Positions 1 through 64,000 of a DNA stretch of 64,000 bases are shown here, in pieces. The stretch is from Shewanella cutis (GTDB taxonomy: Bacteria; Pseudomonadota; Gammaproteobacteria; Enterobacterales; Shewanellaceae). The stretch spans positions 62,001 to 126,000 of the forward strand of contig NZ_JACSDI010000003.1 in NCBI RefSeq assembly GCF_022410515.1, in the 5' to 3' direction. How positions within the stretch are numbered: the first letter of the stretch is position 1; each line of letters begins with the position of its first letter. Under the pieces are notes generated by a model. That model saw only the letters and a program-made list of their open reading frames with translations. It did not search any database and had not been told where the DNA came from. The position numbers and the translations under genes are program-made.

Positions 1-972
1 TTAATTGCTCTTGGCGCTGAGGGAGAGATTCTCGAAAACGCCAACGAATACTTATTCTGGTATTTTGCGCTATGCCATTTCCCGATTATCTCAATGGCAT
101 TTACCACCTTGCTGCGTAATGACGGTCGCCCATCGATGGTCACCTTCGTGCTGATCTTAGGCGGTGTGCTTAACACCTTTTTAGATTGGCTGTTTATTGT
201 GGTGTTTCCCTTTGGCTTAGCAGGCGCGGCGATTGCGACCATGCTGTCACAGGCGGTCACCGGACTGCTATGTTTGCAGCATTTTTTTGGCGCGCGTACT
301 CAGCTCAAAATCAACCTCGAGCAGATGAAGCTTAAGCTTGATAACTGCATCAATATCGCCCGTGTTGGATTACCAAGCTTCTTGATGAACTTGTATCTGT
401 CGATTGTGTTAACCTTGCACAACACGGCTTTTTTGTGGGTTGGCGCTCCATTGCACGTGGCGGCATACGGGGTGGTTAGCTATACCGAAGCGTTTTTTTA
501 TTTGATTTTTGAAGGTATTGCCCTCGGCACCCAACCCATTTATAGCTTTAATGCGGGAGCGGGGCGGTTTGATCGGGTAAAGCAAGCTCGCAATATCGCC
601 TTTGGCATGACCCTACTCACCGCCGCGCTTGGCTTAGTGTTAATTTACTCGCGCCCTGAGTGGTTGGTGTATTTGTTTGCTGGCGATAATCCAAGCCTTA
701 CGCCGGTTGCGATTGAAGGGATGCGTTGGTATTTTTGGGGCTTGCCGATGGAAGGCTTGATCTTAGTTGGCGCGAGTTTCTTCCAAGCGATTAATTGTTC
801 AAAACAGGCATCGATTTTAACCGGCGCAAAACTCATACTGATTGCCGCGATTATTTATTGTTTTGCTTGGGCTTTTGGCGTGATTGGCGTGTGGGTGTCG
901 CTCGCGACCTGTAGCACTATGCTGGTGATTTGGATGTTTATCGCCATGCAGCGGCTTAAGGTTAATGCCTAA
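1..972 (+). CDS. MATE-family efflux transporter (5' end cut by window)
   Basis: The reading frame is open from the first base, so the N-terminal part lies outside the window. The visible part is almost wholly hydrophobic, with about seven to eight membrane segments separated by short loops, such as the one holding RNDGRPSMV. This pattern and the internal similarity fit the C-terminal half of a MATE (multi-antimicrobial extrusion) transporter of the inner membrane, which exports cationic compounds using a Na+ or H+ gradient. The substrate cannot be read from the sequence. An ATG at 94 lies inside a membrane segment and is unlikely to be the real start. Confidence 0.85.
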   Translation, partial: LIALGAEGEILENANEYLFWYFALCHFPIISMAFTTLLRNDGRPSMVTFVLILGGVLNTFLDWLFIVVFPFGLAGAAIATMLSQAVTGLLCLQHFFGARTQLKINLEQMKLKLDNCINIARVGLPSFLMNLYLSIVLTLHNTAFLWVGAPLHVAAYGVVSYTEAFFYLIFEGIALGTQPIYSFNAGAGRFDRVKQARNIAFGMTLLTAALGLVLIYSRPEWLVYLFAGDNPSLTPVAIEGMRWYFWGLPMEGLILVGASFFQAINCSKQASILTGAKLILIAAIIYCFAWAFGVIGVWVSLATCSTMLVIWMFIAMQRLKVNA

Positions 973-1191
973 CGATATCTTTATGAGCGAAACCGAGTTA
1001 ATACTAGCGTGTCGGCATGCGCTCTGATACATTTCGCTGGTTTAATCCCAGCTTAAAATTAGCTCAGTTTTTAGCGTGTGTTATATCGATAAAATACCGC
1101 TAGCGACTGACGGTAAAAGCCGGTGAATAGGGTAAAATTCTGGGCCGTTCTTTGAGCTCTTCGTATGTTATTTATGTTTTATGAGGCTTTT

Positions 1192-2703
1192 ATGCGCACC
1201 GCTGCAGTCATCTCAATGCTGTTGTTTGGCGTGTTAACCAGTGTTAATGCCAGCGCCAAAGATAATGAGTTAGTGTTTGCTAGCGATTTTGAGGGTAACC
1301 GTTTATCCCAACCTTGGTCTTGGATCATGGGTTGCCAATTTGATGGGGCAGAGCCCCACAGTGGCGAGAGCGCGTTGCTATGTGCCGAAGGCAATAGCAG
1401 TATTGTCAGTAAATACCCCGTGTCCGAAGCGGGGCTGTTGGAGTTTTGGGTGAAAACTCAAAATATCCAAACTCAATACCGGATTAATGTACTCACATCG
1501 CCCGTATTAAAACTGGATGCTCAGTGGCAGAACGTGGCGCTTATCGATGTCACTCCTGGCACAAATGAATATTTAGCTCACAGGGTATCGATTGACGATC
1601 CGAGCCGCCAATATATTCGCCTCGATATCGAAGCCATTAATGGCCCTATCAGTTTGGATGACCTAACCCTAGATAAAATTCGGCTCGATATTGCGCTGCA
1701 AAAAAACGAGCAAAAAATCATTGGCGGTATCTTAGATAAGCTTAAAGAAGACAAAAACTACGAGGTTCAGGCCGAATCCTTTAGAACCCTAGGCAAAAAC
1801 TACGCCGCCCAGCTTGAAAGCCAAAGACAGTACCTTGAGTATTCTAATGCGATTTATTCCAGTATCACCTTTGTATTGGCGACCTCTGAGCGCAATAAGA
1901 TGTCTAACCCTTTGGGTTATAACACCTTTAGGTCGGTATTAACCGATGCTAAGCGGATTGCGTCGCCCATTCAGCAGGCGCGTTTAGGCTCTATGGTCAA
2001 ACCCTTTGGTGATTTAGCCACAGCGACCCTAAATGTGGTGAGTGCTGGTGCCTATTCAGCCTTTGCTGAACCCTTTAAATCCTTCCTTGCGGCGACCTTT
2101 GATCGATCAAACTACGACAACAGCGATTTAAGTCGCAGTGATAAAAAGTTTGCCGAGGAAAACGGCCTTAAGATCTATCAACAGGCCGAACGCTTTATGG
2201 CCGAAATCGAGAAAGAGCTGCAACAAGTGACGGCTCTCGATAATGATTTAGTCAGTATGCAGAAGAACTTAGATGCTTTCCGTAAGGATTTAGATAAGCA
2301 TCTGCGTAGCTACCTGCAACATGCCAGCATTGCCCGCACGCCCGAAAATTACAGTAAGGTGATGAGCAAAGATGAGCAGACACGCTCGGAAATAATGGCC
2401 GATGTGAATACCAATATCAGCGCCAAGGCCGAAGCTTTACTTGCCTCTAATAGTAATGCTGAACTGGTGCAGTACATGATTAAAACGACTGAAAAAATGG
2501 ATGAGTTTCAGGAGTTTAAAGAGCGTTTTAATCAAATCACCTCAGCGATGTTAACCTTCTACGATCGCTTTGAGCGCTCGATTGCCGCCGAGCAAAATCC
2601 CTTTACCGACCCAAGCGATAGGGCGGTATGGGAGCAACATGCCCAAAGTGCGCGTAATTATATTCGCCAATCGAAGGAAGCCTTTACTAAGGCCTTTATG
2701 TAG
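1192..2703 (+). CDS. Unknown secreted protein with N-terminal beta domain and coiled coils
   Basis: I do not recognise this family. I chose the ATG at 1192 because a TGAGG ribosome-binding site sits seven bases upstream and the product then begins with a clean signal peptide (MRTAAVISMLLFG, cleavage probably after VNASA). An earlier ATG at 1165 would add nine residues and lacks this support. The first 140 or so mature residues (FEGNRLSQPWSW, SISLDDLTLDKI-type ending) look like a beta-sandwich, as in carbohydrate-binding modules. The rest is highly charged, Lys/Glu/Gln-rich and probably helical, with coiled coils around residues 330-480. It is probably periplasmic or surface-exposed. It is followed by a strong hairpin and seems to be a single-gene unit. 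Confidence 0.75.
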   Translation: MRTAAVISMLLFGVLTSVNASAKDNELVFASDFEGNRLSQPWSWIMGCQFDGAEPHSGESALLCAEGNSSIVSKYPVSEAGLLEFWVKTQNIQTQYRINVLTSPVLKLDAQWQNVALIDVTPGTNEYLAHRVSIDDPSRQYIRLDIEAINGPISLDDLTLDKIRLDIALQKNEQKIIGGILDKLKEDKNYEVQAESFRTLGKNYAAQLESQRQYLEYSNAIYSSITFVLATSERNKMSNPLGYNTFRSVLTDAKRIASPIQQARLGSMVKPFGDLATATLNVVSAGAYSAFAEPFKSFLAATFDRSNYDNSDLSRSDKKFAEENGLKIYQQAERFMAEIEKELQQVTALDNDLVSMQKNLDAFRKDLDKHLRSYLQHASIARTPENYSKVMSKDEQTRSEIMADVNTNISAKAEALLASNSNAELVQYMIKTTEKMDEFQEFKERFNQITSAMLTFYDRFERSIAAEQNPFTDPSDRAVWEQHAQSARNYIRQSKEAFTKAFM

Positions 2704-2740
2704 TGGATTGTTGTAGATAGGTTTACGGGGCTTGTTCATT

Positions 2741-2773
2741 AAAATGGCAGCGAAGGTTTTGCGCTGCCATTTT
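2741..2773 (+). terminator. Strong hairpin after the secreted coiled-coil gene
   Basis: A 12-bp perfect stem (AAAATGGCAGCG with CGCTGCCATTTT) and an 8-nt loop start 38 bases after the stop codon at 2703. T- and A-runs flank the stem, so it could terminate transcription in either direction. Confidence 0.7.
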
Positions 2774-2814
2774 ATGTTATCCATAGTGTTGTTCGTAAAC
2801 TCAAAGTGCCCCAA

Positions 2815-3060
2815 AGCAAGATAGCTTGATCATTAGGTGTACTGAGTGAATTGTCATTGTTTCCCCAGTGACACGCCGTGAATATGTCCTTATAGGCTCG
2901 ACGGCGACATCCATGCCGCCAACGGTCACTGTTGCAACAATGGCAATCTTAACGACCAATGAACTATTCACTCGGCTTAAAGCTTTGTGCCACAAAACTT
3001 GCTAACACTCGTTTAGTGAATCGAAAATTGACGAACTACTTTCCCTAACAGTTCTTATCG
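2815..3060. repeat. Probable decayed dispersed repeat, no gene
   Basis: This AT/GC-mosaic stretch has no credible reading frame. It contains nested inverted repeats, for example CAGTGAC at about 2861 with GTCACTG at about 2926, and the motif CTCGACGGCGACATCCATGC. From memory this resembles dispersed sequence found many times in Shewanella genomes; I cannot confirm that here. Confidence 0.35.
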
Positions 3061-3245
3061 ATGAACCCTGTTTTTAGTGCTTCTTCATGAGTGAGCGGAA
3101 CTGGATGGGTGTACAGTCATATTCAAATTTAAGTAGCTTTTCGCGTTTTTAAACCCATTATTTTGCGCATTTTTCCAATCTGAAATTATAAAAACCATTT
3201 AAAATCAACTGTATATGGTTGCTGAGGATTAGTTAATAGGTTTGG

Positions 3246-3265
3246 AAAACGCGCATGCGCGTTTT
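3246..3265. promoter_or_regulatory. 20-bp perfect palindrome upstream of the cassette-like gene
   Basis: AAAACGCGCATGCGCGTTTT reads the same on both strands. Its half AAACGCGCA occurs again at 3351-3359, overlapping the start codon of the next gene, and in inverted form at about 3323-3331. It may be an operator or the remains of a recombination site. Confidence 0.4.
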
Positions 3266-3321
3266 TCCTGATGGTATATTTGAAGAGAAGCTGATAAGTT
3301 CTTTGCATACAGCTAGTTAAC

Positions 3322-3360
3322 TGTGCGCGTTTTCACTGGTCCAACGAGGTAAACGCGCAT
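3322..3360 (+). promoter_or_regulatory. Hairpin enclosing the ribosome-binding site and start codon
   Basis: TGCGCGTTT and AAACGCGCA form a 9-bp perfect stem. The loop carries the GAGG ribosome-binding site (3346-3349), and the first base of the ATG at 3359 lies at the end of the stem. In mRNA this could limit translation of the gene at 3359. It may also be a coincidence of the local repeat motif. Confidence 0.35.
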
Positions 3361-3859
3361 GCGTACTAATAAAATGTTAGGGCTCATCGGTAGCATGCCA
3401 AATTTTAACCTTGATGATTTCTTTGAAGATGATATTCCAGCTGGTTGGAAGTGTGCTCTTATATCGAATCATTCCCACAGCCTTTCGCAAAGTGAAGCAG
3501 AGAAGCACTGGATGACATTTACTTCATTGTCCGGTGAAAGTGATCCTAATTGGGCTGAATTTTCTCAGGCTGAGAACAGCTTCAAAGAGCTATTTAGTGA
3601 TTTGGAGCGCGACATTGGGCTTTATATCTGTGAGCAAAACATTAATGCTCACTCTCCCAAGTTAGCCTCCAGCAGTATCAGTGACGCTATCTCATACAAT
3701 GTAAGAGAAAAAAGGTTTGATGCATTTACCTCAGACCAATTTGACTGCGTAATTTTAGGTAACTTTGACCTTACATTTCCGGTGTTTATCTCAGAGGAAC
3801 AAGAGTGGGGAATTATTGAGAATGCGGTGTTAAAATCAGGCCTGTATCTGCTCAAATAG
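3359..3859 (+). CDS. Unknown 166-aa protein, integron cassette-like
   Basis: I do not recognise this protein. It is acidic, with no signal peptide or membrane segment, and looks like a soluble cytoplasmic protein. Its N-terminus contains NLDDFFEDD and its C-terminus contains EEQEWGIIENAV. The ATG at 3359 is preceded by GAGG with a 9-base spacing. The main clue is context: the stop codon at 3857-3859 is followed at once by an attC-type recombination site, the usual layout of an integron gene cassette. Base usage is more AT-rich than in the flanking core genes, which suggests transfer. Most genes in such cassettes have unknown roles, so I assign none. Confidence 0.65.
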   Translation: MRTNKMLGLIGSMPNFNLDDFFEDDIPAGWKCALISNHSHSLSQSEAEKHWMTFTSLSGESDPNWAEFSQAENSFKELFSDLERDIGLYICEQNINAHSPKLASSSISDAISYNVREKRFDAFTSDQFDCVILGNFDLTFPVFISEEQEWGIIENAVLKSGLYLLK

Positions 3860-3950
3860 CCCTAACAAAAGCAAGCAGCCGGAGCGGTTTTAAGCTGCTT
3901 TCGTTTCACTCAATCAACTTAAAACACGCCCGCTGTTGCTGGCGTTAAAT
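3860..3950 (+). other. attC-like integron recombination site
   Basis: The left core ends in CCTAAC (3861-3866) and the right core is GTTAAAT (3944-3950), matching the GTTRRRY consensus. Next to the cores, AGCAAGCAGC at 3870-3879 pairs with GCTGTTGCT at 3932-3940 over nine bases, leaving one extra G unpaired in the left arm. A single extrahelical base of this kind is what integron integrases use to recognise the folded bottom strand. The length of about 90 bp is in the normal attC range (about 60-140). No integrase gene is visible in the window. Confidence 0.7.
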
Positions 3951-4008
3951 TTTTATATAATGATGTGTGTGTTTTTCATCTTTTGGCTTGTAAAAAGTAG
4001 TTGTATTT

Positions 4009-4239
4009 ATGTTAGTTAAAACTTACTTAAGTAATATAGCTACCATTAGTCCTAGATCTATTGGCTTTTTGATAATTATTGGTGGGTGGGAGCCTATCTA
4101 CCAAATACTTAAATTATTTCACCTTGTTGGTGATAACTTTAATGGTTTTTTCATAATCTTGGCAGTTGTATTGTCTGTAGCCGTTTTTCTGTTTGATTAT
4201 GTAAAATTAAAGTTTAAAGCTAGAAAAAACTTGAAATGA
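4009..4239 (+). CDS. Small two-helix membrane protein, cassette-like
   Basis: This 76-residue protein has two hydrophobic segments (about residues 17-37 and 46-67) and a Lys/Arg-rich tail (KLKFKARKNLK), so both ends probably face the cytoplasm. The family is not recognised. It starts 59 bases after the attC site at 3860-3950. After its stop codon the sequence CATAACAAA at 4255-4263 resembles the opening of another attC, but the matching second half is missing. This would fit a second cassette whose 3' end was lost. There is no clear ribosome-binding site before the ATG, so expression is uncertain. Confidence 0.5.
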   Translation: MLVKTYLSNIATISPRSIGFLIIIGGWEPIYQILKLFHLVGDNFNGFFIILAVVLSVAVFLFDYVKLKFKARKNLK

Positions 4240-4429
4240 TATATGCGCGTCAAAACATAACAAATTAGGATAGGCCGCGCGTAGCCGCGACCCATTCTCA
4301 AAAGGCATGGCAAGTGTTGAACAAGCCCGATGCTGGTTGTTGACACGCTATTATGCCAATAGCGGATTGAGAATTTGAAGCTGCTAAGGTTGTATTTTGA
4401 AAGAGACTTTTGTGCAGATATGACCTGCC

Positions 4430-4642
4430 CTTAGAGAACAATTGGTAGAAGAGGATACTGGGCGAATCATTCGCAATGATAAACGTGGCGCCATCAGTGA
4501 AACTAGCACCAAGTTACTGACAGGATTAAATATCCCCCATGAAAATTGGCTCAAGCTCATTATTGAGTTTGGCAAGTTAAAGGGCCTGAGGAAAGTTAAC
4601 TCAGACTCTAATAAGTACTCGGTTAAAGCGCTGGCCAAATAG
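4430..4642 (+). pseudogene. Remnant of a transposase C-terminus (RAYT / IS200-like)
   Basis: The frame encodes LREQLVEEDTGRIIRNDKRG followed by a segment containing NIPHENWLKLIIEFGKLKG. From memory this matches the C-terminal tail of REP-associated tyrosine transposases, which typically reads like DxTGRxIRxDKRGAI...ILxRLxxxxxxWLxLxxEF. The catalytic HUH region and the rest of the protein are absent and a stop codon lies just upstream, so this is a broken fragment. It marks past mobile-element activity at this site. The only start in frame would be TTG at 4442, without a ribosome-binding site. The 4240-4429 stretch before it holds nothing I can identify. Confidence 0.45.
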
Positions 4643-4666
4643 AGGGTCTATTTCGGAGGAAGAGGG

Positions 4667-5845
4667 TTACACTGGCTTACAACACACACCATATCTTAAG
4701 CTCGCTCTGCGATGGAGTTCATAGACTTCACAACCTAACAATGGCTCAGTTCTATTCAGCACTGCACCAAAACGCTCAAAGTAGTCCTCATTAACTTGCT
4801 TTGCACTGATAAGTGGTACTTCAATACTGACATCTACACGACCTTTACGTATCAACGCAGGGTCAAGATGATCGAGATGATTTGTGGTCATTATGACAAG
4901 GCAGTCATCAAGAGGAATGACGCCGTCTAACGCGTTGAGTACGCCACCTAAAGTGAGTGGTGGGTTGTCTACGTTGCTTTCAGCTGTACGTGATACCGTA
5001 GCCTTTACACAATCACAGTCCTCTATTAACAACATCGCTCCGGGCGCTACTTTTCTAATCGCCTTATGAATAGTGGCATCATTGACAGTCGATAGATTCA
5101 ATATGTATAGATCGCGATGATACTCAACCGCTAAGGCCCTCGCGATACCCGTCTTACCCGTGCCCGTTTTTCCATGTAGCAGTATGGTTAGCTTACTGAC
5201 AACCGATTTTCCCCGACTTGCGAAGTTATCAACTTCCCTCATCAAGTCCTGCTTAAACCCTTCATCTAGCACTAAGTCACTAAAACCCGATGATTTCAAT
5301 GTACCGTAGCGACACCATTCGGTTTCTTCGAAAATATTCACTTTCGGCTCAGTAGAAATGTCTCCACGAGTATCTTCTAAAAAACGATATAGTTTATCTT
5401 TTGCCCACCATGGTGCTCTTACAGTAATAGAATCGTATGCCATCGTACTATCGACCTTAGTACGGGTTGCCAACATAAAACAACCACCGTATTTAAACAG
5501 ATGCATACCATAGCCGATAGACTTAACACTGACACGCCCGTCGTAATTCACACCATAGTCAAAGTACACAGCCTCAGAGATCGAACGTGAAAAAAACGGA
5601 ATGGTAGTATTACTGATCAAAAAGGACAGCTTATTGAAGATCTCTGTGCGTGCCTGATGGCTATCGTCTATAGTGAGCCGCACAAATAGCAGGCTACTGA
5701 GCCAGCTTAACAGTTTCGCGGGGACATCTTTTAGCATGTAGCCTACGAGCCCAATTAACGTAAATGTTAATACTCCAACAATGACAGCCGTCAACAAAGG
5801 ATCACTATTGGTGAGCGCCTTTATTTGTAGTAATACCTCGTTCAT
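4667..5845 (-). CDS. BCS1-like membrane-anchored AAA ATPase
   Basis: This 392-residue protein has one N-terminal membrane segment (about residues 17-37), a middle beta-rich region, and a C-terminal AAA domain. The AAA motifs are clear: Walker A GKTGTGKT (225-232), Walker B MLLIEDCD (271-278), sensor-1 Asn in MTTNH (about 322), and arginine-finger residues in LIRKGRVD (331-338). The Walker B form LLIEDCD and the single N-terminal anchor resemble mitochondrial BCS1, which moves folded proteins across membranes. Bacterial relatives are sparsely distributed and their role is poorly known; some lie in defence islands. It stands alone here, tail-to-tail with a transposase remnant. AAAGGTGA precedes the ATG. 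Confidence 0.8.
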   Translation of the reverse strand: MNEVLLQIKALTNSDPLLTAVIVGVLTFTLIGLVGYMLKDVPAKLLSWLSSLLFVRLTIDDSHQARTEIFNKLSFLISNTTIPFFSRSISEAVYFDYGVNYDGRVSVKSIGYGMHLFKYGGCFMLATRTKVDSTMAYDSITVRAPWWAKDKLYRFLEDTRGDISTEPKVNIFEETEWCRYGTLKSSGFSDLVLDEGFKQDLMREVDNFASRGKSVVSKLTILLHGKTGTGKTGIARALAVEYHRDLYILNLSTVNDATIHKAIRKVAPGAMLLIEDCDCVKATVSRTAESNVDNPPLTLGGVLNALDGVIPLDDCLVIMTTNHLDHLDPALIRKGRVDVSIEVPLISAKQVNEDYFERFGAVLNRTEPLLGCEVYELHRRASLRYGVCCKPV

Positions 5846-5880
5846 TTACTCACCTTTACTATAAATGCCTAATAGATATA

Positions 5881-5915
5881 GTCGAGAATACGACCAGCCG
5901 CGTCGAGTATACTCG
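5881..5915. promoter_or_regulatory. Candidate operator for the AAA ATPase gene
   Basis: GTCGAGAATAC (5881-5891) and GTCGAGTATAC (5903-5913) match at 10 of 11 positions and lie 22 bp apart, two helical turns. The second overlaps the 12-bp palindrome CGAGTATACTCG (5904-5915). They lie 35-70 bp upstream of the start codon at 5845. Confidence 0.35.
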
Positions 5916-5983
5916 TAAGGTATCCTCAGTATTGCGCTATCGCATCTGGTTAAAGCGACTTGATAAAGATCCTTTACTTATCA

Positions 5984-6250
5984 CTAGCTATTGCTTTGGC
6001 TGCGGCGCTCATCAAAGAGCAGAACGGCGCGGCCTTGCATCCACTGATTGACTTGCACTACATCCGTGTTTAACAGCCCGTTCGCCATCTTATAGGCAGG
6101 ACGCCTGAATGTCGTGCAATGCAGGGATACGTGAGAACGACCATGGCTCTCGTTCATAAGCTTAGAAATCCTAGATTTCTCTATTCACCGAGTCGGCGGC
6201 GAATGCCATGGTAAGCCTGTACCTGTAGGCGAATAATTCTTATAAATCAA
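5984..6250 (-). repeat. Repeat debris with a 57-codon open stretch
   Basis: A minus-strand frame from an ATG near 6157 to the stop at 5984-5986 encodes a basic peptide containing TFRRPAYKMANGLLNTD and NQWMQGRAVLLFDERRSQSN. It resembles short peptides I recall being called repeatedly in Shewanella genomes from a dispersed repeat, so I treat it as repeat debris and not a gene. The rest of 5916-6284 has no gene I can support. Confidence 0.3.
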
Positions 6251-6284
6251 ATGTTTCAAATATTGTTATGCTAAATTTTAAATA

Positions 6285-6312
6285 AGAAAGCCGCCAATAA
6301 AGGTCGGCTTTC
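6285..6312 (-). terminator. Terminator of the lldEFG operon
   Basis: Read on the minus strand, AAAGCCGACC and GGCGGCTTT form an imperfect stem followed by TTCTTA. It lies 57 bases downstream of the lldG stop codon. Confidence 0.6.
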
Positions 6313-6368
6313 ATGTTTCGATTGTCCCGTAACCTTTGCGTTTCTTGGTTACATTAAATCTTGAGGCA

Positions 6369-6938
6369 TTACAGCAAATACACGTTCGAGCTGCAGGCGC
6401 CGTGAGCACCGACGACGAGGGCTTGTTCGATATCGGCGGTTTTTGAGGGACCGGCGATAAACACCCCAAACTCACCTGAGGCTAGCGTGATTTCTTTTGC
6501 CGCTTGATGCATGTTTGGCACAATCTTATTGGCTGGCAGGGCTAAGATCAGGTTTTCACAGATAAAAGGCGTTACTCTGTGGCCTAAGTTCTTATTGTTT
6601 ACCCAAATGGCACCATTTTCGGCAACACCAATATCCCCAGGGATCACCGCATAATCGATATCCCTGAGCTCGTGAGCCGTTGGTGGCACATCACGGTTTG
6701 CTGTGATGCCCTCAACGAGGGAGATAACCTGTAAGCCTTGGGCGACAAGCTCATCCACTTTGGCTTGCAGTGCCGCGAGGCCGCCTTCACGGTGAAGTGT
6801 ACCCGCAACGGTTTTCAGATTGGTTTCAAACTGGCCAACCAGATCTTCAACCCTTGGGGCGACATCGATGCTCGGCATAGGATGGTTTGTTAAAGCCGAC
6901 AGTTTGAGCGCATTGAGAATTTCGTGCTTACTAGACAT
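6369..6938 (-). CDS. lldG: Lactate utilisation protein LldG (LutC/LUD domain)
   Basis: This 189-residue soluble protein has the LUD domain of the LutC/LldG family, the third subunit of the LldEFG (LutABC) L-lactate dehydrogenase complex that oxidises L-lactate to pyruvate. Typical features are the C-terminal GEFGVFIAGPSKTADIEQ segment and the glycine-rich end. I set the start at 6938 (MSSKHEILNALK) because AGGAG stands just upstream; the longer reading frame to 7025 overlaps lldF and is not needed. The gene follows the lldF stop with a one-base gap, so the two are probably translationally coupled. Order and neighbours match the lactate cluster of S. oneidensis. Confidence 0.9.
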   Translation of the reverse strand: MSSKHEILNALKLSALTNHPMPSIDVAPRVEDLVGQFETNLKTVAGTLHREGGLAALQAKVDELVAQGLQVISLVEGITANRDVPPTAHELRDIDYAVIPGDIGVAENGAIWVNNKNLGHRVTPFICENLILALPANKIVPNMHQAAKEITLASGEFGVFIAGPSKTADIEQALVVGAHGACSSNVYLL

Positions 6939-6939
6939 C

Positions 6940-8334
6940 TTATAGGCTCCTGTGTTTCTTAAACCAAGCTTCGAAGCTGGAGTTGGGGGCGACTGGCAGT
7001 TCACGGTATTTACCCCAGGCACCACTAAAGGGCTTGAGCAGACTACCCGGCAGAATGCGCAGTGCAGTTCGGGCCGCGCCCATTGAGCAATTGAGCAGAG
7101 TGGTGCTTGCCATAAATTTACCCACTAATGGCATATAGCCGTTTTTGCCGTAGGGGAGTTGTCCGGCTTCGGCCTTAAGGCGTCTGTGGTGGTGAATAAT
7201 CTTATCGAGCGGCACCTTGGTCGGGCAGACATAGGTACAGCTACCACACAGAGTACAAGCCCAAGCGATGGAGTTGGTATCGTCATGCTTGGCACCCACC
7301 GCAATCCCAATCGGGCCGGGAATGGTGTAGTTGTAGCTGTAACCACCAGAGCGGCGATACACAGGACAAGTATTTAAACAACCGCCGCAACGAATACATT
7401 TCAATGATTCGGCAAGGATTTTATCCTTCATCATCTCGGTACGGCCGTTATCGACGATGATCACATGCATCTCTCCATCGACCTGTGGTCCACGGTAGAA
7501 GGCGCTATAAGTAGTGACGGGTTGGCCAGTTGCGTTGCGTGCGAGGGTGCGTAGTAACACGGCGGCGCTGTCGATATCGGGGACAATTTTGTCGATCCCC
7601 ATTGAATGCAACTGCAACTTGGGCAGGTTAGCGCCCATATCGGCGTTACCTTCGTTAGTACAAACGACCACGGCGCCCTTATCGGCAATCGCCATGTTTA
7701 CCCCTGTCATGGCGGCATCGGCGCTGAGGAATTTTTCACGCAAATGCGCGCGGGCGGCACGGGTTAAATACAAGGGATCGGCTGCCCCCGCTTTAGTGCC
7801 GAGTTTCTCATGGAAGAGGTCACCGACTTCTTCTTTTTTCATGTGGATAGCGGGCACCACAATGTGCGAAGGCGGCATTTTCGCGAGCTGAATAATGCGC
7901 TCACCTAAGTCGGTGTCGATGACTTCAATTCCACGCTGCTCTAAGTAAGGATTGAGATGACATTCCTCGGTGAGCATGGATTTGGACTTAACTAACTTCT
8001 TCACTTTATGGCTAGCTAAGATCTCGTGCACGATACGGTTGTGCTCGGCGCCATCTTTGGCCCAATGCACTTTGATGCCGTTGGCAAGACAGTTTTGCTC
8101 AAAGGTTTCAAGGTATTGTGCAAGGTTGGTTAAGGTATGCAGTTTGATTTCAGAACCTAACTGACGCAGTTGCTCCCATTCGGGTAAGCTGCCAGCGGCG
8201 CGATCGCGTTTTTCGCGCAGCACCCAAAGGGCTTTAGAGTGCCAGTCAACTCGGGTTTCATCGCGGCAGAAAATATCGGCTTTATGAGCGTGAACCTGTG
8301 AACCCGTGGCCCCGTGATTATGTTGATATGCCAT
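6940..8334 (-). CDS. lldF: Iron-sulfur subunit of L-lactate dehydrogenase, LldF
   Basis: This 464-residue protein joins an N-terminal LUD domain (about residues 60-300) to two 4Fe-4S binding motifs in the C-terminal part, CIRCGGCLNTCP and CTLCGSCTYVCP, and ends in a short C-terminal region typical of LutB/LldF. It carries electrons from L-lactate oxidation towards the quinone pool and works with LldE and LldG on the cytoplasmic side of the inner membrane. Ten bases separate it from lldE upstream. All eight cluster cysteines are present. Confidence 0.93.
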   Translation of the reverse strand: MAYQHNHGATGSQVHAHKADIFCRDETRVDWHSKALWVLREKRDRAAGSLPEWEQLRQLGSEIKLHTLTNLAQYLETFEQNCLANGIKVHWAKDGAEHNRIVHEILASHKVKKLVKSKSMLTEECHLNPYLEQRGIEVIDTDLGERIIQLAKMPPSHIVVPAIHMKKEEVGDLFHEKLGTKAGAADPLYLTRAARAHLREKFLSADAAMTGVNMAIADKGAVVVCTNEGNADMGANLPKLQLHSMGIDKIVPDIDSAAVLLRTLARNATGQPVTTYSAFYRGPQVDGEMHVIIVDNGRTEMMKDKILAESLKCIRCGGCLNTCPVYRRSGGYSYNYTIPGPIGIAVGAKHDDTNSIAWACTLCGSCTYVCPTKVPLDKIIHHHRRLKAEAGQLPYGKNGYMPLVGKFMASTTLLNCSMGAARTALRILPGSLLKPFSGAWGKYRELPVAPNSSFEAWFKKHRSL

Positions 8335-8344
8335 AGTGGGTCTC

Positions 8345-9088
8345 CTAGAGCGCGGCGTTAAGCACTTGCGCTATGTGGCGAATTTCAATCGGCAATTGTT
8401 GTCTGCGGATCATGCCATCGAGGTGTAATAGGCATGAAGGGTCGAAGCCAACCACATATTGCGCGCCTGTTGCCGCGTGTGCTTGGGCTTTGTCTTTACC
8501 CATCTTGGCGGATACGGCACCTTCATCGACGGCAAACGTACCACCAAAGCCACAGCATTCATCGCGGCGGTCTGGATAGACAATGTCGATACCTGCGATA
8601 TTGGCAAGCACGGCTTCAACTTTGTTGAATCGTGGGCCCATTTGCTCGCTTGGCGTGGCAAGGCTCAGCATACGAATGCCGTGACAGCTTAGTTGCAGGC
8701 TGATCTTATGGGCAAAAGGTTTGTTGAAGGCGGGAATGGGAGCGATATCGTGGAGGAACTCGGTCAGCTCATAGAGTTTGTCGATAACGGCTTGAGCTTC
8801 TGGGCTGCTATCAAACTCGTGGAAATTTTCTTTGGCGGCCACTAAACAAGAAGCGGCAGGACAAACAATGGCATCGCATTCTACACCTTTGAAAGCATTG
8901 AGTAATTTCAAGGTGGTACTGCGTGCTGCATCAAAGCAACCCGAGTTAGTCATCGGTTGGCCACAGCAAGTTTGGCCTGCGGGTAGAATCACTTGGTGTC
9001 CGAGTTTTTCCAGTAATTCCAGAGTGGCAATGGCCACATCCGGCATCATTTGGTTAACAAGACACGGGATGAAAAGGGCGATTTTCAT
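8345..9088 (-). CDS. lldE: LldE subunit of L-lactate dehydrogenase (CCG-domain protein)
   Basis: This 247-residue protein has two CCG (heterodisulfide reductase type) motifs, TCCGQPMTNSG near residue 41 and ECCGFGGTFAV near residue 187, which bind Fe-S centres in the LutA/LldE family. It is the first gene of the lldE-lldF-lldG operon. The operon must have its own promoter in 9089-9350, since a terminator of the upstream dld gene lies at 9353-9379. The start MKIALFIPCL is the usual one for the family, preceded by AGAAAG. Confidence 0.93.
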   Translation of the reverse strand: MKIALFIPCLVNQMMPDVAIATLELLEKLGHQVILPAGQTCCGQPMTNSGCFDAARSTTLKLLNAFKGVECDAIVCPAASCLVAAKENFHEFDSSPEAQAVIDKLYELTEFLHDIAPIPAFNKPFAHKISLQLSCHGIRMLSLATPSEQMGPRFNKVEAVLANIAGIDIVYPDRRDECCGFGGTFAVDEGAVSAKMGKDKAQAHAATGAQYVVGFDPSCLLHLDGMIRRQQLPIEIRHIAQVLNAAL

Positions 9089-9352
9089 TGTGCTTTCTCT
9101 TTCTTGTTAGTGAACGACATTGCCTTGCATTGTGGCCCCAAAGTCCACACAAATGCTAAGGTAGTTGATCCAATATAGGCTTATCTAAAGTAAATAAGTA
9201 GCCCTAATTTAGTAAATGATCTACTAGATTTTTGCAAAAATGAGAAGTTTTTAACAATATGATTTTAAATGATTAATTTGGTTTTTATTTTAAGATTTAT
9301 TTCGTTAACTTTGCGGAGTTGTCGATAAATGAGAATAGTTATCTTCTAAAGA
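9089..9352. promoter_or_regulatory. AT-rich promoter region of lldEFG
   Basis: No gene is present between the lldE start and the dld terminator. The stretch is AT-rich, as expected for a promoter. I see no clear operator, although TAAATGATCTACTAGATTT at about 9214 has weak dyad symmetry. Confidence 0.4.
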
Positions 9353-9379
9353 AAAACGGGGCTATCTTTAGCCCCGTTT
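9353..9379 (-). terminator. Rho-independent terminator of dld-II
   Basis: On the minus strand AAACGGGGCTA and TAGCCCCGTTT form an 11-bp stem followed by a T-run. It ends 11 bases after the dld stop codon. Confidence 0.85.
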
Positions 9380-9389
9380 GGTCAGTGTT

Positions 9390-12194
9390 TTAGCGGCTGC
9401 ACTCTTCGAGCAGATACGCTAAGTGGCGGTAGGAAATACCGCTGTGCTGAGTCAAACCGACCTCGCACATCCGGTTGGCGTAATAGCCTTCCTTAACCTC
9501 AACTGGGATTAACTTTTTAATATTGCGCAGAGCACTGGCATTGATCTCAGGCTTGTATAAGCCTTTTTCGCCGGCGTAGCCACAGCACTCTATGCCAGCA
9601 GGTTTAAGTACTTGTGCAGAACAAGCATTGGCAATCGCTTGCATCTTGGGCTCTAACTTCATCTTGCGAGCGCTACAACCTAAGTGCAGAGCCACATTGA
9701 CCTTTTTGTTGATGCTCAACTTATCCAGCAGTTTGTCGTGCATAAACTCAACAAGGTCAGTAATTTGCACCTGTGGGTTACCCGTGAGGGTGCGATAGGT
9801 ACAAGACAGGGCATCGACTAACACTGGGATCTTGCCGCCATTGCTCATCTTGCTGAGCACATCGATAAGCTCTTGGCGTTTTGCGTCGGCATTTTTAAAG
9901 TCGCCCTTTGATTCCCACATTTGGCCACAGCATAAATCGCGGGTCTTTTCAGGGGTGATCACGTTGTAACCCGCACGTTCGAGCAGGGTAACAACCACCT
10001 CTGGCAAGGTGCGATTATCCGGATCCTTAGGTGTTGGGCCAAAGGTGCGGCCACCACAGGCTGGGAAATAAACCACAGTTTCTTGGCCTGCTTTGGCTGG
10101 TGATGGCTTAGGTAATTTACCGCCTTTGGGGAAGTCCGGATTCCAATAGGGCACTTCTTTAGAAATCAGCCGGCCCGTTTTCATCAGCGCGTTGGTGATA
10201 CCATCGCCGGTGATTTTATGGATAACCCCAAGTACATCAAAGCCCGTACTGATCACTTGGTTGACGGCGCCAAAATGCTTGGCTTGGAAATCCAATACTT
10301 TTTGTTCAGTGGTGCTGATATAAGGCGTGCGTAGTTTACGTACCAACTGACCCATGCTGTTATCGACTGGACAGGCGATAGTACAAAGCTGACAAGCCGC
10401 GCAGGTATCAATTACATCGTACTTGGCATCAGCGCGCATTTGGGCGGCCGCGGCTTTGTCACCGGACTGCTCTAAACGCTCAATTTCACGCAGAGTCGCA
10501 ATCCGCTGCCGTGGTGAGAAGTTGAGTGCTGATGTTGGGCAGGTTTTTTCACAGAAGCCACATTCAATACACTTATCGACAAAGTCATCAACTACAGGAC
10601 AGGGCTTGATATTTTTAACGTGAACATTGCTATCGTCGTTAAGAATAACGCCTGGGTTTAGAATACCTTGAGGATCAAATACTTGTTTGATGCTCTTCAT
10701 CAAAGTATAAGCATCTTGTCCCCATTCTTTTTCAACGAATGGCGCCACCGCACGACCAGTACCATGCTCAGCTTTCATCGATCCGTTGTACTTATTAATC
10801 ACCATATCGGCAATATCGTCCATAAAGGCATGGAAACGATCGATATCGGCCTGAGTTGTAAAGGCGGGGGTGATAATGAAGTGGAAGTTACCCGCCAACG
10901 CATGGCCATAAATACAACCTTCTGGGTAGCCATGTTTATGGAAAAGCTCAGTGATATCGTGCGCAGCCGCGGCCAGGTGTTCAAGTTCAAAGGCGACGTC
11001 TTCGATAATGACCGAGGTTCCCTTTGGACGTTCACCACCTACAATCGGGAAAAGCCCTTTACGCATCGCCCAGTACTTGTCGTAAACCGCGGGATTGGTA
11101 CTGAATTCCATCGGACGGATGAAGTCAAAACCAGCCAGTTTTGCAGTAACATCTTGGGTATAAGCTTCAAGGGTTTGCGCATCATCTGCACGGGATTCAA
11201 TCAGTAAAATTGCAGATAACGCAGGCAGTTCCGACAACCAATCCGGCATGCCAGGCTTGCCGGTTACCGCTTTAATGGATGGCCAGTCGAGAAGCTCTGC
11301 CGCTGAAACACTTTCACCATTAATCAGTGGAATGGCGCGTGCAGCATCTTCCATATTATGGAAGACAGCCATGGCTGAAGCTTTAAATTTAGCTTCATTT
11401 ACAGTGTGATAAGTGACTTCATTAATGAAAGCTAACGTACCTTCCATCCCAACCATTAAGTGGTTAATGATGTCAAATGGGTCGGTAAAATCGATTAAGG
11501 AGTTAATACCGTAGCCCGTGGTATTTTTAATGGAATACTTTTTACGAATGCGCTCTGCTAATGCGGTGTTATGGCGCGTTAGGTGGGAAAGTTCACTCAG
11601 ATCTTGCAGTAATTTCCCGTGGGTCTTGGCAAACTCAGCTTTAGATTTTTCACAGCCAGTATCAAGTTCAGTGCCGTCGGCAAACAACAGTTTTGCCGAT
11701 GCGATGGTTTGGTAACTGTTTTGCGCCGTACCACAGCACATGCCTGAAGCGTTGTTGGCGACAATCCCGCCAATTTTAGCCGAGGCAATTGTCGCAGGAT
11801 CGGGACCAATTTTGCGGTTCAGTGGTGCGAGCACCGCATTGGCGTCTGAACCAATAACGGCGGCGCCTAAGGTGATTTTTTTCGCATCGCTACTGACTTC
11901 AATCTTTCTAAAACCATCATGGCCAAGGATAAGCAGTATCCCTTCACCGATGGCTTGGCCTGATAAACTTGTTCCTGCCGCCCTAAATGTGACGGGCGCA
12001 TTATGTTTGCGGGCAACGGCTAAGGTGAGTTTTACCTGTTCTAAGGTTTCTGCATGGACAACAACTTCTGGCACGATTCTGAAGTAGCTGGCATCGGTAG
12101 ACCAGGCGAAACGACGGACTGGATCATCTGTAACAGGATGATCACCTAATTGCGTTCTGAGATCATTGATGACCTCTTTATAGTTAATTGACAT
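9390..12194 (-). CDS. dld: FAD and Fe-S D-lactate dehydrogenase Dld-II
   Basis: This large respiratory flavoprotein (934 residues from the start chosen) oxidises D-lactate to pyruvate. Domains in order: FAD-binding type 4 domain (about residues 20-260, with FRAAGTSLSGQA and the GGIVANNASGMCCG loop), FAD-oxidase C-terminal domain (about 280-530, with the YGHALAGNFHF motif), two Fe-S motifs (CIECGFCEKTCP and CAACQLCTIACP), then a CCG domain (CCGQMWESKGD, CCGYAGEKG). I use the ATG at 12194 (MSINYKEV) because the longer frame runs back over the end of lldP. It corresponds to the second D-lactate dehydrogenase described in S. oneidensis, and probably shares the lldP transcript. Confidence 0.93.
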   Translation of the reverse strand: MSINYKEVINDLRTQLGDHPVTDDPVRRFAWSTDASYFRIVPEVVVHAETLEQVKLTLAVARKHNAPVTFRAAGTSLSGQAIGEGILLILGHDGFRKIEVSSDAKKITLGAAVIGSDANAVLAPLNRKIGPDPATIASAKIGGIVANNASGMCCGTAQNSYQTIASAKLLFADGTELDTGCEKSKAEFAKTHGKLLQDLSELSHLTRHNTALAERIRKKYSIKNTTGYGINSLIDFTDPFDIINHLMVGMEGTLAFINEVTYHTVNEAKFKASAMAVFHNMEDAARAIPLINGESVSAAELLDWPSIKAVTGKPGMPDWLSELPALSAILLIESRADDAQTLEAYTQDVTAKLAGFDFIRPMEFSTNPAVYDKYWAMRKGLFPIVGGERPKGTSVIIEDVAFELEHLAAAAHDITELFHKHGYPEGCIYGHALAGNFHFIITPAFTTQADIDRFHAFMDDIADMVINKYNGSMKAEHGTGRAVAPFVEKEWGQDAYTLMKSIKQVFDPQGILNPGVILNDDSNVHVKNIKPCPVVDDFVDKCIECGFCEKTCPTSALNFSPRQRIATLREIERLEQSGDKAAAAQMRADAKYDVIDTCAACQLCTIACPVDNSMGQLVRKLRTPYISTTEQKVLDFQAKHFGAVNQVISTGFDVLGVIHKITGDGITNALMKTGRLISKEVPYWNPDFPKGGKLPKPSPAKAGQETVVYFPACGGRTFGPTPKDPDNRTLPEVVVTLLERAGYNVITPEKTRDLCCGQMWESKGDFKNADAKRQELIDVLSKMSNGGKIPVLVDALSCTYRTLTGNPQVQITDLVEFMHDKLLDKLSINKKVNVALHLGCSARKMKLEPKMQAIANACSAQVLKPAGIECCGYAGEKGLYKPEINASALRNIKKLIPVEVKEGYYANRMCEVGLTQHSGISYRHLAYLLEECSR

Positions 12195-12258
12195 AACATC
12201 ACTCTCTTTTTCAAAGGTGAAACTCGAAGTCACTCGCCGTGACTTCGAACAAGATGGA

Positions 12259-13902
12259 TTAGAAGCCACCCCAAAGGGTTGCGATTGTGCCTGCCACTAA
12301 TGCGTAGCCAATGGCAACTGGCATGGTTTTACGAATAATTTCAGATTCTCTACCTGCCATACCTACTACCGTTGCAGCGGCAACCACGTTCATTACACAC
12401 ATCATATTACCGGCGTTAGCACCGATACCTTGTAGTGCTAAAACCAGCGTGTGGTTCATGCCAATGTTGTCAGCCACACTGTATTGTAGGCCTGAGAACA
12501 TCATGTTTGAGAAGGTAGCCGACCCTGATAAGAAGGCACCAAAAATCCCCACAATTGGTGCCATCCAGGCCCACACTGCGCCCATAGAACTTGCCAACAT
12601 ATCCGCTAACGCAACAGGCATCGACGCAAGACCTGCGCCATTTGCGCCTGAGTTTAAGAAGATTTTCACCATTGGCACTGATGCGCCCAATGAAATAATC
12701 GTCGGCAACATCGACTTACATGAAACACCGATGGATTGCTTAATCGCGGGACTTTTCATTTTGAACAGGAAGAAACCTAGAATACACACAGCAACAAAGA
12801 AGGCACCTGGTGCATATAGTGTTGCGAAGCTTGCTTTAAGCTCAGTCCCCAATAAACCTGTCCAGTTAATGTTAAAACCAGATAGCCAAGTTTTGAGTGG
12901 CGCTACAGTACGTGATAACACTAATAGCGCCGCCATGATGATGTAGGGAGTCCATGCGGCAATTTGTGAAAACTTAGCCGTGGTTTCGAGTTTTACACCA
13001 TCTTGATTATCATTTTCGGCAAAGTCATTCCAAGGTGTTTTAGGCAGCAAATATCCCTTACGCGCAACAGGGATCACCATTGCCATACCGATTAATGCAC
13101 CGATAACCGATGGGAATTCGGGGCCAGCAAGATAGTTGATGATCCAAGCGGGCACGGTAAAGGCTAGACCTGCGAAAATCGCAAACTTCCAAATGGCTAA
13201 GCCTTCTTTAAAGGATTTATTGCGTCCAAAAAATCCTGTCAGCATCGTCACCATAACCAGCGGAATTAATGAACCAGTGATTAAGTCGATAGTGATCATA
13301 TGCATCGCAATGAATTGGGCATAATCGGCAAAGCTGCCACCATGCTCGGCAATTTGCGCAGCAGCCATGCTTACACCGCCTTGAAGCAGCCCTTGTTCCA
13401 TCCCAAAGAGCACGGGTAGACCAATGGCACCAAAGGATACGCAAGCTGAGTCGGCAATCAACGCCACAACTGCTGCTGCAACAGGCGGGACGCCGAGCAA
13501 AACCAGTAGTGGTGCACCAATGGCTGCGGGTGTACCAAAGCCAGCACTACCTTCGATAAAGGCACCGAATAACCAGCAGATAATGATCACCTGAACGCGG
13601 GCATCGGCACTGATATTCGTAAAGCCTGCGCGGATAGTATCCATCGCACCTGAATATTTTAGGGTATTTAGAAGGAATACAGCCCCGAAGATGATGGTTA
13701 AGGGAGTGATCGCTGACAGCAGTCCCTCAACAACGGATGCGGCCAATAGGGTGGTATCCATTTGCCAAATAAACACGGCGGCGATAGCCGTAACTACCAT
13801 AGAAATGGGCATAGCTTTTGACGCTGGCATTCTCAGTAATACTAGAAAGATCATTACACTGAGCACCGGCGTCAAGCTGGCGAAAAGTTGAAGTATTGTC
13901 AT
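12259..13902 (-). CDS. lldP: Lactate permease LldP
   Basis: A 547-residue inner-membrane protein with about 13-14 membrane segments, typical of the LctP/LldP lactate:H+ symporter family (E. coli LldP is about 551 residues). The conserved stretch FIEGSAGFGTPAAIGAPLLV is visible near residue 115, and the GLQYSVADNIG region near residue 470. It imports both lactate isomers, which fits its place upstream of dld-II and lldEFG. The gap to dld is 64 bases without a terminator, so co-transcription is likely. The long upstream region holds several CRP-type sites. Confidence 0.95.
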   Translation of the reverse strand: MTILQLFASLTPVLSVMIFLVLLRMPASKAMPISMVVTAIAAVFIWQMDTTLLAASVVEGLLSAITPLTIIFGAVFLLNTLKYSGAMDTIRAGFTNISADARVQVIIICWLFGAFIEGSAGFGTPAAIGAPLLVLLGVPPVAAAVVALIADSACVSFGAIGLPVLFGMEQGLLQGGVSMAAAQIAEHGGSFADYAQFIAMHMITIDLITGSLIPLVMVTMLTGFFGRNKSFKEGLAIWKFAIFAGLAFTVPAWIINYLAGPEFPSVIGALIGMAMVIPVARKGYLLPKTPWNDFAENDNQDGVKLETTAKFSQIAAWTPYIIMAALLVLSRTVAPLKTWLSGFNINWTGLLGTELKASFATLYAPGAFFVAVCILGFFLFKMKSPAIKQSIGVSCKSMLPTIISLGASVPMVKIFLNSGANGAGLASMPVALADMLASSMGAVWAWMAPIVGIFGAFLSGSATFSNMMFSGLQYSVADNIGMNHTLVLALQGIGANAGNMMCVMNVVAAATVVGMAGRESEIIRKTMPVAIGYALVAGTIATLWGGF

Positions 13903-14636
13903 GCTTGCCTCTACATAAAGTGGTCTGTCTTATTTTTTATAGGAATCTAATTAGTGTTTCTATGTCGGAACTTATGGCGGATAAATCAGCAGTATTCACT
14001 ACTCTTCACCGCTGTAACGACATTCTGTGGTGTGTACTAGACGCTATTCGGGGGCGAACTTATATGATCTAGATCATTTTGGCTGCTGTATGAAATGCTA
14101 ATTTACAGTGCTGCGGGAGGCTTCTCTCATGGGATTTTTCTAACTGTGATCGGAGTCACTTAAAGAGTGGTCTGTATATAACTCTCTTCAAATATTTATT
14201 TAAAAAACATGTCATAGAGTTATAAAAAAGGAAATTTTCATTAAATTAGCTACCAGTATTGCAATTAACTGATCCATTTATTTCATTAATGAGTGTTTGA
14301 TGATTTTTTAAGACAATTTTAAGCTGTGATTCATATCACTCACATTGTATTTGTTGAGCGGGATTGTCTTTAAGGGTTAAATATAAAATTTTGATAATTA
14401 GGGGTATTTTTGTTTTTTAGCTGCAAATTTGAGCGTGATTTAGATCACGCTTTGTCGTAATGGGGGAATTAGTGTGATCGATATCACTTAATGAAATTTG
14501 AGTTAATCTGAAATTTAATAACGGTTAATAAAAATATTTACAGCTGATTCGAACATGGATGTCTTGTTTTTAACAAAACCTCGGGCTGGTTAAACATTTG
14601 TTTCATATGTGCAAAGGGCTTTTGCTGCGATATGGC
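13903..14636. promoter_or_regulatory. Long lldP control region with five CRP-type palindromes
   Basis: This 734-bp gene-free stretch lies between lldP and nadK. Five sequences fit the CRP pattern TGTGA-N6-TCACA: TATGA-TCTAGA-TCATT (14063-14078), TGTGA-TCGGAG-TCACT (14145-14160), TGTGA-TTCATA-TCACT (14325-14340), CGTGA-TTTAGA-TCACG (14434-14449) and TGTGA-TCGATA-TCACT (14473-14488). In Shewanella, CRP controls anaerobic respiration as well as carbon use. The most distal sites are about 590 bp from the lldP start, which is far for direct activation. The rest is AT-rich, with no reading frame I would support. Confidence 0.65.
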
Positions 14637-15515
14637 TCAAAATAACTTACTGCCCCAGCCAAGTTTGCTACGTAACACATGGAAGTAGTTATGGCCTTTG
14701 GGGTGGATAAGTCTGAGTTGTTCAGAGCTACGACGCACGATGATCTCATCACCGGGTAATACTGCTAAATGCACATGGCCATCGCAGCTAACCTCGAGGT
14801 TTTCGCCATTTTCAGGTGAAACGACCATTTTTATGGTGCTACAAGCATCCACCACGATTGGGCGACATGATAAGGTGTGCGGAAACATAGGGACTAAAAT
14901 TAATGCTTGTAAATTGGGGGTAAGAATCGCTCCTCCCGCTGACAGGGCATAGGCAGTAGAGCCTGTAGGTGTTGAAACTATCATGCCATCGGCGCGTTGG
15001 CTGTACATGAATTGGTTGTCTATATAGACTTCAAATTCAATCATATGAGCGATTTTGCCCGGATGCAGCACTGCTTCATTGACCGCGGTATTACTGGCTT
15101 TTAGCTGACCATGACGATAAACCTCAGCCTCGAGTAAAAAACGGTGCTCGGTATCAAATTCACCGTCGAGCACTTTAGCTAAGGCTTCTTCAAAGGCATC
15201 GGGTGGTAAATCGGTTAAAAAACCGAGGTTACCGCGGTTTACGCCAATCACACCGACCTCAAAGCGTGCAAGCACCCTAGCTGCGCCGAGCATATTGCCA
15301 TCGCCGCCAACGACGATGGCTAAATCACAGCGCTCGCCAATCTCTAATAAATCGACCGCCACAATATGTGGCCCTAACTCAGTCGCTACCCGTTCTTCCA
15401 CGAGAACTTCATATCCTTGCATCGTTAGCCAATGGTGCAGACGTTTGAGGGTTTGATTTGTCCCTGGGTGGTGCGGTTTGCCAATTAGGCCAATGGTGTG
15501 GAACTTTGTGGTCAT
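14637..15515 (-). CDS. nadK: NAD kinase
   Basis: NadK phosphorylates NAD+ to NADP+. The 292 residues equal the length of E. coli NadK. The GGDGNML motif (about residues 72-78) is the catalytic/nucleotide-binding signature, and [14 protein letters not shown] and CDGHV-type motifs follow. I chose the ATG at 15515 ([14 protein letters not shown]); the longer frame to 15566 would overlap the sigma32 promoter of the divergent grpE gene. This head-to-head arrangement of nadK and grpE is common in gammaproteobacteria. Confidence 0.95.
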
Positions 15516-15540
15516 ATTTATGCTAGATCTGGCCTTAGGC

Positions 15541-15569
15541 CTTGAAACGTCAAAATTGATCCCCATAAT
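15541..15569 (+). promoter_or_regulatory. Heat-shock (sigma32) promoter of grpE
   Basis: CTTGAAA at 15541-15547 and CCCCATAAT at 15561-15569, 13 bases apart, match the sigma32 consensus (CTTGAAA-N13-CCCCATNT) almost exactly. Transcription would start near 15576, well placed for the ATG at 15615. Confidence 0.88.
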
Positions 15570-15614
15570 ATGCCCAGAGTATTTAGAAACAAAGCATTTT
15601 TAGCTGGAGTGAAA

Positions 15615-16235
15615 ATGAGCAACGAGTCGATTAAAGCAGAACAGGATCTGATCCAAGAGGGTGTAGAGTCTGAAGTTTCTACTGAAGAAGCGAGTCTGAT
15701 TGATGAGCTTACCCAAGCCAATTTCCGTATTGAAGAGCTGGAACAGTTACTCGCTGACGCTTTGGCGAAAGTTGATGAGCAAAAAGATTCAGTTATACGT
15801 GCTGCAGCCGAAGTGGATAACATTCGTCGTCGCGCGGCAATGGATGTGGAGAAAGCCAATAAGTTTGCGCTGGAAAAATTCGCTAATGAATTGCTGCCAG
15901 TGTTAGACAATATGGAGCGAGCGCTGCAAGGGACTAATCCGCAGGATGAAACTACTAAAGCGATGTACGAAGGTGTTGAGCTTACGCAAAAAAGCTTCTT
16001 GACCGCTGTCGCTAAATTTGGGGTTAAACCTATCGATCCACAGGGGCAAGCCTTTAACCCAGATCAACATCAAGCTATTGGTATGCAGCCAAGTGTTGAG
16101 TATCCAGCCAATACAGTGATGTTAGTGATGCAAAAGGGTTATGAGCTAAACAGTCGTTTACTGCGTCCAGCCATGGTAATGGTGTCTCAAGGTGGCCCTA
16201 GCCAAGAATCTGCTTCGATTGACATTGAAGCGTAA
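15615..16235 (+). CDS. grpE: Nucleotide exchange factor GrpE
   Basis: GrpE releases ADP from DnaK in the DnaK-DnaJ-GrpE chaperone cycle. The protein (206 residues) has a long N-terminal helix with coiled-coil character and the conserved [11 protein letters not shown] segment, followed by the C-terminal beta domain ending in [13 protein letters not shown]. The start at 15615 ([10 protein letters not shown]) has GGAG six bases upstream. The in-frame ATG at 15570 lies at or before the expected transcription start and cannot be used from the sigma32 promoter. A terminator follows at 16280. Confidence 0.96.
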
Positions 16236-16279
16236 GTGAAGCCTAAGTTAACGCGCTGAGCGTTAAACGTTACGTAATA

Positions 16280-16309
16280 AAAAGGACTGCAGATGCAGTC
16301 CTTTTTATT
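16280..16309 (+). terminator. grpE terminator
   Basis: AAAAGGACTGC and GCAGTCCTTTT form an 11-bp stem with a four-base loop, followed by a T-rich tail. Confidence 0.88.
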
Positions 16310-16389
16310 TGTCTGTTGCTTTTCTATTTGCCGTTAATCGTGAATTATCACGTTTGCAGTATTGATGGGAGCTTGGCCCCCATCAATAA

Positions 16390-18258
16390 TCAATCGGCGA
16401 GATAGGCATTAATCTGCGCTAACATGCCTTCGGCATCAAGCTGTAAGTCATGGATCACTTCTTCTGGCGATCCATGTTTAATAAACTCATCGGGCAGGCC
16501 AATTTGCAGTACAGGTTTAGGCATTTTAAGCTGTTGTAACAACTCCAATACCCCAGAGCCTGCCCCGCCCATAATGGCGTTCTCTTCCACGGTGACTAAC
16601 ACATCATGGGTTTGTGCCATTTCTTTAACTAAATCTACATCGAGCGGTTTCACAAAGCGCATATCGACTACGGTGGCGTCTAAGCTTTCTGCGGCAGTGA
16701 GTGCTGCGGCCAAGGTGGTACCAAAGTTCAGCATGGCGATACGTTTGCCTAAACGCTTAATCACCCCTTTACCAATTGGCAGCGCCGTCATGGCTTCTAC
16801 CTGAGTCGCGCCGGTGGCACTGCCTCTTGGATAGCGCACAGCGCTTGGGCCTGCGTCATAGCAGTAACCGGTATACAGCATCTGACGACATTCATTTTCA
16901 TCCGATGGCGCCATAATCACCATATTGGGGATACAGCGCATAAAGCTTAAATCGAATGCTCCTTGGTGGGTTGGGCCGTCGGCACCGACGATACCGCCAC
17001 GATCAATGGCAAATAGTACGGGTAAACGCTGCAATGCCACATCGTGGATTAGCTGATCATAGCCGCGTTGCAGGAAGGTCGAATAGATTGCGACCACTGG
17101 TTTATAGCCTTCACAGGCAAACCCTGCGCCTAAGGTCACCGCATGTTGTTCGGCAATAGCGGCATCGAAATACTGTTTCGGAAAACGCTGTGAAAACTCC
17201 ACCATGCCTGAACCTTCACGCATGGCAGGCGTAATCCCTAAGACTTTTTCATCCTGCTCGGCAATATCACATAACCATTTGCCAAACACTTGGGAGAAGG
17301 TCGGTAGTCCTGGTTTAGTCGCTGGCTTCTTAAATTGTGATGGGTCAAATTTAGGGACGGCGTGCCAACCGATTGGATCTTTTTCTGCTGGCTCATAACC
17401 GCGACCTTTTTTGGTCATGATATGCAGTACTTGTGGCCCCTTGAGATTGCGCATATTTCGCAGGGTTTCCACTAACGCATCGACATCGTGGCCATCGATG
17501 GGGCCGATATAGTTAAAGCCTAATTCTTCAAACAGCGTGCCAGGGACCACCATGCCTTTGAGGTGTTCTTCAGTGCGCTTGGCCATTTCTTTGATGACAG
17601 GCATGCCCTTGAGCACTTTTTTGCTGCTTTCACGAATGGTGGTATAGAAGCGGCCTGACATCAGTTGGGCTAAGTGATTGTTGAGGGCACCCACGTTTTC
17701 TGAAATCGACATTTCATTATCGTTTAGCACCATCAGCATGTCATTGTGCAAATCACCGGCGTGGTTCATTGCCTCAAACACCATCCCGCCTGTCATCGCG
17801 CCATCGCCAATTACGGCAACCACTTTACGTCCTGCCTGCTCTTTCTCGGCGGCAACTGCCATGGCTAATGCGGCACTGATGGAGGTGCCAGAGTGACCCA
17901 CACTAAAGGTGTCGTATTCACTCTCTTCCCGCCATGGGAAGGGGTGTAAGCCGTTCTTTTGCCTAATGGTGTGCATTCTGTCACGGCGACCAGTGAGGAT
18001 TTTATGGGGGTAGGCTTGGTGGCCAACGTCCCAAATCAAACGGTCAAACGGGGTGTTATAGACATAATGCAGGGCGACAGTCAGTTCGACTGTACCAAGG
18101 CCTGAGGCGAAATGTCCGCTGGACATGCCAACGGACTTAAGAAGAAACTCCCGCAACTCATCGGCCAATTGGGGTAATAGGGCCTGTGGAAGCTGGCGGA
18201 GTTCATTAGGTGTGTTGGCCTGTGCCAACACCGGAAACTGAGAAATGTCCAAACTCAT
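16390..18258 (-). CDS. dxs: 1-deoxy-D-xylulose-5-phosphate synthase
   Basis: DXS joins pyruvate and glyceraldehyde 3-phosphate to make 1-deoxyxylulose 5-phosphate, the first step of the MEP isoprenoid pathway, and also feeds thiamine and pyridoxal synthesis. The 622 residues match the family length. The thiamine-diphosphate motif [18 protein letters not shown] (about 152-169), the catalytic region [11 protein letters not shown] and the [15 protein letters not shown] loop are present. It is the third gene of the xseB-ispA-dxs operon, 20 bases after ispA, the same order as in E. coli. Confidence 0.97.
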
Positions 18259-18278
18259 AGCGAGATACTTCGTCTCTT

Positions 18279-19160
18279 TTATATTCTTCGCTCAATAATA
18301 TAGCGGGCGAAGTCTGCAATTAACTGGCTATTGTATGGCAATTTAGCCAGCGCTGATAGTGCCTCTTGGATCAGTTGCGTGGCGGTATCTTTGGCGCCTT
18401 GCAGTCCAAGTAGTTGCGGAAAAGTACTCTTATTTGACTCGGCATCGGAGCCTTGGGGTTTGCCGAGTTCTTCTGTGGTGGCAATAATGTCCAGAATATC
18501 GTCTTGCACTTGGAAGGCAAGTCCCACCGCATGGGCAAATTCCATCATAGTCTGATATTGATCTTTTGGCGCATTGGCGGCAATCAAGGCTAACTCAACG
18601 GCGCAGCTGATAAGCGCCCCTGTTTTCATATTATGTAGTTGAGTTAATGCTTTAAGATCAATGTGCTTATCGGTAGAAGCTAAGTCGATAGCTTGACCGC
18701 CACACATCCCCCGATAACCCGAGGCTTTTGCCAATGCCCTGACCATAGCGATATGTTGCTCGCTCGTAATCCCAGGGACTGCTTCAGTCACAATTTCAAA
18801 GGCTAAGGTTTGCAGTGCATCGCCAGCAAGTATGGCGGTAGCTTCATCAAAAGCGATATGCACTGTTGGTTGACCACGGCGAAGGTCGTCATCATCCATG
18901 GCGGGTAAATCGTCATGGATTAACGAATAGGCATGGATACATTCAATAGCGGCGGCGCAGGCATCGAGTTTTTCAAGTGCTACGCCAAACATTTGTCCCA
19001 CACTGTAAACCAAGAAGGGACGAATGCGTTTCCCCCCTAAAAGGGCGCCATGGGTCATCGCGGCTTTTAACTGAGGAGCTGTATCTTCGAGTGTACTAAA
19101 ACGTTGTTTTAATTGGTCATCAACCCGCAGTTGATATTCTTTTATTGCATTGACTAACAC
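18279..19160 (-). CDS. ispA: Farnesyl diphosphate synthase (geranyltranstransferase)
   Basis: IspA condenses dimethylallyl and isopentenyl diphosphates to farnesyl diphosphate. The two Asp-rich motifs are present: [14 protein letters not shown] (about residues 83-96, first motif DDxxxxD) and [15 protein letters not shown] (second motif, about 222-236). The 293 residues fit the family. It starts two bases after xseB ends, a tight operon link. Confidence 0.96.
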
Positions 19161-19162
19161 GC

Positions 19163-19402
19163 TTATTCGCCCTCAACGGCATAGGGAGATAGGGACACAT
19201 TTTCATCTTGTTTAAGCAAAATGGCCACTTTTTGCTGAGCTTGTTCAAGTTTTGCCTGGCTGTTACGCACCAAATTGATGCCACGTTCAAATTGTTTTAA
19301 CGCATCATCCAGAGAGACATCGCCCTGCTCTAACTCAGCAACGATGCGCTCGAGTTCACCAAGGGATTCTTCAAAACTGAGGTTTTCGGGTTTCTTCGCC
19401 AC
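19163..19402 (-). CDS. xseB: Exodeoxyribonuclease VII small subunit
   Basis: XseB is the small helical subunit of exonuclease VII, which degrades single-stranded DNA. The protein has the usual FEESLGELERIVAELEQG start and a LDDALKQFERG helix. I chose a GTG start at 19402, giving 79 residues, nearly the same as E. coli XseB (80), with AAAGGA upstream; the frame continues to 19453 but the extra residues do not match the family. It is the first gene of xseB-ispA-dxs. Confidence 0.93.
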   Translation of the reverse strand: MAKKPENLSFEESLGELERIVAELEQGDVSLDDALKQFERGINLVRNSQAKLEQAQQKVAILLKQDENVSLSPYAVEGE

Positions 19403-19716
19403 GTTAATAATTCCTTTGAAAGAGCGGACACAAGGTATATCAGGGCGGCTCAAGGGTCAAATTCAGACGACGGATATTTGCTCGATAGCACGCTTTGTTG
19501 CTGAATTTTTTTCAGAAAATAGAAATAGTCGCTAAACTTGCTGAGTGCTTGTCCGATAAATGACAATAATAGCATTATGCTTATAATCATCGTAAGACAA
19601 CTTAAAATAAGGCTTGGGTTTAGACCTAAGTGTTAATCCTAGGTGGATGACATTTAGTGTTATTTTACCAATAGAGTCAGTATTATGTCGGTTAAACCGA
19701 ACATTGAGGAGCCGTT

Positions 19717-20484
19717 GTGGATTTAGCTACAGTAATAGGATTAGTCGGGAGCTTTGGTTTTATCCTTTGGGCCATGGTAACCAGCGGCGGCATTGCAATT
19801 TTTATCGACATTCCCTCCGTCTTTATCGTGTTTGGTGGTTCCTTTTTCGTCGTGATGATGAAATTCAATCTAAAACAGTTTTTAGGTGCAGTAAAAATCG
19901 CCTTAAAAGCCTTTATGTTCAAGATTGATAAACCTGAAGATCTGATCGAGCAATCAGTGACTATGGCCGATGCGGCTCGTAAAGGGGGGTTCCTCGCCCT
20001 TGAAGAAGCGCAAATTTCCAACAGTTTTATGCAAAAAGCCGTCGACATGTTGGTCGATGGCCACGATGGTGAGGTGGTTCGAGCGGCTCTTGAAAAAGAC
20101 ATTTCGCTCACCGAAGAGCGCCATCGTAATGGCATCGCCATTTTCCGTGCTTTTGGTGATGTTGGACCTGCAATGGGAATGATTGGTACCCTAGTGGGCC
20201 TTGTGGCCATGTTATCCAATATGTCGGACCCCAAATCCATTGGCCCTTCAATGGCGGTTGCGTTGTTAACCACCCTATACGGTGCGGTGGTGGCAAACAT
20301 GGTGTGTATTCCTATCGCTGATAAACTTAGCCTTCGAATGGGTGAGGAAATGCTAAACCGAAACTTGATTATGGATGCGGTATTGGCGATTCAAGATGGC
20401 CAAAACCCTCGAGTGATAGAAGGCTTTTTGAAAAACTATCTTGCTGAAAAACAGCGGAAAATCGATACAACGGACGGAGAGTAG
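19717..20484 (+). CDS. pomA: Flagellar stator protein PomA (MotA/TolQ/ExbB family)
   Basis: With PomB this forms the Na+-driven stator of the polar flagellar motor. The 255-residue protein has four membrane segments (about residues 1-20, 25-45, 150-170 and 185-205) and a cytoplasmic loop with charged residues (about 85-125) that contact the rotor. The segment GDVGPAMGMIGTLVGL carries the conserved proline of helix 3. It starts with GTG at 19717, preceded by GAGGAG. pomB follows after three bases. Pairing with PomB, not MotB, supports Na+ coupling, as known in Shewanella. Confidence 0.94.
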   Translation: MDLATVIGLVGSFGFILWAMVTSGGIAIFIDIPSVFIVFGGSFFVVMMKFNLKQFLGAVKIALKAFMFKIDKPEDLIEQSVTMADAARKGGFLALEEAQISNSFMQKAVDMLVDGHDGEVVRAALEKDISLTEERHRNGIAIFRAFGDVGPAMGMIGTLVGLVAMLSNMSDPKSIGPSMAVALLTTLYGAVVANMVCIPIADKLSLRMGEEMLNRNLIMDAVLAIQDGQNPRVIEGFLKNYLAEKQRKIDTTDGE

Positions 20485-20487
20485 CCC

Positions 20488-21414
20488 ATGGCTAAGTGCA
20501 ACTGTCCACCGCCCGGAGCACCACTCTGGTTGGCAACATTTGCCGATTTGATGTCCCTCTTGATGTGTTTCTTCGTGTTGCTGCTGTCATTCTCCGAAAT
20601 GGATGTGATGAAGTTTAAGCAGATTGCAGGTTCGATGAAGTATGCATTTGGGGTGCAAAACAAAGTCGAAGTCAAAGATATTCCTAAGGGGACGTCTGTG
20701 ATTGCCCTCGAGTTCCGTCCTGGTCGTCCCGATCCCACGCCGATTGAGATCATCAATCAACAAACCAATGAAATGACCGAACCCACGTTGGATTTCCAAG
20801 CGGGGGAAGACGACAGTGCGGGGGGAACTCAGCAGCAAAATGGTTCGCAGCGGGGTGGAGAAGCTTCAGCAACCGCCCAAGAAACTGCGGATGCGGTTAA
20901 AGCTGAAGCCGCTGCGGCTCAAGATAAGATCAATCAGCAAGTAAAGAAAATGGCGCAGGAGCTCAATAAAGAGATCACCGATGGCGCGATTGAAATTGAG
21001 TCACTTGGGCAACAAATCATTATTCGTATTCGTGAAAAGGGGTCATTTGCGTCTGGTTCGGGGTTCTTGCAACCGCGATTTAAACCTGTTGTGCGCTCTG
21101 TTGGTGAATTGCTCAAAGATGTGCCGGGAATTATTACCGTATCCGGTTACACCGACGATATGCAGATAAGCGATGAGCTCTATAGTTCGAATTGGGATCT
21201 CTCCAGTAAGCGGGCTGTGGCGGTCGCGGATGTATTGCTTCAGGTCAAGGGCTTTGATCCTAAACGGATGAAAGTGGTGGGTATGGCTTCAAATAATCCA
21301 ATCGTCCCTAATGATTCACCTGATAATCGAGCCAGAAATCGCCGCGTTGAAATTGCAATTGAGCAAGGTAAAGCGAAAGAGTCGGAAGAGATTCAAGTGG
21401 ATAAACCAAATTAA
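20488..21414 (+). CDS. pomB: Flagellar stator protein PomB
   Basis: PomB anchors the stator to peptidoglycan and carries the ion-binding aspartate. One N-terminal membrane helix (about residues 14-37) contains Asp20 in ATFADLMSLL, the ion-binding residue of the MotB/PomB family. A low-complexity linker rich in Gln, Ala and Gly (about 105-145) precedes a C-terminal OmpA-like domain (about 190-290, with VSGYTDD and NRRVEIAIEQ). ACGGAGAG lies before the ATG. It forms an operon with pomA. Confidence 0.94.
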   Translation: MAKCNCPPPGAPLWLATFADLMSLLMCFFVLLLSFSEMDVMKFKQIAGSMKYAFGVQNKVEVKDIPKGTSVIALEFRPGRPDPTPIEIINQQTNEMTEPTLDFQAGEDDSAGGTQQQNGSQRGGEASATAQETADAVKAEAAAAQDKINQQVKKMAQELNKEITDGAIEIESLGQQIIIRIREKGSFASGSGFLQPRFKPVVRSVGELLKDVPGIITVSGYTDDMQISDELYSSNWDLSSKRAVAVADVLLQVKGFDPKRMKVVGMASNNPIVPNDSPDNRARNRRVEIAIEQGKAKESEEIQVDKPN

Positions 21415-21613
21415 CACGTCCTAATATTCGGCCGTGATGATATTGTCGCGGCTGTTTTCTGCGTTATTGTAGATTTTTTCTCCTGTGCGCTAACGCACGC
21501 CCTTAGCAGCTTGAATGTGGAAACAGGTGCGCCAATCGCGGTGAGTTTGGTATAATCCGGCGATTATTCTTTTATCCAATTTTGCTACTTACAAAATTGC
21601 CCGCGGAAATCCC

Positions 21614-23068
21614 ATGAAGTTTATTGTAAAGCTGTACCCAGAAATCATGATGAAGAGCAAGCCTGTGCGGATGCGCTTCACCAAAATGCTTGAAACCAAC
21701 ATCCGTAACGTGCTCAAAAAAGTCGACGAAGACGCCAAAGTGCAGCGTCAATGGGACCGGATTATGGTGATGGTGCCAAAGAATAAACCTGAATTAGCGC
21801 AGGCTTTTGGCGAGCGTTTAGCTTGCATTCCTGGGATCGCCCACGTAGTGCAAGTGGATGAATACAGCTTTACCTCTGTGGATGATATTTATCAGCAAGT
21901 CTTGCCAGTTTACCGTGACCAAATAGCCGGTAAAACCTTTTGTGTGCGCGTTAAACGTACTGGCTCCCACGACTTCAACTCTATCGAAGTTGAGCGTTAT
22001 GTCGGTGGTGGTTTAAACCAGTTTACCGATGCGATTGGCGTGCGTCTAAAGAATCCTGAAGTCACGGTCAACCTCGAAATCGAGGGTGATAAACTGTATA
22101 TGGTGACTAAGCGTATCGAAGGTTTAGGTGGCTTCCCAATGGCCACTCAAGAAGATGTGTTGTCGTTAATTTCCGGTGGTTTCGACTCGGGCGTATCGAG
22201 TTATCAATTTATCAAAAAGGGTGCTCGTACTCACTACTGCTTCTTTAATTTAGGTGGCGCGCAACACGAGATTGGTGTGAAACAAGTCGCTTACCATTTG
22301 TGGAAAACCTATGGTGAATCCCACAAGGTGAAATTTGTGTCTGTACCATTCGAGCCTGTGGTTGCCGAGATTTTAGAGAAAATTGACAACGGCCAAATGG
22401 GTGTGGTCCTCAAGCGTATGATGATGCGCACCGCGGCACGTATTGCTGAACGTATGGGGATTCAGGCAATTGTGACCGGTGAGAGCTTAGGCCAAGTGTC
22501 GAGCCAAACCTTAACCAACTTAAACGTGATTGACCGTTGCACCGACATGTTGATTTTGCGTCCTCTGATCACCATGGATAAGCAAGATATTATTAACGAA
22601 TGTCGTCGTATCGGCACCGAAGATTTTGCCAAGTCTATGCCTGAATATTGTGGGGTGATTTCACAAAAACCTACTGTTAAGGCGGTACTAGCTAAGGTGG
22701 AAGCGGAAGAGACGAAATTCTCTGAGGATTTGATTGACCGTATCGTAGAGCAAGCCGTGGCCATTGATATCCGGGAGATAGCAGAACAAATGAATACCCG
22801 TATCACTGAAACCGAAACCGTTGTTACTATCGACACTCACGAAGTGGTGATTGATATTCGTGCCCCAGAGGAAGAAGAAAATAAACCGCTTGAGATTGAA
22901 GGTGTCGAAATCAAGCGTATTCCTTTCTTCAAGTTAGCGACGCAGTTTGCCGATCTCGATAAGCAAAAGACTTACCTGCTGTACTGTGAGCGAGGTGTAA
23001 TGAGCAAGTTGCAGGCGCTATACCTGATTGAACAAGGATATCACAATGTTAAGGTCTACCGACCTTAA
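21614..23068 (+). CDS. thiI: tRNA 4-thiouridine synthase / sulfurtransferase ThiI
   Basis: ThiI adds sulfur to U8 of tRNA and supplies sulfur for thiamine thiazole. The 484 residues match E. coli ThiI (482). Domains in order: an N-terminal ferredoxin-like part and THUMP domain (about 1-165), a PP-loop ATPase with [12 protein letters not shown] (about 190), and a C-terminal rhodanese domain (about 400-484) whose catalytic Cys is seen in [10 protein letters not shown] near residue 458. A second conserved Cys is in MPEYCGVIS. Confidence 0.97.
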
Positions 23069-23153
23069 TCGATTGCCTTTGGGTTGATTGTAAAGGCCAA
23101 ACTTAAGTTGTGGCCTTTACATCTGCACCAATATGCAAGTGAGAGGATATAAA

Positions 23154-23177
23154 AAAGCCGCATGATGATGCGGCTTT
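23154..23177. terminator. Bidirectional terminator between thiI and the small secreted gene
   Basis: AAAGCCGCAT and ATGCGGCTTT form a 10-bp stem. The A-run at 23151 serves as a T-run on the minus strand, so it best fits the gene at 23201-23434. Confidence 0.75.
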
Positions 23178-23200
23178 GTTGTTGATAAATTGGCTTAAGT

Positions 23201-23434
23201 TTATTCCGACTTGACCACTTGCTGAGTAGGTAACACCTCATCTGCAATTAATAACGTGGGTTCTTGCAGTGCTTCTTGGTGCATTTTGTCCATTGTTGCC
23301 GTCAGTTCGGCATTGATGCTTGTCTGTAAATCACTGGTGTCGATAATGATTTCAGCATTGATCACGTTTGCGCAGACGTTGGCACTGAGTGCACTGATAA
23401 ATACTAACGCAAAAGCAGATTTTAAATTGAACAT
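23201..23434 (-). CDS. Small secreted protein of unknown function
   Basis: The 77 residues begin with a signal peptide (MFNLKSAFALVFISALSANVCA, cleavage after NVCA or ANVINA). The mature part is short, acidic and probably helical (ELTATMDKMHQEALQE). GGAGG precedes the ATG. It is divergent from the gcvA-like gene and convergent with thiI. I recognise no domain. The clear signal peptide, ribosome-binding site and terminator support a real gene. Confidence 0.7.
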   Translation of the reverse strand: MFNLKSAFALVFISALSANVCANVINAEIIIDTSDLQTSINAELTATMDKMHQEALQEPTLLIADEVLPTQQVVKSE

Positions 23435-23610
23435 AGTCGCCTCCGGGCTGACAAAGTATTACTGTCAGGCATTCCCATCACCCGTTCGAGATTGCCCAAT
23501 TCATGTGTTTCAATGGCGCAAAATTTAATCAAAAATGCTGGCCTTTACAAACGATTAAATGTAACAATACGGATTAGAAAAACTAATTAAAAATTGAGAT
23601 AGAGATCACT

Positions 23611-24522
23611 ATGTCAAGACGTTTACCACCACTGAATGCGGTTAAAGCATTTGAGGCTGCCGCACGGCATTTGAGCTTTACTCGCGCGGCTGAAGAATTG
23701 TTTGTGACTCAGGCTGCGGTGAGTCATCAAATTAAAGCATTGGAAGATTTTCTCGGATTAAAATTATTTCGCCGAAAGAATCGTTCACTGTTGCTGACAG
23801 AGGAAGGCCAGAGCTATTTTCTCGACATTAAGGATATCTTCATTCAATTGGCGGATGCGACCGACAGACTTTTGGCTCGCAGCGCCATTGGTTCGTTAAC
23901 GGTAAGCATGTCGCCCAGCTTTGCAATTCAGTGGCTGGTGCCGCGTCTGTCTAAATTTAGTGAAAAAAATCCCGAGATTGACGTACGGATCAAGGCGGTA
24001 GACTCCGAGGCTAGCTCATTAACCGACGACGTGGACGTCGCTATTTATTATGGTTTAGGCAATTGGCCAGGGCTGCGCGCCGATAAACTTCGTAATGAAG
24101 TATTGATCCCCGTGTGTTCGCCAATGTTACTCAATGGTCCTAAGCCGCTTTCAAAGCCAGAAGATTTAAAACACCACACCCTGCTGCATGATATGAGTCG
24201 GCATGATTGGCAAGCCTGGTTTAGGCAATGTGGTATTAACGATATCAATGTAAACCAAGGACCGATTTTTAGTCATTCCTCCCTGGTATTGCAGGCGGCG
24301 GCCCATGGTCAAGGTGTGGCGCTGGGCTATAGCGTACTTGCTCGCCCTGATATCAAGGCGGGGCGACTTGTGTGCCCGTTTCAAGAGGTGCTAGTGAGTA
24401 AAGATGCTTACTATCTCGTCTGCCAGCAAAATCATGCCGAGCTGGGTAAAGTGGTTGCGTTTCGTGAGTGGATGTTAGATATGTTTGCCGAGGAGTCCCG
24501 CAGTGAGTTGTTGCCCGGATAA
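23611..24522 (+). CDS. gcvA: LysR-family regulator, GcvA type
   Basis: The N-terminal winged helix (about residues 1-60) reads RRLPPLNAVKAFEAAARHLS and continues with FTRAAEELFVTQAAVSHQ, nearly the standard GcvA sequence; the C-terminal substrate-binding domain covers about 90-295. In E. coli GcvA controls the glycine cleavage operon, but many paralogues share this N-terminus and control other genes, so the target is uncertain. No glycine cleavage genes are in the window. The hydrolase gene downstream starts inside its last codons. Confidence 0.8.
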   Translation: MSRRLPPLNAVKAFEAAARHLSFTRAAEELFVTQAAVSHQIKALEDFLGLKLFRRKNRSLLLTEEGQSYFLDIKDIFIQLADATDRLLARSAIGSLTVSMSPSFAIQWLVPRLSKFSEKNPEIDVRIKAVDSEASSLTDDVDVAIYYGLGNWPGLRADKLRNEVLIPVCSPMLLNGPKPLSKPEDLKHHTLLHDMSRHDWQAWFRQCGINDINVNQGPIFSHSSLVLQAAAHGQGVALGYSVLARPDIKAGRLVCPFQEVLVSKDAYYLVCQQNHAELGKVVAFREWMLDMFAEESRSELLPG

Positions 24523-25174
24523 CCCTTTGGTAAACGATTGCGTTGCACCAAGTCCCTTTGTGTTAGATGGCGTACCCTCCAACACTTTGATTTTATTTGC
24601 CCATGGCGCAGGTGCGAATCGAGACTCGACGTTTATGCAGCAGATGGCTTTAGGTCTGGCGGCTAAAGGCTATCAAGTAATGCGCTTTAACTTTCCTTAT
24701 ATGCAAGCCAATGCTGTGGATGGTAAAAAGCGTCCGCCAGACAGGGCGCCAAAGCTGCTTGCCTGTTTTAGCGAGATGCTCGATGTGGCACATGCTCAAC
24801 CTAAGGTTAAACGCGTGGTATTGATGGGCAAATCCATGGGCGGACGCATGGCGGCGTCACTGGCCTGCGATAGCGCGCAAGCTAGCCGTATCGATAGGGT
24901 TATTTGCTTAGGTTATCCGTTTATTCCACTGAAGGGCGGTGAGCCTAGGTTAGCACCCCTGAACGACTGCCAAGTGCCCGTGTTAGTGCTGCAAGGGGAG
25001 CGGGATAAGTTTGGCGGCAAGATGCAAATCCCTAGCTGGCCGCTTAAGCGCGATATCCAAATTGAATACTTAGCCGATGGGGATCATAGTTTTGTCCCAA
25101 GAAAGTCGTCAGGCACCACCGAAGCGGCTAACCTTGCACTGGCTGTTGATTTATCAGCAAAATTTATTGGCTAA
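24503..25174 (+). CDS. Alpha/beta-hydrolase (KANL3/Tex30-like dienelactone-type)
   Basis: A cytoplasmic alpha/beta hydrolase of about 223 residues. The nucleophile motif is GKSMGGRMA, the oxyanion-side motif is LFAHGAGANRDS, and the catalytic His is probably in DGDHSF near the C-terminus. The substrate is unknown. I prefer a GTG start at 24503 because GAGGAG ends seven bases upstream. The frame also opens at TTG 24485. Either way it overlaps the end of the LysR gene, which implies translational coupling. Confidence 0.75.
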   Translation: MSCCPDNPLVNDCVAPSPFVLDGVPSNTLILFAHGAGANRDSTFMQQMALGLAAKGYQVMRFNFPYMQANAVDGKKRPPDRAPKLLACFSEMLDVAHAQPKVKRVVLMGKSMGGRMAASLACDSAQASRIDRVICLGYPFIPLKGGEPRLAPLNDCQVPVLVLQGERDKFGGKMQIPSWPLKRDIQIEYLADGDHSFVPRKSSGTTEAANLALAVDLSAKFIG

Positions 25175-25267
25175 TGTTTCTTCTTGATATGGCGTAAAGT
25201 GCTTAGAGTCTGGATTAACGGCTCGGGCGTCATCCGTCGTAAAGCCTATTGGTTTTTGGAGGTTAAA

Positions 25268-25660
25268 ATGCGTAAAGGATTGTTGTTACTCGCCGCAGTA
25301 AGCGGTTTTTTGGCGGTCGCGCTGGGCGCGTTTGGTGCCCATGGGCTAAAAGCTGTGGCGCCACCTGAACTGATTGAAGTGTTTAATTTAGGGGTGCAAT
25401 ACCACTTCTACCATACCTTTGCGCTGATTGCGGTGGCCTTTGCGGGACAGTGGTTAACCTCACGTTTACTGGATTGGGCAGCGTATCTGTTTATTGCAGG
25501 TATCGTATTGTTTTCTGGGTCGCTCTACGGCTTGGCACTGGTCGGCAGTAAGTGGTTTGGCCCTATCACGCCGATGGGCGGTGGCTGTTTTTTACTCGGT
25601 TGGTTACTTCTGGCCGCAGCGGTATGGCGTCATAAAGTCGTGGATGGCAACGAGTCATAA
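25268..25660 (+). CDS. DUF423 family inner-membrane protein (YgdD-like)
   Basis: A 130-residue protein with four membrane segments, matching DUF423, known as YgdD in E. coli. The LGAFGAHGLK motif in the first loop and FYHTFALIAVAF are family hallmarks. Function is not known. I chose the ATG at 25268 (MRKGLLLL) because TTGGAGG lies eight bases upstream; the upstream extension is not conserved in the family. In many gammaproteobacteria, as here, ygdD is next to rlmM. Confidence 0.88.
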   Translation: MRKGLLLLAAVSGFLAVALGAFGAHGLKAVAPPELIEVFNLGVQYHFYHTFALIAVAFAGQWLTSRLLDWAAYLFIAGIVLFSGSLYGLALVGSKWFGPITPMGGGCFLLGWLLLAAAVWRHKVVDGNES

Positions 25661-25707
25661 CCCGCCTTAAGCGTAAAGTATTGTGCCAATCCATGGCGCT
25701 AATGAGA

Positions 25708-25736
25708 CAAAAGCCCGATAGCAAATCGGGCTTTTG
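25708..25736 (+). terminator. Terminator after the DUF423 gene
   Basis: AAAAGCCCGAT and ATCGGGCTTTT form an 11-bp stem with a short loop and T-run. Confidence 0.85.
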
Positions 25737-25811
25737 TGTATTGAAATTGCTATACTGGCGCCCAAATTGTTAGTCGGCCATGTTTATGGCTTGGATTTCT
25801 TAAGGATCTCC

Positions 25812-26897
25812 ATGAAAAACCTATTTTTATTTTGCCGTGCAGGCTACGAGAAAGAATGCGCAGCAGAAATCCAACAGCGAGCCGCCGAGCTCAATGTGGG
25901 TGGCTTTGTTAAGACCAATAATAACGACGCCTATGTGGTATACCAATGTTTTGAAGACGATGGTGCCGATACGTTAGTTAAGCAACTGCCGTTAGATTCG
26001 CTGATTTTTGCCCGTCAAATGTTCGCTGCGAGCGAGTTATTGGCTGATTTACCCGAGTCTGACCGCGTTAGCCCAATTGTGGCCGCACTCAGCGAAGTGA
26101 GCAAAGCGGGTGAGCTTAGGGTTGAAACCCCTGATACCAACGAAGCGAAAGAACTCTCTGCATTTTGCCGTAAGTTTACCGTGCCTTTGCGCCAGCATTT
26201 GAAAAAATCCGGCAGTTTACTCGCGCAGGAAAATCCTAAACGGCCGATTATTCATGTTTGTTTTATTGGCCCAGGACGTGCCTACGCTGGTTATTCGCTC
26301 AGCAACAATAGTTCACCCAATTTTATGGGGATCCCGCGTCTTAAAATGGCCGCTGATGCACCGAGCCGTTCTAGCCTGAAGCTCGATGAAGCGTTCGCAC
26401 AGTTTGTGCCTAAAGAGGAACAGGAAGAACGGGTTCGCAGCGGTATGAATGCGGTGGATTTAGGCGCGTGTCCTGGCGGCTGGACCTACCAACTGGTGCG
26501 TCGTGGCATGATGGTCTCCGCGGTCGATAATGGCCCGATGAACGAAAAACTGATGGAAACTGGCCAAGTAAAACATTTCCGTGAGGATGGTTTCCGCTTC
26601 GAGCCACAGCGTAAAAACATCTATTGGTTAGTGTGTGACATGGTTGAAAAACCGGCGCGTGTAGCCGAGCTTATTGAGGCTTGGGCCATCAATGGCTGGT
26701 TTAAAGAAGCAATTTTCAACCTCAAGCTGCCGATGAAGAGCCGTTATAAAGAAGTGATGGCGATTTTGAATACCATGCAGGAAATCCTCAAGGAAAATGG
26801 CATCAACGAGTTCCAGTTGCAGTGTAAGCATTTATACCATGACCGTGACGAAGTGACGGTGCACTTATGGCTTAAACCAAGCCAGGCTTGGAACTAA
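25812..26897 (+). CDS. rlmM: 23S rRNA (cytidine 2498-2'-O)-methyltransferase
   Basis: RlmM methylates the 2'-OH of C2498 in 23S rRNA with S-adenosylmethionine. The protein has an N-terminal THUMP-like part (about 1-170) and a Rossmann-fold methyltransferase domain with [18 protein letters not shown] (about 215-232) as the SAM site, and catalytic K-D-K-E type residues in the C-terminal half (FNLKLPMK). The start at 25812 ([11 protein letters not shown]) has AAGGAT upstream and gives 361 residues, near the 366 of E. coli. A longer frame from 25734 would overlap the upstream terminator. Confidence 0.95.
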
Positions 26898-26985
26898 TGA
26901 CGCTTATCATCACTTGGTTAGGGATCTGTGATTGTTTAGCTCTGAATTATCGAGCCCAGAATTAAGTCGATAGGGTTTTCATTTT

Positions 26986-27017
26986 AAAAGCCCCAATTCA
27001 TAGTTGGGGCTTTTTTT
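26986..27017 (+). terminator. rlmM terminator
   Basis: AAAAGCCCCAA and TTGGGGCTTTT form an 11-bp stem followed by seven Ts. Confidence 0.88.
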
Positions 27018-27091
27018 ATTTGGTGCTTAATACCAATCTCAATTGTGTTAATCAGCCTCAACTCGGGTTAACTCTTTTTCGCAGCAATAAA

Positions 27092-27113
27092 AAACGCACC
27101 CTAGGGTGCGTTT
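27092..27113 (-). terminator. Terminator of the isocitrate dehydrogenase gene
   Basis: AAACGCACCCTAGGGTGCGTTT is a perfect palindrome; on the minus strand a T-run follows. Confidence 0.85.
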
Positions 27114-27133
27114 GGCTGACAGCAAAGCGATGA

Positions 27134-28141
27134 TCACAGACGGTCAAGCACCGCTTGTGTGAAGTCAGTTGTGCCGTGGGTGCCGCCTAAATCGCGAGTC
27201 GTACGGTCGCCTTCTTCAATCACAGCAGATACCGCTTTACGGATCAGAGCCGCTTTATCGGCCATGCCTAAGTATTCCAGCATTTGGATTGAGGCTAAGA
27301 TCACTGAGGTTGGGTTCGCGAGGTTTTTACCTGCGATATCTGGCGCGCTGCCGTGAACCGCTTCGAAAATCGCCGCATCACGGCCAATGTTGGCGCCAGG
27401 AGCCATACCTAAACCGCCGACTAAACCCGCACACAGATCCGACAGAATGTCACCAAACAGGTTAGTGGTCACGATCACATCAAAGTTTTCTGGGTTCATC
27501 ACTAACTTCATGCAAGTCGCATCGACGATCATTTCTTCAGTTTTGATATCTGGATAGCGTAGGCTTACTTCACGAGCTACTTTCAGGAACAGACCTGAAG
27601 TTGACTTCATGATGTTTGCCTTGTGCACGATAGTGACTTTCTTACGGTTTTCTTTGCGAGCCAGTTCGTAGGCAAAGGTCGCGATTTGCTCAGCACCTTG
27701 GCGAGTGACGATACTGGTCGCTTCTGCCGTTAAACCATCTTCAGACACTTTTTGACCATGGCCAGAATACATACCTTCGGTGTTTTCACGCACTGTGATT
27801 ATATCAATGTTTTCATAACGGGCTTGGGTGCCTTTGAAAGACAACACTGGGCGCACGTTTGCGTACAGGCCAAATTTTTTACGTAATGTTACGTTGATAG
27901 AGGTAAAGCCTTCACCCACTGGAGTTGTTAGCGGGCCTTTCAGAGTGATGCGGTTTTTTTCAATCAGTTCTAAAGTACGCTGCGGAAGTAACTCGCCTTG
28001 TTTTTCGAGTGCTGCTAAACCAGCATCGGCAAATTCATATTCAAAATCACAACCTGCTTTATCAAGAATTTTTAAGGCAGAATCAATAATACTTGGGCCA
28101 ATTCCATCACCTGGAATTACGGTTATCGTTCTTTTTGACAT
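27134..28141 (-). CDS. Isocitrate dehydrogenase, short NAD-type
   Basis: This 335-residue member of the isocitrate/isopropylmalate dehydrogenase family resembles the NAD-dependent form of eukaryotic mitochondria (homo-isocitrate type is a less likely alternative). The start ITVIPGDGIGPSI, the substrate-binding NVTLRKKFGLYANVRPV region, the catalytic Lys in VHKANIMK, and the metal-binding NLFGDILSD are all seen. Cofactor choice, NAD or NADP, cannot be settled by eye. It decarboxylates isocitrate to 2-oxoglutarate in the TCA cycle. AAGGACTT precedes the ATG. Confidence 0.85.
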   Translation of the reverse strand: MSKRTITVIPGDGIGPSIIDSALKILDKAGCDFEYEFADAGLAALEKQGELLPQRTLELIEKNRITLKGPLTTPVGEGFTSINVTLRKKFGLYANVRPVLSFKGTQARYENIDIITVRENTEGMYSGHGQKVSEDGLTAEATSIVTRQGAEQIATFAYELARKENRKKVTIVHKANIMKSTSGLFLKVAREVSLRYPDIKTEEMIVDATCMKLVMNPENFDVIVTTNLFGDILSDLCAGLVGGLGMAPGANIGRDAAIFEAVHGSAPDIAGKNLANPTSVILASIQMLEYLGMADKAALIRKAVSAVIEEGDRTTRDLGGTHGTTDFTQAVLDRL

Positions 28142-28395
28142 GGAGAAGTCCTTCCACGGTTCGTCGTTACTGCAATTGTCCGACCCGGGATAAGCCGGGT
28201 AACATGACTATGAATTTGGTGTTTTTTCTCACTATTATTTTAACCATCTTTGGTCAAACTTCACAGGAAATAGTGAGCAATATCACGATTTTTTATTGAG
28301 TAAAACTTGTAAAAATACTGGGTTATAACGATGATGGAGAGTCAATCGTTTAAAAAGTCTACTTTAGTCTAACAACTACATAAAAGAGGAAGACA

Positions 28396-31212
28396 TTGAA
28401 GTTATTACCTATCACATCTCTGGTGCTGTTATCCCTTGGAATACTGCCAGCCGTACAAGCTGAAACCAGTACTAAACCCCTTACCCTTACTGACATAATG
28501 CATTTTGAGTCCCTCGAAAAGCCTGTTATCGCTGACAATGGTCAAGTGCTAGCGGTCGAGGTGGCGCCCGATCGTGGCGATAGCCACGGCTTGATTAAAC
28601 ATCTGCAATCAGGAAAAGACTTTCAGATTGAAGGCGGCTCAGACCCTATCGTGAGTCGCACTGGTCGTTATGTGGCGATGGCCGTTAAACCCAGTTTGCT
28701 AAAAGTTGAAACTAGCGATGCTAAGGCCAAGAAAAAGCTCAAAGCCGATATGGTGCTGCTTGATACCCAAACTGGCACGCAAACTAAATTCGAGCGGGTG
28801 AAAGAATTTGTCTTTAGCGACGATGGTGCGCATTTAGCCATTTGGTTTGAAGCTGACGAAGAAGCTAAGAAAGATGCCAAAGATAAGACCGAAGGCACTG
28901 GGGATAAACCTAAAGCCGAGAAGGTGAAGGTCGATAAGTTCGATCAAGGTCGTCGTTTTAGTTTAGTGAATTTGTCTTCACCCTCGCAGCGGGTAGATGT
29001 GGAGCATGTGACCGCCTATCACTTCGATAAAGACAGCCGCCGCTTAGCAATTGCAGTCAATGATATCGAGGCAAAGCAACATCAATTACAGCTGATTGAT
29101 TTAAAAAACTATAATAAATCAACGGCATTTGAATCCCAACATCAACAAATTGGTGCGCTAGCACTTTCAAAAAATGGCCGCTGGCTGGCCTTTACTCAAG
29201 GTGATGCCAGTGAATTACCCTATGGCCGCAGCTATCAGCTAAACCTAGTTGATATTGCTTCAGGTAAAGTTCGCACTGTACCAAACACCAATGAATGGAC
29301 GCTAAACCGTTATGCCAGTTTGAACTTCTCCTTAGACAGTGAGCGGCTCTTCTTTGGCCGTGTTCCTGAGGTGAGTCAGCAGCTTAGCCTGAAAAAAATC
29401 GCCGACGAAAAAGATCTTTACGATAAAGAGATTGTTACAGGCCAGCGCGGGCTTAAAGTGTGGCATGGGGACGAACCACGGATTAAACCCCATGAAATCA
29501 AACAATATGAAGCGGAGCAAAAGCGCACTTATTTAGCCGTGTTGCATTTAGGCTCACATAATGTGGTGCAGCTTGGTGATAAAACGGTGCCAGATGTGGC
29601 CCTGTCGCAGCACAAGCGTTATATGCTGGCCAGCTCTGACTTACCCTATCGCAAGATGATCACTTGGGCGGGTTTTTACCAAGATTACTACTTGGTGGAT
29701 ATCAACACTGGCCGCAAGTTACCACTGCTAACCCAACAACCCAGCGATTCAGATCCCAGCTTATCGGGTGATGGCAAATTTGTGGTTTATTATCAACAAG
29801 GTCATGTGTATTTATACGATATTGCCCAAGGACGTCGCACCAATCTGACCCAGTCTTTAAAGGTGAGTTTTGCCGATGAAGACCATGATTCTCCTTCCAA
29901 TGCGCCAGGTTATGGTTTTGGCCCTTGGCTTAAGGACGATGCTGGGATCCTCGTCTACGATAAATTTGATGTGTGGCAGTTTAACACCGCATCGAAAACG
30001 GGCTTTGCCTTAACAGCAGGGCAGGGACGCGCTCAAAAAATTCAATATCGCCTAGAAGGTTTAGTCGATAATCCCGATGAGCCAACGACGCTTGCCTACA
30101 ACGCTACTGTGCTGCTCCATGGTTACAGCGACAAGACTAAGGCCGATGGTTTTTACCAAGCGACCTTAGGCGAAGCGGGCGTTAAGACCTTGATGGAAGG
30201 TGAGTATAAGTTAACTGTGCTTGGGCGCAGTAAGGATACCGATACCTTGGTGTTTTCCAAGGAGCGATTTGATTTATTCCCCGATTTATACACCGCAAGC
30301 TATCAAGCGCCACAACAAGCAGTGAAGCAAACCGATTTAGATAAACAGCGCCAAGCTTTTAATTGGAGCCAAGCCGAATTAGTGCATTGGACCAACGGCG
30401 ATGGTAAACCGCTCGATGGTGTGTTGATAAAACCAACCAACTATCAAGCGGGCGAGCGTTATCCTGTGCTGGTGTACTACTATGAATTGATGACCGACAG
30501 ACTGCATGCCTTCCCGCAAATGAAGGTCAACCACAGACCCAACTTCGCTTGGTATGTGAATAACGGTTATGCGGTATTCTTGCCGGATATTCGTTTCGAT
30601 ATTGGCTATCCCGGTGCCAGCTCAGTACAAACATTGACCTCGGGGGTGCAAAAGCTTATCGATATGGGCGTTGCCGATGCTAACGCCATTGGCTTACAAG
30701 GACATTCTTGGAGTGGCTATCAAACGGCCTTTGCCATCACCCAAACTAAAATGTTTAAAGCCGCCGTTGCTGGTGCCCCAGTGGCGAACATGACCAGTGC
30801 TTATAGCGGAATTCGCCATGGCACAGGCATTGCGCGCCAGTTCCAATATGAAACCGGCCAAAGCCGCATTGGTGCAAGTTTATTTGCGGCGCCACAAAAA
30901 TACATTGAGAACTCGCCAGTGTTTTATGCCGATCGCATTAAAACGCCGTTGATGATCATGTTTGGCGATAAAGACGATGCGGTGCCCTGGGAGCAAGGTG
31001 TTGAAATGTACTTGGCGATGCGCCGTGCGGGTAAAGATGTGGTGTTTTTACAATATGAAGATGAACCCCATCATCTGAAAAAATACCCTAATAAGCTCGA
31101 TTACAGCATTCGGATGATGGAATACTTCGACCATTATCTTAAAGGCAAACCCGCACCAGCTTGGTTAAGCCAAGGCGAAGCCTATGTCGAATATAAAGCC
31201 GATGATGAGTAA
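28396..31212 (+). CDS. Secreted S9-family prolyl oligopeptidase-like peptidase
   Basis: The 938-residue protein starts with TTG at 28396, supported by AGAGGAAG just upstream and by the signal peptide that follows (MKLLPITSLVLLSLGILPAV, cleavage near VQA). The middle part is a beta-propeller-like region; the C-terminal alpha/beta-hydrolase domain (about 660-925) has the nucleophile Ser771 in GHSWSG, the acid Asp in FGDKDDAVPW and His in EDEPHHLKK. It is probably a periplasmic or exported dipeptidyl/oligopeptidase. A Lys/Glu-rich insertion at about 155-180 is unusual. No ATG start exists near the N-terminus. Confidence 0.9.
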   Translation: MKLLPITSLVLLSLGILPAVQAETSTKPLTLTDIMHFESLEKPVIADNGQVLAVEVAPDRGDSHGLIKHLQSGKDFQIEGGSDPIVSRTGRYVAMAVKPSLLKVETSDAKAKKKLKADMVLLDTQTGTQTKFERVKEFVFSDDGAHLAIWFEADEEAKKDAKDKTEGTGDKPKAEKVKVDKFDQGRRFSLVNLSSPSQRVDVEHVTAYHFDKDSRRLAIAVNDIEAKQHQLQLIDLKNYNKSTAFESQHQQIGALALSKNGRWLAFTQGDASELPYGRSYQLNLVDIASGKVRTVPNTNEWTLNRYASLNFSLDSERLFFGRVPEVSQQLSLKKIADEKDLYDKEIVTGQRGLKVWHGDEPRIKPHEIKQYEAEQKRTYLAVLHLGSHNVVQLGDKTVPDVALSQHKRYMLASSDLPYRKMITWAGFYQDYYLVDINTGRKLPLLTQQPSDSDPSLSGDGKFVVYYQQGHVYLYDIAQGRRTNLTQSLKVSFADEDHDSPSNAPGYGFGPWLKDDAGILVYDKFDVWQFNTASKTGFALTAGQGRAQKIQYRLEGLVDNPDEPTTLAYNATVLLHGYSDKTKADGFYQATLGEAGVKTLMEGEYKLTVLGRSKDTDTLVFSKERFDLFPDLYTASYQAPQQAVKQTDLDKQRQAFNWSQAELVHWTNGDGKPLDGVLIKPTNYQAGERYPVLVYYYELMTDRLHAFPQMKVNHRPNFAWYVNNGYAVFLPDIRFDIGYPGASSVQTLTSGVQKLIDMGVADANAIGLQGHSWSGYQTAFAITQTKMFKAAVAGAPVANMTSAYSGIRHGTGIARQFQYETGQSRIGASLFAAPQKYIENSPVFYADRIKTPLMIMFGDKDDAVPWEQGVEMYLAMRRAGKDVVFLQYEDEPHHLKKYPNKLDYSIRMMEYFDHYLKGKPAPAWLSQGEAYVEYKADDE

Positions 31213-31239
31213 CTCTCTGGTTTAGGTTTATCTATAAGC

Positions 31240-31267
31240 AAACGCCACCGAAATGTGGCGTTTTTTA
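31240..31267 (+). terminator. Terminator of the S9 peptidase gene
   Basis: AACGCCAC and GTGGCGTT form the stem and TTTTTT follows. Confidence 0.85.
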
Positions 31268-31521
31268 TGGCAATAAGGGTGCGAGCTAGCTCATTGAAAT
31301 AGTCCTTTTATACCCTTGGAATTACCCTGCTTTAGCAAAGGAGGAGAAATAGAGGTCTAGACTAAATGACTCGTTGCTAAGTAACACAGATAAAGTTATC
31401 TCGCTTCCAAGCAGTTATGGTTCATAAATGGCAATGAATTAATATTGCACTGCCATTTTTGGTGTTGGCTTAATAAGCTTTGGATATTTAGCTTAGGGAT
31501 GATAGCGATGTCAGAGCCAAA

Positions 31522-31950
31522 TCAATTTTTGCTTGAGCTTTCAGCTTCTTTGGCGGTGCGGCTAACAATATCAGTTCCGGTTTCGAGATACTGTTTATAG
31601 GTGTCATTGCCCCAGGCGACGAGTTTATTATCCTTAAATATCAGTGGGGTACATTCCTCTTTTGTGGTGATACCATCAGATTTATCATGTTGGGTACGAT
31701 AAAAGAGTACTTGTAGCTGGCCATCTTTAAGGGATTTAGCTTCTGAAAAATCGGCTTTGCCAAATAGGGTTTTGACCTCAGAAATATCCTGCCCAAGGCT
31801 TAAATCATTTAGTTTCTGACTGTTATAAACTTGTCTATCTTCCCAATCCATTTCGTCAGGTGTGGGTTCATACACCAGCACAACGACCGCGACAAAGGCG
31901 GTATAAGCGGCAAATATACTACCGATAATGACTGAAGCTTTTGATTTCAT
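31522..31950 (-). CDS. DUF3192-like membrane-anchored protein
   Basis: A 142-residue protein with an N-terminal hydrophobic helix (about residues 6-27) and a periplasmic domain resembling small SmpA/BamE-like folds; DUF3192 is the closest family I recall. The conserved region LNDLSLGQDISEVKTLFG looks like the BamE motif of low-stringency outer-membrane assembly proteins. Its function is unknown. It ends in Lys/Ser/Asn-rich sequence. It precedes xni at 108 bases and may be its own unit. Confidence 0.7.
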   Translation of the reverse strand: MKSKASVIIGSIFAAYTAFVAVVVLVYEPTPDEMDWEDRQVYNSQKLNDLSLGQDISEVKTLFGKADFSEAKSLKDGQLQVLFYRTQHDKSDGITTKEECTPLIFKDNKLVAWGNDTYKQYLETGTDIVSRTAKEAESSSKN

Positions 31951-32057
31951 TGAATCTAATTCCTTTGGGTATCCAATGTGCTATTCGATTAGTCAATAAA
32001 ATACGCTTTTGATCCCTGAAGGTAAACGGCTTAATTGCAACTTAGTGTTAACAACGG

Positions 32058-32843
32058 TCACAAGTTGTTCGATGATGCTTTAGTTGGGCCATTGACCCTA
32101 AAATCCCGTAAGTTGATATTTAAGGGTAAATCAGTCTGCAACTGCGCTAATTTATAACTTAGGCGCGCCATATCTCGACCTTCGGCCAGTTTTTTCGCTT
32201 GTTTCGCCCCAAGATTGGGCAAAGAGGAAAACAGGGTTGCTAAGGTCCTGAAGGTTCTCAGTAATTCTGCGGCCGATTTTGGGCCAATACCTGGGATGCC
32301 GGGGATTTTATTGCCGCTATCTCCAGCAAGCGCCATTAAATCTAGAAATTGGCTGCGATCCACACCCAGTTTTTGTTCGAGTTCGGCGATATTCAGGTAT
32401 TGCTGATTGAAATGATCCCATTGACTGATACGGGGATGATTGAGCTGGCTAAAGCCTTTGTCAGTGGAGACGATAATGGCTTCGCCTTGGGCCTTGGCGG
32501 TTTTTGTCGCTAGGGTTGCGATAACATCATCGGCTTCTGCGGCGGCATAAATAGATTGGATTTGTAAGTTCTGAAGGTGTTCCTGTAATGCTATCAGCCC
32601 AGCAGCAAGGGGCTCTGGCATAGGTTTACGGCCCTTTTTATAATCGGGGTAAAGTTGTTTGCGCCATGAGATCTCATCCCCATCCCAGACGACAGCGACA
32701 TGGGTTGGGTGGTGAATGCGCAGCAGTTTAGTACAGGCTACACTCACGCGCTCCGTTAAACTTTCCATATCATTCTCATCTGGTATCGCCGCATAAATGC
32801 GGCGAACCAAGTTGAGACCATCAATAATTAAAAACTTATTCAT
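32058..32843 (-). CDS. xni: Flap endonuclease Xni (ExoIX)
   Basis: Xni is a small 5'-flap endonuclease related to the 5' nuclease domain of DNA polymerase I. The 261 residues match the family. It shows the N-terminal IDGLNLVRR, the acidic metal-binding set including AEADDVIATLA (about 105) and STDKGFSQL (about 125), and the helix-hairpin-helix region AGDSGNKIPGIPGIGPKSAA (about 165-185). It follows ppnN after 14 bases, the same neighbours as in many gammaproteobacteria. Confidence 0.93.
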   Translation of the reverse strand: MNKFLIIDGLNLVRRIYAAIPDENDMESLTERVSVACTKLLRIHHPTHVAVVWDGDEISWRKQLYPDYKKGRKPMPEPLAAGLIALQEHLQNLQIQSIYAAAEADDVIATLATKTAKAQGEAIIVSTDKGFSQLNHPRISQWDHFNQQYLNIAELEQKLGVDRSQFLDLMALAGDSGNKIPGIPGIGPKSAAELLRTFRTLATLFSSLPNLGAKQAKKLAEGRDMARLSYKLAQLQTDLPLNINLRDFRVNGPTKASSNNL

Positions 32844-32857
32844 TGTAGGTTATTGCA

Positions 32858-34213
32858 TTACTTCACTATTTTATAGCAGGGAACATAAGCGCTTCCAGGC
32901 AGTTTCATTCTATGTTGGGCGACAAAGGCACCGAGCAAATTGTCCATCAGTTCCATTAAATGCGGATCACCCTTAATGTGGAAAGGGCCTAATTGTTCAA
33001 TCTGCTTGATGGTCTCTGATTTTACATTACCCGCAACGATACCGGAAAAAGCTTTACGCAGGTTGGCGGCAAGCTCCGCTTTGTTGCTTTGGAAATGTAA
33101 ATTTAAGTTTGCCATGACATCATGGGTTGGAGTAAAGGGCAGTTGGAACTCGGGTTCAATCTTGAGTCCCCATTGATATTGGTAAGCATCTCCGGTGGTG
33201 CGGCGATGGTTTTTCACTTGCTCCATGCCTTGTTTCATCACCCGAGCCACTTCAGCAGGATTATCGATAATGATTTGATATTTCTGCTGCGCCTCAGCAC
33301 CTAAGGTTGCAGCGATAAACTCATCTATTTTAATAAAATAATCCGCGCTTTCGCTGGGCCCCGTCAGCACCAGCGGGAAGGGGGTTTCCTGATTTTCGTT
33401 ATTGAGCAAAATCCCAAGAATATACAGCAGTTCTTCGGCTGTCCCCGCGCCGCCGGGGAAGATGATAATGCCGTGGCCCAAGCGTACGAAGGCTTCGAGG
33501 CGTTTTTCGATATCGGGTAAGATCACTAACTCGTTAACGATTTGGTTTGGCGGCTCGGCGGCGATAATACTGGGTTCAGTGAGGCCAATATAGCGGGCGT
33601 TTTTAATCCGTTGTTTTGAGTGACCAATGGCTGCGCCCTTCATCGGGCCTTCCATTGCACCTGGACCGCAGCCGGTGCAGATATCCAATTCTCTCAAGCC
33701 AAGTTGATAACCCACTTCGCGGGTATATTGATATTCAATGGCATTAATGCTGTGCCCGCCCCAGCAGACGACTACGTTTGGATCTTTCATGGGCGCGATG
33801 GCACGGGCGTTGCGCAAAATATCAAACACGACGTTAGTAATGTGGCTCGCGTTGGTTAAATTGATATGTTTTAAGGTGTCGTACTTGTCGCTGATGTAGA
33901 GGATATCCCTAAGCACCGAAAATAAATGCTCTTGGATCCCAGTAATAATTTGGCCATCGACAAAGGCTTGTTCTGGTGGATTAATAAGCTCAAGTTTAAC
34001 GCCACGTTCACGTTGTAGGACATGGATGTCGAAGTCACTATATTGCTCGAACAGTGCTTTAGAATTGTCGGTCTTGAGACCCGCGGCGAGTACTGCGAGG
34101 GAGCAGCTACGATACAGTTGATATAGGGCGCTTTGCGCGCTTTTTTTGAGGCGATCAACTTCAAGTTGTGAAAGCTGATCCATGCTGCCCTTTGGGCTGA
34201 CTTTTACTATCAT
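32858..34213 (-). CDS. ppnN: Nucleotide 5'-monophosphate nucleosidase PpnN (YgdH)
   Basis: PpnN cleaves the N-glycosidic bond of purine and pyrimidine monophosphates and responds to (p)ppGpp in E. coli. The 451-residue length fits. The central LOG-type Rossmann domain contains [16 protein letters not shown] (about 250-265) and the [16 protein letters not shown] loop. N- and C-terminal extensions (about 1-140 and 350-451) are typical for PpnN and absent from short LOG proteins. The operon is ppnN-xni. Confidence 0.93.
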
Positions 34214-34269
34214 TTACCACTCCTTCGTATCGACAGGAGTGATAAAAAGTGACGTATAGTCTGACTTAG

Positions 34270-35826
34270 TTATACGTCAATCACGACCCTGTCTCTGCTT
34301 TCATGTTTTGCTTTGTAGAGTGCTGCATCGGCGCGTTCAAAGGTTTCATGAATGAGCTCATTGCCCATCACTCGCGCAGCCCCTATAGATACTGTAACGG
34401 TAATTCGCTGATTTTTAAATTTAAATGGAATATTTTTTACTTTTTCACGGACTCTGTTTAAAAGTTGAGCGATATCGCTATCATCAATATCTGGCAAAAT
34501 GAGCACAAACTCTTCGCCGCCGTAGCGGGCGACAAACTCAGTATCCCGCAGGGAATTCTTTAATGCCATGGCGATAACTTGGAGGGTTTTGTCTCCTGTA
34601 CTGTGGCCAAAGCTGTCGTTAATGCTCTTAAAGTGGTCGATATCTGCAACCGCAATCCACAGCGGTGATTTGTGACGCTGATAATTGCGATATTCAAGCT
34701 CCATGCGTTCTTCTAGGGCTGCACGGTTAGGTAATTGAGTTAGGCTGTCCAATAGATTAAGTTTTTGTTGCTCGAAAAGCCGCTCTTTGTAGGTATTGGC
34801 CTCATTACTCAGCTCGTTAAGCTCTTTTCGCATGGTTTCCATCGACTTACGCAGTAAGGCTTGCTCGCGCTGCTCTAAGGCTTCTTTACGGGCGAGGGCG
34901 GAGCGAATCGAATTGAGCTGCTCAGTTAAGCGTGCTTTGAGGTCGACAATATCATCGGTATCGATAATGGCTTCGCCCACATTATCGACTCGAGAATTAA
35001 TTTCACGATTGAGCTGGGTTTTGAGCTGGAAACTACGCTGGTTATGGTTATAGGATTCGCTGACGACTTCCCGCACAGCCGCTAAGGCATCGTTTAAGGC
35101 GTAGAGAAATTCCTGTGAGGCCGATTTTTCCCGTGCAATATTGTCGAGCAGCAGGGATAAAATGGTTTGATAAGCCTCGAGTAAATTATCGATTTCGATA
35201 TCAGAGGCTAGCATTTCTTTAATGACAAGCACTTGATCACGTTGATCTTTACGGAACTCAATTTCCGAAATCATCTGTGCTAACTCATGGGCGAGTTGTC
35301 TGTGCTTTGGTAACACATCTAACTTTTCAGTTTCATTAAACTGTTGTTGTAGGATGGTGTCGTAGAAGCCGATGATTTGTTTAACTTTAGGAATGTACTC
35401 CCACACCGTATGAAACGGCTTGGCGAGGTCCTGTTTAAAGTAGTTAATTTCTTTTTTGAGTTTTTCAGGTACAGAGTTAACTCGTTGAATCTGGCGGATA
35501 ACCTGCGCAAGTCCGGCTCGACTTTCTTCAAGTTGTACCATCACATGGTGGTACTGACCTTTTAATAGGCGTTCAACATCGACCAACTCCGGCAAGGCTT
35601 CATCGACTCGCTCAAAGGTATTTAAGTTGTGGCGAAGTTTGGCAAGCTTATTATCCAACTCTAAGTTTTGGCCTTTACAGGCAAGACTTAAATGGCCAAT
35701 AAATTGGAGTAAGGTTTGTAACTTAGCGTTTCTATCTTCATTGACTTCATCGAGGGCAAGTTTTGCCGAATGAAGCTTTTGTTGAAGTAATGCCAGTTGT
35801 GTAACGGTCGCGTTGGAATCCTTCAT
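34270..35826 (-). CDS. GGDEF diguanylate cyclase with long coiled-coil sensor
   Basis: A 518-residue cytoplasmic protein without a signal peptide or membrane segment. The first 340 residues are helical and coiled-coil-rich. The C-terminal GGDEF domain (about 355-515) is canonical: ADIDHFKSINDSFGH, then RYGGEEFVLILPD. It should make c-di-GMP from two GTP. At the inhibitory I-site position, where RxxD is expected five residues before GGEEF, it reads R-D-T-E, so feedback inhibition may be weaker. The signal sensed is unknown. Confidence 0.9.
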   Translation of the reverse strand: MKDSNATVTQLALLQQKLHSAKLALDEVNEDRNAKLQTLLQFIGHLSLACKGQNLELDNKLAKLRHNLNTFERVDEALPELVDVERLLKGQYHHVMVQLEESRAGLAQVIRQIQRVNSVPEKLKKEINYFKQDLAKPFHTVWEYIPKVKQIIGFYDTILQQQFNETEKLDVLPKHRQLAHELAQMISEIEFRKDQRDQVLVIKEMLASDIEIDNLLEAYQTILSLLLDNIAREKSASQEFLYALNDALAAVREVVSESYNHNQRSFQLKTQLNREINSRVDNVGEAIIDTDDIVDLKARLTEQLNSIRSALARKEALEQREQALLRKSMETMRKELNELSNEANTYKERLFEQQKLNLLDSLTQLPNRAALEERMELEYRNYQRHKSPLWIAVADIDHFKSINDSFGHSTGDKTLQVIAMALKNSLRDTEFVARYGGEEFVLILPDIDDSDIAQLLNRVREKVKNIPFKFKNQRITVTVSIGAARVMGNELIHETFERADAALYKAKHESRDRVVIDV

Positions 35827-35975
35827 CCGGAGTATTTTCCTAACTCTGCAGTGCTAACAAGCATGACGTCCGCTGTCCAGATTAGCGTTTAACTCATATG
35901 CTTCTAATGTTATAACAATGGTTGTAGAGTGCAAATTGCTTTATTTATGCGTTTGTGATTAATTGTCGATATTGA

Positions 35976-38138
35976 TCAAATATTTCCTAATAAATGTCGA
36001 TTTTGGTTATTTTCCCAGCAGGGCCAAACAATGTCTTCCTTCATCGCATTGGTTTCGACTCGAATGAGGCCGCGCTCAATCCCTTTTTCTAGGTGTAAAA
36101 ACAGTGGATCGGCAAACAGTGTCGGTGGCACAAAATCTAATGCTCTTAGACTCACATAATGGCAAGTATCGCTCGGCAAGCTTCGCGCGCCAGCGAGTGC
36201 CATTTGTACCGTTTCGAACAGCAATTTGGGGGCAATATTAATCTCGGTTTTGGTAAGCAGGGGTAAATTGATAAAGCCGAGATTAAAAATAGCCCTAAAC
36301 GCATTCTTATCGAGCTGTTGCTGAAGTTGCTTTAATGCTTGCTGTGGCTCCACCGCCTCAGTAAATCTTACCGCGAACAAGCCTTGGCGGATCACATAAA
36401 CCGGCATAAACAGACTATTGCTGATATGGCTTGCAAGCTGACGGGTCATAGCGTTGGCAAAATATTGGCCGTGGTTGAGGTCAGTAGTGAGATGATCGCG
36501 AAACTCAATTAAGGCCAGTGCCGTCGTTCTTGTATCGGATGTGTTTGGGCCGAGATCCCTTAATAATGCGGCATACCCCTTGTGGTGGGTAAATGGCTCT
36601 TCTAAGGTCAATTGAAGTAGAGATTCATTTTGATGTCTGCTTTTTTGGCGTTGATTTAGCAGGGCAATGATTGCAATCACCAGCAATGTTAGGATGACAC
36701 CGCTTAGTGTAAGTAATTTATTGGTTTCCTTCGCGCTTTCAATGGCATCTTTTAATTTGCCTTGGAGCATATTGAGTTCAAGCTTAAGTTGCTGTTCGGC
36801 AAGAACAGAAGCGGCAACCGCGGGATCTTTGGCAGTATTTTTTGAGGTGTTATTTAACTCAATGATCCGTTTTTGCGTGCTGATGACTTTGGCCTGATCT
36901 TGCATCTTTTCTGCGGACAGGGCGATTTGCGTCAGTGCTGATTTTTGCTCATCCAGCAGTGCTAAATTGCTCGCCAATGCTAAAGCATGTTCAGCATGGC
37001 TCATCATCAGCGCCCAATCTTGCTTACTTTGAGCAATTTCACCAATCAGTAATTCGTTATAGACCAAGTAATGATGGCTTTCTTTGTCAGTGAAAATTTT
37101 ATTAGCCATCAGCAAATATTTAAGCGCATTCACATTATCGTTGAGGTGCGAATAGGCTTGGCCTAAATTGTGGAAGTTAAGCCCTTGAGCGATGTAGTTG
37201 CCGCGTTTAGCATCAAGCTGTTGAGCGTTGAGATAGTAATCAATGGCGCGGTTCCAATCCCCTTGTTCGCCATACACCATAGCGATAACCGTCATACAAC
37301 TTGACAGATAAGTGTCGTTGCCCATTTTTTTAAAGCCTGCAGCGGCCTCATGGGCATTTTTTAAGGCTTCATCCCATTGTTTTAAATCACGATATACCTT
37401 AGCGAGTTGCAACTGCAAATGGGTTTTCATCGACGGATAATTGGAACGATTCGATAGTCGAATGGCTTCACTATAGTGTTGTAGTGATTTGGTCAGCTGC
37501 TGGTTTTTATTGTAGTAATGCCCTAGTTTCGATTCGGCTGCCGCAATCAGGTAATCGTTCCTGAGTTTATAAGCAATATCGCGATAGGTATGAAAATGCA
37601 TTAGGGCTGGCACATCTTGGCGGATCACTAAGTGCAAGCCGCCTAGATGTTCATGAATTGTATGTTTTAGCAACATAGACTCAAGATCAACACTGTCATT
37701 GATGAGTGTCAGAGCTTGGTTATAAAAGGCGATCGCTTCTTGGTATTTTTGTTCGGTACGGCCGATATAACGCCCCTTTAGCATGGCGACGGTAGCTTGT
37801 TGGAAGGGCGTTTGTGCGATGCTAGCCAACAGTTCAATTAAACTATTGGCGTCTTGAAATCCCACTTTGGATTTTATACTCGGCTCCAGATTTAACCGCG
37901 CCAGTAATTGTAGTATGTGTTCAAATTCATCAGGGCTATAGCCCTGCTCTTTGGCTGCGCGTTCAAATTGTTCACGGTTCTTAAAGCTAATAGGAAAAGA
38001 GATAGACTGATTAAGCCGGTCGTACATCTTTTGTGGCGTTTCACGCAATTCTATTTCTTCGATCTCTAAATCGGCCGCTAATGTTTGAACAGAAATAGAT
38101 ATCAACAAGGTCACGAAAATAACAATGAATTTATGCAT
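35976..38138 (-). CDS. TPR protein with membrane helix and a degenerate GGDEF-like domain
   Basis: This 720-residue protein has a signal peptide (MHKFIVIFVTLLISISVQTL), tetratricopeptide-like helical repeats (about residues 120-430), a transmembrane helix (about 478-498) and a cytoplasmic C-terminal domain. That architecture is the usual one for periplasmic-TPR diguanylate cyclases. Here the C-terminal domain keeps the fold pattern but has ALIEFRDHLTTDLNHGQYFA where DxDxFKxINDxxGH is expected, and VIRQGLFAVRF where RxGGDEFxxLL is expected. The catalytic and metal-binding residues are gone. It is probably a c-di-GMP- or GTP-binding receptor or a pseudo-enzyme. Confidence 0.75.
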   Translation of the reverse strand: MHKFIVIFVTLLISISVQTLAADLEIEEIELRETPQKMYDRLNQSISFPISFKNREQFERAAKEQGYSPDEFEHILQLLARLNLEPSIKSKVGFQDANSLIELLASIAQTPFQQATVAMLKGRYIGRTEQKYQEAIAFYNQALTLINDSVDLESMLLKHTIHEHLGGLHLVIRQDVPALMHFHTYRDIAYKLRNDYLIAAAESKLGHYYNKNQQLTKSLQHYSEAIRLSNRSNYPSMKTHLQLQLAKVYRDLKQWDEALKNAHEAAAGFKKMGNDTYLSSCMTVIAMVYGEQGDWNRAIDYYLNAQQLDAKRGNYIAQGLNFHNLGQAYSHLNDNVNALKYLLMANKIFTDKESHHYLVYNELLIGEIAQSKQDWALMMSHAEHALALASNLALLDEQKSALTQIALSAEKMQDQAKVISTQKRIIELNNTSKNTAKDPAVAASVLAEQQLKLELNMLQGKLKDAIESAKETNKLLTLSGVILTLLVIAIIALLNQRQKSRHQNESLLQLTLEEPFTHHKGYAALLRDLGPNTSDTRTTALALIEFRDHLTTDLNHGQYFANAMTRQLASHISNSLFMPVYVIRQGLFAVRFTEAVEPQQALKQLQQQLDKNAFRAIFNLGFINLPLLTKTEINIAPKLLFETVQMALAGARSLPSDTCHYVSLRALDFVPPTLFADPLFLHLEKGIERGLIRVETNAMKEDIVWPCWENNQNRHLLGNI

Positions 38139-38279
38139 GTGTAGGTGGCCCTATATTCCCTAAGTCAAGGAACTTATTTTGTTAGCTTTTGTTAGCGCCT
38201 AATGAGGATGCTACATCGACTTGTTATACTTGAAAAAAAATATAAGAAGCATAATAACAGAAGACTGAAGGAAGTAAGA

Positions 38280-40091
38280 GTGAAACCCAGTAGATTATCT
38301 ATTTTTGCATTCAGTGCATTAGGTTCGGCTAACGTATTTGCTGACGTGAATTACAGCATTGATTTAAGCCAACCCCAACACCATCTCGCGCAGGTGAGTG
38401 TGACTTTCCCCGAGGCTAAAGCGGGAGAATTGAGTGTTCATCTTCCCGTGTGGCGTACGGGTAAGTATCAAGTATTACCCTTATCTGATGGGGTTCGTTT
38501 ATTTACCGCAAAAGACAGCCAAGGTAACTCACTCGCATGGAAACGCACCACCAGTGGTGAATGGCAAATAGCCCTTGATAAACCAAGTCGCGTGACTGTT
38601 AGTTATCAACTCTATGCTAACGAATTAGGCCAACGGGTGCGACATATTGATGCCACACATGCTTACTTAGATGCTAGCGGTGTATTGATGTATAGTCCCC
38701 AATTTCGCCAAGACCCGGTAAGCGTGCAGTTGACCGTACCCGAAAACTGGCAGAGTTATTCGGGCATGTCATCGGGCCAAATGGCACATTCCTTTATCGC
38801 ACCCAATTATGATGTGTTGATTGATTCTCCCATTGAAACAGGTACTAGCACCCATAAAAAGTTTACGGCCAATGGCAAAGACTATGAGCTGGTGTTTTGG
38901 GGCGAAGGTAATTACGATGCGGATAAAGTGGTTAAAGACTTAACGGCATTGAGCGGGCAAGCCAAGGCGATTTGGGATGATTATCCCTTTGAGCGCTATG
39001 TGTATATGGTGCATGCCACCAGTGGTGCCAGCGGTGCAACAGAGCATTTAAACTCGACGGTTATTCAGTTACCACGGTTTAGTTTTCGTGAGCGAAATGA
39101 CTATTTACGCTTTATCAGTACCGCTTCCCATGAGTTTATTCATACCTGGAACGTTAAAGCATACCGCCCAGCGGGTTTAGTTCCCTATGATTATCAACAT
39201 GAAAATATGACTGAACTCTTATGGATTGCAGAGGGGTCTACCAGTTATTTCCAAGGGCAATTGTTGCTGCGTGCGGGCGTGATGACGCCAAAAGAGTTTT
39301 TGGAAGACTTAGCGAAACGTATCGAAAAAAGCGAGCTAACCCCAGGGCGTGAAATTCAATCGGTTGCCGAGGCAAGTTTAGGTCAGTGGAGTAGCACGGG
39401 CGGAGATTATGCGATTAACCATAGCGTCAATATTTACTCTGAAGGCTATTTAGCCTCATTGGCGCTGGATTTTTCCTTGCTCACTGACTCGAACCTCGCC
39501 CATTCATACCGCGATGTACACCGTAAACTCTACCAAGATTACCGTGTGCCTAAGGGGTACACGGTGGCTGATGTGCAGCAAATCCTGAAGGACTTGTCGG
39601 GCAAGGATTATGGCCCATGGTGGCAAAGGCATGTAAATAGCCCGATGAGACTCGAGTTTCCAAGCTTGCTGTCTCAGGCGGGGTTAGTGATGTCCTACGG
39701 TAAAGACGCCAAAGCGGAACCTTTTACTGGCATGACTTTAAGCAGTGAACATGGCTCGTTAGTACTTTCCCAAGTATTGCGTAATGGTCCGGCATGGCAG
39801 TCGGGGATCGTGGCGGGAGACGAGATTATCGCAATTAATGGGCTAAAAGTGACCGCTCAAGGTTTTGATAAGCGGATCAAAGACTTTAAGGTAGGTGATA
39901 AAGTAGATGTCATCTTATTTAACAATGATAAAATTAAGCAAGTGACTTTAACCCTTGGTGAGAAACAAAGCGGTAAGCTCGTACTCAAAGGCGATGTGAA
40001 GGCGACTAAGCAGCAAAAAGCCTTCTTTAAAGCTTGGTTAGGTATTGATTGGCCGTTTGATAATAAAGGCGAACTAGTGACCAAAAGCTAA
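38280..40091 (+). CDS. M61 glycyl-aminopeptidase with PDZ domain
   Basis: The predicted product is a secreted zinc metallopeptidase of family M61. The zinc motif HEFIHTW starts at His284, and the following Glu lies in ELLWIAEGSTSYF. A PDZ domain (about residues 500-575, with QVLRNGPAWQSGIVAGDEI) follows. I chose GTG at 38280 because AAGGAAG lies upstream and the product then starts with a signal peptide (VKPSRLSIFAFSALGSANVFA). The ATG at 38202 is not needed. A terminator lies at 40178-40225. M61 peptidases have a preference for glycine at P1. Confidence 0.9.
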   Translation: MKPSRLSIFAFSALGSANVFADVNYSIDLSQPQHHLAQVSVTFPEAKAGELSVHLPVWRTGKYQVLPLSDGVRLFTAKDSQGNSLAWKRTTSGEWQIALDKPSRVTVSYQLYANELGQRVRHIDATHAYLDASGVLMYSPQFRQDPVSVQLTVPENWQSYSGMSSGQMAHSFIAPNYDVLIDSPIETGTSTHKKFTANGKDYELVFWGEGNYDADKVVKDLTALSGQAKAIWDDYPFERYVYMVHATSGASGATEHLNSTVIQLPRFSFRERNDYLRFISTASHEFIHTWNVKAYRPAGLVPYDYQHENMTELLWIAEGSTSYFQGQLLLRAGVMTPKEFLEDLAKRIEKSELTPGREIQSVAEASLGQWSSTGGDYAINHSVNIYSEGYLASLALDFSLLTDSNLAHSYRDVHRKLYQDYRVPKGYTVADVQQILKDLSGKDYGPWWQRHVNSPMRLEFPSLLSQAGLVMSYGKDAKAEPFTGMTLSSEHGSLVLSQVLRNGPAWQSGIVAGDEIIAINGLKVTAQGFDKRIKDFKVGDKVDVILFNNDKIKQVTLTLGEKQSGKLVLKGDVKATKQQKAFFKAWLGIDWPFDNKGELVTKS

Positions 40092-40177
40092 TTCGTTGCT
40101 GGCTTGAGTGAGTTGTGACTGCACCAGTGATGACTTACTCGAATCGTACCATACGCTTTGTGTCAGAAATTGATATT

Positions 40178-40225
40178 AAAAAGGTGCCGCAGTGAATTGA
40201 GTGAGTCCAACTGCTGCACCTTTTT
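40178..40225 (+). terminator. Terminator of the M61 gene
   Basis: AAAAAGGTGCCGCAG pairs with CTGCTGCACCTTTTT over about 14 bases with one mismatch, giving a T-run on the plus strand and, on the minus strand, possibly one for rdgC too. Confidence 0.75.
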
Positions 40226-40295
40226 ACTTTTGTAAGCTTAAGCTCACTTAACGCTTTTGCTCAATCTATTGGTTTTCAATATATAGGCTTAAGAC

Positions 40296-41210
40296 TTAAG
40301 CCTGAGTCTCTTCAATGCCGCCCAATGCAGAAACCAGGGCGTGCATTAGGGCAACTAACTCACTGCCCATTAAGGCGAAGTCGGCATCGAGGCGCGCCAT
40401 TGGATCTTCATTACCCAGTTCATCATTACCCGCTCTAAATTCTTCGGAGAATTTTAAGCGTTTCACACTGGCATCGGATTGCAGTAAGAGCGCAATGGAT
40501 TGGCCAAAGTGTAGCGCTAATTTATGCACTTCTTTGCCGGTTTCGAGGTGAGCTAGCACTTCATCTTCTTTCAGATCTTGTTGCTTAAAGCGTACGATAC
40601 CGCCTTCATCCGCAGCTGATTTCAGCTCGGCTTCATCTTGCATTTCAAAAGGTAAGGGCGCACTGCCATTTTTAAGCCATTCAGTTAATTGGCTTTCAAT
40701 CGGCGCTTTAAAGCTTAATGGGATCACGGGCAAGCTGCCTAATGCCTTGCGTAGCAAGGCTAATAATTCTTCGGCTTTAGTGGCGCTGGAGCTATCGACG
40801 AGGATCATTTCAAGCTCGGGTAAAATCAGCGCGCGAGTTTGGCTGCGACGTGAAAAGGCGCGCGGCAATAGGCTGGTGATGATCTCATCTTTTAGCGCAT
40901 CCTTTTCTTTTTTGGCAAGTTTGCGATTTTCTTCGTCTTCAATTTGTGCCACTTTTTCTTCTAACGACTCTTTAATCACTTGGCCAGGCAGAATTTTTTC
41001 TTCTTTAGTGACACAGACTAGGTGACGATTATTGGCACTGTGTACTAAGGTGCTACCTTTTTTACCTAAGGCATTCGAAAAACCAAATTTGCTGACGTCT
41101 TGGCTGCCGCACGGAGAAAATGTGAAATCGGCAAGTGCGGTTTCAAGTGCTTCTGTCTCGATGGAAAAAGGTTTATTGAAACGATAAAGAGTAAGATTTT
41201 TAAACCACAT
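40296..41210 (-). CDS. rdgC: Recombination-associated protein RdgC
   Basis: RdgC is a nucleoid-associated DNA-binding protein that forms a ring around DNA and limits RecA function. The 304 residues match E. coli RdgC (303). The N-terminus [15 protein letters not shown] is characteristic, and the [17 protein letters not shown] segment is the family's conserved central region. The gene seems to be a single unit between the M61 gene and the porin gene, divergent from the latter. Confidence 0.96.
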
Positions 41211-41501
41211 AAGATGCGCTCATTGGAAAATAAAGTCGCAGTTTACGGCATAGTTGCAGCGGGGTAAACCTATCCTAAATCGTTAAATTTTGGCTAAGTT
41301 GCAGAATTCATCAAAATGTAACATTGGGAAAAACTTAGCTGTAGCCCTTGGTGTATCTGGATTTTGCCGCTGAGGTATAAGGGTGTTTTGTGTATATAGA
41401 CCAAAGCTGTCACATTTGAAATAAAACTGAAACAGATTCATTGCAAACTTTCGGTCGTTCCAAACCAATAACCAAGACGAACATAACGTCGAAAGGATTA
41501 A

Positions 41502-42470
41502 ATGATGAACGTTTTTTGTAAAACTCTACTTGCTTCTGCGCTAGCTTCTGCAACTCTGGCTTCTGCTTATGCCGCTGAGCCACTGACTGTTTATGGTAAG
41601 TTGAATGTTACCGCTCAATCAAACGATGAGAAAGGTGACGCTACAACATCTATTCAAAGTAATGCTTCTCGTTTTGGTGTGAAAGGTGACTTCGAATTAT
41701 CAAGCTCACTTACCGCTTTTTATACTGTTGAGTATCAAGTCGATACAGGTGCCGCATCGAGCGACAACTTTACTGCCCGTAATCAATTTGTTGGTTTAAA
41801 AGGTGGCTTTGGTTCTTTGTCCGTTGGTCGTAACGATACTTTGCTCAAGATTTCTCAAGGTGATGTTGACCAATTTAACGATCTTTCTGGCGACTTAACA
41901 AAATTATTTAAAGGTGAAGTTCGTGCCGCTCAAACAGCGACTTACCTAACACCTTCTTTTGGTGACTTCGTGTTTGGTGTCACTTATGTTGCGGAAGGTA
42001 ATGATGTAAAAAGTCAATTTGCTCAAGATGGTTTCAGCGTTGCAGCCATGTATGGTGACGCTAAGTTAAAGAAAACCGCTGTCTATGCAGCTTTAGCCTA
42101 CGATTCGGATGTGTCTGGATATGAAATCGTGCGTGCTAGCTTACAAGCCAAGTTAGCTGGTATCAAGTTAGGTGGTATGTATCAGCAACAGGAACAAACA
42201 TACAAATACAACACAACAACGGGCGAACCTGTTGAGGTGACTGCAGATAGTGCAACTGGTTACCTGTTGAGTGCTGCTTATGATATCAACGCTGTTACCT
42301 TAAAAGCTCAATTCCAAGACATGGAAGACTTAGGTGATTCATGGTCAGTAGGTGCGGATTACAACTTAGGCAAGCCGACTAAAGTGTTTGCTTTCTACAC
42401 CAATCGCTCTTTAGAAGCGAATACTGATGATGACAAATATATCGGTATTGGTTTAGAGCACAAGTTCTAA
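41502..42470 (+). CDS. Outer membrane general porin
   Basis: A 322-residue gram-negative porin: signal peptide (MMNVFCKTLLASALASATLA, cleavage before AEPLTVYGKLN), then alternating amphipathic strands that fit a 16-strand barrel, with RFGVKGDFELS, the FVGLKGGFGSLSVGR turn, and a C-terminal aromatic, IGIGLEHKF. It sits next to phoBR, which suggests a role in phosphate or anion entry. One CTGTCACATTT half-site (41407-41417) lies upstream but no full Pho box is visible. The mRNA start AAAUGAUGAACG (41500-41511) is complementary to a segment shared by three small-RNA-like elements at 46-48.8 kb. Confidence 0.9.
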   Translation: MMNVFCKTLLASALASATLASAYAAEPLTVYGKLNVTAQSNDEKGDATTSIQSNASRFGVKGDFELSSSLTAFYTVEYQVDTGAASSDNFTARNQFVGLKGGFGSLSVGRNDTLLKISQGDVDQFNDLSGDLTKLFKGEVRAAQTATYLTPSFGDFVFGVTYVAEGNDVKSQFAQDGFSVAAMYGDAKLKKTAVYAALAYDSDVSGYEIVRASLQAKLAGIKLGGMYQQQEQTYKYNTTTGEPVEVTADSATGYLLSAAYDINAVTLKAQFQDMEDLGDSWSVGADYNLGKPTKVFAFYTNRSLEANTDDDKYIGIGLEHKF

Positions 42471-42491
42471 TCTCAGTATTAAGATTGAATT

Positions 42492-42516
42492 AAGGAGGCT
42501 TTTGCCTCCTTTTTTA
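42492..42516 (+). terminator. Porin terminator
   Basis: AAGGAGGC and GCCTCCTT form a short, strong stem followed by Ts, 22 bases after the porin stop. Confidence 0.88.
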
Positions 42517-42598
42517 TTGCGATAAACAAACAGTTATATAAACTTAATGTGACAATTATCGCGACTATATTGCTTGTGCGGCACTCTTATTCATAAAT

Positions 42599-42620
42599 CT
42601 GTAATAAAAATGACTAATAA
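42599..42620 (+). promoter_or_regulatory. Candidate Pho box upstream of phoB
   Basis: CTGTAATAAAA (42599-42609) is close to the PhoB half-site consensus CTGTCATAAAW, and ATGACTAATAA follows in direct 11-bp register. The second half is weak. Autoregulation of phoBR through such a box is known in E. coli. Confidence 0.4.
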
Positions 42621-42655
42621 TAGCCGTGTTGACATTCACTGACAGAAAATCACCT

Positions 42656-43345
42656 ATGACTGCAAGGATATTGATAGTAGAAGACGAGTTAGCCATCCGC
42701 GAGATGCTGACTTTTGTAATGGAACAGCATGGGTTTACCACCTCTGCGGCAGAAGATTTTGATTCGGCCATTGCGCTGCTAAAGGAGCCTTACCCCGATC
42801 TGATTTTGTTGGATTGGATGTTTCCTGGTGGAAGCGGCATTCAATTAGCCAAACGCCTTAAGCAGGATGAGTTTACCCGCCAGATCCCTATTATTATGCT
42901 TACCGCGCGCGGTGAAGAGGAAGATAAGGTTAAGGGGCTCGAAGTCGGCGCCGATGACTACATCACTAAACCTTTCTCCCCCAAGGAACTAGTCGCCCGC
43001 ATCAAAGCGGTGTTACGCCGCAGTGCGCCAACTCGCCTTGAAGAAACCATTGATGTACAAGGATTGTTACTCGACCCTGTCAGTCACAGGGTGAGTGTTG
43101 GCGATACTGTACTCGATATGGGGCCGACGGAATTCCGTTTGTTGCACTTCTTTATGACACACCCAGAACGCGTCTATAGCCGTGAACAACTGCTTGATAA
43201 CGTGTGGGGCACCAACGTGTATGTTGAAGACCGAACCGTTGATGTGCATATTCGCCGCCTACGTAAAGCGGTTGAAGAGTCGGGCCATGATCGTCTTATT
43301 CAGACGGTTCGTGGTGCGGGTTATCGCTTTTCTACACGTAGTTAG
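42656..43345 (+). CDS. phoB: Phosphate response regulator PhoB
   Basis: The 229-residue OmpR-family regulator has a receiver domain (about 1-120) with the phosphorylated Asp53 in [10 protein letters not shown] and a C-terminal winged helix (about 130-227). The start at 42656 ([11 protein letters not shown]) aligns with E. coli PhoB, also 229 residues; the longer frame begins with TTG. It activates phosphate-starvation genes through Pho boxes. phoR follows after 80 bases. Confidence 0.96.
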
Positions 43346-43425
43346 TGCCAAATTAGAGATAGGCACAGGTTAGCTTTTCGGCTATCTTGTGCTCTCCTTA
43401 TTTAGCCTGATGTTTGGGTTTATTT

Positions 43426-44724
43426 ATGTTCGACTCTTATTCAGGGTACCGGTTATTTACGCGCTTAGCCGTATTCTTACTGCTTTGTTTGCTTATTGGT
43501 TTATTGGTAGGGAAACCCCTCTGGATACTGATCATTGGATTGCTAGGTCTCGTGATCTGGCATTACCGTCAGTTAGCGCGACTTAATTTTTGGTTATGGC
43601 GAGATAGAAAATTAACTCCTCCCCAGGGCAGTGGCAGCTGGGAAGGCGTGTTTAACGGTATTTACCGCCTGCAAGGTAAAAACCGTCGTCGAGTCGGCCA
43701 ATTAGCCGCGTTACTTGGGCGTTTCCGTCAAGGTGCTGAAGCCTTACCCGATGCCGCTGTGGTGCTCGACTCAGAGCATAATATCTTATGGTGTAATAAA
43801 TTAGCTCAGTTAATGTTGGGTTTTGTTTGGCCACAGGATAATGGGCAGCGTATTGATAACTTAATCCGTCATCCCGATTTTTCCGCTTATATTAAAGCTG
43901 GTAAGTATAAAGAGCCCTTAGAGCTAGCATCGCCAGTATCGGAGAGGCGTTTACTCGAAATCCGTATCATGGCCTATGGTGATAGGCAACTACTGCTGAT
44001 CGCCCGTGATATTACTCGAATAAGACAGCTCGAAGGTATGCGTAAAGAATTTGTCGCCAATGTGTCACATGAGCTTAAAACACCGCTCACCGTTTTGCAG
44101 GGATACTTGGAAATGATGCAAAGCATGGCGGAGCCGGATTCGATGAACGCAAAGCCATTAGCGTTAATGCAACAGCAGACGCGGCGAATGCAGTCTATGG
44201 TGGAGCAGTTGCTGGTGCTATCTCGCATCGAAGATGCGGCGGATATTAATCTTGAGAATACGGTTAATATGTCGCAGCTAATGGAAGTCTTGAAGGAAGA
44301 GGCCAAAGCGTTAGCGCAGGACAAATATGAGTTAAGTTTCCATTGTGAGCCGGGCTTAGATTCACATGGAAACGAGCTACAACTTAGAAGTGCTTGTTCT
44401 AACTTAATTTCTAATGCTATTCGTTACACTGAACCTGGGGGCAAGATTAGTGTGCAGTGGCGCAGTGTTGCCAGCGGAGGTCTCTTTAGTGTGGCCGATA
44501 CAGGGGAAGGGATTGCACCGCAGCATATTAGTCGCTTGACCGAGCGTTTTTATCGAGTCGACAGCGCGCGATCAAGACAAACGGGAGGCAGCGGCCTTGG
44601 TTTAGCCATTGTGAAACATGCGTTAAGTCATCATCATAGTGAGCTTAATATCAGCAGTGAATTAGGAAAGGGTAGCACTTTCAGCTTTGTGATCCCGCAG
44701 CATTTGATTGAACGTAAAAAATAA
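43426..44724 (+). CDS. phoR: Phosphate sensor histidine kinase PhoR
   Basis: A 432-residue membrane kinase (E. coli PhoR has 431) with two N-terminal membrane helices (about residues 10-50) and a short periplasmic part, a PAS domain (about 95-195), the phospho-acceptor His215 in NVSHELKTPLTVLQGY, and the ATP-binding domain (about 270-430, with NLISNAIRYT and GGSGLGLAIVKH). I used the ATG at 43426; a TTG at 43414 could add four residues. It phosphorylates PhoB when phosphate is low. Confidence 0.95.
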   Translation: MFDSYSGYRLFTRLAVFLLLCLLIGLLVGKPLWILIIGLLGLVIWHYRQLARLNFWLWRDRKLTPPQGSGSWEGVFNGIYRLQGKNRRRVGQLAALLGRFRQGAEALPDAAVVLDSEHNILWCNKLAQLMLGFVWPQDNGQRIDNLIRHPDFSAYIKAGKYKEPLELASPVSERRLLEIRIMAYGDRQLLLIARDITRIRQLEGMRKEFVANVSHELKTPLTVLQGYLEMMQSMAEPDSMNAKPLALMQQQTRRMQSMVEQLLVLSRIEDAADINLENTVNMSQLMEVLKEEAKALAQDKYELSFHCEPGLDSHGNELQLRSACSNLISNAIRYTEPGGKISVQWRSVASGGLFSVADTGEGIAPQHISRLTERFYRVDSARSRQTGGSGLGLAIVKHALSHHHSELNISSELGKGSTFSFVIPQHLIERKK

Positions 44725-44756
44725 TTGCTATTTAATGTAACGTTATTTTTGTTATT

Positions 44757-44788
44757 AAAAACAGGCCATTATGGCCTGTTTTTTTTCA
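44757..44788 (+). terminator. phoBR terminator
   Basis: AACAGGCCAT and ATGGCCTGTT form a 10-bp stem with a run of Ts. Confidence 0.88.
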
Positions 44789-44834
44789 GACTTCGAAAAG
44801 AAGTGATTTTTCAAAAAAATGCAAAAAAAGTGTT

Positions 44835-44878
44835 TTGTCATCTAAGTGTCATATCTTGGACATAGAATTGTCATTGTG
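44835..44878 (+). promoter_or_regulatory. Four tandem PhoB half-sites upstream of pstS
   Basis: Four direct 11-bp units in perfect register: TTGTCATCTAA (44835-44845), GTGTCATATCT (44846-44856), TGGACATAGAA (44857-44867) and TTGTCATTGTG (44868-44878). Each carries a TGTCAT or near-equivalent core, as in the Pho-box consensus. Two adjacent Pho boxes of this form lie about 70 bp upstream of the start codon. Confidence 0.82.
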
Positions 44879-44947
44879 GCGATTGATACTGGCTGCGTCT
44901 GAAGAAACCTAAGTTACAAATTAGTTAGCTTACAACTGGAGCACATA

Positions 44948-45919
44948 ATGAAACTGAAAAAACTTGTCGGCGCGATGACCCTCACAGCCGCTGGTGTATT
45001 CTCTACAACTGCCATGGCAGCTATTGACCCATCTCTACCTACTTACGAGAAAACAAGTGGTGTGTCTGGCAACTTATCATCTGTAGGTTCAGATACTTTA
45101 GCCAATATGATGACACTTTGGGCTGAAGAATTTAAACAGATGTATCCAAACGTCAATATTCAAATTCAAGCGGCTGGTTCTTCAACTGCGCCACCAGCGT
45201 TGACTGAAGGTACTTCACAATTCGGCCCAATGAGCCGCAAGATGAAGCCTAACGAAGTAGAAGCGTTTGAAAAGCATTATGGCTACAAGCCAACTGAAAT
45301 TCGTGTTGCAATTGACGCTTTAGCAGTATTCGTACATAAAGATAACCCAATCAAAGGCTTAACGGCTGAACAGGTTGACGGTATCTTCTCTTCTACTCAT
45401 AAATGTGGTGGTGCGGATATTCAGCGTTGGGGTGATTTAGGTCTTAGTGGTGATTGGTCTGCAAAAGACGTTCAATTATATGGACGTAACTCAGTATCAG
45501 GTACTTACGGTTACTTCAAAGAGAAAGCGCTTTGTAAAGGCGACTTTAAGGCGAACGTAAACGAGCAACCTGGTTCAGCATCAGTCGTTCAATCTGTATC
45601 TCAATCTTTGAATGCGGTTGGTTACTCTGGTATCGGTTATAAAACTGCAGGCGTAAAAGCCGTTGCAATCGCTAAAAAAGGTAATGAGTTTATCGAAGCG
45701 ACTGCAGAAAACGCCGCTAATGGTACTTACCCATTATCACGTTACTTGTATGTATACGTGAACAAGCAACCAAACAAAGACTTAGCACCAATGGAAAAAG
45801 AATTCATCCGTTATGTGTTATCTAAGCAAGGTCAGCAAGTTGTAGAAAAAGACGGTTACGTGACGCTGCCTAAGAGCGTAGTTGCCAAAGATTTAGAACA
45901 GTTAGGCATCCGCCTCTAA
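44948..45919 (+). CDS. pstS: Periplasmic phosphate-binding protein (PstS family)
   Basis: A 323-residue periplasmic binding protein with a signal peptide ([20 protein letters not shown], cleavage near AMAA). The phosphate-binding motifs are [11 protein letters not shown] near residue 46, GSSTAPPAL near residue 76, and [14 protein letters not shown] near residue 180, where Ser, Arg and Gly bind the anion. It belongs to the PstS-like branch common in marine bacteria. No pstCAB genes follow; the next gene is a peptidase, so the transporter partner must be encoded elsewhere. Tandem Pho boxes upstream support phosphate control. Confidence 0.9.
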
Positions 45920-45938
45920 TTCTTTATCGCTAAACGTT

Positions 45939-45964
45939 AAGGGTCTCTTCGGAGACCCTTTTTG
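45939..45964 (+). terminator. pstS terminator
   Basis: AAGGGTCTC and GAGACCCTT form a 9-bp stem with a TTCG tetraloop and T-tail. Confidence 0.9.
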
Positions 45965-46043
45965 TTTTCAGTCCTAAACCACCAACTTTTTGTTGGTGGT
46001 TATCATTTTTGGGGATTGTTCACTGAGGCTGAAAAGTGGGCAT

Positions 46044-46165
46044 AAAAAAAGCAACCTAATTAGGTTGCTGTAAATTCCAATTCGGAATCCGGGGACGGTC
46101 GCGCTAGAAACCATCTAAAGGAGAATGATGATGAACGAAGAAACTCATTGCAAAGATTCGGTTCA
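46044..46165 (-). ncRNA. Candidate sigmaE-dependent small RNA, element A
   Basis: Read on the minus strand, the RNA would start near 46165, a few bases after a sigmaE-like promoter (46171-46198). It would carry CGUUCAUCAUCAUUCUCC, then a hairpin GAUGGU/ACCGUC with loop UUCUAGCGCG, a second small hairpin AUUCC/GGAAU (46074-46088), and end in the terminator AGCAACCUAAUUAGGUUGCU plus a U-run (46044-46069). The first stem includes a U-G pair on this strand that would be a C-A mismatch on the other, which supports the minus strand. Two related elements lie at 48250 and 48688. I recognise no known family. Confidence 0.6.
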
Positions 46166-46170
46166 TAATA

Positions 46171-46198
46171 TCTGACTCAAGGGCGAGAAATTAGTTCA
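46171..46198 (-). promoter_or_regulatory. SigmaE-like promoter of element A
   Basis: On the minus strand TGAACTA (46198-46192) and TCAGA (46175-46171) are 16 bases apart. This fits the sigmaE pattern GGAACTT-N16-TCAAA/TCTGA with a few differences. The spacing is the same as for element C. Confidence 0.45.
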
Positions 46199-46420
46199 GC
46201 AAAAATAGAAAATTTTTGAAAATATTTTTTCTTACAACCCTTATATATTGAAAAATATGTGAATTTTATTATTACGAGTTAACTAAAGTCGACAATGACT
46301 AGGTATGGGCTTAAGCATTGTTACAAAATTAGGATGTGGGAAAAGCTTTATTCGATTGCGCATGAGTAAATCAGCGACCGATAATATGATCAGATAATTT
46401 ATCCTCCACAGGTTAGCTAA

Positions 46421-48241
46421 GTGATACATTCAGAAGACCAGCAAATGCCAATAGCACCCACAGCATGGGATTTAACTCGGGATTATCATTCTTTTGCTAA
46501 TACTGACCAAGTGCAGGTAACCCACCTTTCCTTAACGCTTACGGTTGACTTTGAGGCTCGTACCTTGCTTGGTGAGGCAGTGCTCTCTCTCAGGTATATA
46601 GAGTCGCAGGTTGCTGAATTATGGCTAGATACCAGAGGTTTAGCTATTTTATCGGTAATGACCGAGGCTCAAGTTCCCCTTGAGTTTTCACTCGAGGAGT
46701 CGAATGAAATACTCGGCCAAAAATTATCCATTCGTTTACCGCAGTTACAATGTGAACGGGTGTGCATTCGTTATCTCACATCAATGCAGGCACAGGGATT
46801 ACAGTGGCTAGCGCCAGAGCAAACGGCAGGTAAACAGTTACCTTATCTGTTTAGCCAATCGCAACCGATTAACGCCCGCAGCTGGATACCATTGCAGGAT
46901 ACGCCTAAGGTACGGATTACCTTCGATGCTAAAGTTCAAGTACCTAAAGGAATGCGCGCTGTAATGAGTGCGATGAATCATCCTGAGACGCCACTAGAAG
47001 GGACATTTCAATTTGAGATGGAAAAGCCCATCCCCACACATTTATTGGCGTTAGCCGTTGGTGATTTAGCATTTCAAGCCATTGGCCCACGTAGTGGCGT
47101 CTATACCGAACCTTGTATGTTGGAAGCTGCGGCAACTGAGTTTGCCGATACCGAACATATGCTTGATGTGGCGCAATCATTATTAGGCCCCTATGCCTGG
47201 GGGCGCTACGATATGATCATCTTGCCTCCGAGTTTTCCCTTCGGTGGGATGGAAAATCCGCGTTTAGCTTTTTTAACCCCAACCCTGATTGCGGGGGATA
47301 AGAGCCTAGTCTCAACGGTTGCCCATGAGCTGGCTCATTCATGGACAGGAAATTTAGTCAGTAATGCCACGTGGCGAGATCTCTGGTTAAACGAAGGTTT
47401 TACGACCTATTTCACCAATAGGATTGTGGAACAAGTCTATGGCAGGGAACAGGCCGAACTGGAATGGGTGATTGAATTTGGTCGACTACAAGAAGAAATC
47501 GCTGCCTTGCCACTTCATCGGCAAACCTTGCCCGCCAATGTGCAGCAGGCCGATCCTAATTTGGCCTTTAATCGCTTTACCTATGATAAGGCGTCGATGT
47601 TCGTCCATGATTTAGAGCGTCGTCTGGGGCGAGCCGAGTTTGATAAGTTCCTGTTTACCTATGTGCAGCACTTCGCTTTTAAGGCGATAACTACAGAAAT
47701 GTTTGTCAAATACGCAAAAGCGGCTTTAGTCGAAGCCTATCCGGATAAGATAAGTGAAGCCGAACTGCTGGAGTGGATTTACGGTGAGGGGTTGCCTCAG
47801 GGATATGTGGGGCCGACATCGCGAAGTTTAGATAAAGTCGATGATGCCTTGAACGATTTTTTACAGGGTAAGGCTGCGGCTCTGCTTAATGTAAAAAGCT
47901 GGCGTGTGCATCATTGGCAATATTTTTTGACTCAATTACCTGAAGTGCTGTCGCAAGTACAATTAATGGATTTGGATGACAGTTTTAAATTGACCGAATC
48001 GAACAATGCTGAAATTGCCTGTGACTGGTTTAGAGTTGCCATCCGTAATCATTATGATCCCGTTCTGCCAGCACTCAGCCGCTATTTGCAGCGTATCGGC
48101 CGGGGCAAATTTGTCCGTCCGCTTTACGCCGAATTAAAGATAGCTGGTTATCATACTGAGTTACAAAGCATTTATTCAAGCGCGCGCTCGGGCTATCACC
48201 CATCCATTCAAGTGCAGTTGGATAGAATGTTTAAGTCGTAA
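46421..48241 (+). CDS. M1-family aminopeptidase, leukotriene-A4-hydrolase type
   Basis: A 606-residue zinc metallopeptidase of family M1 with the architecture of the LTA4H/aminopeptidase B branch: N-terminal beta domain (about 15-205), catalytic domain with the PFGGMENP exopeptidase motif (about 270) and zinc motif HELAHSWTGN starting at His302, the third ligand Glu in WLNEGFTTYF (about 325), then a C-terminal helical domain (about 470-600). It lacks a signal peptide and is probably cytoplasmic. GTG at 46421 is used as start, with AGG upstream; ATG at 46445 is an alternative. It is distinct from PepN, which is longer. Confidence 0.9.
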   Translation: MIHSEDQQMPIAPTAWDLTRDYHSFANTDQVQVTHLSLTLTVDFEARTLLGEAVLSLRYIESQVAELWLDTRGLAILSVMTEAQVPLEFSLEESNEILGQKLSIRLPQLQCERVCIRYLTSMQAQGLQWLAPEQTAGKQLPYLFSQSQPINARSWIPLQDTPKVRITFDAKVQVPKGMRAVMSAMNHPETPLEGTFQFEMEKPIPTHLLALAVGDLAFQAIGPRSGVYTEPCMLEAAATEFADTEHMLDVAQSLLGPYAWGRYDMIILPPSFPFGGMENPRLAFLTPTLIAGDKSLVSTVAHELAHSWTGNLVSNATWRDLWLNEGFTTYFTNRIVEQVYGREQAELEWVIEFGRLQEEIAALPLHRQTLPANVQQADPNLAFNRFTYDKASMFVHDLERRLGRAEFDKFLFTYVQHFAFKAITTEMFVKYAKAALVEAYPDKISEAELLEWIYGEGLPQGYVGPTSRSLDKVDDALNDFLQGKAAALLNVKSWRVHHWQYFLTQLPEVLSQVQLMDLDDSFKLTESNNAEIACDWFRVAIRNHYDPVLPALSRYLQRIGRGKFVRPLYAELKIAGYHTELQSIYSSARSGYHPSIQVQLDRMFKS

Positions 48242-48249
48242 AAAGAGAT

Positions 48250-48385
48250 AAAAAAATGGCAACCCAAGGTTGCCATAAAAAAATCAAAGAAGGAGACAAA
48301 GGAATTCAGTGCGCTAGCGTGTATTCGATTGCTTCCCCAAAGGGAGATGATGAACGACCAACCAATTCAACTCTATGCGATAACG
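48250..48385 (-). ncRNA. Candidate small RNA, element B (weaker member)
   Basis: This minus-strand element shares with A and C the segment CGUUCAUCAUCUCCC (48356-48342), the core CUAGCGC (48317-48311), and a terminator UGGCAACCUUGGGUUGCCA followed by a U-run (48275-48250). The central hairpin and upstream promoter are less clear: TGAACCG (48397-48391) resembles a sigmaE -35, but no good -10 lies at the right distance. The 5' end is a guess. It starts nine bases after the peptidase gene stop, so the hairpin may also help end that transcript. Confidence 0.4.
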
Positions 48386-48555
48386 TGAAACGGTTCATTG
48401 AATTAAGTGGTGATTAAACCTGCTTAACTCACTACTAAACACATCATTTAGTAGTTAATTGTGCATTAAAGCGTATTCGTTAATCCTTACACTTAATCAG
48501 ACTAAGGCATTTTTAAAAAGTTCAGTGCGTGATAAAAATTTTTAAAATTATTTTC

Positions 48556-48627
48556 GGTTTCGGTTTCGGTTTCGGTTTCGGTTTCGGTTTCGGTTTTGGT
48601 TTCGGTTTTGGTTTTGGTTTTGGTTTT
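48556..48627 (+). repeat. Hexanucleotide tandem repeat (GGTTTC/GGTTTT)12
   Basis: Twelve head-to-tail hexamers: six GGTTTC, then GGTTTT, GGTTTC, and four GGTTTT. It lies in the 302-bp gap between elements B and C, in no gene. Repeats like this can change length by slippage. Regularly spaced GG pairs resemble telomere-like repeats and might form a two-layer G-quadruplex on the plus strand. Confidence 0.95.
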
Positions 48628-48687
48628 GGCAGTAAATACCGCAATCGATAAGTGGCTAGATTTATTTTACAAATAAATCATAGGTAT

Positions 48688-48794
48688 AAAAAAAGGCAAC
48701 CAATTGGTTGCCTAGTGACCTCTTCCTGGGTCAAGGGGGCCGCGCTAGAAGCCCCTGGGAGAATGATGAACATGAAAAAGACATTCGCTGTTCA
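48688..48794 (-). ncRNA. Candidate sigmaE-dependent small RNA, element C
   Basis: The best-formed of three related elements. A near-perfect sigmaE promoter lies at 48800-48827, so the RNA should start near 48794. It would carry GUUCAUCAUUCUCCC (48771-48757), a hairpin GGGGC/GCCCC with loop containing UUCUAGCGCG, a small hairpin UGACC/GGUCA (48716-48733), and the terminator AGGCAACCAAUUGGUUGCCU followed by Us (48713-48688). GUUCAUCAUU is complementary to AAUGAUGAAC at the porin start (41501-41510). The element lies 3' of the gpx gene on the same strand. Confidence 0.65.
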
Positions 48795-48799
48795 ATCTA

Positions 48800-48827
48800 T
48801 TTGAGGTGTTCATGGGACGAAAGTTCC
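48800..48827 (-). promoter_or_regulatory. SigmaE promoter of element C
   Basis: On the minus strand GGAACTT (48827-48821), a 16-base spacer, and TCAAA (48804-48800) match the sigmaE consensus exactly in the -35 and closely in the -10. Confidence 0.75.
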
Positions 48828-48891
48828 ACCTCAAATCAAAAATTATTCAAATTTTTTATTAAACATAAGTTTCAACGAGATAGTGGACTAC

Positions 48892-49377
48892 TTATTTTAA
48901 AAGTGACTCTATTTTGTCGCGAATGTCTTCTGGTTTGGTTGTCGGTGCAAAACGAGCGACAGCTTCCCCCTGACGATTGATTAAAAATTTGGTGAAATTC
49001 CATTTTATGCGTTCTGTGCCTAACAGGCCGGGAGCGGCTTTCTTTAAATATTGGTAGAGAGGATGGGTATGTTCACCATTGACTTCAATTTTCGAAAACA
49101 GTGGAAAGCTTACGCCAAAGTTGAGTTCGCAAAAGCTTTTGATCCCTTGCTCATTAGCCTTTTCTTGGGCGCCAAACTGGTTACAGGGAAAGCCCAAAAC
49201 CACAAATCCACGCGCTTTGTATTCTTGATAAAGCGCTTCTAACCCCTTGTACTGTGGTGTAAAACCACACTCGCTGGCGGTGTTTACAATCAATATCACT
49301 TTACCTTGATATTGTGTCAATGGGGTTGGATTACCCTGAATGTCGATTGCGTTATGGCGATAGATAGTGGATGTCAT
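48892..49377 (-). CDS. Glutathione peroxidase family protein
   Basis: A 161-residue thiol peroxidase of the GPx/BtuE family, which reduces peroxides using glutathione or thioredoxin. The active-site Cys37 is in NTASECGFTPQ, followed by FPCNQFGAQE and the WNFTKFLINRQG signature. The second Cys in FPCNQ suggests thioredoxin use. The start at 49377 (MTSTIYRHNA) is used because GGAGG lies five bases upstream; an ATG directly before it at 49380 is too close. It is a cytoplasmic protein. Confidence 0.92.
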   Translation of the reverse strand: MTSTIYRHNAIDIQGNPTPLTQYQGKVILIVNTASECGFTPQYKGLEALYQEYKARGFVVLGFPCNQFGAQEKANEQGIKSFCELNFGVSFPLFSKIEVNGEHTHPLYQYLKKAAPGLLGTERIKWNFTKFLINRQGEAVARFAPTTKPEDIRDKIESLLK

Positions 49378-49524
49378 CATTACCTCCTTAAGTGTGAAGA
49401 TTAGCATAAATAAAACTTCTATTGCGATCAATCAATTTGCGTGCAACTTATTTTGTTGGTTTGCTAATCTTCTTCAATATCAATATAGTTACGTTAATTT
49501 TTATCTCAGTAGAAGGGTGTTTAG

Positions 49525-50895
49525 GTGACTGAACATGAAGCCGAATACGAAACAAACACACAGGCCGATGTTGGTCAAGTTGTTCAGCAACTCACTGAAG
49601 TTGAAGGTGAAGAACAAGCTGAAGTGTTCAGTGAAATCTTAAATGAAGCTGAGCCAGGCACGATTGCATTAGCACTGGAGTCCTTGCCTTTAGACGAGCG
49701 TTACGAGCGTTGGCAGCAGGTTGAGTTTAGTGAACGTGTAACGGTGCTGAGTTTAATGCGTGCCGATCCCCGTATGGGGATCCTCAAGCAGATGCCCGAT
49801 CACGAGGTCGATCTGCTTTTTGCCCAATTAAGTCCTGAGGATTTGATTGAGTGGAGTGATTATCTCCCCGAAAGCTTTACTGACCGAGCCTTGGCCCAAA
49901 TGGGCGAGCGTCAGCGGCAGCGGTTTGAGTTGTACGATCAATATTCTGAAAATGAAATTGGCCGTTATACCGATCACCAAATGTTAGTGCTCAGCGATAA
50001 AGCCACAGTCGCACAGGCACAGCGTTTTTTTAGACGAATAGAACTCGACTGTAACGACAATTTATTTATTGTCGATGAAGCGGATAAATACCTCGGCACT
50101 GTTAGACGTTATGATATTTTTAAGCACGAACCCCATGAGCCGCTGATCTCGCTGTTATCGGAAGATAGTCGTGCCTTAACCGCGGACACAACATTACTCG
50201 ATGCGGCTGAAGCGATAGAACATAGTCGTGAAATCGAATTACCTGTCATTGATGACGCAGGGGAGCTAATCGGCCGTGTCACCTTAAGAGCTGCTACCGC
50301 CTTAGTGCGTGAGCACTATGAAGCGCAATTAATGGCAACCGCAGGTATGGATGAGTCCGATGACTTATTTGCCCCGATTTTAAAAGGTGCCCAGCGCCGA
50401 GCGGTGTGGCTAGGGATTAACTTACTCACCGCTTTTTTAGCGTCGGCAACCATTGGCTTATTTGAAAATGTATTATCCCAAGTGGTAGCGTTGGCCGTGT
50501 TGATGCCGATAGTCGCTTCTATGGGCGGGATTGCGGGAAGCCAGTCGCTCACGCTGATGATCCGTGGTATGGCAATGGGGCAAATTTCTGCTGGTAACTT
50601 ATTCTCTTTGATGAAGAACGAGTTAGGGATTGGATTAGTGAATGGCACCCTGTGGGCGATAGTGATTGGGTTAGTTGCGGGTTGGTGGTTTGCCGACAGT
50701 ATCATTGGCATAGTGATTGGCTGTGCAATTTTGATCAATATGGCGGTTGCGGCCTTAGCTGGGGTGTTTGTGCCGATGATTCTACAGCGGTTTAATCAGG
50801 ATGCGGCGCTCTCTGGTTCAGTGATTTTAACCACGGTGACAGATGTAGTGGGTTTTTTCACTTTCCTTGGCATGGCGACAATGCTGTACCTTTGA
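49525..50895 (+). CDS. mgtE: Magnesium transporter MgtE
   Basis: A 456-residue Mg2+ channel of the MgtE family. Domains in order: N-terminal helical domain (about 1-130), tandem CBS domains (about 135-265, with SRALTADTTLLDAAEAI), and five membrane segments (about 290-455). The pore motif PIVASMGGIAGSQSLTL is conserved in MgtE. It starts with GTG at 49525. The cytosolic domain senses Mg2+ and closes the pore when it is high. The acetyltransferase gene follows after 29 bases. Confidence 0.94.
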   Translation: MTEHEAEYETNTQADVGQVVQQLTEVEGEEQAEVFSEILNEAEPGTIALALESLPLDERYERWQQVEFSERVTVLSLMRADPRMGILKQMPDHEVDLLFAQLSPEDLIEWSDYLPESFTDRALAQMGERQRQRFELYDQYSENEIGRYTDHQMLVLSDKATVAQAQRFFRRIELDCNDNLFIVDEADKYLGTVRRYDIFKHEPHEPLISLLSEDSRALTADTTLLDAAEAIEHSREIELPVIDDAGELIGRVTLRAATALVREHYEAQLMATAGMDESDDLFAPILKGAQRRAVWLGINLLTAFLASATIGLFENVLSQVVALAVLMPIVASMGGIAGSQSLTLMIRGMAMGQISAGNLFSLMKNELGIGLVNGTLWAIVIGLVAGWWFADSIIGIVIGCAILINMAVAALAGVFVPMILQRFNQDAALSGSVILTTVTDVVGFFTFLGMATMLYL

Positions 50896-50924
50896 GTTTG
50901 ATATTAAGCGTGTAATTGGTTGAT

Positions 50925-51434
50925 ATGAATCACAACGATATTCACTACGTCTTATGCAAAAGCCCTGAAGAGTTAGCGGCCGCGGCCGCATTAATTGACC
51001 AGCGGGATGACAATGCTCACCCGCTCGATCATCAGGCATTTGCGCGCTCGCGCGCGGTAGTGTTGGCGAAAACCATCGCAGGCGAGATTGTCGGCTGCGC
51101 CGCGATTAAAGCGGGCACAGGCAATGTGGCGGAGCTGGGTTATCTGGTGGTATCGCCTTTATTTCGTCGCAAAGGTATCGGCCAAGGATTAACACTTAAG
51201 CGGATTGAAGTGGCTAAAGCGCAGGGGGTTGCCTTGTTGTTTGCCACGATCCGAGATGAGAATCACGCCAGTCGGGTAAATTTACTCAAAGCCGGGTTTC
51301 ACTTTTGGCGTAATTACTTGAGCATTCGGGGGACGGGTAATACTGTGGGGTGGTATTACTTAGCCTTGGGTGACGAAGTCGATATTGTCGGCACGATGCA
51401 AACTCTGGTGGGGGAGCGTGTACCTGTGAGTTAA
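50925..51434 (+). CDS. GNAT-family N-acetyltransferase
   Basis: A 169-residue acetyltransferase. The acetyl-CoA-binding motif A is seen in VVSPLFRRKGIGQGLTLKRI (about 80-100), with the R-x-x-G-x-G/A pattern RRKGIG. The substrate is not known. The ATG at 50925 is used; the TTG at 50916 is less likely. It follows mgtE closely and may be co-transcribed. Confidence 0.8.
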   Translation: MNHNDIHYVLCKSPEELAAAAALIDQRDDNAHPLDHQAFARSRAVVLAKTIAGEIVGCAAIKAGTGNVAELGYLVVSPLFRRKGIGQGLTLKRIEVAKAQGVALLFATIRDENHASRVNLLKAGFHFWRNYLSIRGTGNTVGWYYLALGDEVDIVGTMQTLVGERVPVS

Positions 51435-51596
51435 ATGTTTTGCAGTTGTTTGCTTTTGGTTTTCTCGGTGTTTTATATCGGTTTCTGTTTGGTTTCAAAT
51501 TCAAAAATCTTGGCTCCAAACGCCTAAATATGCAGATTTTCTTTTTTTATTCGGTATGATCCGCGCCATTACCCACAGTCATTATTGAGGTGTTTT

Positions 51597-52136
51597 ATGG
51601 CTAAGTTCCGAGTTGCAAGTGTCTTATTATTGAGTGCAGCTGCGCTGCAAGTGAATGCGTCAGAATTTAATCTTGGTTTAAACAACGATGTCGTTTCTAC
51701 TGAGTTAGAACTGCAAATGAATAAAGATACCAATGCCGTATTAGGGTACATTTATTCAGACGATAGCGGTCATATTGCCCAAGGCGCAATTCATATGACT
51801 CACGATGCCGGTGTACATCATTTTGAAGTTGGGGCTAAATTAAGCCAATTATGGGCTGACGAGGCGCCAAACGGAAGCACTGTATCAGTCGGTGCTCGTT
51901 ATGCCTTAGCGTTAGGGCCAAATATTTCTTTGCAAGCCGCAGCTTACTATGCGCCATCGGTATTGTCTTTCGGTGATGTCGATGGTCAATACGAGTTGGA
52001 TTCAAAGGTACAATACAACATAAATCCGAATATGGCGCTTTATGTCGGTTACCGTAAAATTGCCTTCGAATACGATAATGCCCGTGATTTTACCTTTGAA
52101 GATGGTGCATACATTGGCGGTAAATTCCGCTTCTAA
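51597..52136 (+). CDS. YfaZ-family outer membrane protein
   Basis: The 179-residue protein has a signal peptide (MAKFRVASVLLLSAAALQVNA), then a beta-strand-rich region resembling the small YfaZ beta-barrel family, ending in GAYIGGKFRF with the terminal Phe typical of outer membrane barrels. ATG at 51597 has GAGG seven bases upstream; the frame runs on to 51585 but the extra residues are not needed. Function is unknown. Confidence 0.82.
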   Translation: MAKFRVASVLLLSAAALQVNASEFNLGLNNDVVSTELELQMNKDTNAVLGYIYSDDSGHIAQGAIHMTHDAGVHHFEVGAKLSQLWADEAPNGSTVSVGARYALALGPNISLQAAAYYAPSVLSFGDVDGQYELDSKVQYNINPNMALYVGYRKIAFEYDNARDFTFEDGAYIGGKFRF

Positions 52137-52193
52137 TCGAAGCAGCAAATTGGCGGCCTAAATTAGCTACCTCGAATTTAAAGCCGGCCAAGG

Positions 52194-53045
52194 TTACCTT
52201 CGCCGGCTTTTCCATTTTGCTTTCAGTTCACCATAGCTTGGCAGTAAGGATGAAAAAATCACCAAGCCAATGCCTATGCAAACGACAACGCTTAGGGTTT
52301 CATCTAAAAAACACCAACCAAGCAGTGCCGCAAAAATAAGACCAGTATATTCCACCGGTGCAATTTGGCTGGCATCTGCGCGTCGATAGGCGTGGATAAT
52401 CAGGTAGGTCATTCCGATATAAAACACGCCTAAAGTTAACCCAACTTGGGCTACAGGTAGACTAAAATCTGCGCCCTCATAGCAGGTTGCTGGTATCAGA
52501 AAAACCATCGCAAAGGCATTAGACCAAAAGAGTGTTGAAAATGGATGCTCATGGGTTGAATATGCCTTCAAAATGAGGCTATTTATTGCTGAGATCATTG
52601 CACCAAAAAAAGCTAAGCCAATATAGAGATTAACTTCGGTCGGCTGGCTAATCAGCAATATTCCCGTAAAACCAATGAGGCCAGCTACTGAGCGTCGGTA
52701 GCCTATGCGTTCATTTAAAAAGAATGCTGACAATAACAGCAGTATCAGCGGTGAGGTGTAAATAACCGCGGTGACAGTTGCAAGGGGTAAATGTAATACT
52801 GCTAACATAAAAATGGCGTTACCTAAGCCGATTAACAAGGCTCTGCTTAAGTGGACTTTGTAAAAGGGACTTAACTTTAGATTTCCCTGTAGGTGCCAGA
52901 CAAAAGGCAGTACCAAAAGAGTGGCAAATAATTGGCGATAAAGCACAAGTTGAAACACTGGCGCGTTAGTTTCAAGCAACTTAACCAATAGGTTACCGCT
53001 GGCTATCAACAATTGGGCCGCTAAAATCATCAATAAAGGTGCCAT
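52194..53045 (-). CDS. EamA/DMT-superfamily transporter
   Basis: A 283-residue inner-membrane protein with ten membrane segments arranged as two EamA repeats (about 1-135 and 145-280). Both halves show the usual ends, for example LIGLGNAIFMLAVLHLP and PVEYTGLIFAALLGWCFLDE. It is a metabolite exporter of the drug/metabolite superfamily; the substrate cannot be told. It is convergent with the YfaZ-like gene. Confidence 0.88.
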   Translation of the reverse strand: MAPLLMILAAQLLIASGNLLVKLLETNAPVFQLVLYRQLFATLLVLPFVWHLQGNLKLSPFYKVHLSRALLIGLGNAIFMLAVLHLPLATVTAVIYTSPLILLLLSAFFLNERIGYRRSVAGLIGFTGILLISQPTEVNLYIGLAFFGAMISAINSLILKAYSTHEHPFSTLFWSNAFAMVFLIPATCYEGADFSLPVAQVGLTLGVFYIGMTYLIIHAYRRADASQIAPVEYTGLIFAALLGWCFLDETLSVVVCIGIGLVIFSSLLPSYGELKAKWKSRRR

Positions 53046-53242
53046 AGATATCCAAGTTAAAAGCTGATATTGGAGCTAAAGTGTGGTTCTTTACGTTAAC
53101 GACTAAAATATCATCATAATGCCCCTAATTGCCGACTAATTTAGCCTAATGAATTGTAAAAAATAAAATGTAGTCATAAAGTTAACACTCTAAATTGATT
53201 TTCTGCGTAGGATTCGACGCGGGTATATAAACCAAAATACCG

Positions 53243-54910
53243 ATGAGCAAAACTAACTTGCATAATTTCTGGTGCTTTTTGTTGCTGTTTTGGACTTTTA
53301 GTCCGTTTACCCTTAGCGCTGAAATTGCGTTGGATTCCCCCTACTTATTCCATGCCGAGGCTAATCAACTTCCGCCTGCTGATTTTAAAGAGGTCACCCA
53401 GTGGATGGGTCAATTAAAGGAGGCTAGTTCGGTCAGTCTTGCTGGCGGTGATTATTGGATGGTTTCCCCTGTGATGGTCAATAGTCGCCAAACACGTTGG
53501 GTAGTAGATGCCAGCAATTCAATTATTGAATCAGTGGATTATTGGTTGCTTGGCAGTGATGGGTCCGTACAATTCGCCCACAGTGGTTACTACGCGCCCT
53601 ATGAGTTTTTGTTCGATTATGGGCGCAAGGTTAGGCTGAATATGGGCACGGATTATTGGTTAGTGACCAGACTCAGCAGTCAATATTTCTCCTCCGCGCC
53701 TGAAGTGGCATTAGAGTCGCAAGAGGCACATCAGTTAACGACTGACCGCATGGCCATGGCGATACTGCTTTGTTTGGGCGGATTACTGTTTATCGCTTGT
53801 TATAATTTACTGATTTATATCTCTATTTTTGACAAGGCATTCTTGTATTACGGCCTATATGTATTGGCTTATTTGGGTGGTTGGGCGCTGACGTTCCATT
53901 TACCCGCTCACTTATTTAACTTCCATCAGCTTGAATTACATCATCTGTTTTTTATCAGTTTGCCGATATTTAACATTATGTTCTACAAGCATTTTTTGCA
54001 GCTTCCTAGTTATTCACCTCGATTGTGGCGGCTTAGCCAATACTTGTTGATTGCCTGTGTTATAGCCTTACCAACCAGCATTTGGTTGTTGCCCTATACC
54101 GCGATTATTGCCTCTGTACTCATTATGCTGTGGATTGCATTGGCGATTACCTGCGGTAATGTGTGCTTGATGAAAGGCTTTGCTCCCGCACGCTATTTTA
54201 TTATGGCTTTTACCTGTTTATTGCTACCCGCAGTCATTATTTTACCCGGTAATATGGGAATTACCCCCGATTTTATTGAACACGCTGAGTTTGCCACTCT
54301 ACTAGGCGGTACTGTGGATGCCTTACTGTTATCCCTTGCTTTGGCGAATAAACTTAAGCTTATGTCTGAGGAACGTAAGGCGCACATCGAAGAGTTGGGT
54401 ATTGCTTGGGAAAAAGCACGGCTTGATGGTTTAACGCGAGTAGGTAACCGTTATGCCTTTGATGAATATATGAATTCTCAATTAGCCTTTGCCAATAAGG
54501 TCGTTAACCCTATGGCGCTGGTGCTGCTCAATGCCGACAGCCTCAAAATGGTGAATGAAACCTTAGGGCATCAAGAGGGGGATCGTTTACTACAAAGACT
54601 TGTGCAGTTTTTGCAATCGACCAATATTGCTCAACTTAAAATCTACCGAATCAGTGGTGATGAGTTTGTTGCTATCCTGCCTGCGAGTGGTGTGACGAGT
54701 TTTGTTAACACGCTAAGAGGATTAACTGCGCAATTTGCTACCGAGGGCTTTAGGGATTGCCAGTTTAGTTTTGGTCTTGCGATTAATGCTGATGTAGCCA
54801 ATCCCCATGAATGGCTTCGTAGCGCTGATACGAGTTTATATCACTCGCGTATGGAAAAACGGCGTCAGGAATATGCCGATACCCTTACGGGTGAAATTGT
54901 TTCGCTCTAA
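53243..54910 (+). CDS. Membrane GGDEF protein with 7TM-DISM sensor
   Basis: This 555-residue protein has a signal peptide (to about residue 26), a periplasmic 7TMR-DISM extracellular domain (about 30-165), seven membrane helices (about 175-380), a short coiled linker and a GGDEF domain (about 390-550). The signature is SGDEF (471-475), near the GGDEF motif. However, where the first metal-binding Asp of DxDxFKxIND is expected there is Asn430 (NADSLKMVNE). The domain may have little or no diguanylate cyclase activity. The ligand sensed outside is unknown. Confidence 0.88.
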   Translation: MSKTNLHNFWCFLLLFWTFSPFTLSAEIALDSPYLFHAEANQLPPADFKEVTQWMGQLKEASSVSLAGGDYWMVSPVMVNSRQTRWVVDASNSIIESVDYWLLGSDGSVQFAHSGYYAPYEFLFDYGRKVRLNMGTDYWLVTRLSSQYFSSAPEVALESQEAHQLTTDRMAMAILLCLGGLLFIACYNLLIYISIFDKAFLYYGLYVLAYLGGWALTFHLPAHLFNFHQLELHHLFFISLPIFNIMFYKHFLQLPSYSPRLWRLSQYLLIACVIALPTSIWLLPYTAIIASVLIMLWIALAITCGNVCLMKGFAPARYFIMAFTCLLLPAVIILPGNMGITPDFIEHAEFATLLGGTVDALLLSLALANKLKLMSEERKAHIEELGIAWEKARLDGLTRVGNRYAFDEYMNSQLAFANKVVNPMALVLLNADSLKMVNETLGHQEGDRLLQRLVQFLQSTNIAQLKIYRISGDEFVAILPASGVTSFVNTLRGLTAQFATEGFRDCQFSFGLAINADVANPHEWLRSADTSLYHSRMEKRRQEYADTLTGEIVSL

Positions 54911-54934
54911 CGTTGTTTAAAAAATACCACGATA

Positions 54935-54963
54935 CAGAGGGGCTGCATGATGCAGCCCCTCTG
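54935..54963. terminator. Hairpin between two convergent genes
   Basis: CAGAGGGGCTGCA and TGCAGCCCCTCTG form a 13-bp stem with a three-base loop. No strong T-run follows in either direction. It lies between the GGDEF gene and the convergent flavoprotein gene. Confidence 0.6.
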
Positions 54964-54967
54964 TCGA

Positions 54968-57900
54968 CTAGCCGAAGTCTTTTTCACCTTTTATCACTGC
55001 TGGATGGCCACAAATTGCTTTAGCAGTATGCATCCCCGCCATCGTGGCTGCTTCAACACATCCGGCATTAAGGCCAGTTTTAATCCAGTCGCCCGTCATG
55101 TACAAATTGTCGATACCGGTCCCATCCGTGGTTATCCGGTATTGTGAACTGCCTTTGACCGATAACACATAACGTTCGGAAGGGTCCACGTTCGCCCGCC
55201 AATATTGGCTATCAAAGCGTGCCTCGTCTTGGCGGTTTTGTTCATCATGTAACCATTCCCACGGGAAGGTGTCGCCAACATGCTGCCATAGCTTATGAAT
55301 TTCTGTGTTGAGTTGATGGATAGCACCCGCCTTGGCTTCGGCTGTTTTACGTTGCTGGAAACCTATATCGGTACGCGGTGGATAAATATCAACGGGCAAA
55401 GCCGAGCAGAAATAACTGGCATTTTTAGGCTCAGTGCCGCGCCAGTCCTCCTTATTGAGTAATTGATCCATTGAGGCCCAAGTATCAAAGGGTTCGGTAA
55501 ATCCTGATAATACAGGCTGCTCGCCATCCTCTGAATAATTTGGCCAACCTATTCCGTTAAGATCTTGGTCCATCCACAGTTGATAGGCTTGGGTCGCTAC
55601 TGCCTGCACTTTATCTACGCAGGTTTTTAGTGCCGGACTCTGCGCCATGACTTCACTAGCCACATGGGGAACCGAGCCGATTGACAGGCCAAAAATCACT
55701 TTGTCGAAGTCGACTCCTTTGACCAGACGTTTTTTCGGTAGTGCTTGGCCAAATTCTGCCTCGTAGATATTGTCCCAATCGCTCCAAAAGTGTTCGAGAT
55801 TAATATCATGGGCTTTTAGTAGCGCCGCTTGGGCGGTATCAAGTTGCTCATAATTAGGTGTGCTTGGCCAACAGGCTAAGCCCTTTACATCCACCAAAGG
55901 ATTGTAGCTCTCCACCGAAGGATCAAGTGCGACTTGCTCTGTGATTTCAATCGCTTGAATACTGTTGTTACGACATTCTAGATTGTCGACTCGATTGAAA
56001 AAGTGGAAGTTGACCCCGCGACGTTTGAGTACTTCATAGTAGGGGCTAAAGACCACATCGCCCATGCCAGCCTGCATTTTCCACATGATCCCACCTTGAT
56101 AACAAAGGGCGATACGCAGCATGGCGCGAATAATAGTACCCGCTTCAACATTGGGTTGGTCAAAATTGCCTTTCTCGTAGGCAAAAACAAGATCATAGAA
56201 ACCGCGCACAGGCGCACTATCGACAGTGTATTTTTGGCTTGCGCCGTGTTTGGTTAGCCATTCGCGGTAATCATAGTCATTGATGGCATCGAAGCCTTTT
56301 TCAAACACATTATCGACAAACATGCCTTTTAATATGGTTAAGCCTAAATCGACGGCGATATACAGATGGCGCAAATCATCATTGGTGTCTAAATGGTCGC
56401 TAAAGCGGTTTACCAGTCGTTGGTGCAGGGCATCGACGGCGGATTCGACCAGTCCATCATCGCTCAGGCTATGCACATGCTCATCGCATTCACGGCCAAT
56501 CATCTGATTAAAATGGCATTCTAGCTTATCACCCAAGGCGTCGAGGGACTCCATTGCATCTTCAACGGAATTTTCTAATTTATCCTTCAATTGCTCAAAC
56601 CAGTGAGTATCGAGCCAGTTTTTAGGTGTCTCCATGGCCTTTTCATCGGCTTCGAGTAAGGTGTCCATATCCTTAAGCCACTCTTTTATCCATGCAAAGG
56701 CGGCTTTAACGACCTTCCAGAAGGTTAAGGTTTCAGTGCCATCTCCAGGGATCCCCGGCAATGATGGGAAAGTGATAGGCCAACTGACGGAGCGACCATT
56801 GATTTCCTCCTGAAGCACAATAAAGTGATGGGGCTTAAAGGCATCGAAAAAGGTTGCCAGTGGCGCTTCGGGCGGGCGGTCTAATTCTTCATAGGCTTTA
56901 CGCATCAAGGCGAAGGCGTTTTGATAAAATCCGAACCAGATATGCAAACCATGTTCTTCAATACGCTGTCCCATCGCCGCATTGCGACCACTTGCTCCTT
57001 TTCCACCGATTCGCCAACCTAGTTGATAGACATCAATCTCATATTGATTTTGCCAACCGGGTTTATCAGTGAGGTAGCAAGCTGCGGTCATGGCTGCGAC
57101 ACCGCCGCCTAGAATGGCAATTTTCTGTTTTTTGATTTCCGAGTTATCCACGAGCACTTCGCCCGGCGGCACTTCAAAATCAAAGTTTACATGATAGGGC
57201 AGTAACACGTGTTGCTCGCCAAGTTCAACCCCAAGAGTGTCTTTGAGCGGGAAACTGGCATTGTCAAAAAGGGTGGCGACAAAATCATTTTCCAGTAGTG
57301 CAACGCTGTGTACTTTATTGACCTTAGCGGGCGATGCAGTAATCGCTTGATAAACGGCTTTTTGGCCTGACGCATCGGGGAACTGCTTTAAAAATACTTG
57401 ATCGATAGCGGGCTTAAACAGTAGACGGAAGATTTGCTCTTCACCGAGTTTATCAAGATCCGGAATAAAATCTGTTTGTTCCTTAAAGAATTGCCAGGTT
57501 TGGGTTATCGCTTCGAGCGTTGAAAGCTGCGCCTCTGGTTTCGCATTACAATTCACCTCAAGCAGCGGATGCATGGCAAGCTCTGTGTCAGGGCTAAAAT
57601 GTAAAAAGCTTTTTGCGGCAAGGGAGAGGCGAGTTAACGGCTGACCGACCGCGGGCATAGTGTATTCACACAAATACTTAGGATAACCAAATAGCTCTCG
57701 GCCATTGATTAAGGCCATCGCATCGTTTACCCAGATATGCAGTGGCTGAAAATATACATGGCTGATTTTTGTACTGCTGCTATTGTCCTGACGGCCGACC
57801 ATAACCCAAGTGATGATGTCGGTTTCTTGGATCCAGCCCTTTGCTCTATCTGTGGGGTAGTCTGAATAAGCTTTTTCTATCTGAGTAAAGGTGGTCAATA

Positions 57901-58093
57901 CATAGGGCGACAAGACTTTAAAGTACATGGCGCTACCTGCGACTTGATTCAGTGTTTTATCGATAGAGCGTTGAAGATTTGCGAGTTTTCCCTTGAGAAA
58001 GAAACCGTACATATCGGCTTTATTCAACACCAAGGGAGAGTGCATTAACATGCTGCCTTGAGGATAGATAAAATCAGGGCGTTGTTTTTCCAT
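54968..58093 (-). CDS. Two-domain protein: acetoacetate-decarboxylase-like plus FAD amine-oxidase-like
   Basis: The protein is 1041 residues long. Residues about 20-300 resemble an acetoacetate decarboxylase fold, including the GYPK motif in GRELFGYPKYLCEY near residue 137 (the Schiff-base Lys of that family). From about 322, KIAILGGGVAAMTAACYLTD starts a FAD-binding Rossmann fold followed by GWRIGGKGASGRN; a C-terminal FAD segment is seen in YMTGDWIKTGLNAGCVEAAT. This resembles phytoene-desaturase/amine-oxidase proteins. Substrate unknown; a lipid or terpenoid oxidoreductase is plausible but unproven. AAAGGAT precedes the ATG. Confidence 0.8.
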   Translation of the reverse strand: MEKQRPDFIYPQGSMLMHSPLVLNKADMYGFFLKGKLANLQRSIDKTLNQVAGSAMYFKVLSPYVLTTFTQIEKAYSDYPTDRAKGWIQETDIITWVMVGRQDNSSSTKISHVYFQPLHIWVNDAMALINGRELFGYPKYLCEYTMPAVGQPLTRLSLAAKSFLHFSPDTELAMHPLLEVNCNAKPEAQLSTLEAITQTWQFFKEQTDFIPDLDKLGEEQIFRLLFKPAIDQVFLKQFPDASGQKAVYQAITASPAKVNKVHSVALLENDFVATLFDNASFPLKDTLGVELGEQHVLLPYHVNFDFEVPPGEVLVDNSEIKKQKIAILGGGVAAMTAACYLTDKPGWQNQYEIDVYQLGWRIGGKGASGRNAAMGQRIEEHGLHIWFGFYQNAFALMRKAYEELDRPPEAPLATFFDAFKPHHFIVLQEEINGRSVSWPITFPSLPGIPGDGTETLTFWKVVKAAFAWIKEWLKDMDTLLEADEKAMETPKNWLDTHWFEQLKDKLENSVEDAMESLDALGDKLECHFNQMIGRECDEHVHSLSDDGLVESAVDALHQRLVNRFSDHLDTNDDLRHLYIAVDLGLTILKGMFVDNVFEKGFDAINDYDYREWLTKHGASQKYTVDSAPVRGFYDLVFAYEKGNFDQPNVEAGTIIRAMLRIALCYQGGIMWKMQAGMGDVVFSPYYEVLKRRGVNFHFFNRVDNLECRNNSIQAIEITEQVALDPSVESYNPLVDVKGLACWPSTPNYEQLDTAQAALLKAHDINLEHFWSDWDNIYEAEFGQALPKKRLVKGVDFDKVIFGLSIGSVPHVASEVMAQSPALKTCVDKVQAVATQAYQLWMDQDLNGIGWPNYSEDGEQPVLSGFTEPFDTWASMDQLLNKEDWRGTEPKNASYFCSALPVDIYPPRTDIGFQQRKTAEAKAGAIHQLNTEIHKLWQHVGDTFPWEWLHDEQNRQDEARFDSQYWRANVDPSERYVLSVKGSSQYRITTDGTGIDNLYMTGDWIKTGLNAGCVEAATMAGMHTAKAICGHPAVIKGEKDFG

Positions 58094-58533
58094 GGGATCA
58101 TCCTTTAAACCCGTTAAAATGTGTAAGGTAGCTAACCTCAGCTCGGGATAATAAATATATATTTAACAGCTCTTTGCACCGTTTACTGCGTTGAGTTTAC
58201 TTGCAATAGGTTCGCTATTGACGCGTAAATTCACCTTGTTATCAGCGCAAAGCGTACGTTTGCGTGTAACTACTTAAGTTTTTGCTTTGTTGATTGCATT
58301 TATCCATCTCTTAACTCGGAGTTGAAGCGAGTAATGGAGATGAATGCGTTAACAAACCCTAAAAAGCATAGGGTAAATAAACTAATTAGCCTATTGATTT
58401 TACAATTGAATTAAAAAGAAAAGCAGAAGGGAAATATTTGAATTAACTAGCAAGTTGGAGTGGCTCCAACTTGCTGGGATTTGACTGGTTTGGTAAAGAT
58501 CGAATTTGCTAAGGCAAACGGGTCGTTGGTCGG
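58094..58533. other. 440-bp gap with a strong hairpin
   Basis: No gene is seen. It contains AGCAAGTTGGAG (58449-58460) and CTCCAACTTGCT (58464-58475), a 12-bp perfect stem with a 3-base loop but no T-run, so it is not a plain terminator. It lies about 60 bases beyond the 3' end of the small gene at 58534-58692. Confidence 0.5.
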
Positions 58534-58692
58534 TTACTTCGATTTATGCTGATAGAAATCCACCTCTGCATCATCAGAATAACGGCGCTTAGTATCCCTG
58601 CGACGTTGTTTTACGCGTTTGTTTTTTTGCTTACCTTTGACGTTATCGCCCCATGGCGCATCATCGTCTTCAAATTCATAGGAGTGTGACAT
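58534..58692 (-). CDS. Small basic protein of 52 residues
   Basis: The frame from the ATG at 58692 to the TAA at 58534 encodes an acidic start (SYEFEDDDAPWGD), a Lys/Arg-rich centre (KGKQKNKRVKQRRRDTKRRY) and an acidic/polar end. GGAAT lies nine bases before the start. The charge pattern suggests nucleic-acid or ribosome binding. I recognise no domain, but similar short proteins are common in this genus as far as I recall. Confidence 0.6.
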   Translation of the reverse strand: MSHSYEFEDDDAPWGDNVKGKQKNKRVKQRRRDTKRRYSDDAEVDFYQHKSK

Positions 58693-58979
58693 GGTCAAAA
58701 TTCCAAAAATATCTGTGCCATTCTCAGCACTCGATCTTTTTACCCAAAGGTGCGATTAAGCTAAAGTGAAATATTTAATCACTAATGGTGAAAAGTTTTG
58801 TTCAACAAGGGGCTTTGACGAGTTAAAGAACGCTTTTAGGGATTTGACTGTGGTGCGTATGGTTTATCTTAATGATTATTAAATGAATAAATTAACTGAC
58901 TCGTTAATCTGATAAGTTATGTGAAAAATGGCACTCTGGGAAAGAGTGCCAAGTTCTGATAAAAAATAAGGAGTTAGTG

Positions 58980-59165
58980 CTAGGGCGTGTTGACGTTTCA
59001 GGGTTATTTTTGCTGCCCGAAGGGTTCGTCTGGCAAGCCCTTGCGCTTACTGTCTGTCAGAAGAGCCGCTCGTCATTTGAGTAAACTACGCATCATTCGT
59101 CGTTTCGCGAGCACGAGCTTGCCAGAACGAACAAAATTTAATCTCGAAACGTCAACATACCCTAG
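58980..59165. mobile_element. MITE with about 20-bp inverted ends
   Basis: The left end CTAGGGCGTGTTGACGTTTC and the right end GAAACGTCAACATACCCTAG match as inverted repeats at 18 of 20 positions. Imperfect pairing continues inward (GTTCGTCTGGCAAGC with GCTTGCCAGAACGAAC). The element is 186 bp, has no transposase gene and could fold into one long hairpin, as non-autonomous IS-derived elements (MITEs) do. A TA or CTAG duplication at the borders is possible but cannot be separated from the end sequence. Confidence 0.75.
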
Positions 59166-60538
59166 TGTTTACGTTGCATTCGCGCAACAAACATCCCATC
59201 TGTGTTAGCTTCGAAGGGCCACACGGTCAACATTTCTGTTTGTTCACCGGTAAAGGGGTGGCGTATCGGTAATAAGTTGAACTCTGGGTGTTGTTGCAAA
59301 AAGGCTGAAACGACTTCCTCGTTTTCAACCGGTGACAGTGAGCAAGTGGCATAGATTAAGGTTCCGCCCGCTTTTACCGCCTTGCTGCTGCGGCTTAAAA
59401 TATCGAGCTGTAACGTTGCTTTATCCATCACGGCGTCAAGTGTATCGAGCCAGCGCATATCTGGGTTGCGTCGCCATGTGCCAGTACAACTGCAGGGGGC
59501 ATCGACTAATACTCCATCAAAATAGTTGGTGGCTACGGGAAGGACATCACTGCGCCAGCGCGCAATGCTGATCCCATCAAACTGTGCTCGCTGCGCGCGT
59601 TTGCTAAGTTCTTCTAAGGCGTTGGCGCGAATATCCGATGACACTATGCTGCCCTGTAATGGTGTACGTTGCTTGGTTGCAGCGGTTTGCATTAATGAAC
59701 GTAATTGCAGAGTTTTACCTCCAGCGCCACTGCAGGCATCCCACCAGTGTTGCCAAGGCTCAGGTGCACAAATTTGGCCTATTACCTGTGAGGCTAAATC
59801 TTGGATCTCAATTTTACCTTCTTTGTAGAGGGTAATTTCATTGAGATTCATACTTTTACTGCCAAGATTGATCGCATCTTCAAAAAATGGACTGAGACTC
59901 GCCTCAATGCCTAATGCTTGCAATTGGCTCACCGCAGTTTGGCTGTTTATGCTCTGTGCTCGCCCCCAAATAGGCGGACGGCTTGACATGGCTTCTATCA
60001 AATTGGGGCGGCGCTTTGCATCAATGGGACAAACCTGCCAAAACCACTCGGGTAATAAATCTGTCAGTTCCAAGACTACCTGAGGGAATAATTGCCGAAC
60101 TAACGCCAACTTATCCGTGAGATTGTTAACGGGGATGGATTGTAAGCGTTGATAATCGTGAGTCGATTGAGAGAGTTCATGCCACGCTTGGGCAATGTCT
60201 TGCCAAGGGTGCGCTTCAAGTAAGGCGCTGGCGCTCAGCATTGAAAAAAAGTGCTCCGCCTGCTGATAATCGCCTGCGGCTTTAAACCAGCCCCACCAAC
60301 GGAACAGGCTAAATAGCGATTCGCGGATGACTTTGCGATCCTTCGAACCGTGCTTTTTATGTTCCCGAAAGTAGTTCGCTAATACTCGGTCAGCGGGTTG
60401 TTTTGCGCTTAAAATCTCATCAAACAACAACTTAATGGTATTGGCATAGCTCAACGCGCGTTTTTGCGCGGGCGTTTGCGGTTCGATATTAAAAGCGGAG
60501 TGAATAGTGATAGATGATAAGCCGTTTGGATTGCCCAT
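59162..60538 (-). CDS. RsmB/NOP2-like RNA (cytosine-5)-methyltransferase
   Basis: This 458-residue protein has an N-terminal NusB-like region (about 30-150) and a SAM-dependent m5C methyltransferase domain (about 230-455) with WWDACSGAGGKTLQL (SAM site), VDAPCSCTGTWRRNP and YATCSLSPVENEEV; the two Cys residues are the catalytic and release Cys of this family. It resembles RsmB/RsmF; the exact rRNA target is not known. Start at 60538 (MGNPNGLSS) has AGG upstream; the longer frame is not supported. Its stop codon TAG lies in the end of the MITE at 58980-59165, so the C-terminus may have been altered by that insertion. Confidence 0.85.
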   Translation of the reverse strand: MGNPNGLSSITIHSAFNIEPQTPAQKRALSYANTIKLLFDEILSAKQPADRVLANYFREHKKHGSKDRKVIRESLFSLFRWWGWFKAAGDYQQAEHFFSMLSASALLEAHPWQDIAQAWHELSQSTHDYQRLQSIPVNNLTDKLALVRQLFPQVVLELTDLLPEWFWQVCPIDAKRRPNLIEAMSSRPPIWGRAQSINSQTAVSQLQALGIEASLSPFFEDAINLGSKSMNLNEITLYKEGKIEIQDLASQVIGQICAPEPWQHWWDACSGAGGKTLQLRSLMQTAATKQRTPLQGSIVSSDIRANALEELSKRAQRAQFDGISIARWRSDVLPVATNYFDGVLVDAPCSCTGTWRRNPDMRWLDTLDAVMDKATLQLDILSRSSKAVKAGGTLIYATCSLSPVENEEVVSAFLQQHPEFNLLPIRHPFTGEQTEMLTVWPFEANTDGMFVARMQRKH

Positions 60539-60649
60539 AAAGTTAGCCTGAAAAGGGGCTCGGCCGAGTGACATCCATCCGGTGGGATGAATATGGCCAA
60601 GCAAAAATAAGTGGCGCAGAGTGTAGCAGTTTTACGTATCGCTAGCAGT

Positions 60650-60678
60650 AAAAAAGCCCCAATACTGAATTGGGGCTT
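60650..60678 (-). terminator. Terminator of the first GST gene
   Basis: On the minus strand AAGCCCCAAT and ATTGGGGCTT form the stem, then a T-run. It lies 40 bases downstream of the GST stop at 60718. Confidence 0.85.
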
Positions 60679-60717
60679 GATGGGTAAAAACGAATGTGCG
60701 CGAGAGGAAATATTGAC

Positions 60718-61386
60718 CTACTTAGTCACCATCTTTTGAATTTGCTTTGCACGTTCTTCATCTGTCATTACGGCGGGTGGTGGGGTCACAATGCCCTTTT
60801 GGCAGGCGGGCCTCTGTGCTAACTCGTCTAACCAATGTTGTAAGTGGGGTAGACCTACCATATTGATACCGCTCCATTCATGGATTCGTACCCAAGGCCA
60901 AGTCGCAATATCGGCGATAGTGTATTCATCACCCGCAAGATATTGATGTTTGGCTAATTGAGTGTCCATTACCTCAAACAAACGTCGACCTTCTTTTTGG
61001 TAACGTTCTATCGCTGCTGGGATTTTTTCAGGGAAGTAACGGTAGAATACGTTCGCTTGACCCATCATCGGGCCAACGCCGCTCATCTGGAACATCAGCC
61101 ATTGAATGACTTGAGAGCGTTTTTTCGGATCGGCAGGCAGGAACTGACCGGTTTTTTCCGCCAAATAAAGCAGGATCGCACCAGATTCGAACACCACAAA
61201 GTCATCGTTATCTCGGTCAATAATTGCTGGAATACGGCCATTGGGGTTAATGGCGAGAAACTCGGGCTGCTTTTGTTCGTTGGTGCTGAAATCTAACTTA
61301 TGTACTCGATAATCGAGCCCCATTTCTTCGAGTGCGATGGAGATTTTAAAGCCGTTTGGGGTAGCGGCGGTATATAAATCAATCAT
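60718..61386 (-). CDS. Glutathione S-transferase family protein (YfcG/Ure2-like)
   Basis: A 222-residue cytosolic protein with an N-terminal thioredoxin-like domain ([27 protein letters not shown]) and a C-terminal helical domain ([16 protein letters not shown]). The NGR-IPAI stretch is the cis-Pro turn that binds glutathione. The motifs are closest to the nu-class YfcG, which has disulfide-bond reductase activity. It follows the other GST gene after 62 bases on the same strand, and probably shares its transcript. Confidence 0.88.
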
Positions 61387-61448
61387 AGTAATCCTTTAAG
61401 TCTTGACTCGTTGATACTGAACTTGAACGCCTAATCAAGGCGTTGTTG

Positions 61449-62075
61449 TTAGTTTTTGGGGTTAAGCGACACTATCGCAGGACGCTGCGCCATTGTCGCA
61501 AACCAAGCCTGAATATGGGGCAAGGAATCATCCACCAGAATATCTAAGTTTTTAATAAAGCTGATAAAAACATATGCGGTAATATCCGCGATCGTAAAGT
61601 TATCACCCGCCACATAGCTTGATTGGGCTAATTGTTGGTCCAAGGTCGGTAGGAAGTCAATGACCCGTTGGCGTGATTCTGCGCCCCATGCTTCGATGCA
61701 ATTTTCTCTATCTTTATAGATACCCGTTAGGTTTCTAAAGGCTTGAAAGCCAACCATCAGACCTTGCAACTCAATGATACGTTGCCACATTTCTACTTTG
61801 GCACGCTCTAGCGGATTGTTACCAAATAAGGACGTTTCACTGGGATGGATTTCTTCTAAGTAGCGGCAAATGGCGACAGATTCACACAGATAGCTACCAT
61901 CATCAAGTTCGAGCAGGGGGATACGGCCGTTGGTACTTTTTGCTTTAAATTCGGGATTGAGATTTTCACCGCTGCGAATATCAACATTCACACGTGGAAT
62001 AACAATACCTTTTTCTGCGAGGAAAATACTGACGCGTCTTGCGCTTGGCGTAGGGGCTAATTCGTATAACTTCAT
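61449..62075 (-). CDS. Glutathione S-transferase
   Basis: A 208-residue GST with N-terminal MKLYELAPTPSARRVSIFLAEKG and the cis-Pro turn NGRIPLLELDDG, then a helical C-terminal domain with FTIADITAYVFISF. It is divergent from the TetR gene at 62231, and the 155-bp gap between them carries candidate operator repeats. The likely role is conjugation or detoxification of electrophiles under TetR control. Confidence 0.88.
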   Translation of the reverse strand: MKLYELAPTPSARRVSIFLAEKGIVIPRVNVDIRSGENLNPEFKAKSTNGRIPLLELDDGSYLCESVAICRYLEEIHPSETSLFGNNPLERAKVEMWQRIIELQGLMVGFQAFRNLTGIYKDRENCIEAWGAESRQRVIDFLPTLDQQLAQSSYVAGDNFTIADITAYVFISFIKNLDILVDDSLPHIQAWFATMAQRPAIVSLNPKN

Positions 62076-62121
62076 GGAATTTCCTTGTTCTGATGAGGAT
62101 GTGCTGTCAAATAGTACTTTA

Positions 62122-62175
62122 ACGGAACGATCGGTTAGGATAAAATTTACGCCATATCTAAACGGTCAGTCAAGA
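62122..62175. promoter_or_regulatory. Candidate TetR operator repeats
   Basis: AACGATCGGTTAG (62126-62138) and AACGGTCAGTC (62161-62171) share a CGGT(T/C)AG core and lie between the divergent GST and TetR genes. The first is a near palindrome (AACGATCGGTT). They are good places for the regulator to bind; this is inference. Confidence 0.35.
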
Positions 62176-62230
62176 ATGTTTTTGTCCTAAGATATTTCGT
62201 TTACCACTTGAATAACGTTAGGTTTCGTCC

Positions 62231-62842
62231 ATGGCTCGTAGCTGTAACTTTGATAGACAAGAAAAGCTCATCCTCGCAATGGAACTCTTTTGGCAGAAGG
62301 GGTTTGCCGAAACCTCGATTGCCGATCTGGTTGAGCATTTAGGTATTAATCGCTTTAGTTTGTATAACAGCTTTGGCGATAAACAGAGTTTGTATCGCGA
62401 GTGCCTGCGGTTTTACCTCGACCATTTTTCCTTTGGAACACAGGAAAAATTGTTGCATCCGCAGGCTGGACTCGTAGACATACTGACTTATCTCGTGCGA
62501 TTTGTGGCCTTACAGCGTGAGCAAAAATACGGCTGCTTTATGCAGAATGCGCTAATGGAAAAGTGTCTCGATGATGATTGTGTGCAGCAGGAATGCCAGC
62601 GGAGGTTTGCACAATTGCAATCGACTTTTACTCAAGTATTAACGCACAGTCAATCGCAGGGCGAGTTAAGCTTATCGGTTCAGCCTGAGGCGTTAGCGGC
62701 ATTTTTAGTGCTGCAATTACAAGGGATTAGAGTACTAGGTAAGGCGAAGGAATATGCCTTGTTGGATAATGCATTTGGGGTATTAAGCGAATATCTTAAG
62801 AGTTTGGCATTAACACCACTTAAACCGATTGATGGAAAATAG
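62231..62842 (+). CDS. TetR-family transcriptional regulator
   Basis: A 203-residue regulator with an N-terminal helix-turn-helix (about residues 10-55; FWQKGFAETSIADLVEHLGI and RFSLYNSFGDKQSLYRE are typical of the AcrR/TetR type) and a C-terminal ligand domain (about 75-195). Divergent from two GST genes, it probably represses them until an electrophile or aromatic compound binds. Start ATG at 62231. Confidence 0.9.
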   Translation: MARSCNFDRQEKLILAMELFWQKGFAETSIADLVEHLGINRFSLYNSFGDKQSLYRECLRFYLDHFSFGTQEKLLHPQAGLVDILTYLVRFVALQREQKYGCFMQNALMEKCLDDDCVQQECQRRFAQLQSTFTQVLTHSQSQGELSLSVQPEALAAFLVLQLQGIRVLGKAKEYALLDNAFGVLSEYLKSLALTPLKPIDGK

Positions 62843-62866
62843 CGCTTAAGCAAAACCGAAAAGCAT

Positions 62867-62890
62867 GAGGCCAAGTGAATGCTTGGCCTC
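62867..62890. terminator. Hairpin after the TetR gene
   Basis: GAGGCCAAG and CTTGGCCTC form a 9-bp stem with a six-base loop, between the TetR gene and the convergent TIGR02453 gene. There is no T-run. Confidence 0.5.
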
Positions 62891-62927
62891 GTTAACTGCA
62901 AAACTTATATAAACACTTATACAAAAA

Positions 62928-63635
62928 CTAAAAGTCCAATTCGAGGGCAAAACACAAGTAAGCCATTAACTGGCTACAATGGGCGAATTGCTCGGCGCAG
63001 TAATGGACGGCATCCACTTGGCAGAGCCGCTCAAAGGGAATATTTTTTACCGCAATAAAGTCTTTGCGCTTGAGCTCGGCTAGCATGGGGTGGTGTTTAT
63101 CGAATCCCTTTGGCGGGCGAGTCAGGCTATCACCATCCATCATAAATCCATGATCTGTTAAGGTTTGCAGCGCCTTTTTGTAGCTATTGGGATTTTCATC
63201 AATACAAGTGCGAATAGCATTGAGCGCTTTCGATTCGGGGTGCCAAATACCCGCGGCAATAAAACAATCGTCTTCGGCGATGTGCAAATATAGCCCAGGC
63301 GCATGCACATCTTTCCCCTGAAAATGCCGAAACTGGATCCCCACATTGGTTTTGTAGGGCGTCTTGTCATTGCTAAAGCGACTATCGCGCTGCGGGCGCA
63401 TTAAGCTACCACCGACTTTTTTAGCTACCGCGGTTAGCCTTGGTGAAATCGCAATAATATGAGGCTGAATTTGCTCGATAAAACGCAGTGCGGGCGTTCT
63501 GACGTTATCTTCATATTCATCCTGATGGGCTTTAAACCAGTCGCGGGAATTATGTTGAGCCAGTTGTTTGAGAAACGCTAAGCTGGCGACTGTAAATGTC
63601 CCTTCAGTCTGGGGTTGAGCGGTAAGCTTCGTCAT
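62928..63635 (-). CDS. TIGR02453/DUF2461 family protein
   Basis: This 235-residue protein shows features of the TIGR02453 (DUF2461) family: FLKQLAQHNSRDWFKAHQDEYE at the N-terminus, RFSNDKTPYKTNVGIQFRH, and PGLYLHIAEDDCFIAAGIWHP. Its function is unknown. It probably begins at the ATG at 63635; an in-frame alternative further inside is less likely. It seems to be a single gene, divergent from a TonB receptor gene whose Fur box lies in the shared gap. Confidence 0.88.
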   Translation of the reverse strand: MTKLTAQPQTEGTFTVASLAFLKQLAQHNSRDWFKAHQDEYEDNVRTPALRFIEQIQPHIIAISPRLTAVAKKVGGSLMRPQRDSRFSNDKTPYKTNVGIQFRHFQGKDVHAPGLYLHIAEDDCFIAAGIWHPESKALNAIRTCIDENPNSYKKALQTLTDHGFMMDGDSLTRPPKGFDKHHPMLAELKRKDFIAVKNIPFERLCQVDAVHYCAEQFAHCSQLMAYLCFALELDF

Positions 63636-63772
63636 ATTACTAAAACCTTTGATGTACTTGAAAGCAGACCGTTTGATCGCCTTCGCAGCCGCAAGTGTAC
63701 GTTCTTAAGGCTGGATTCTTATAGTTTTTATCAGACTTTTCAATCTGTTTATGATTTACATGTAAAGCTATG

Positions 63773-63787
63773 TGAGAATTATTCTCA
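63773..63787 (+). promoter_or_regulatory. Fur box upstream of the TonB receptor
   Basis: TGAGAATTATTCTCA is a 15-bp palindrome that matches the Fur 7-1-7 pattern (TGATAAT-N-ATTATCA) at most positions. It lies 62 bp before the ATG at 63849, in a likely promoter position for iron control. Confidence 0.75.
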
Positions 63788-63848
63788 TCTTTGTCTTTGA
63801 TGCCTATAATGCCGCCCTATTTTTTACATTTTGTATCAGGGGGCGAGG

Positions 63849-64000
63849 ATGGGATATCAACCTAAGATAGGGATATCTAAAACAATGATTGGGTGTTTAG
63901 GCTTATGTGCGTTACCTGCCTTGCCACTTAATGCCAAAGAAGTATTAGGTGCGCCTAAAGTTGAGCCAATTGAGATCTTAACGGTCCATGGTCAGCAATA
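63849..64000 (+). CDS. TonB-dependent outer membrane receptor (3' end cut by window)
   Basis: Only the first 50 codons are inside the window. The product starts MGYQPKIGISKTMIGCLGLC, has a signal peptide with cleavage probably after PLNA, and then the segment IEILTVHG, which is the TonB box shape of TonB-dependent receptors. An ATG at 63885 could also serve as start. The Fur box upstream suggests uptake of an iron chelate or haem. The ligand cannot be told. Confidence 0.7.
   Translation, partial: MGYQPKIGISKTMIGCLGLCALPALPLNAKEVLGAPKVEPIEILTVHGQQ

What the first reader, a model, noticed from the sequence alone, without database searches (positions are those of the whole stretch)
46044..48794. 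Family of three minus-strand small-RNA-like elements around an aminopeptidase gene
Three intergenic elements share the minus-strand segment GUUCAUCAU-UCUCC, a CUAGCGC core and a strong terminator of the form GCAACC...GGUUGC plus U-run. In A and C the core is the same 10-nt loop (UUCUAGCGCG) of a hairpin whose stem sequence differs (GAUGGU/ACCGUC in A, GGGGC/GCCCC in C), so the stem is kept while its sequence changes. In A one pair is U-G on the minus strand and would be C-A on the plus strand. A second small hairpin also differs in sequence between A and C. I do not recognise any described RNA family.
Basis: partly seen in the sequence, partly recalled or inferred. Interest (0 to 1): 0.92.

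Follow-up and report, generated by a model that had tools for sequence, protein, structure and literature searches.

The report
Tandem porin-silencing small RNAs of Shewanella
Shewanella bacteria carry a cluster of related, predicted small-RNA genes with evolutionarily preserved hairpins, in one species seven side by side, that are likely switched on by cell-envelope stress and are predicted to silence outer-membrane porin genes by pairing with their start sites, a job done in E. coli by small RNAs reported as not found in Shewanella oneidensis.

Summary
A, B and C are minus-strand, terminator-ended RNA elements whose covariance models recognise each other. The C model hits 129 of 129 same-genus genomes. 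Of 59 named Shewanella loci, 54 carry recognisable copies, all opposite the aminopeptidase, up to seven in a row. Stems show two-sided changes above shuffles; G-U pairs indicate the minus strand. New here: (1) a sigma-E-type box GAACTW-N16-TCNRA precedes 24 of 26 A, 40 of 45 C and 88 of 124 B; rpoE of the same genome has a near-identical box. (2) C is an 18-nt perfect antisense, plus Shine-Dalgarno, of the start of the genome's top Porin_4 gene, a likely Omp35/OmpS38 orthologue. (3) A, and B in the own clade, match the start of the porin in this window. Rfam has no match. Most likely a Shewanella counterpart of MicA/RybB/VrrA, unusual as a tandem, copy-variable paralogue array. Transcription, sigma-E dependence and repression are inferred; nothing was measured.

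The parts
46044..46164 (-). Element A: predicted sRNA of about 121 nt (start inferred from the promoter, end from the terminator)
   Evidence: a BLAST match to this stretch in 66 of 97 genus genomes, some of them partial
46171..46197 (-). A promoter, sigma-E type: GAACTA-N16-TCAGA
   Evidence: motif in 24 of 26 A elements; position
46120..46136 (-). A seed GUUCAUCAUCAUUCUCC, complementary to SD plus AUGAUGAAC starts
46094..46115 (-). A stem-loop 1 with the UCUAGCGC loop
   Evidence: covarying helix 1 of A3
46074..46088 (-). A stem-loop 2
   Evidence: helix 2 of A3
46044..46069 (-). A intrinsic terminator
   Evidence: helix 3 of A3 with U-run
48250..48490 (-). Element B: predicted sRNA of about 241 nt if it starts at the boxed promoter
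   Evidence: tandemly repeated in relatives
48497..48523 (-). B promoter, sigma-E type: GAACTT-N16-TCTGA
   Evidence: motif in 88 of 124 B elements within the 200 nt before the loop motif
48342..48355 (-). B seed GUUCAUCAUCUCCC
   Evidence: G000:C33:110342-110355
48290..48338 (-). B long hairpin with GCUAGCGC at its tip
   Evidence: fold of the window element and of relatives
48250..48276 (-). B intrinsic terminator
48688..48793 (-). Element C: predicted sRNA of about 106 nt
   Evidence: R1 model in 129 of 129 same-genus genomes
48800..48826 (-). C promoter, sigma-E type: GAACTT-N16-TCAAA
   Evidence: motif in 43 of 45 C elements, 40 of 45 in the strict form
48769..48786 (-). C segment perfectly antisense (18 nt) to the start of the Omp35-like porin gene
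48757..48761 (-). C CUCCC segment, antisense to that porin's Shine-Dalgarno GGGAG
48736..48755 (-). C stem-loop 1 with the UCUAGCGC loop
   Evidence: helix 1 of A2
48716..48733 (-). C stem-loop 2
   Evidence: helix 2 of A2
48688..48713 (-). C intrinsic terminator
   Evidence: helix 3 of A2
41492..41511 (+). Predicted target site of A and B: AAAGGA-N4-ATGATGAACG at the start of the window's porin gene (41502-42470)
46421..48241 (+). M1 aminopeptidase gene between A and B/C (syntenic marker, not part of the RNA system)
   Evidence: Pfam Peptidase_M1 and Leuk-A4-hydro_C

Best explanation
[quoted passage not shown] Each predicted RNA has a 5' part holding the pairing segments, a stem-loop that presents the invariant CUAGCGC, in A and C a second stem-loop, and a terminator with a U-run where Hfq would be expected to bind. 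C would target mainly the Omp35/OmpS38-like major porin; A, and B in the own clade, would target the porin encoded about 4.6 kb away beside phoB-phoR-pstS, with OmpW a further candidate. B is tandemly multiplied in many species, which would raise the dose. Shown by sequence: homology, structure covariation, strand, promoter motif, complementarity. Inferred: transcription, sigma-E control, Hfq binding, repression.
For: Compensatory pairs in A and C, with 53 and 51 G-U cells (C, A) against 6 and 4 A-C cells, so the folded strand is minus (hand tally). Mutual model hits. Strict promoter GAACTW-N16-TCNRA in A 24 of 26, C 40 of 45, B 88 of 124, against 0.03, 0.03 and 0.15 expected from base shuffles; in the looser form C 43 of 45 against 0.3. 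The rpoE gene of the same genome has GAACTT-N16-TCTAC upstream. C against the Omp35-like start: 18 nt contiguous plus GGGAG in the own genome; above all 252 background starts in 25 of 50 genomes, top 5% in 36 of 50. A against the window porin: above all 251 background starts in 12 of 27 rows, top 5% in 23 of 27. The porin frame has an MMN start in 51 of the 51 loci where it was found, of 59. Of 9 exact matches to the seed pattern outside the cluster in the own genome, five are at start codons, ompW and nrfA among them. Literature: Omp35 is said to be post-transcriptionally controlled while MicA and RybB are not found in S. oneidensis (PMC2659441, passages).
Against: No transcript data. Single-sequence folding does not favour the minus strand. 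RNAduplex energy does not single out the window porin (rank 17 for A, 65 for B, 53 for C, of 252). C does not favour the window porin (1 of 40 rows above all, 3 of 40 in the top 5%) and B does so in 13 of 115 (47 of 115 in the top 5%). In 14 of 50 genomes the C/Omp35 match is not in the top 5%. 36 of 124 B copies lack the motif. The strict motif is not found in the rpoE locus; its box was found with a weight matrix built from the elements themselves and differs in the last base. KGAACTT-N15-17-TCWRA is not enriched genome-wide (17 sites, two of them B and C, against 18 for the reversed control), so the motif counts only because it recurs at a fixed place. The seed is by nature complementary to SD-ATGATGAA, so hits at start sites are partly expected.
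Confidence: 0.76

Rival explanations
1. The RNAs are real and stress-induced but their main duty is not porin repression: the anti-start-codon seed serves a broad set of mRNAs (for example c-type cytochromes such as nrfA) and the porin matches are incidental.
For: nrfA and a Cytochrome_C554-like gene are among the exact seed matches at start codons; many of the B rows shown match the window porin only with the 9-mer ATGATGAAC; duplex energies are not discriminating.
Against: The 18-nt antisense of C to the Omp35-like start and its top-5% place in 36 of 50 genomes; the A/window-porin match in 23 of 27 rows.
Confidence: 0.14
2. Control is by another ECF sigma factor or a general promoter rather than sigma-E.
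For: ECF -35 boxes share the GAAC core (recalled); A and B use a TCTGA/TCAGA -10 while C uses TCAAA/TCTAA, so they may not have identical control; further, weaker RpoE-model matches exist in the genome.
Against: The box upstream of the genome's own rpoE scores best in 380 nt and has the same 16-nt spacing.
Confidence: 0.1
3. The functional strand is plus: short leader peptides (MMNMKKTF..., MMNEETH...) with their own ribosome sites.
For: The plus strand reads GGGAGAATGATGAACATGAAAAAG, a good-looking translation start, and folds as well as minus; 16 of 45 C homologues keep a 13-codon frame.
Against: Terminator U-runs and promoters are on minus; G-U pairs favour minus; the plus frames range from 5 to 55 codons in C homologues and 9 to 56 in A homologues.
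Confidence: 0.02
4. The elements are dispersed repeats or bare transcription terminators between convergent genes.
For: They lie between genes and end in terminators; B is repeated.
Against: R1 reports 2 matches in the own genome, C and A; the seed and the loop, outside the terminator, are invariant over 41 C and largely over 26 A sequences.
Confidence: 0.02

Closest known systems
MicA (enterobacterial sigma-E sRNA)
   Same: sigma-E control, short RNA of about 70 nt with a linear 5' pairing region that binds ompA mRNA (PMC4618604 passages; PMC1804206 abstract)
   Different: Lies between luxS and gshA and is reported conserved among the Enterobacteriaceae (PMC4618604 passages); no Rfam MicA match here; here a tandem family beside phoBR-pstS. 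The likeness of the seeds (UCAUCAUC) is recalled and was not tested as homology.
RybB
   Same: sigma-E sRNA that speeds decay of several omp mRNAs (PMC1804206 abstract); ompW is a candidate target in both (PMC2659441 passage)
   Different: Reported as not found in S. oneidensis (PMC2659441 passage); no Rfam match
VrrA of Vibrio
   Same: 140-nt sigma-E sRNA with a sigma-E consensus box that represses ompA by pairing with the 5' region (PMC2628432 passages)
   Different: Different locus (by vc1743 in that paper's passages); sequence homology not tested directly; target OmpA not tested here
RyhB of S. oneidensis
   Same: Hfq-dependent sRNA that destabilises omp35 and nrfA mRNA (PMC5826389 passages), two of the genes matched here
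   Different: Iron/Fur control, and no Rfam match links the elements to it; shows that omp35 is already an sRNA target
Tandem sibling sRNAs (OmrA/OmrB, Qrr, LhrC; recalled)
   Same: Paralogues sharing a seed, some side by side
   Different: Other regulators; not compared by any search

Membership tests
MicA (Rfam family of that name) | Match to the Rfam covariance model | tested here: not met
   No Rfam match at gathering score in the window nor any MicA hit at E up to 10 in 46030-48860
MicA (Rfam family of that name) | luxS-gshA location | tested here: not met
   Neighbours are pstS, an M1 aminopeptidase and glutathione peroxidase
RybB / VrrA | Match to a described sRNA family | tested here: not met
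   holds only for families in Rfam 15, and whether VrrA is one was not checked
sigma-E-dependent OMP-repressing sRNAs (functional class) | sigma-E-type promoter motif | tested here: met
   Motif level only; dependence on RpoE not measured
sigma-E-dependent OMP-repressing sRNAs (functional class) | Complementarity to OMP mRNA start regions above background | tested here: met
   for C and A; weaker for B, and not by duplex energy
sigma-E-dependent OMP-repressing sRNAs (functional class) | Stable short transcript | not testable with these tools
   No RNA-seq
sigma-E-dependent OMP-repressing sRNAs (functional class) | Repression of the OMP and Hfq dependence | not testable with these tools
   Needs bench work
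Structured RNA family | Compensatory base changes on the proposed strand | tested here: met
   for C and A; not counted for B

The most novel reading that the evidence does not exclude
A genus-wide envelope-stress RNA array: paralogous sRNAs share a universal anti-start-codon seed (against SD-AUGAUGAAC), each carries a private second segment that addresses it to one porin (18 nt in C against the major porin), the array grows and shrinks by tandem duplication to set dosage, and the invariant CUAGCGC loop makes a second contact with GCGCUAG codons at the signal-peptide end of the same porin mRNA.
Probability: 0.3. Interest if true: 0.8.

Novelty: new variant of a known kind. Interest (0 to 1): 0.7.

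Why it matters
[quoted passage not shown] oneidensis (PMC2659441, passages). A conserved RNA cluster with sigma-E-type promoters, complementary to the start of the likely orthologue of that porin, offers a concrete, testable candidate for the missing regulator. The copy-number-variable array with one shared seed is also a good natural system for how sRNA families duplicate and split targets. An RNA element present in 129 of 129 genus genomes examined without a match in Rfam 15 is worth a family entry.

Tried and rejected
RNAduplex energy ranking over 252 gene starts did not discriminate; contiguous and two-helix complementarity did better, and that measure was chosen after the energy ranking failed. 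The plus-strand leader-peptide idea was dropped. The pattern AGGA-N2-8-ATGATGAA found 13 sites, among them starts of exported proteins and also other genes, and was not used as evidence. GCGCUAG in porin coding sequence as partner of the loop: 37 of 51 Omp35-like genes read GCGCTAGCC at codons 21-23, and CTA at codon 22 is the most enriched codon of the first 45 (8.8-fold), but CTA is also the commonest codon at positions 5, 16 and 45 of these genes and only 14 of 52 window-type porins carry GCGCTAG, so it stays a lead. Homologues outside the genus: 7 of 23 other-genus family members gave weak R1 hits; 16 of the 23 were searched again and 14 loci scanned by pattern. Three of these (L280, L282, L284, all genus g4) hold GTTCATCATCATTCTCCC with a terminator, beside a glutathione-peroxidase-like frame in all three and a PstS-like frame in two (named by eye), but lack CTAGCGC; the other 11 show no such seed. 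In the order draw 2 of the 274 other genomes gave single weak hits, not read.

Selection caveats: the 197 elements (194 from 59 loci, 3 from the window) were picked by a pattern with CTAGCGC, TTCATC and a U-run, so those motifs are not evidence by themselves; 5 of 59 loci gave none. The class rule was simple and mis-sorts a few: for example L125:9587, an A, is counted as C, and L099:5858 and L129:7264, both A, and L135:13116, a C, are counted as B; one of the 27 'A' rows (L099:9559) is a C. Two of 126 B elements were dropped for short upstream sequence. Promoter controls are base shuffles, not dinucleotide shuffles. For one search I had Omp35-like matches in 97 genomes and used 52; 2 of these dropped out (G048 no C by pattern, G038 no porin by pattern), leaving 50. 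Background starts for all species were 252 genes sampled from the own genome, about 7% of it, with start codons chosen by a simple rule. One search printed only the first 45 of 115 B rows. The strand tally of G-U versus A-C cells was counted by hand.
Full report
WHAT IS THERE. The window is part of a Shewanella-type genome (G000:C33:62001-126000). Its relevant genes run porin (41502), phoB, phoR, pstS (44948), element A, M1 aminopeptidase (46421), element B, element C, glutathione peroxidase (49431, minus); names. A, B and C are on the minus strand. Each has a 5' segment with GUUCAUCAU...CUCC, a hairpin presenting CUAGCGC, and a GCAACC/GGUUGC-type terminator with a U-run. Single-sequence folding is only moderately better than shuffles (z -2.2, -1.4, -2.4 for A, B, C) and is as good on the plus strand (-2.2, -2.8, -2.6), so folding alone would not have settled it.

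HOMOLOGUES. BLAST with the C stretch finds a match in 96 of 97 drawn genus genomes, with the A stretch in 66 of 97, some of these partial. A covariance model of C (R1; 41 sequences) finds a match at E <= 0.001 in 129 of 129 genus members in a 152-genome family draw and weakly in 7 of the 23 other family members. In the order draw of 295 it matches 21 genus members (no genus member is among the misses listed; 252 misses are not listed) and 2 other genomes, both weakly. R2 (built from A) finds C and B in the window, and R1 finds A and B: the three are one family. In 59 named Shewanella loci around the aminopeptidase a pattern search found copies in 54, all on the strand opposite the peptidase gene. 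The usual arrangement is A upstream of the peptidase, one or more B-like copies after it, and C last; S. gelidimarina (L122) has six B plus C; in L088, L090 and L130 B-like copies also lie upstream. Three loci of one sister genus have a seed-bearing, terminator-ended element beside a glutathione-peroxidase-like frame (two of them also beside a PstS-like frame) that lacks the CUAGCGC loop, which suggests that the seed is older than the loop and the array.

STRUCTURE. In C, 19 pairs in three helices: 99.0% of cells pair; 6 pairs change on both sides (2 of 500 shuffles as high), 46 two-sided cells and the covariation score exceed all 500 shuffles, while the number of further pair types does not exceed them (306 of 500). 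In A, 20 pairs: 95.4% of cells, 9 pairs, 30 cells, each 0 of 500; further pair types 4 of 500. The shuffles do not keep relatedness. Sliding the partners by 1-3 columns, which does, drops pairing to 31-56%. G-U pairs on the minus strand (53 cells in C, 51 in A) far outnumber the A-C cells that would be G-U on plus (6 and 4; hand tally). The loop of A and C is an invariant UCUAGCGC. B copies fold as a long hairpin with GCUAGCGC at the tip and different stem sequences; B was aligned but its covariation was not counted.

PROMOTERS. A box GAACTW-N16-TCNRA lies upstream of 24 of 26 A, 40 of 45 C and 88 of 124 B, against under 0.2 expected from base shuffles in each class; with looser letters C rises to 43 of 45 against 0.3. 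The spacing is 16 nt in 122 of the 125 motifs and 17 in the other three. In the window: A 46171-46197, B 48497-48523, C 48800-48826. The same genome's rpoE (TIGR02939 above cut-off) has GAACTT-N16-TCTAC upstream, by far the best site in 380 nt by a weight matrix built from the elements; the stricter pattern had missed it by its last base. That this box is read by sigma-E is inference from the known consensus (recalled; VrrA is a described example, PMC2628432 passages). Sigma-E is an established envelope-stress factor in S. oneidensis (PMC8552667 passages; 'small RNA' and 'sRNA' do not occur in its main text).

TARGETS. The 5' part of C contains GAAUGUCUUUUUCAUGUU, the exact 18-nt antisense of AACATGAAAAAGACATTC at the start of the genome's best Porin_4 gene (L176), and CUCCC antisense to its GGGAG ribosome site. 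Of 252 sampled gene starts of the own genome none reaches this two-helix score (23 against a maximum of 15). Over 50 genomes the best-matching porin start is above every background start in 25 and in the top 5% in 36. In 14 genomes it is not, so target choice seems to have drifted. The porin sits beside a ParC-like frame (ParC, and hence the identity with SO_3896 Omp35/OmpS38, are recalled, not tested). For the window porin, the start AAAGGA-N4-ATGATGAACG pairs with A (6+10 nt) and with own-clade B (5+10 nt): A is above all 251 background starts in 12 of 27 rows and top 5% in 23 of 27; B in 13 and 47 of 115; C in 1 and 3 of 40. Its frame has an MMN start in all 51 loci where it was found, read as ATGATGAA(C/T). 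The genome-wide exact pattern TTCATCAT-N0-6-CTCC has 12 sites: the three elements and 9 others, of which five are at start codons (ompW, nrfA, a Cytochrome_C554-like gene and two unnamed). ompW fits the pathway; because the pattern is an anti-start pattern by nature, this list is suggestive only.

MECHANISM. The most economical reading is that unfolded porins activate sigma-E, sigma-E transcribes A, B and C, and these pair over porin ribosome sites and start codons, blocking initiation and hastening decay, probably with Hfq. Division of labour is by the 5' segments. Tandem B copies would raise dose or diversify targets. All steps after the sequence level are inferred.

KNOWN OR NEW. Works like MicA, RybB and VrrA; not a member of any of them by the tests made (Rfam, locus). 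Searches for Shewanella with small RNA, sigma E, porin, Hfq, RpoE, MicA, RybB, Omp35 and envelope stress listed no paper that, by its title or abstract start, describes this cluster; two of these lists were cut (25 of 46 papers, 15 of 139). omp35 and nrfA are already known targets of RyhB in S. oneidensis (PMC5826389 passages). I rate it a new variant of a known kind: the functional class is known, while the family and the tandem shared-seed array for envelope stress appear new.

Noticed in passing
window 48552-48629: A (TTTCGG/TTTTGG)n hexamer array lies between the B promoter and element C, in the interval where other species carry extra B copies; not analysed further.
   Followed up: no
L176 (G000:C11:885459-886424) and orthologues: GCGCTAGCC, complementary to the CUAGCGC loop, encodes Ala-Leu-Ala at codons 21-23 in 37 of 51 Omp35-like genes; codon bias may explain part of it.
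   Followed up: partly
window 46421-48241: The M1 peptidase has a leukotriene-A4-hydrolase-type C-terminal domain (Pfam Leuk-A4-hydro_C); non-Shewanella relatives listed were mostly Bacteroidetes/Flavobacteriales.
   Followed up: no
L280, L282, L284 (sister genus g4): A seed-bearing, terminator-ended element without the CUAGCGC loop sits beside a glutathione-peroxidase-like frame (and a PstS-like frame in two), a possible relative of the ancestor of the array.
   Followed up: partly
5' ends of A and C (46159-46164, 48788-48793): Both predicted 5' ends begin GAACMG, seen in many relatives; possibly a second pairing element.
   Followed up: no
window 41438-41455: The porin 5' leader holds TCATTGCAAA..TTCGGT, by eye nearly complementary to the 5' part of A, but in an order that cannot form one collinear duplex with the start-site pairing.
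   Followed up: no
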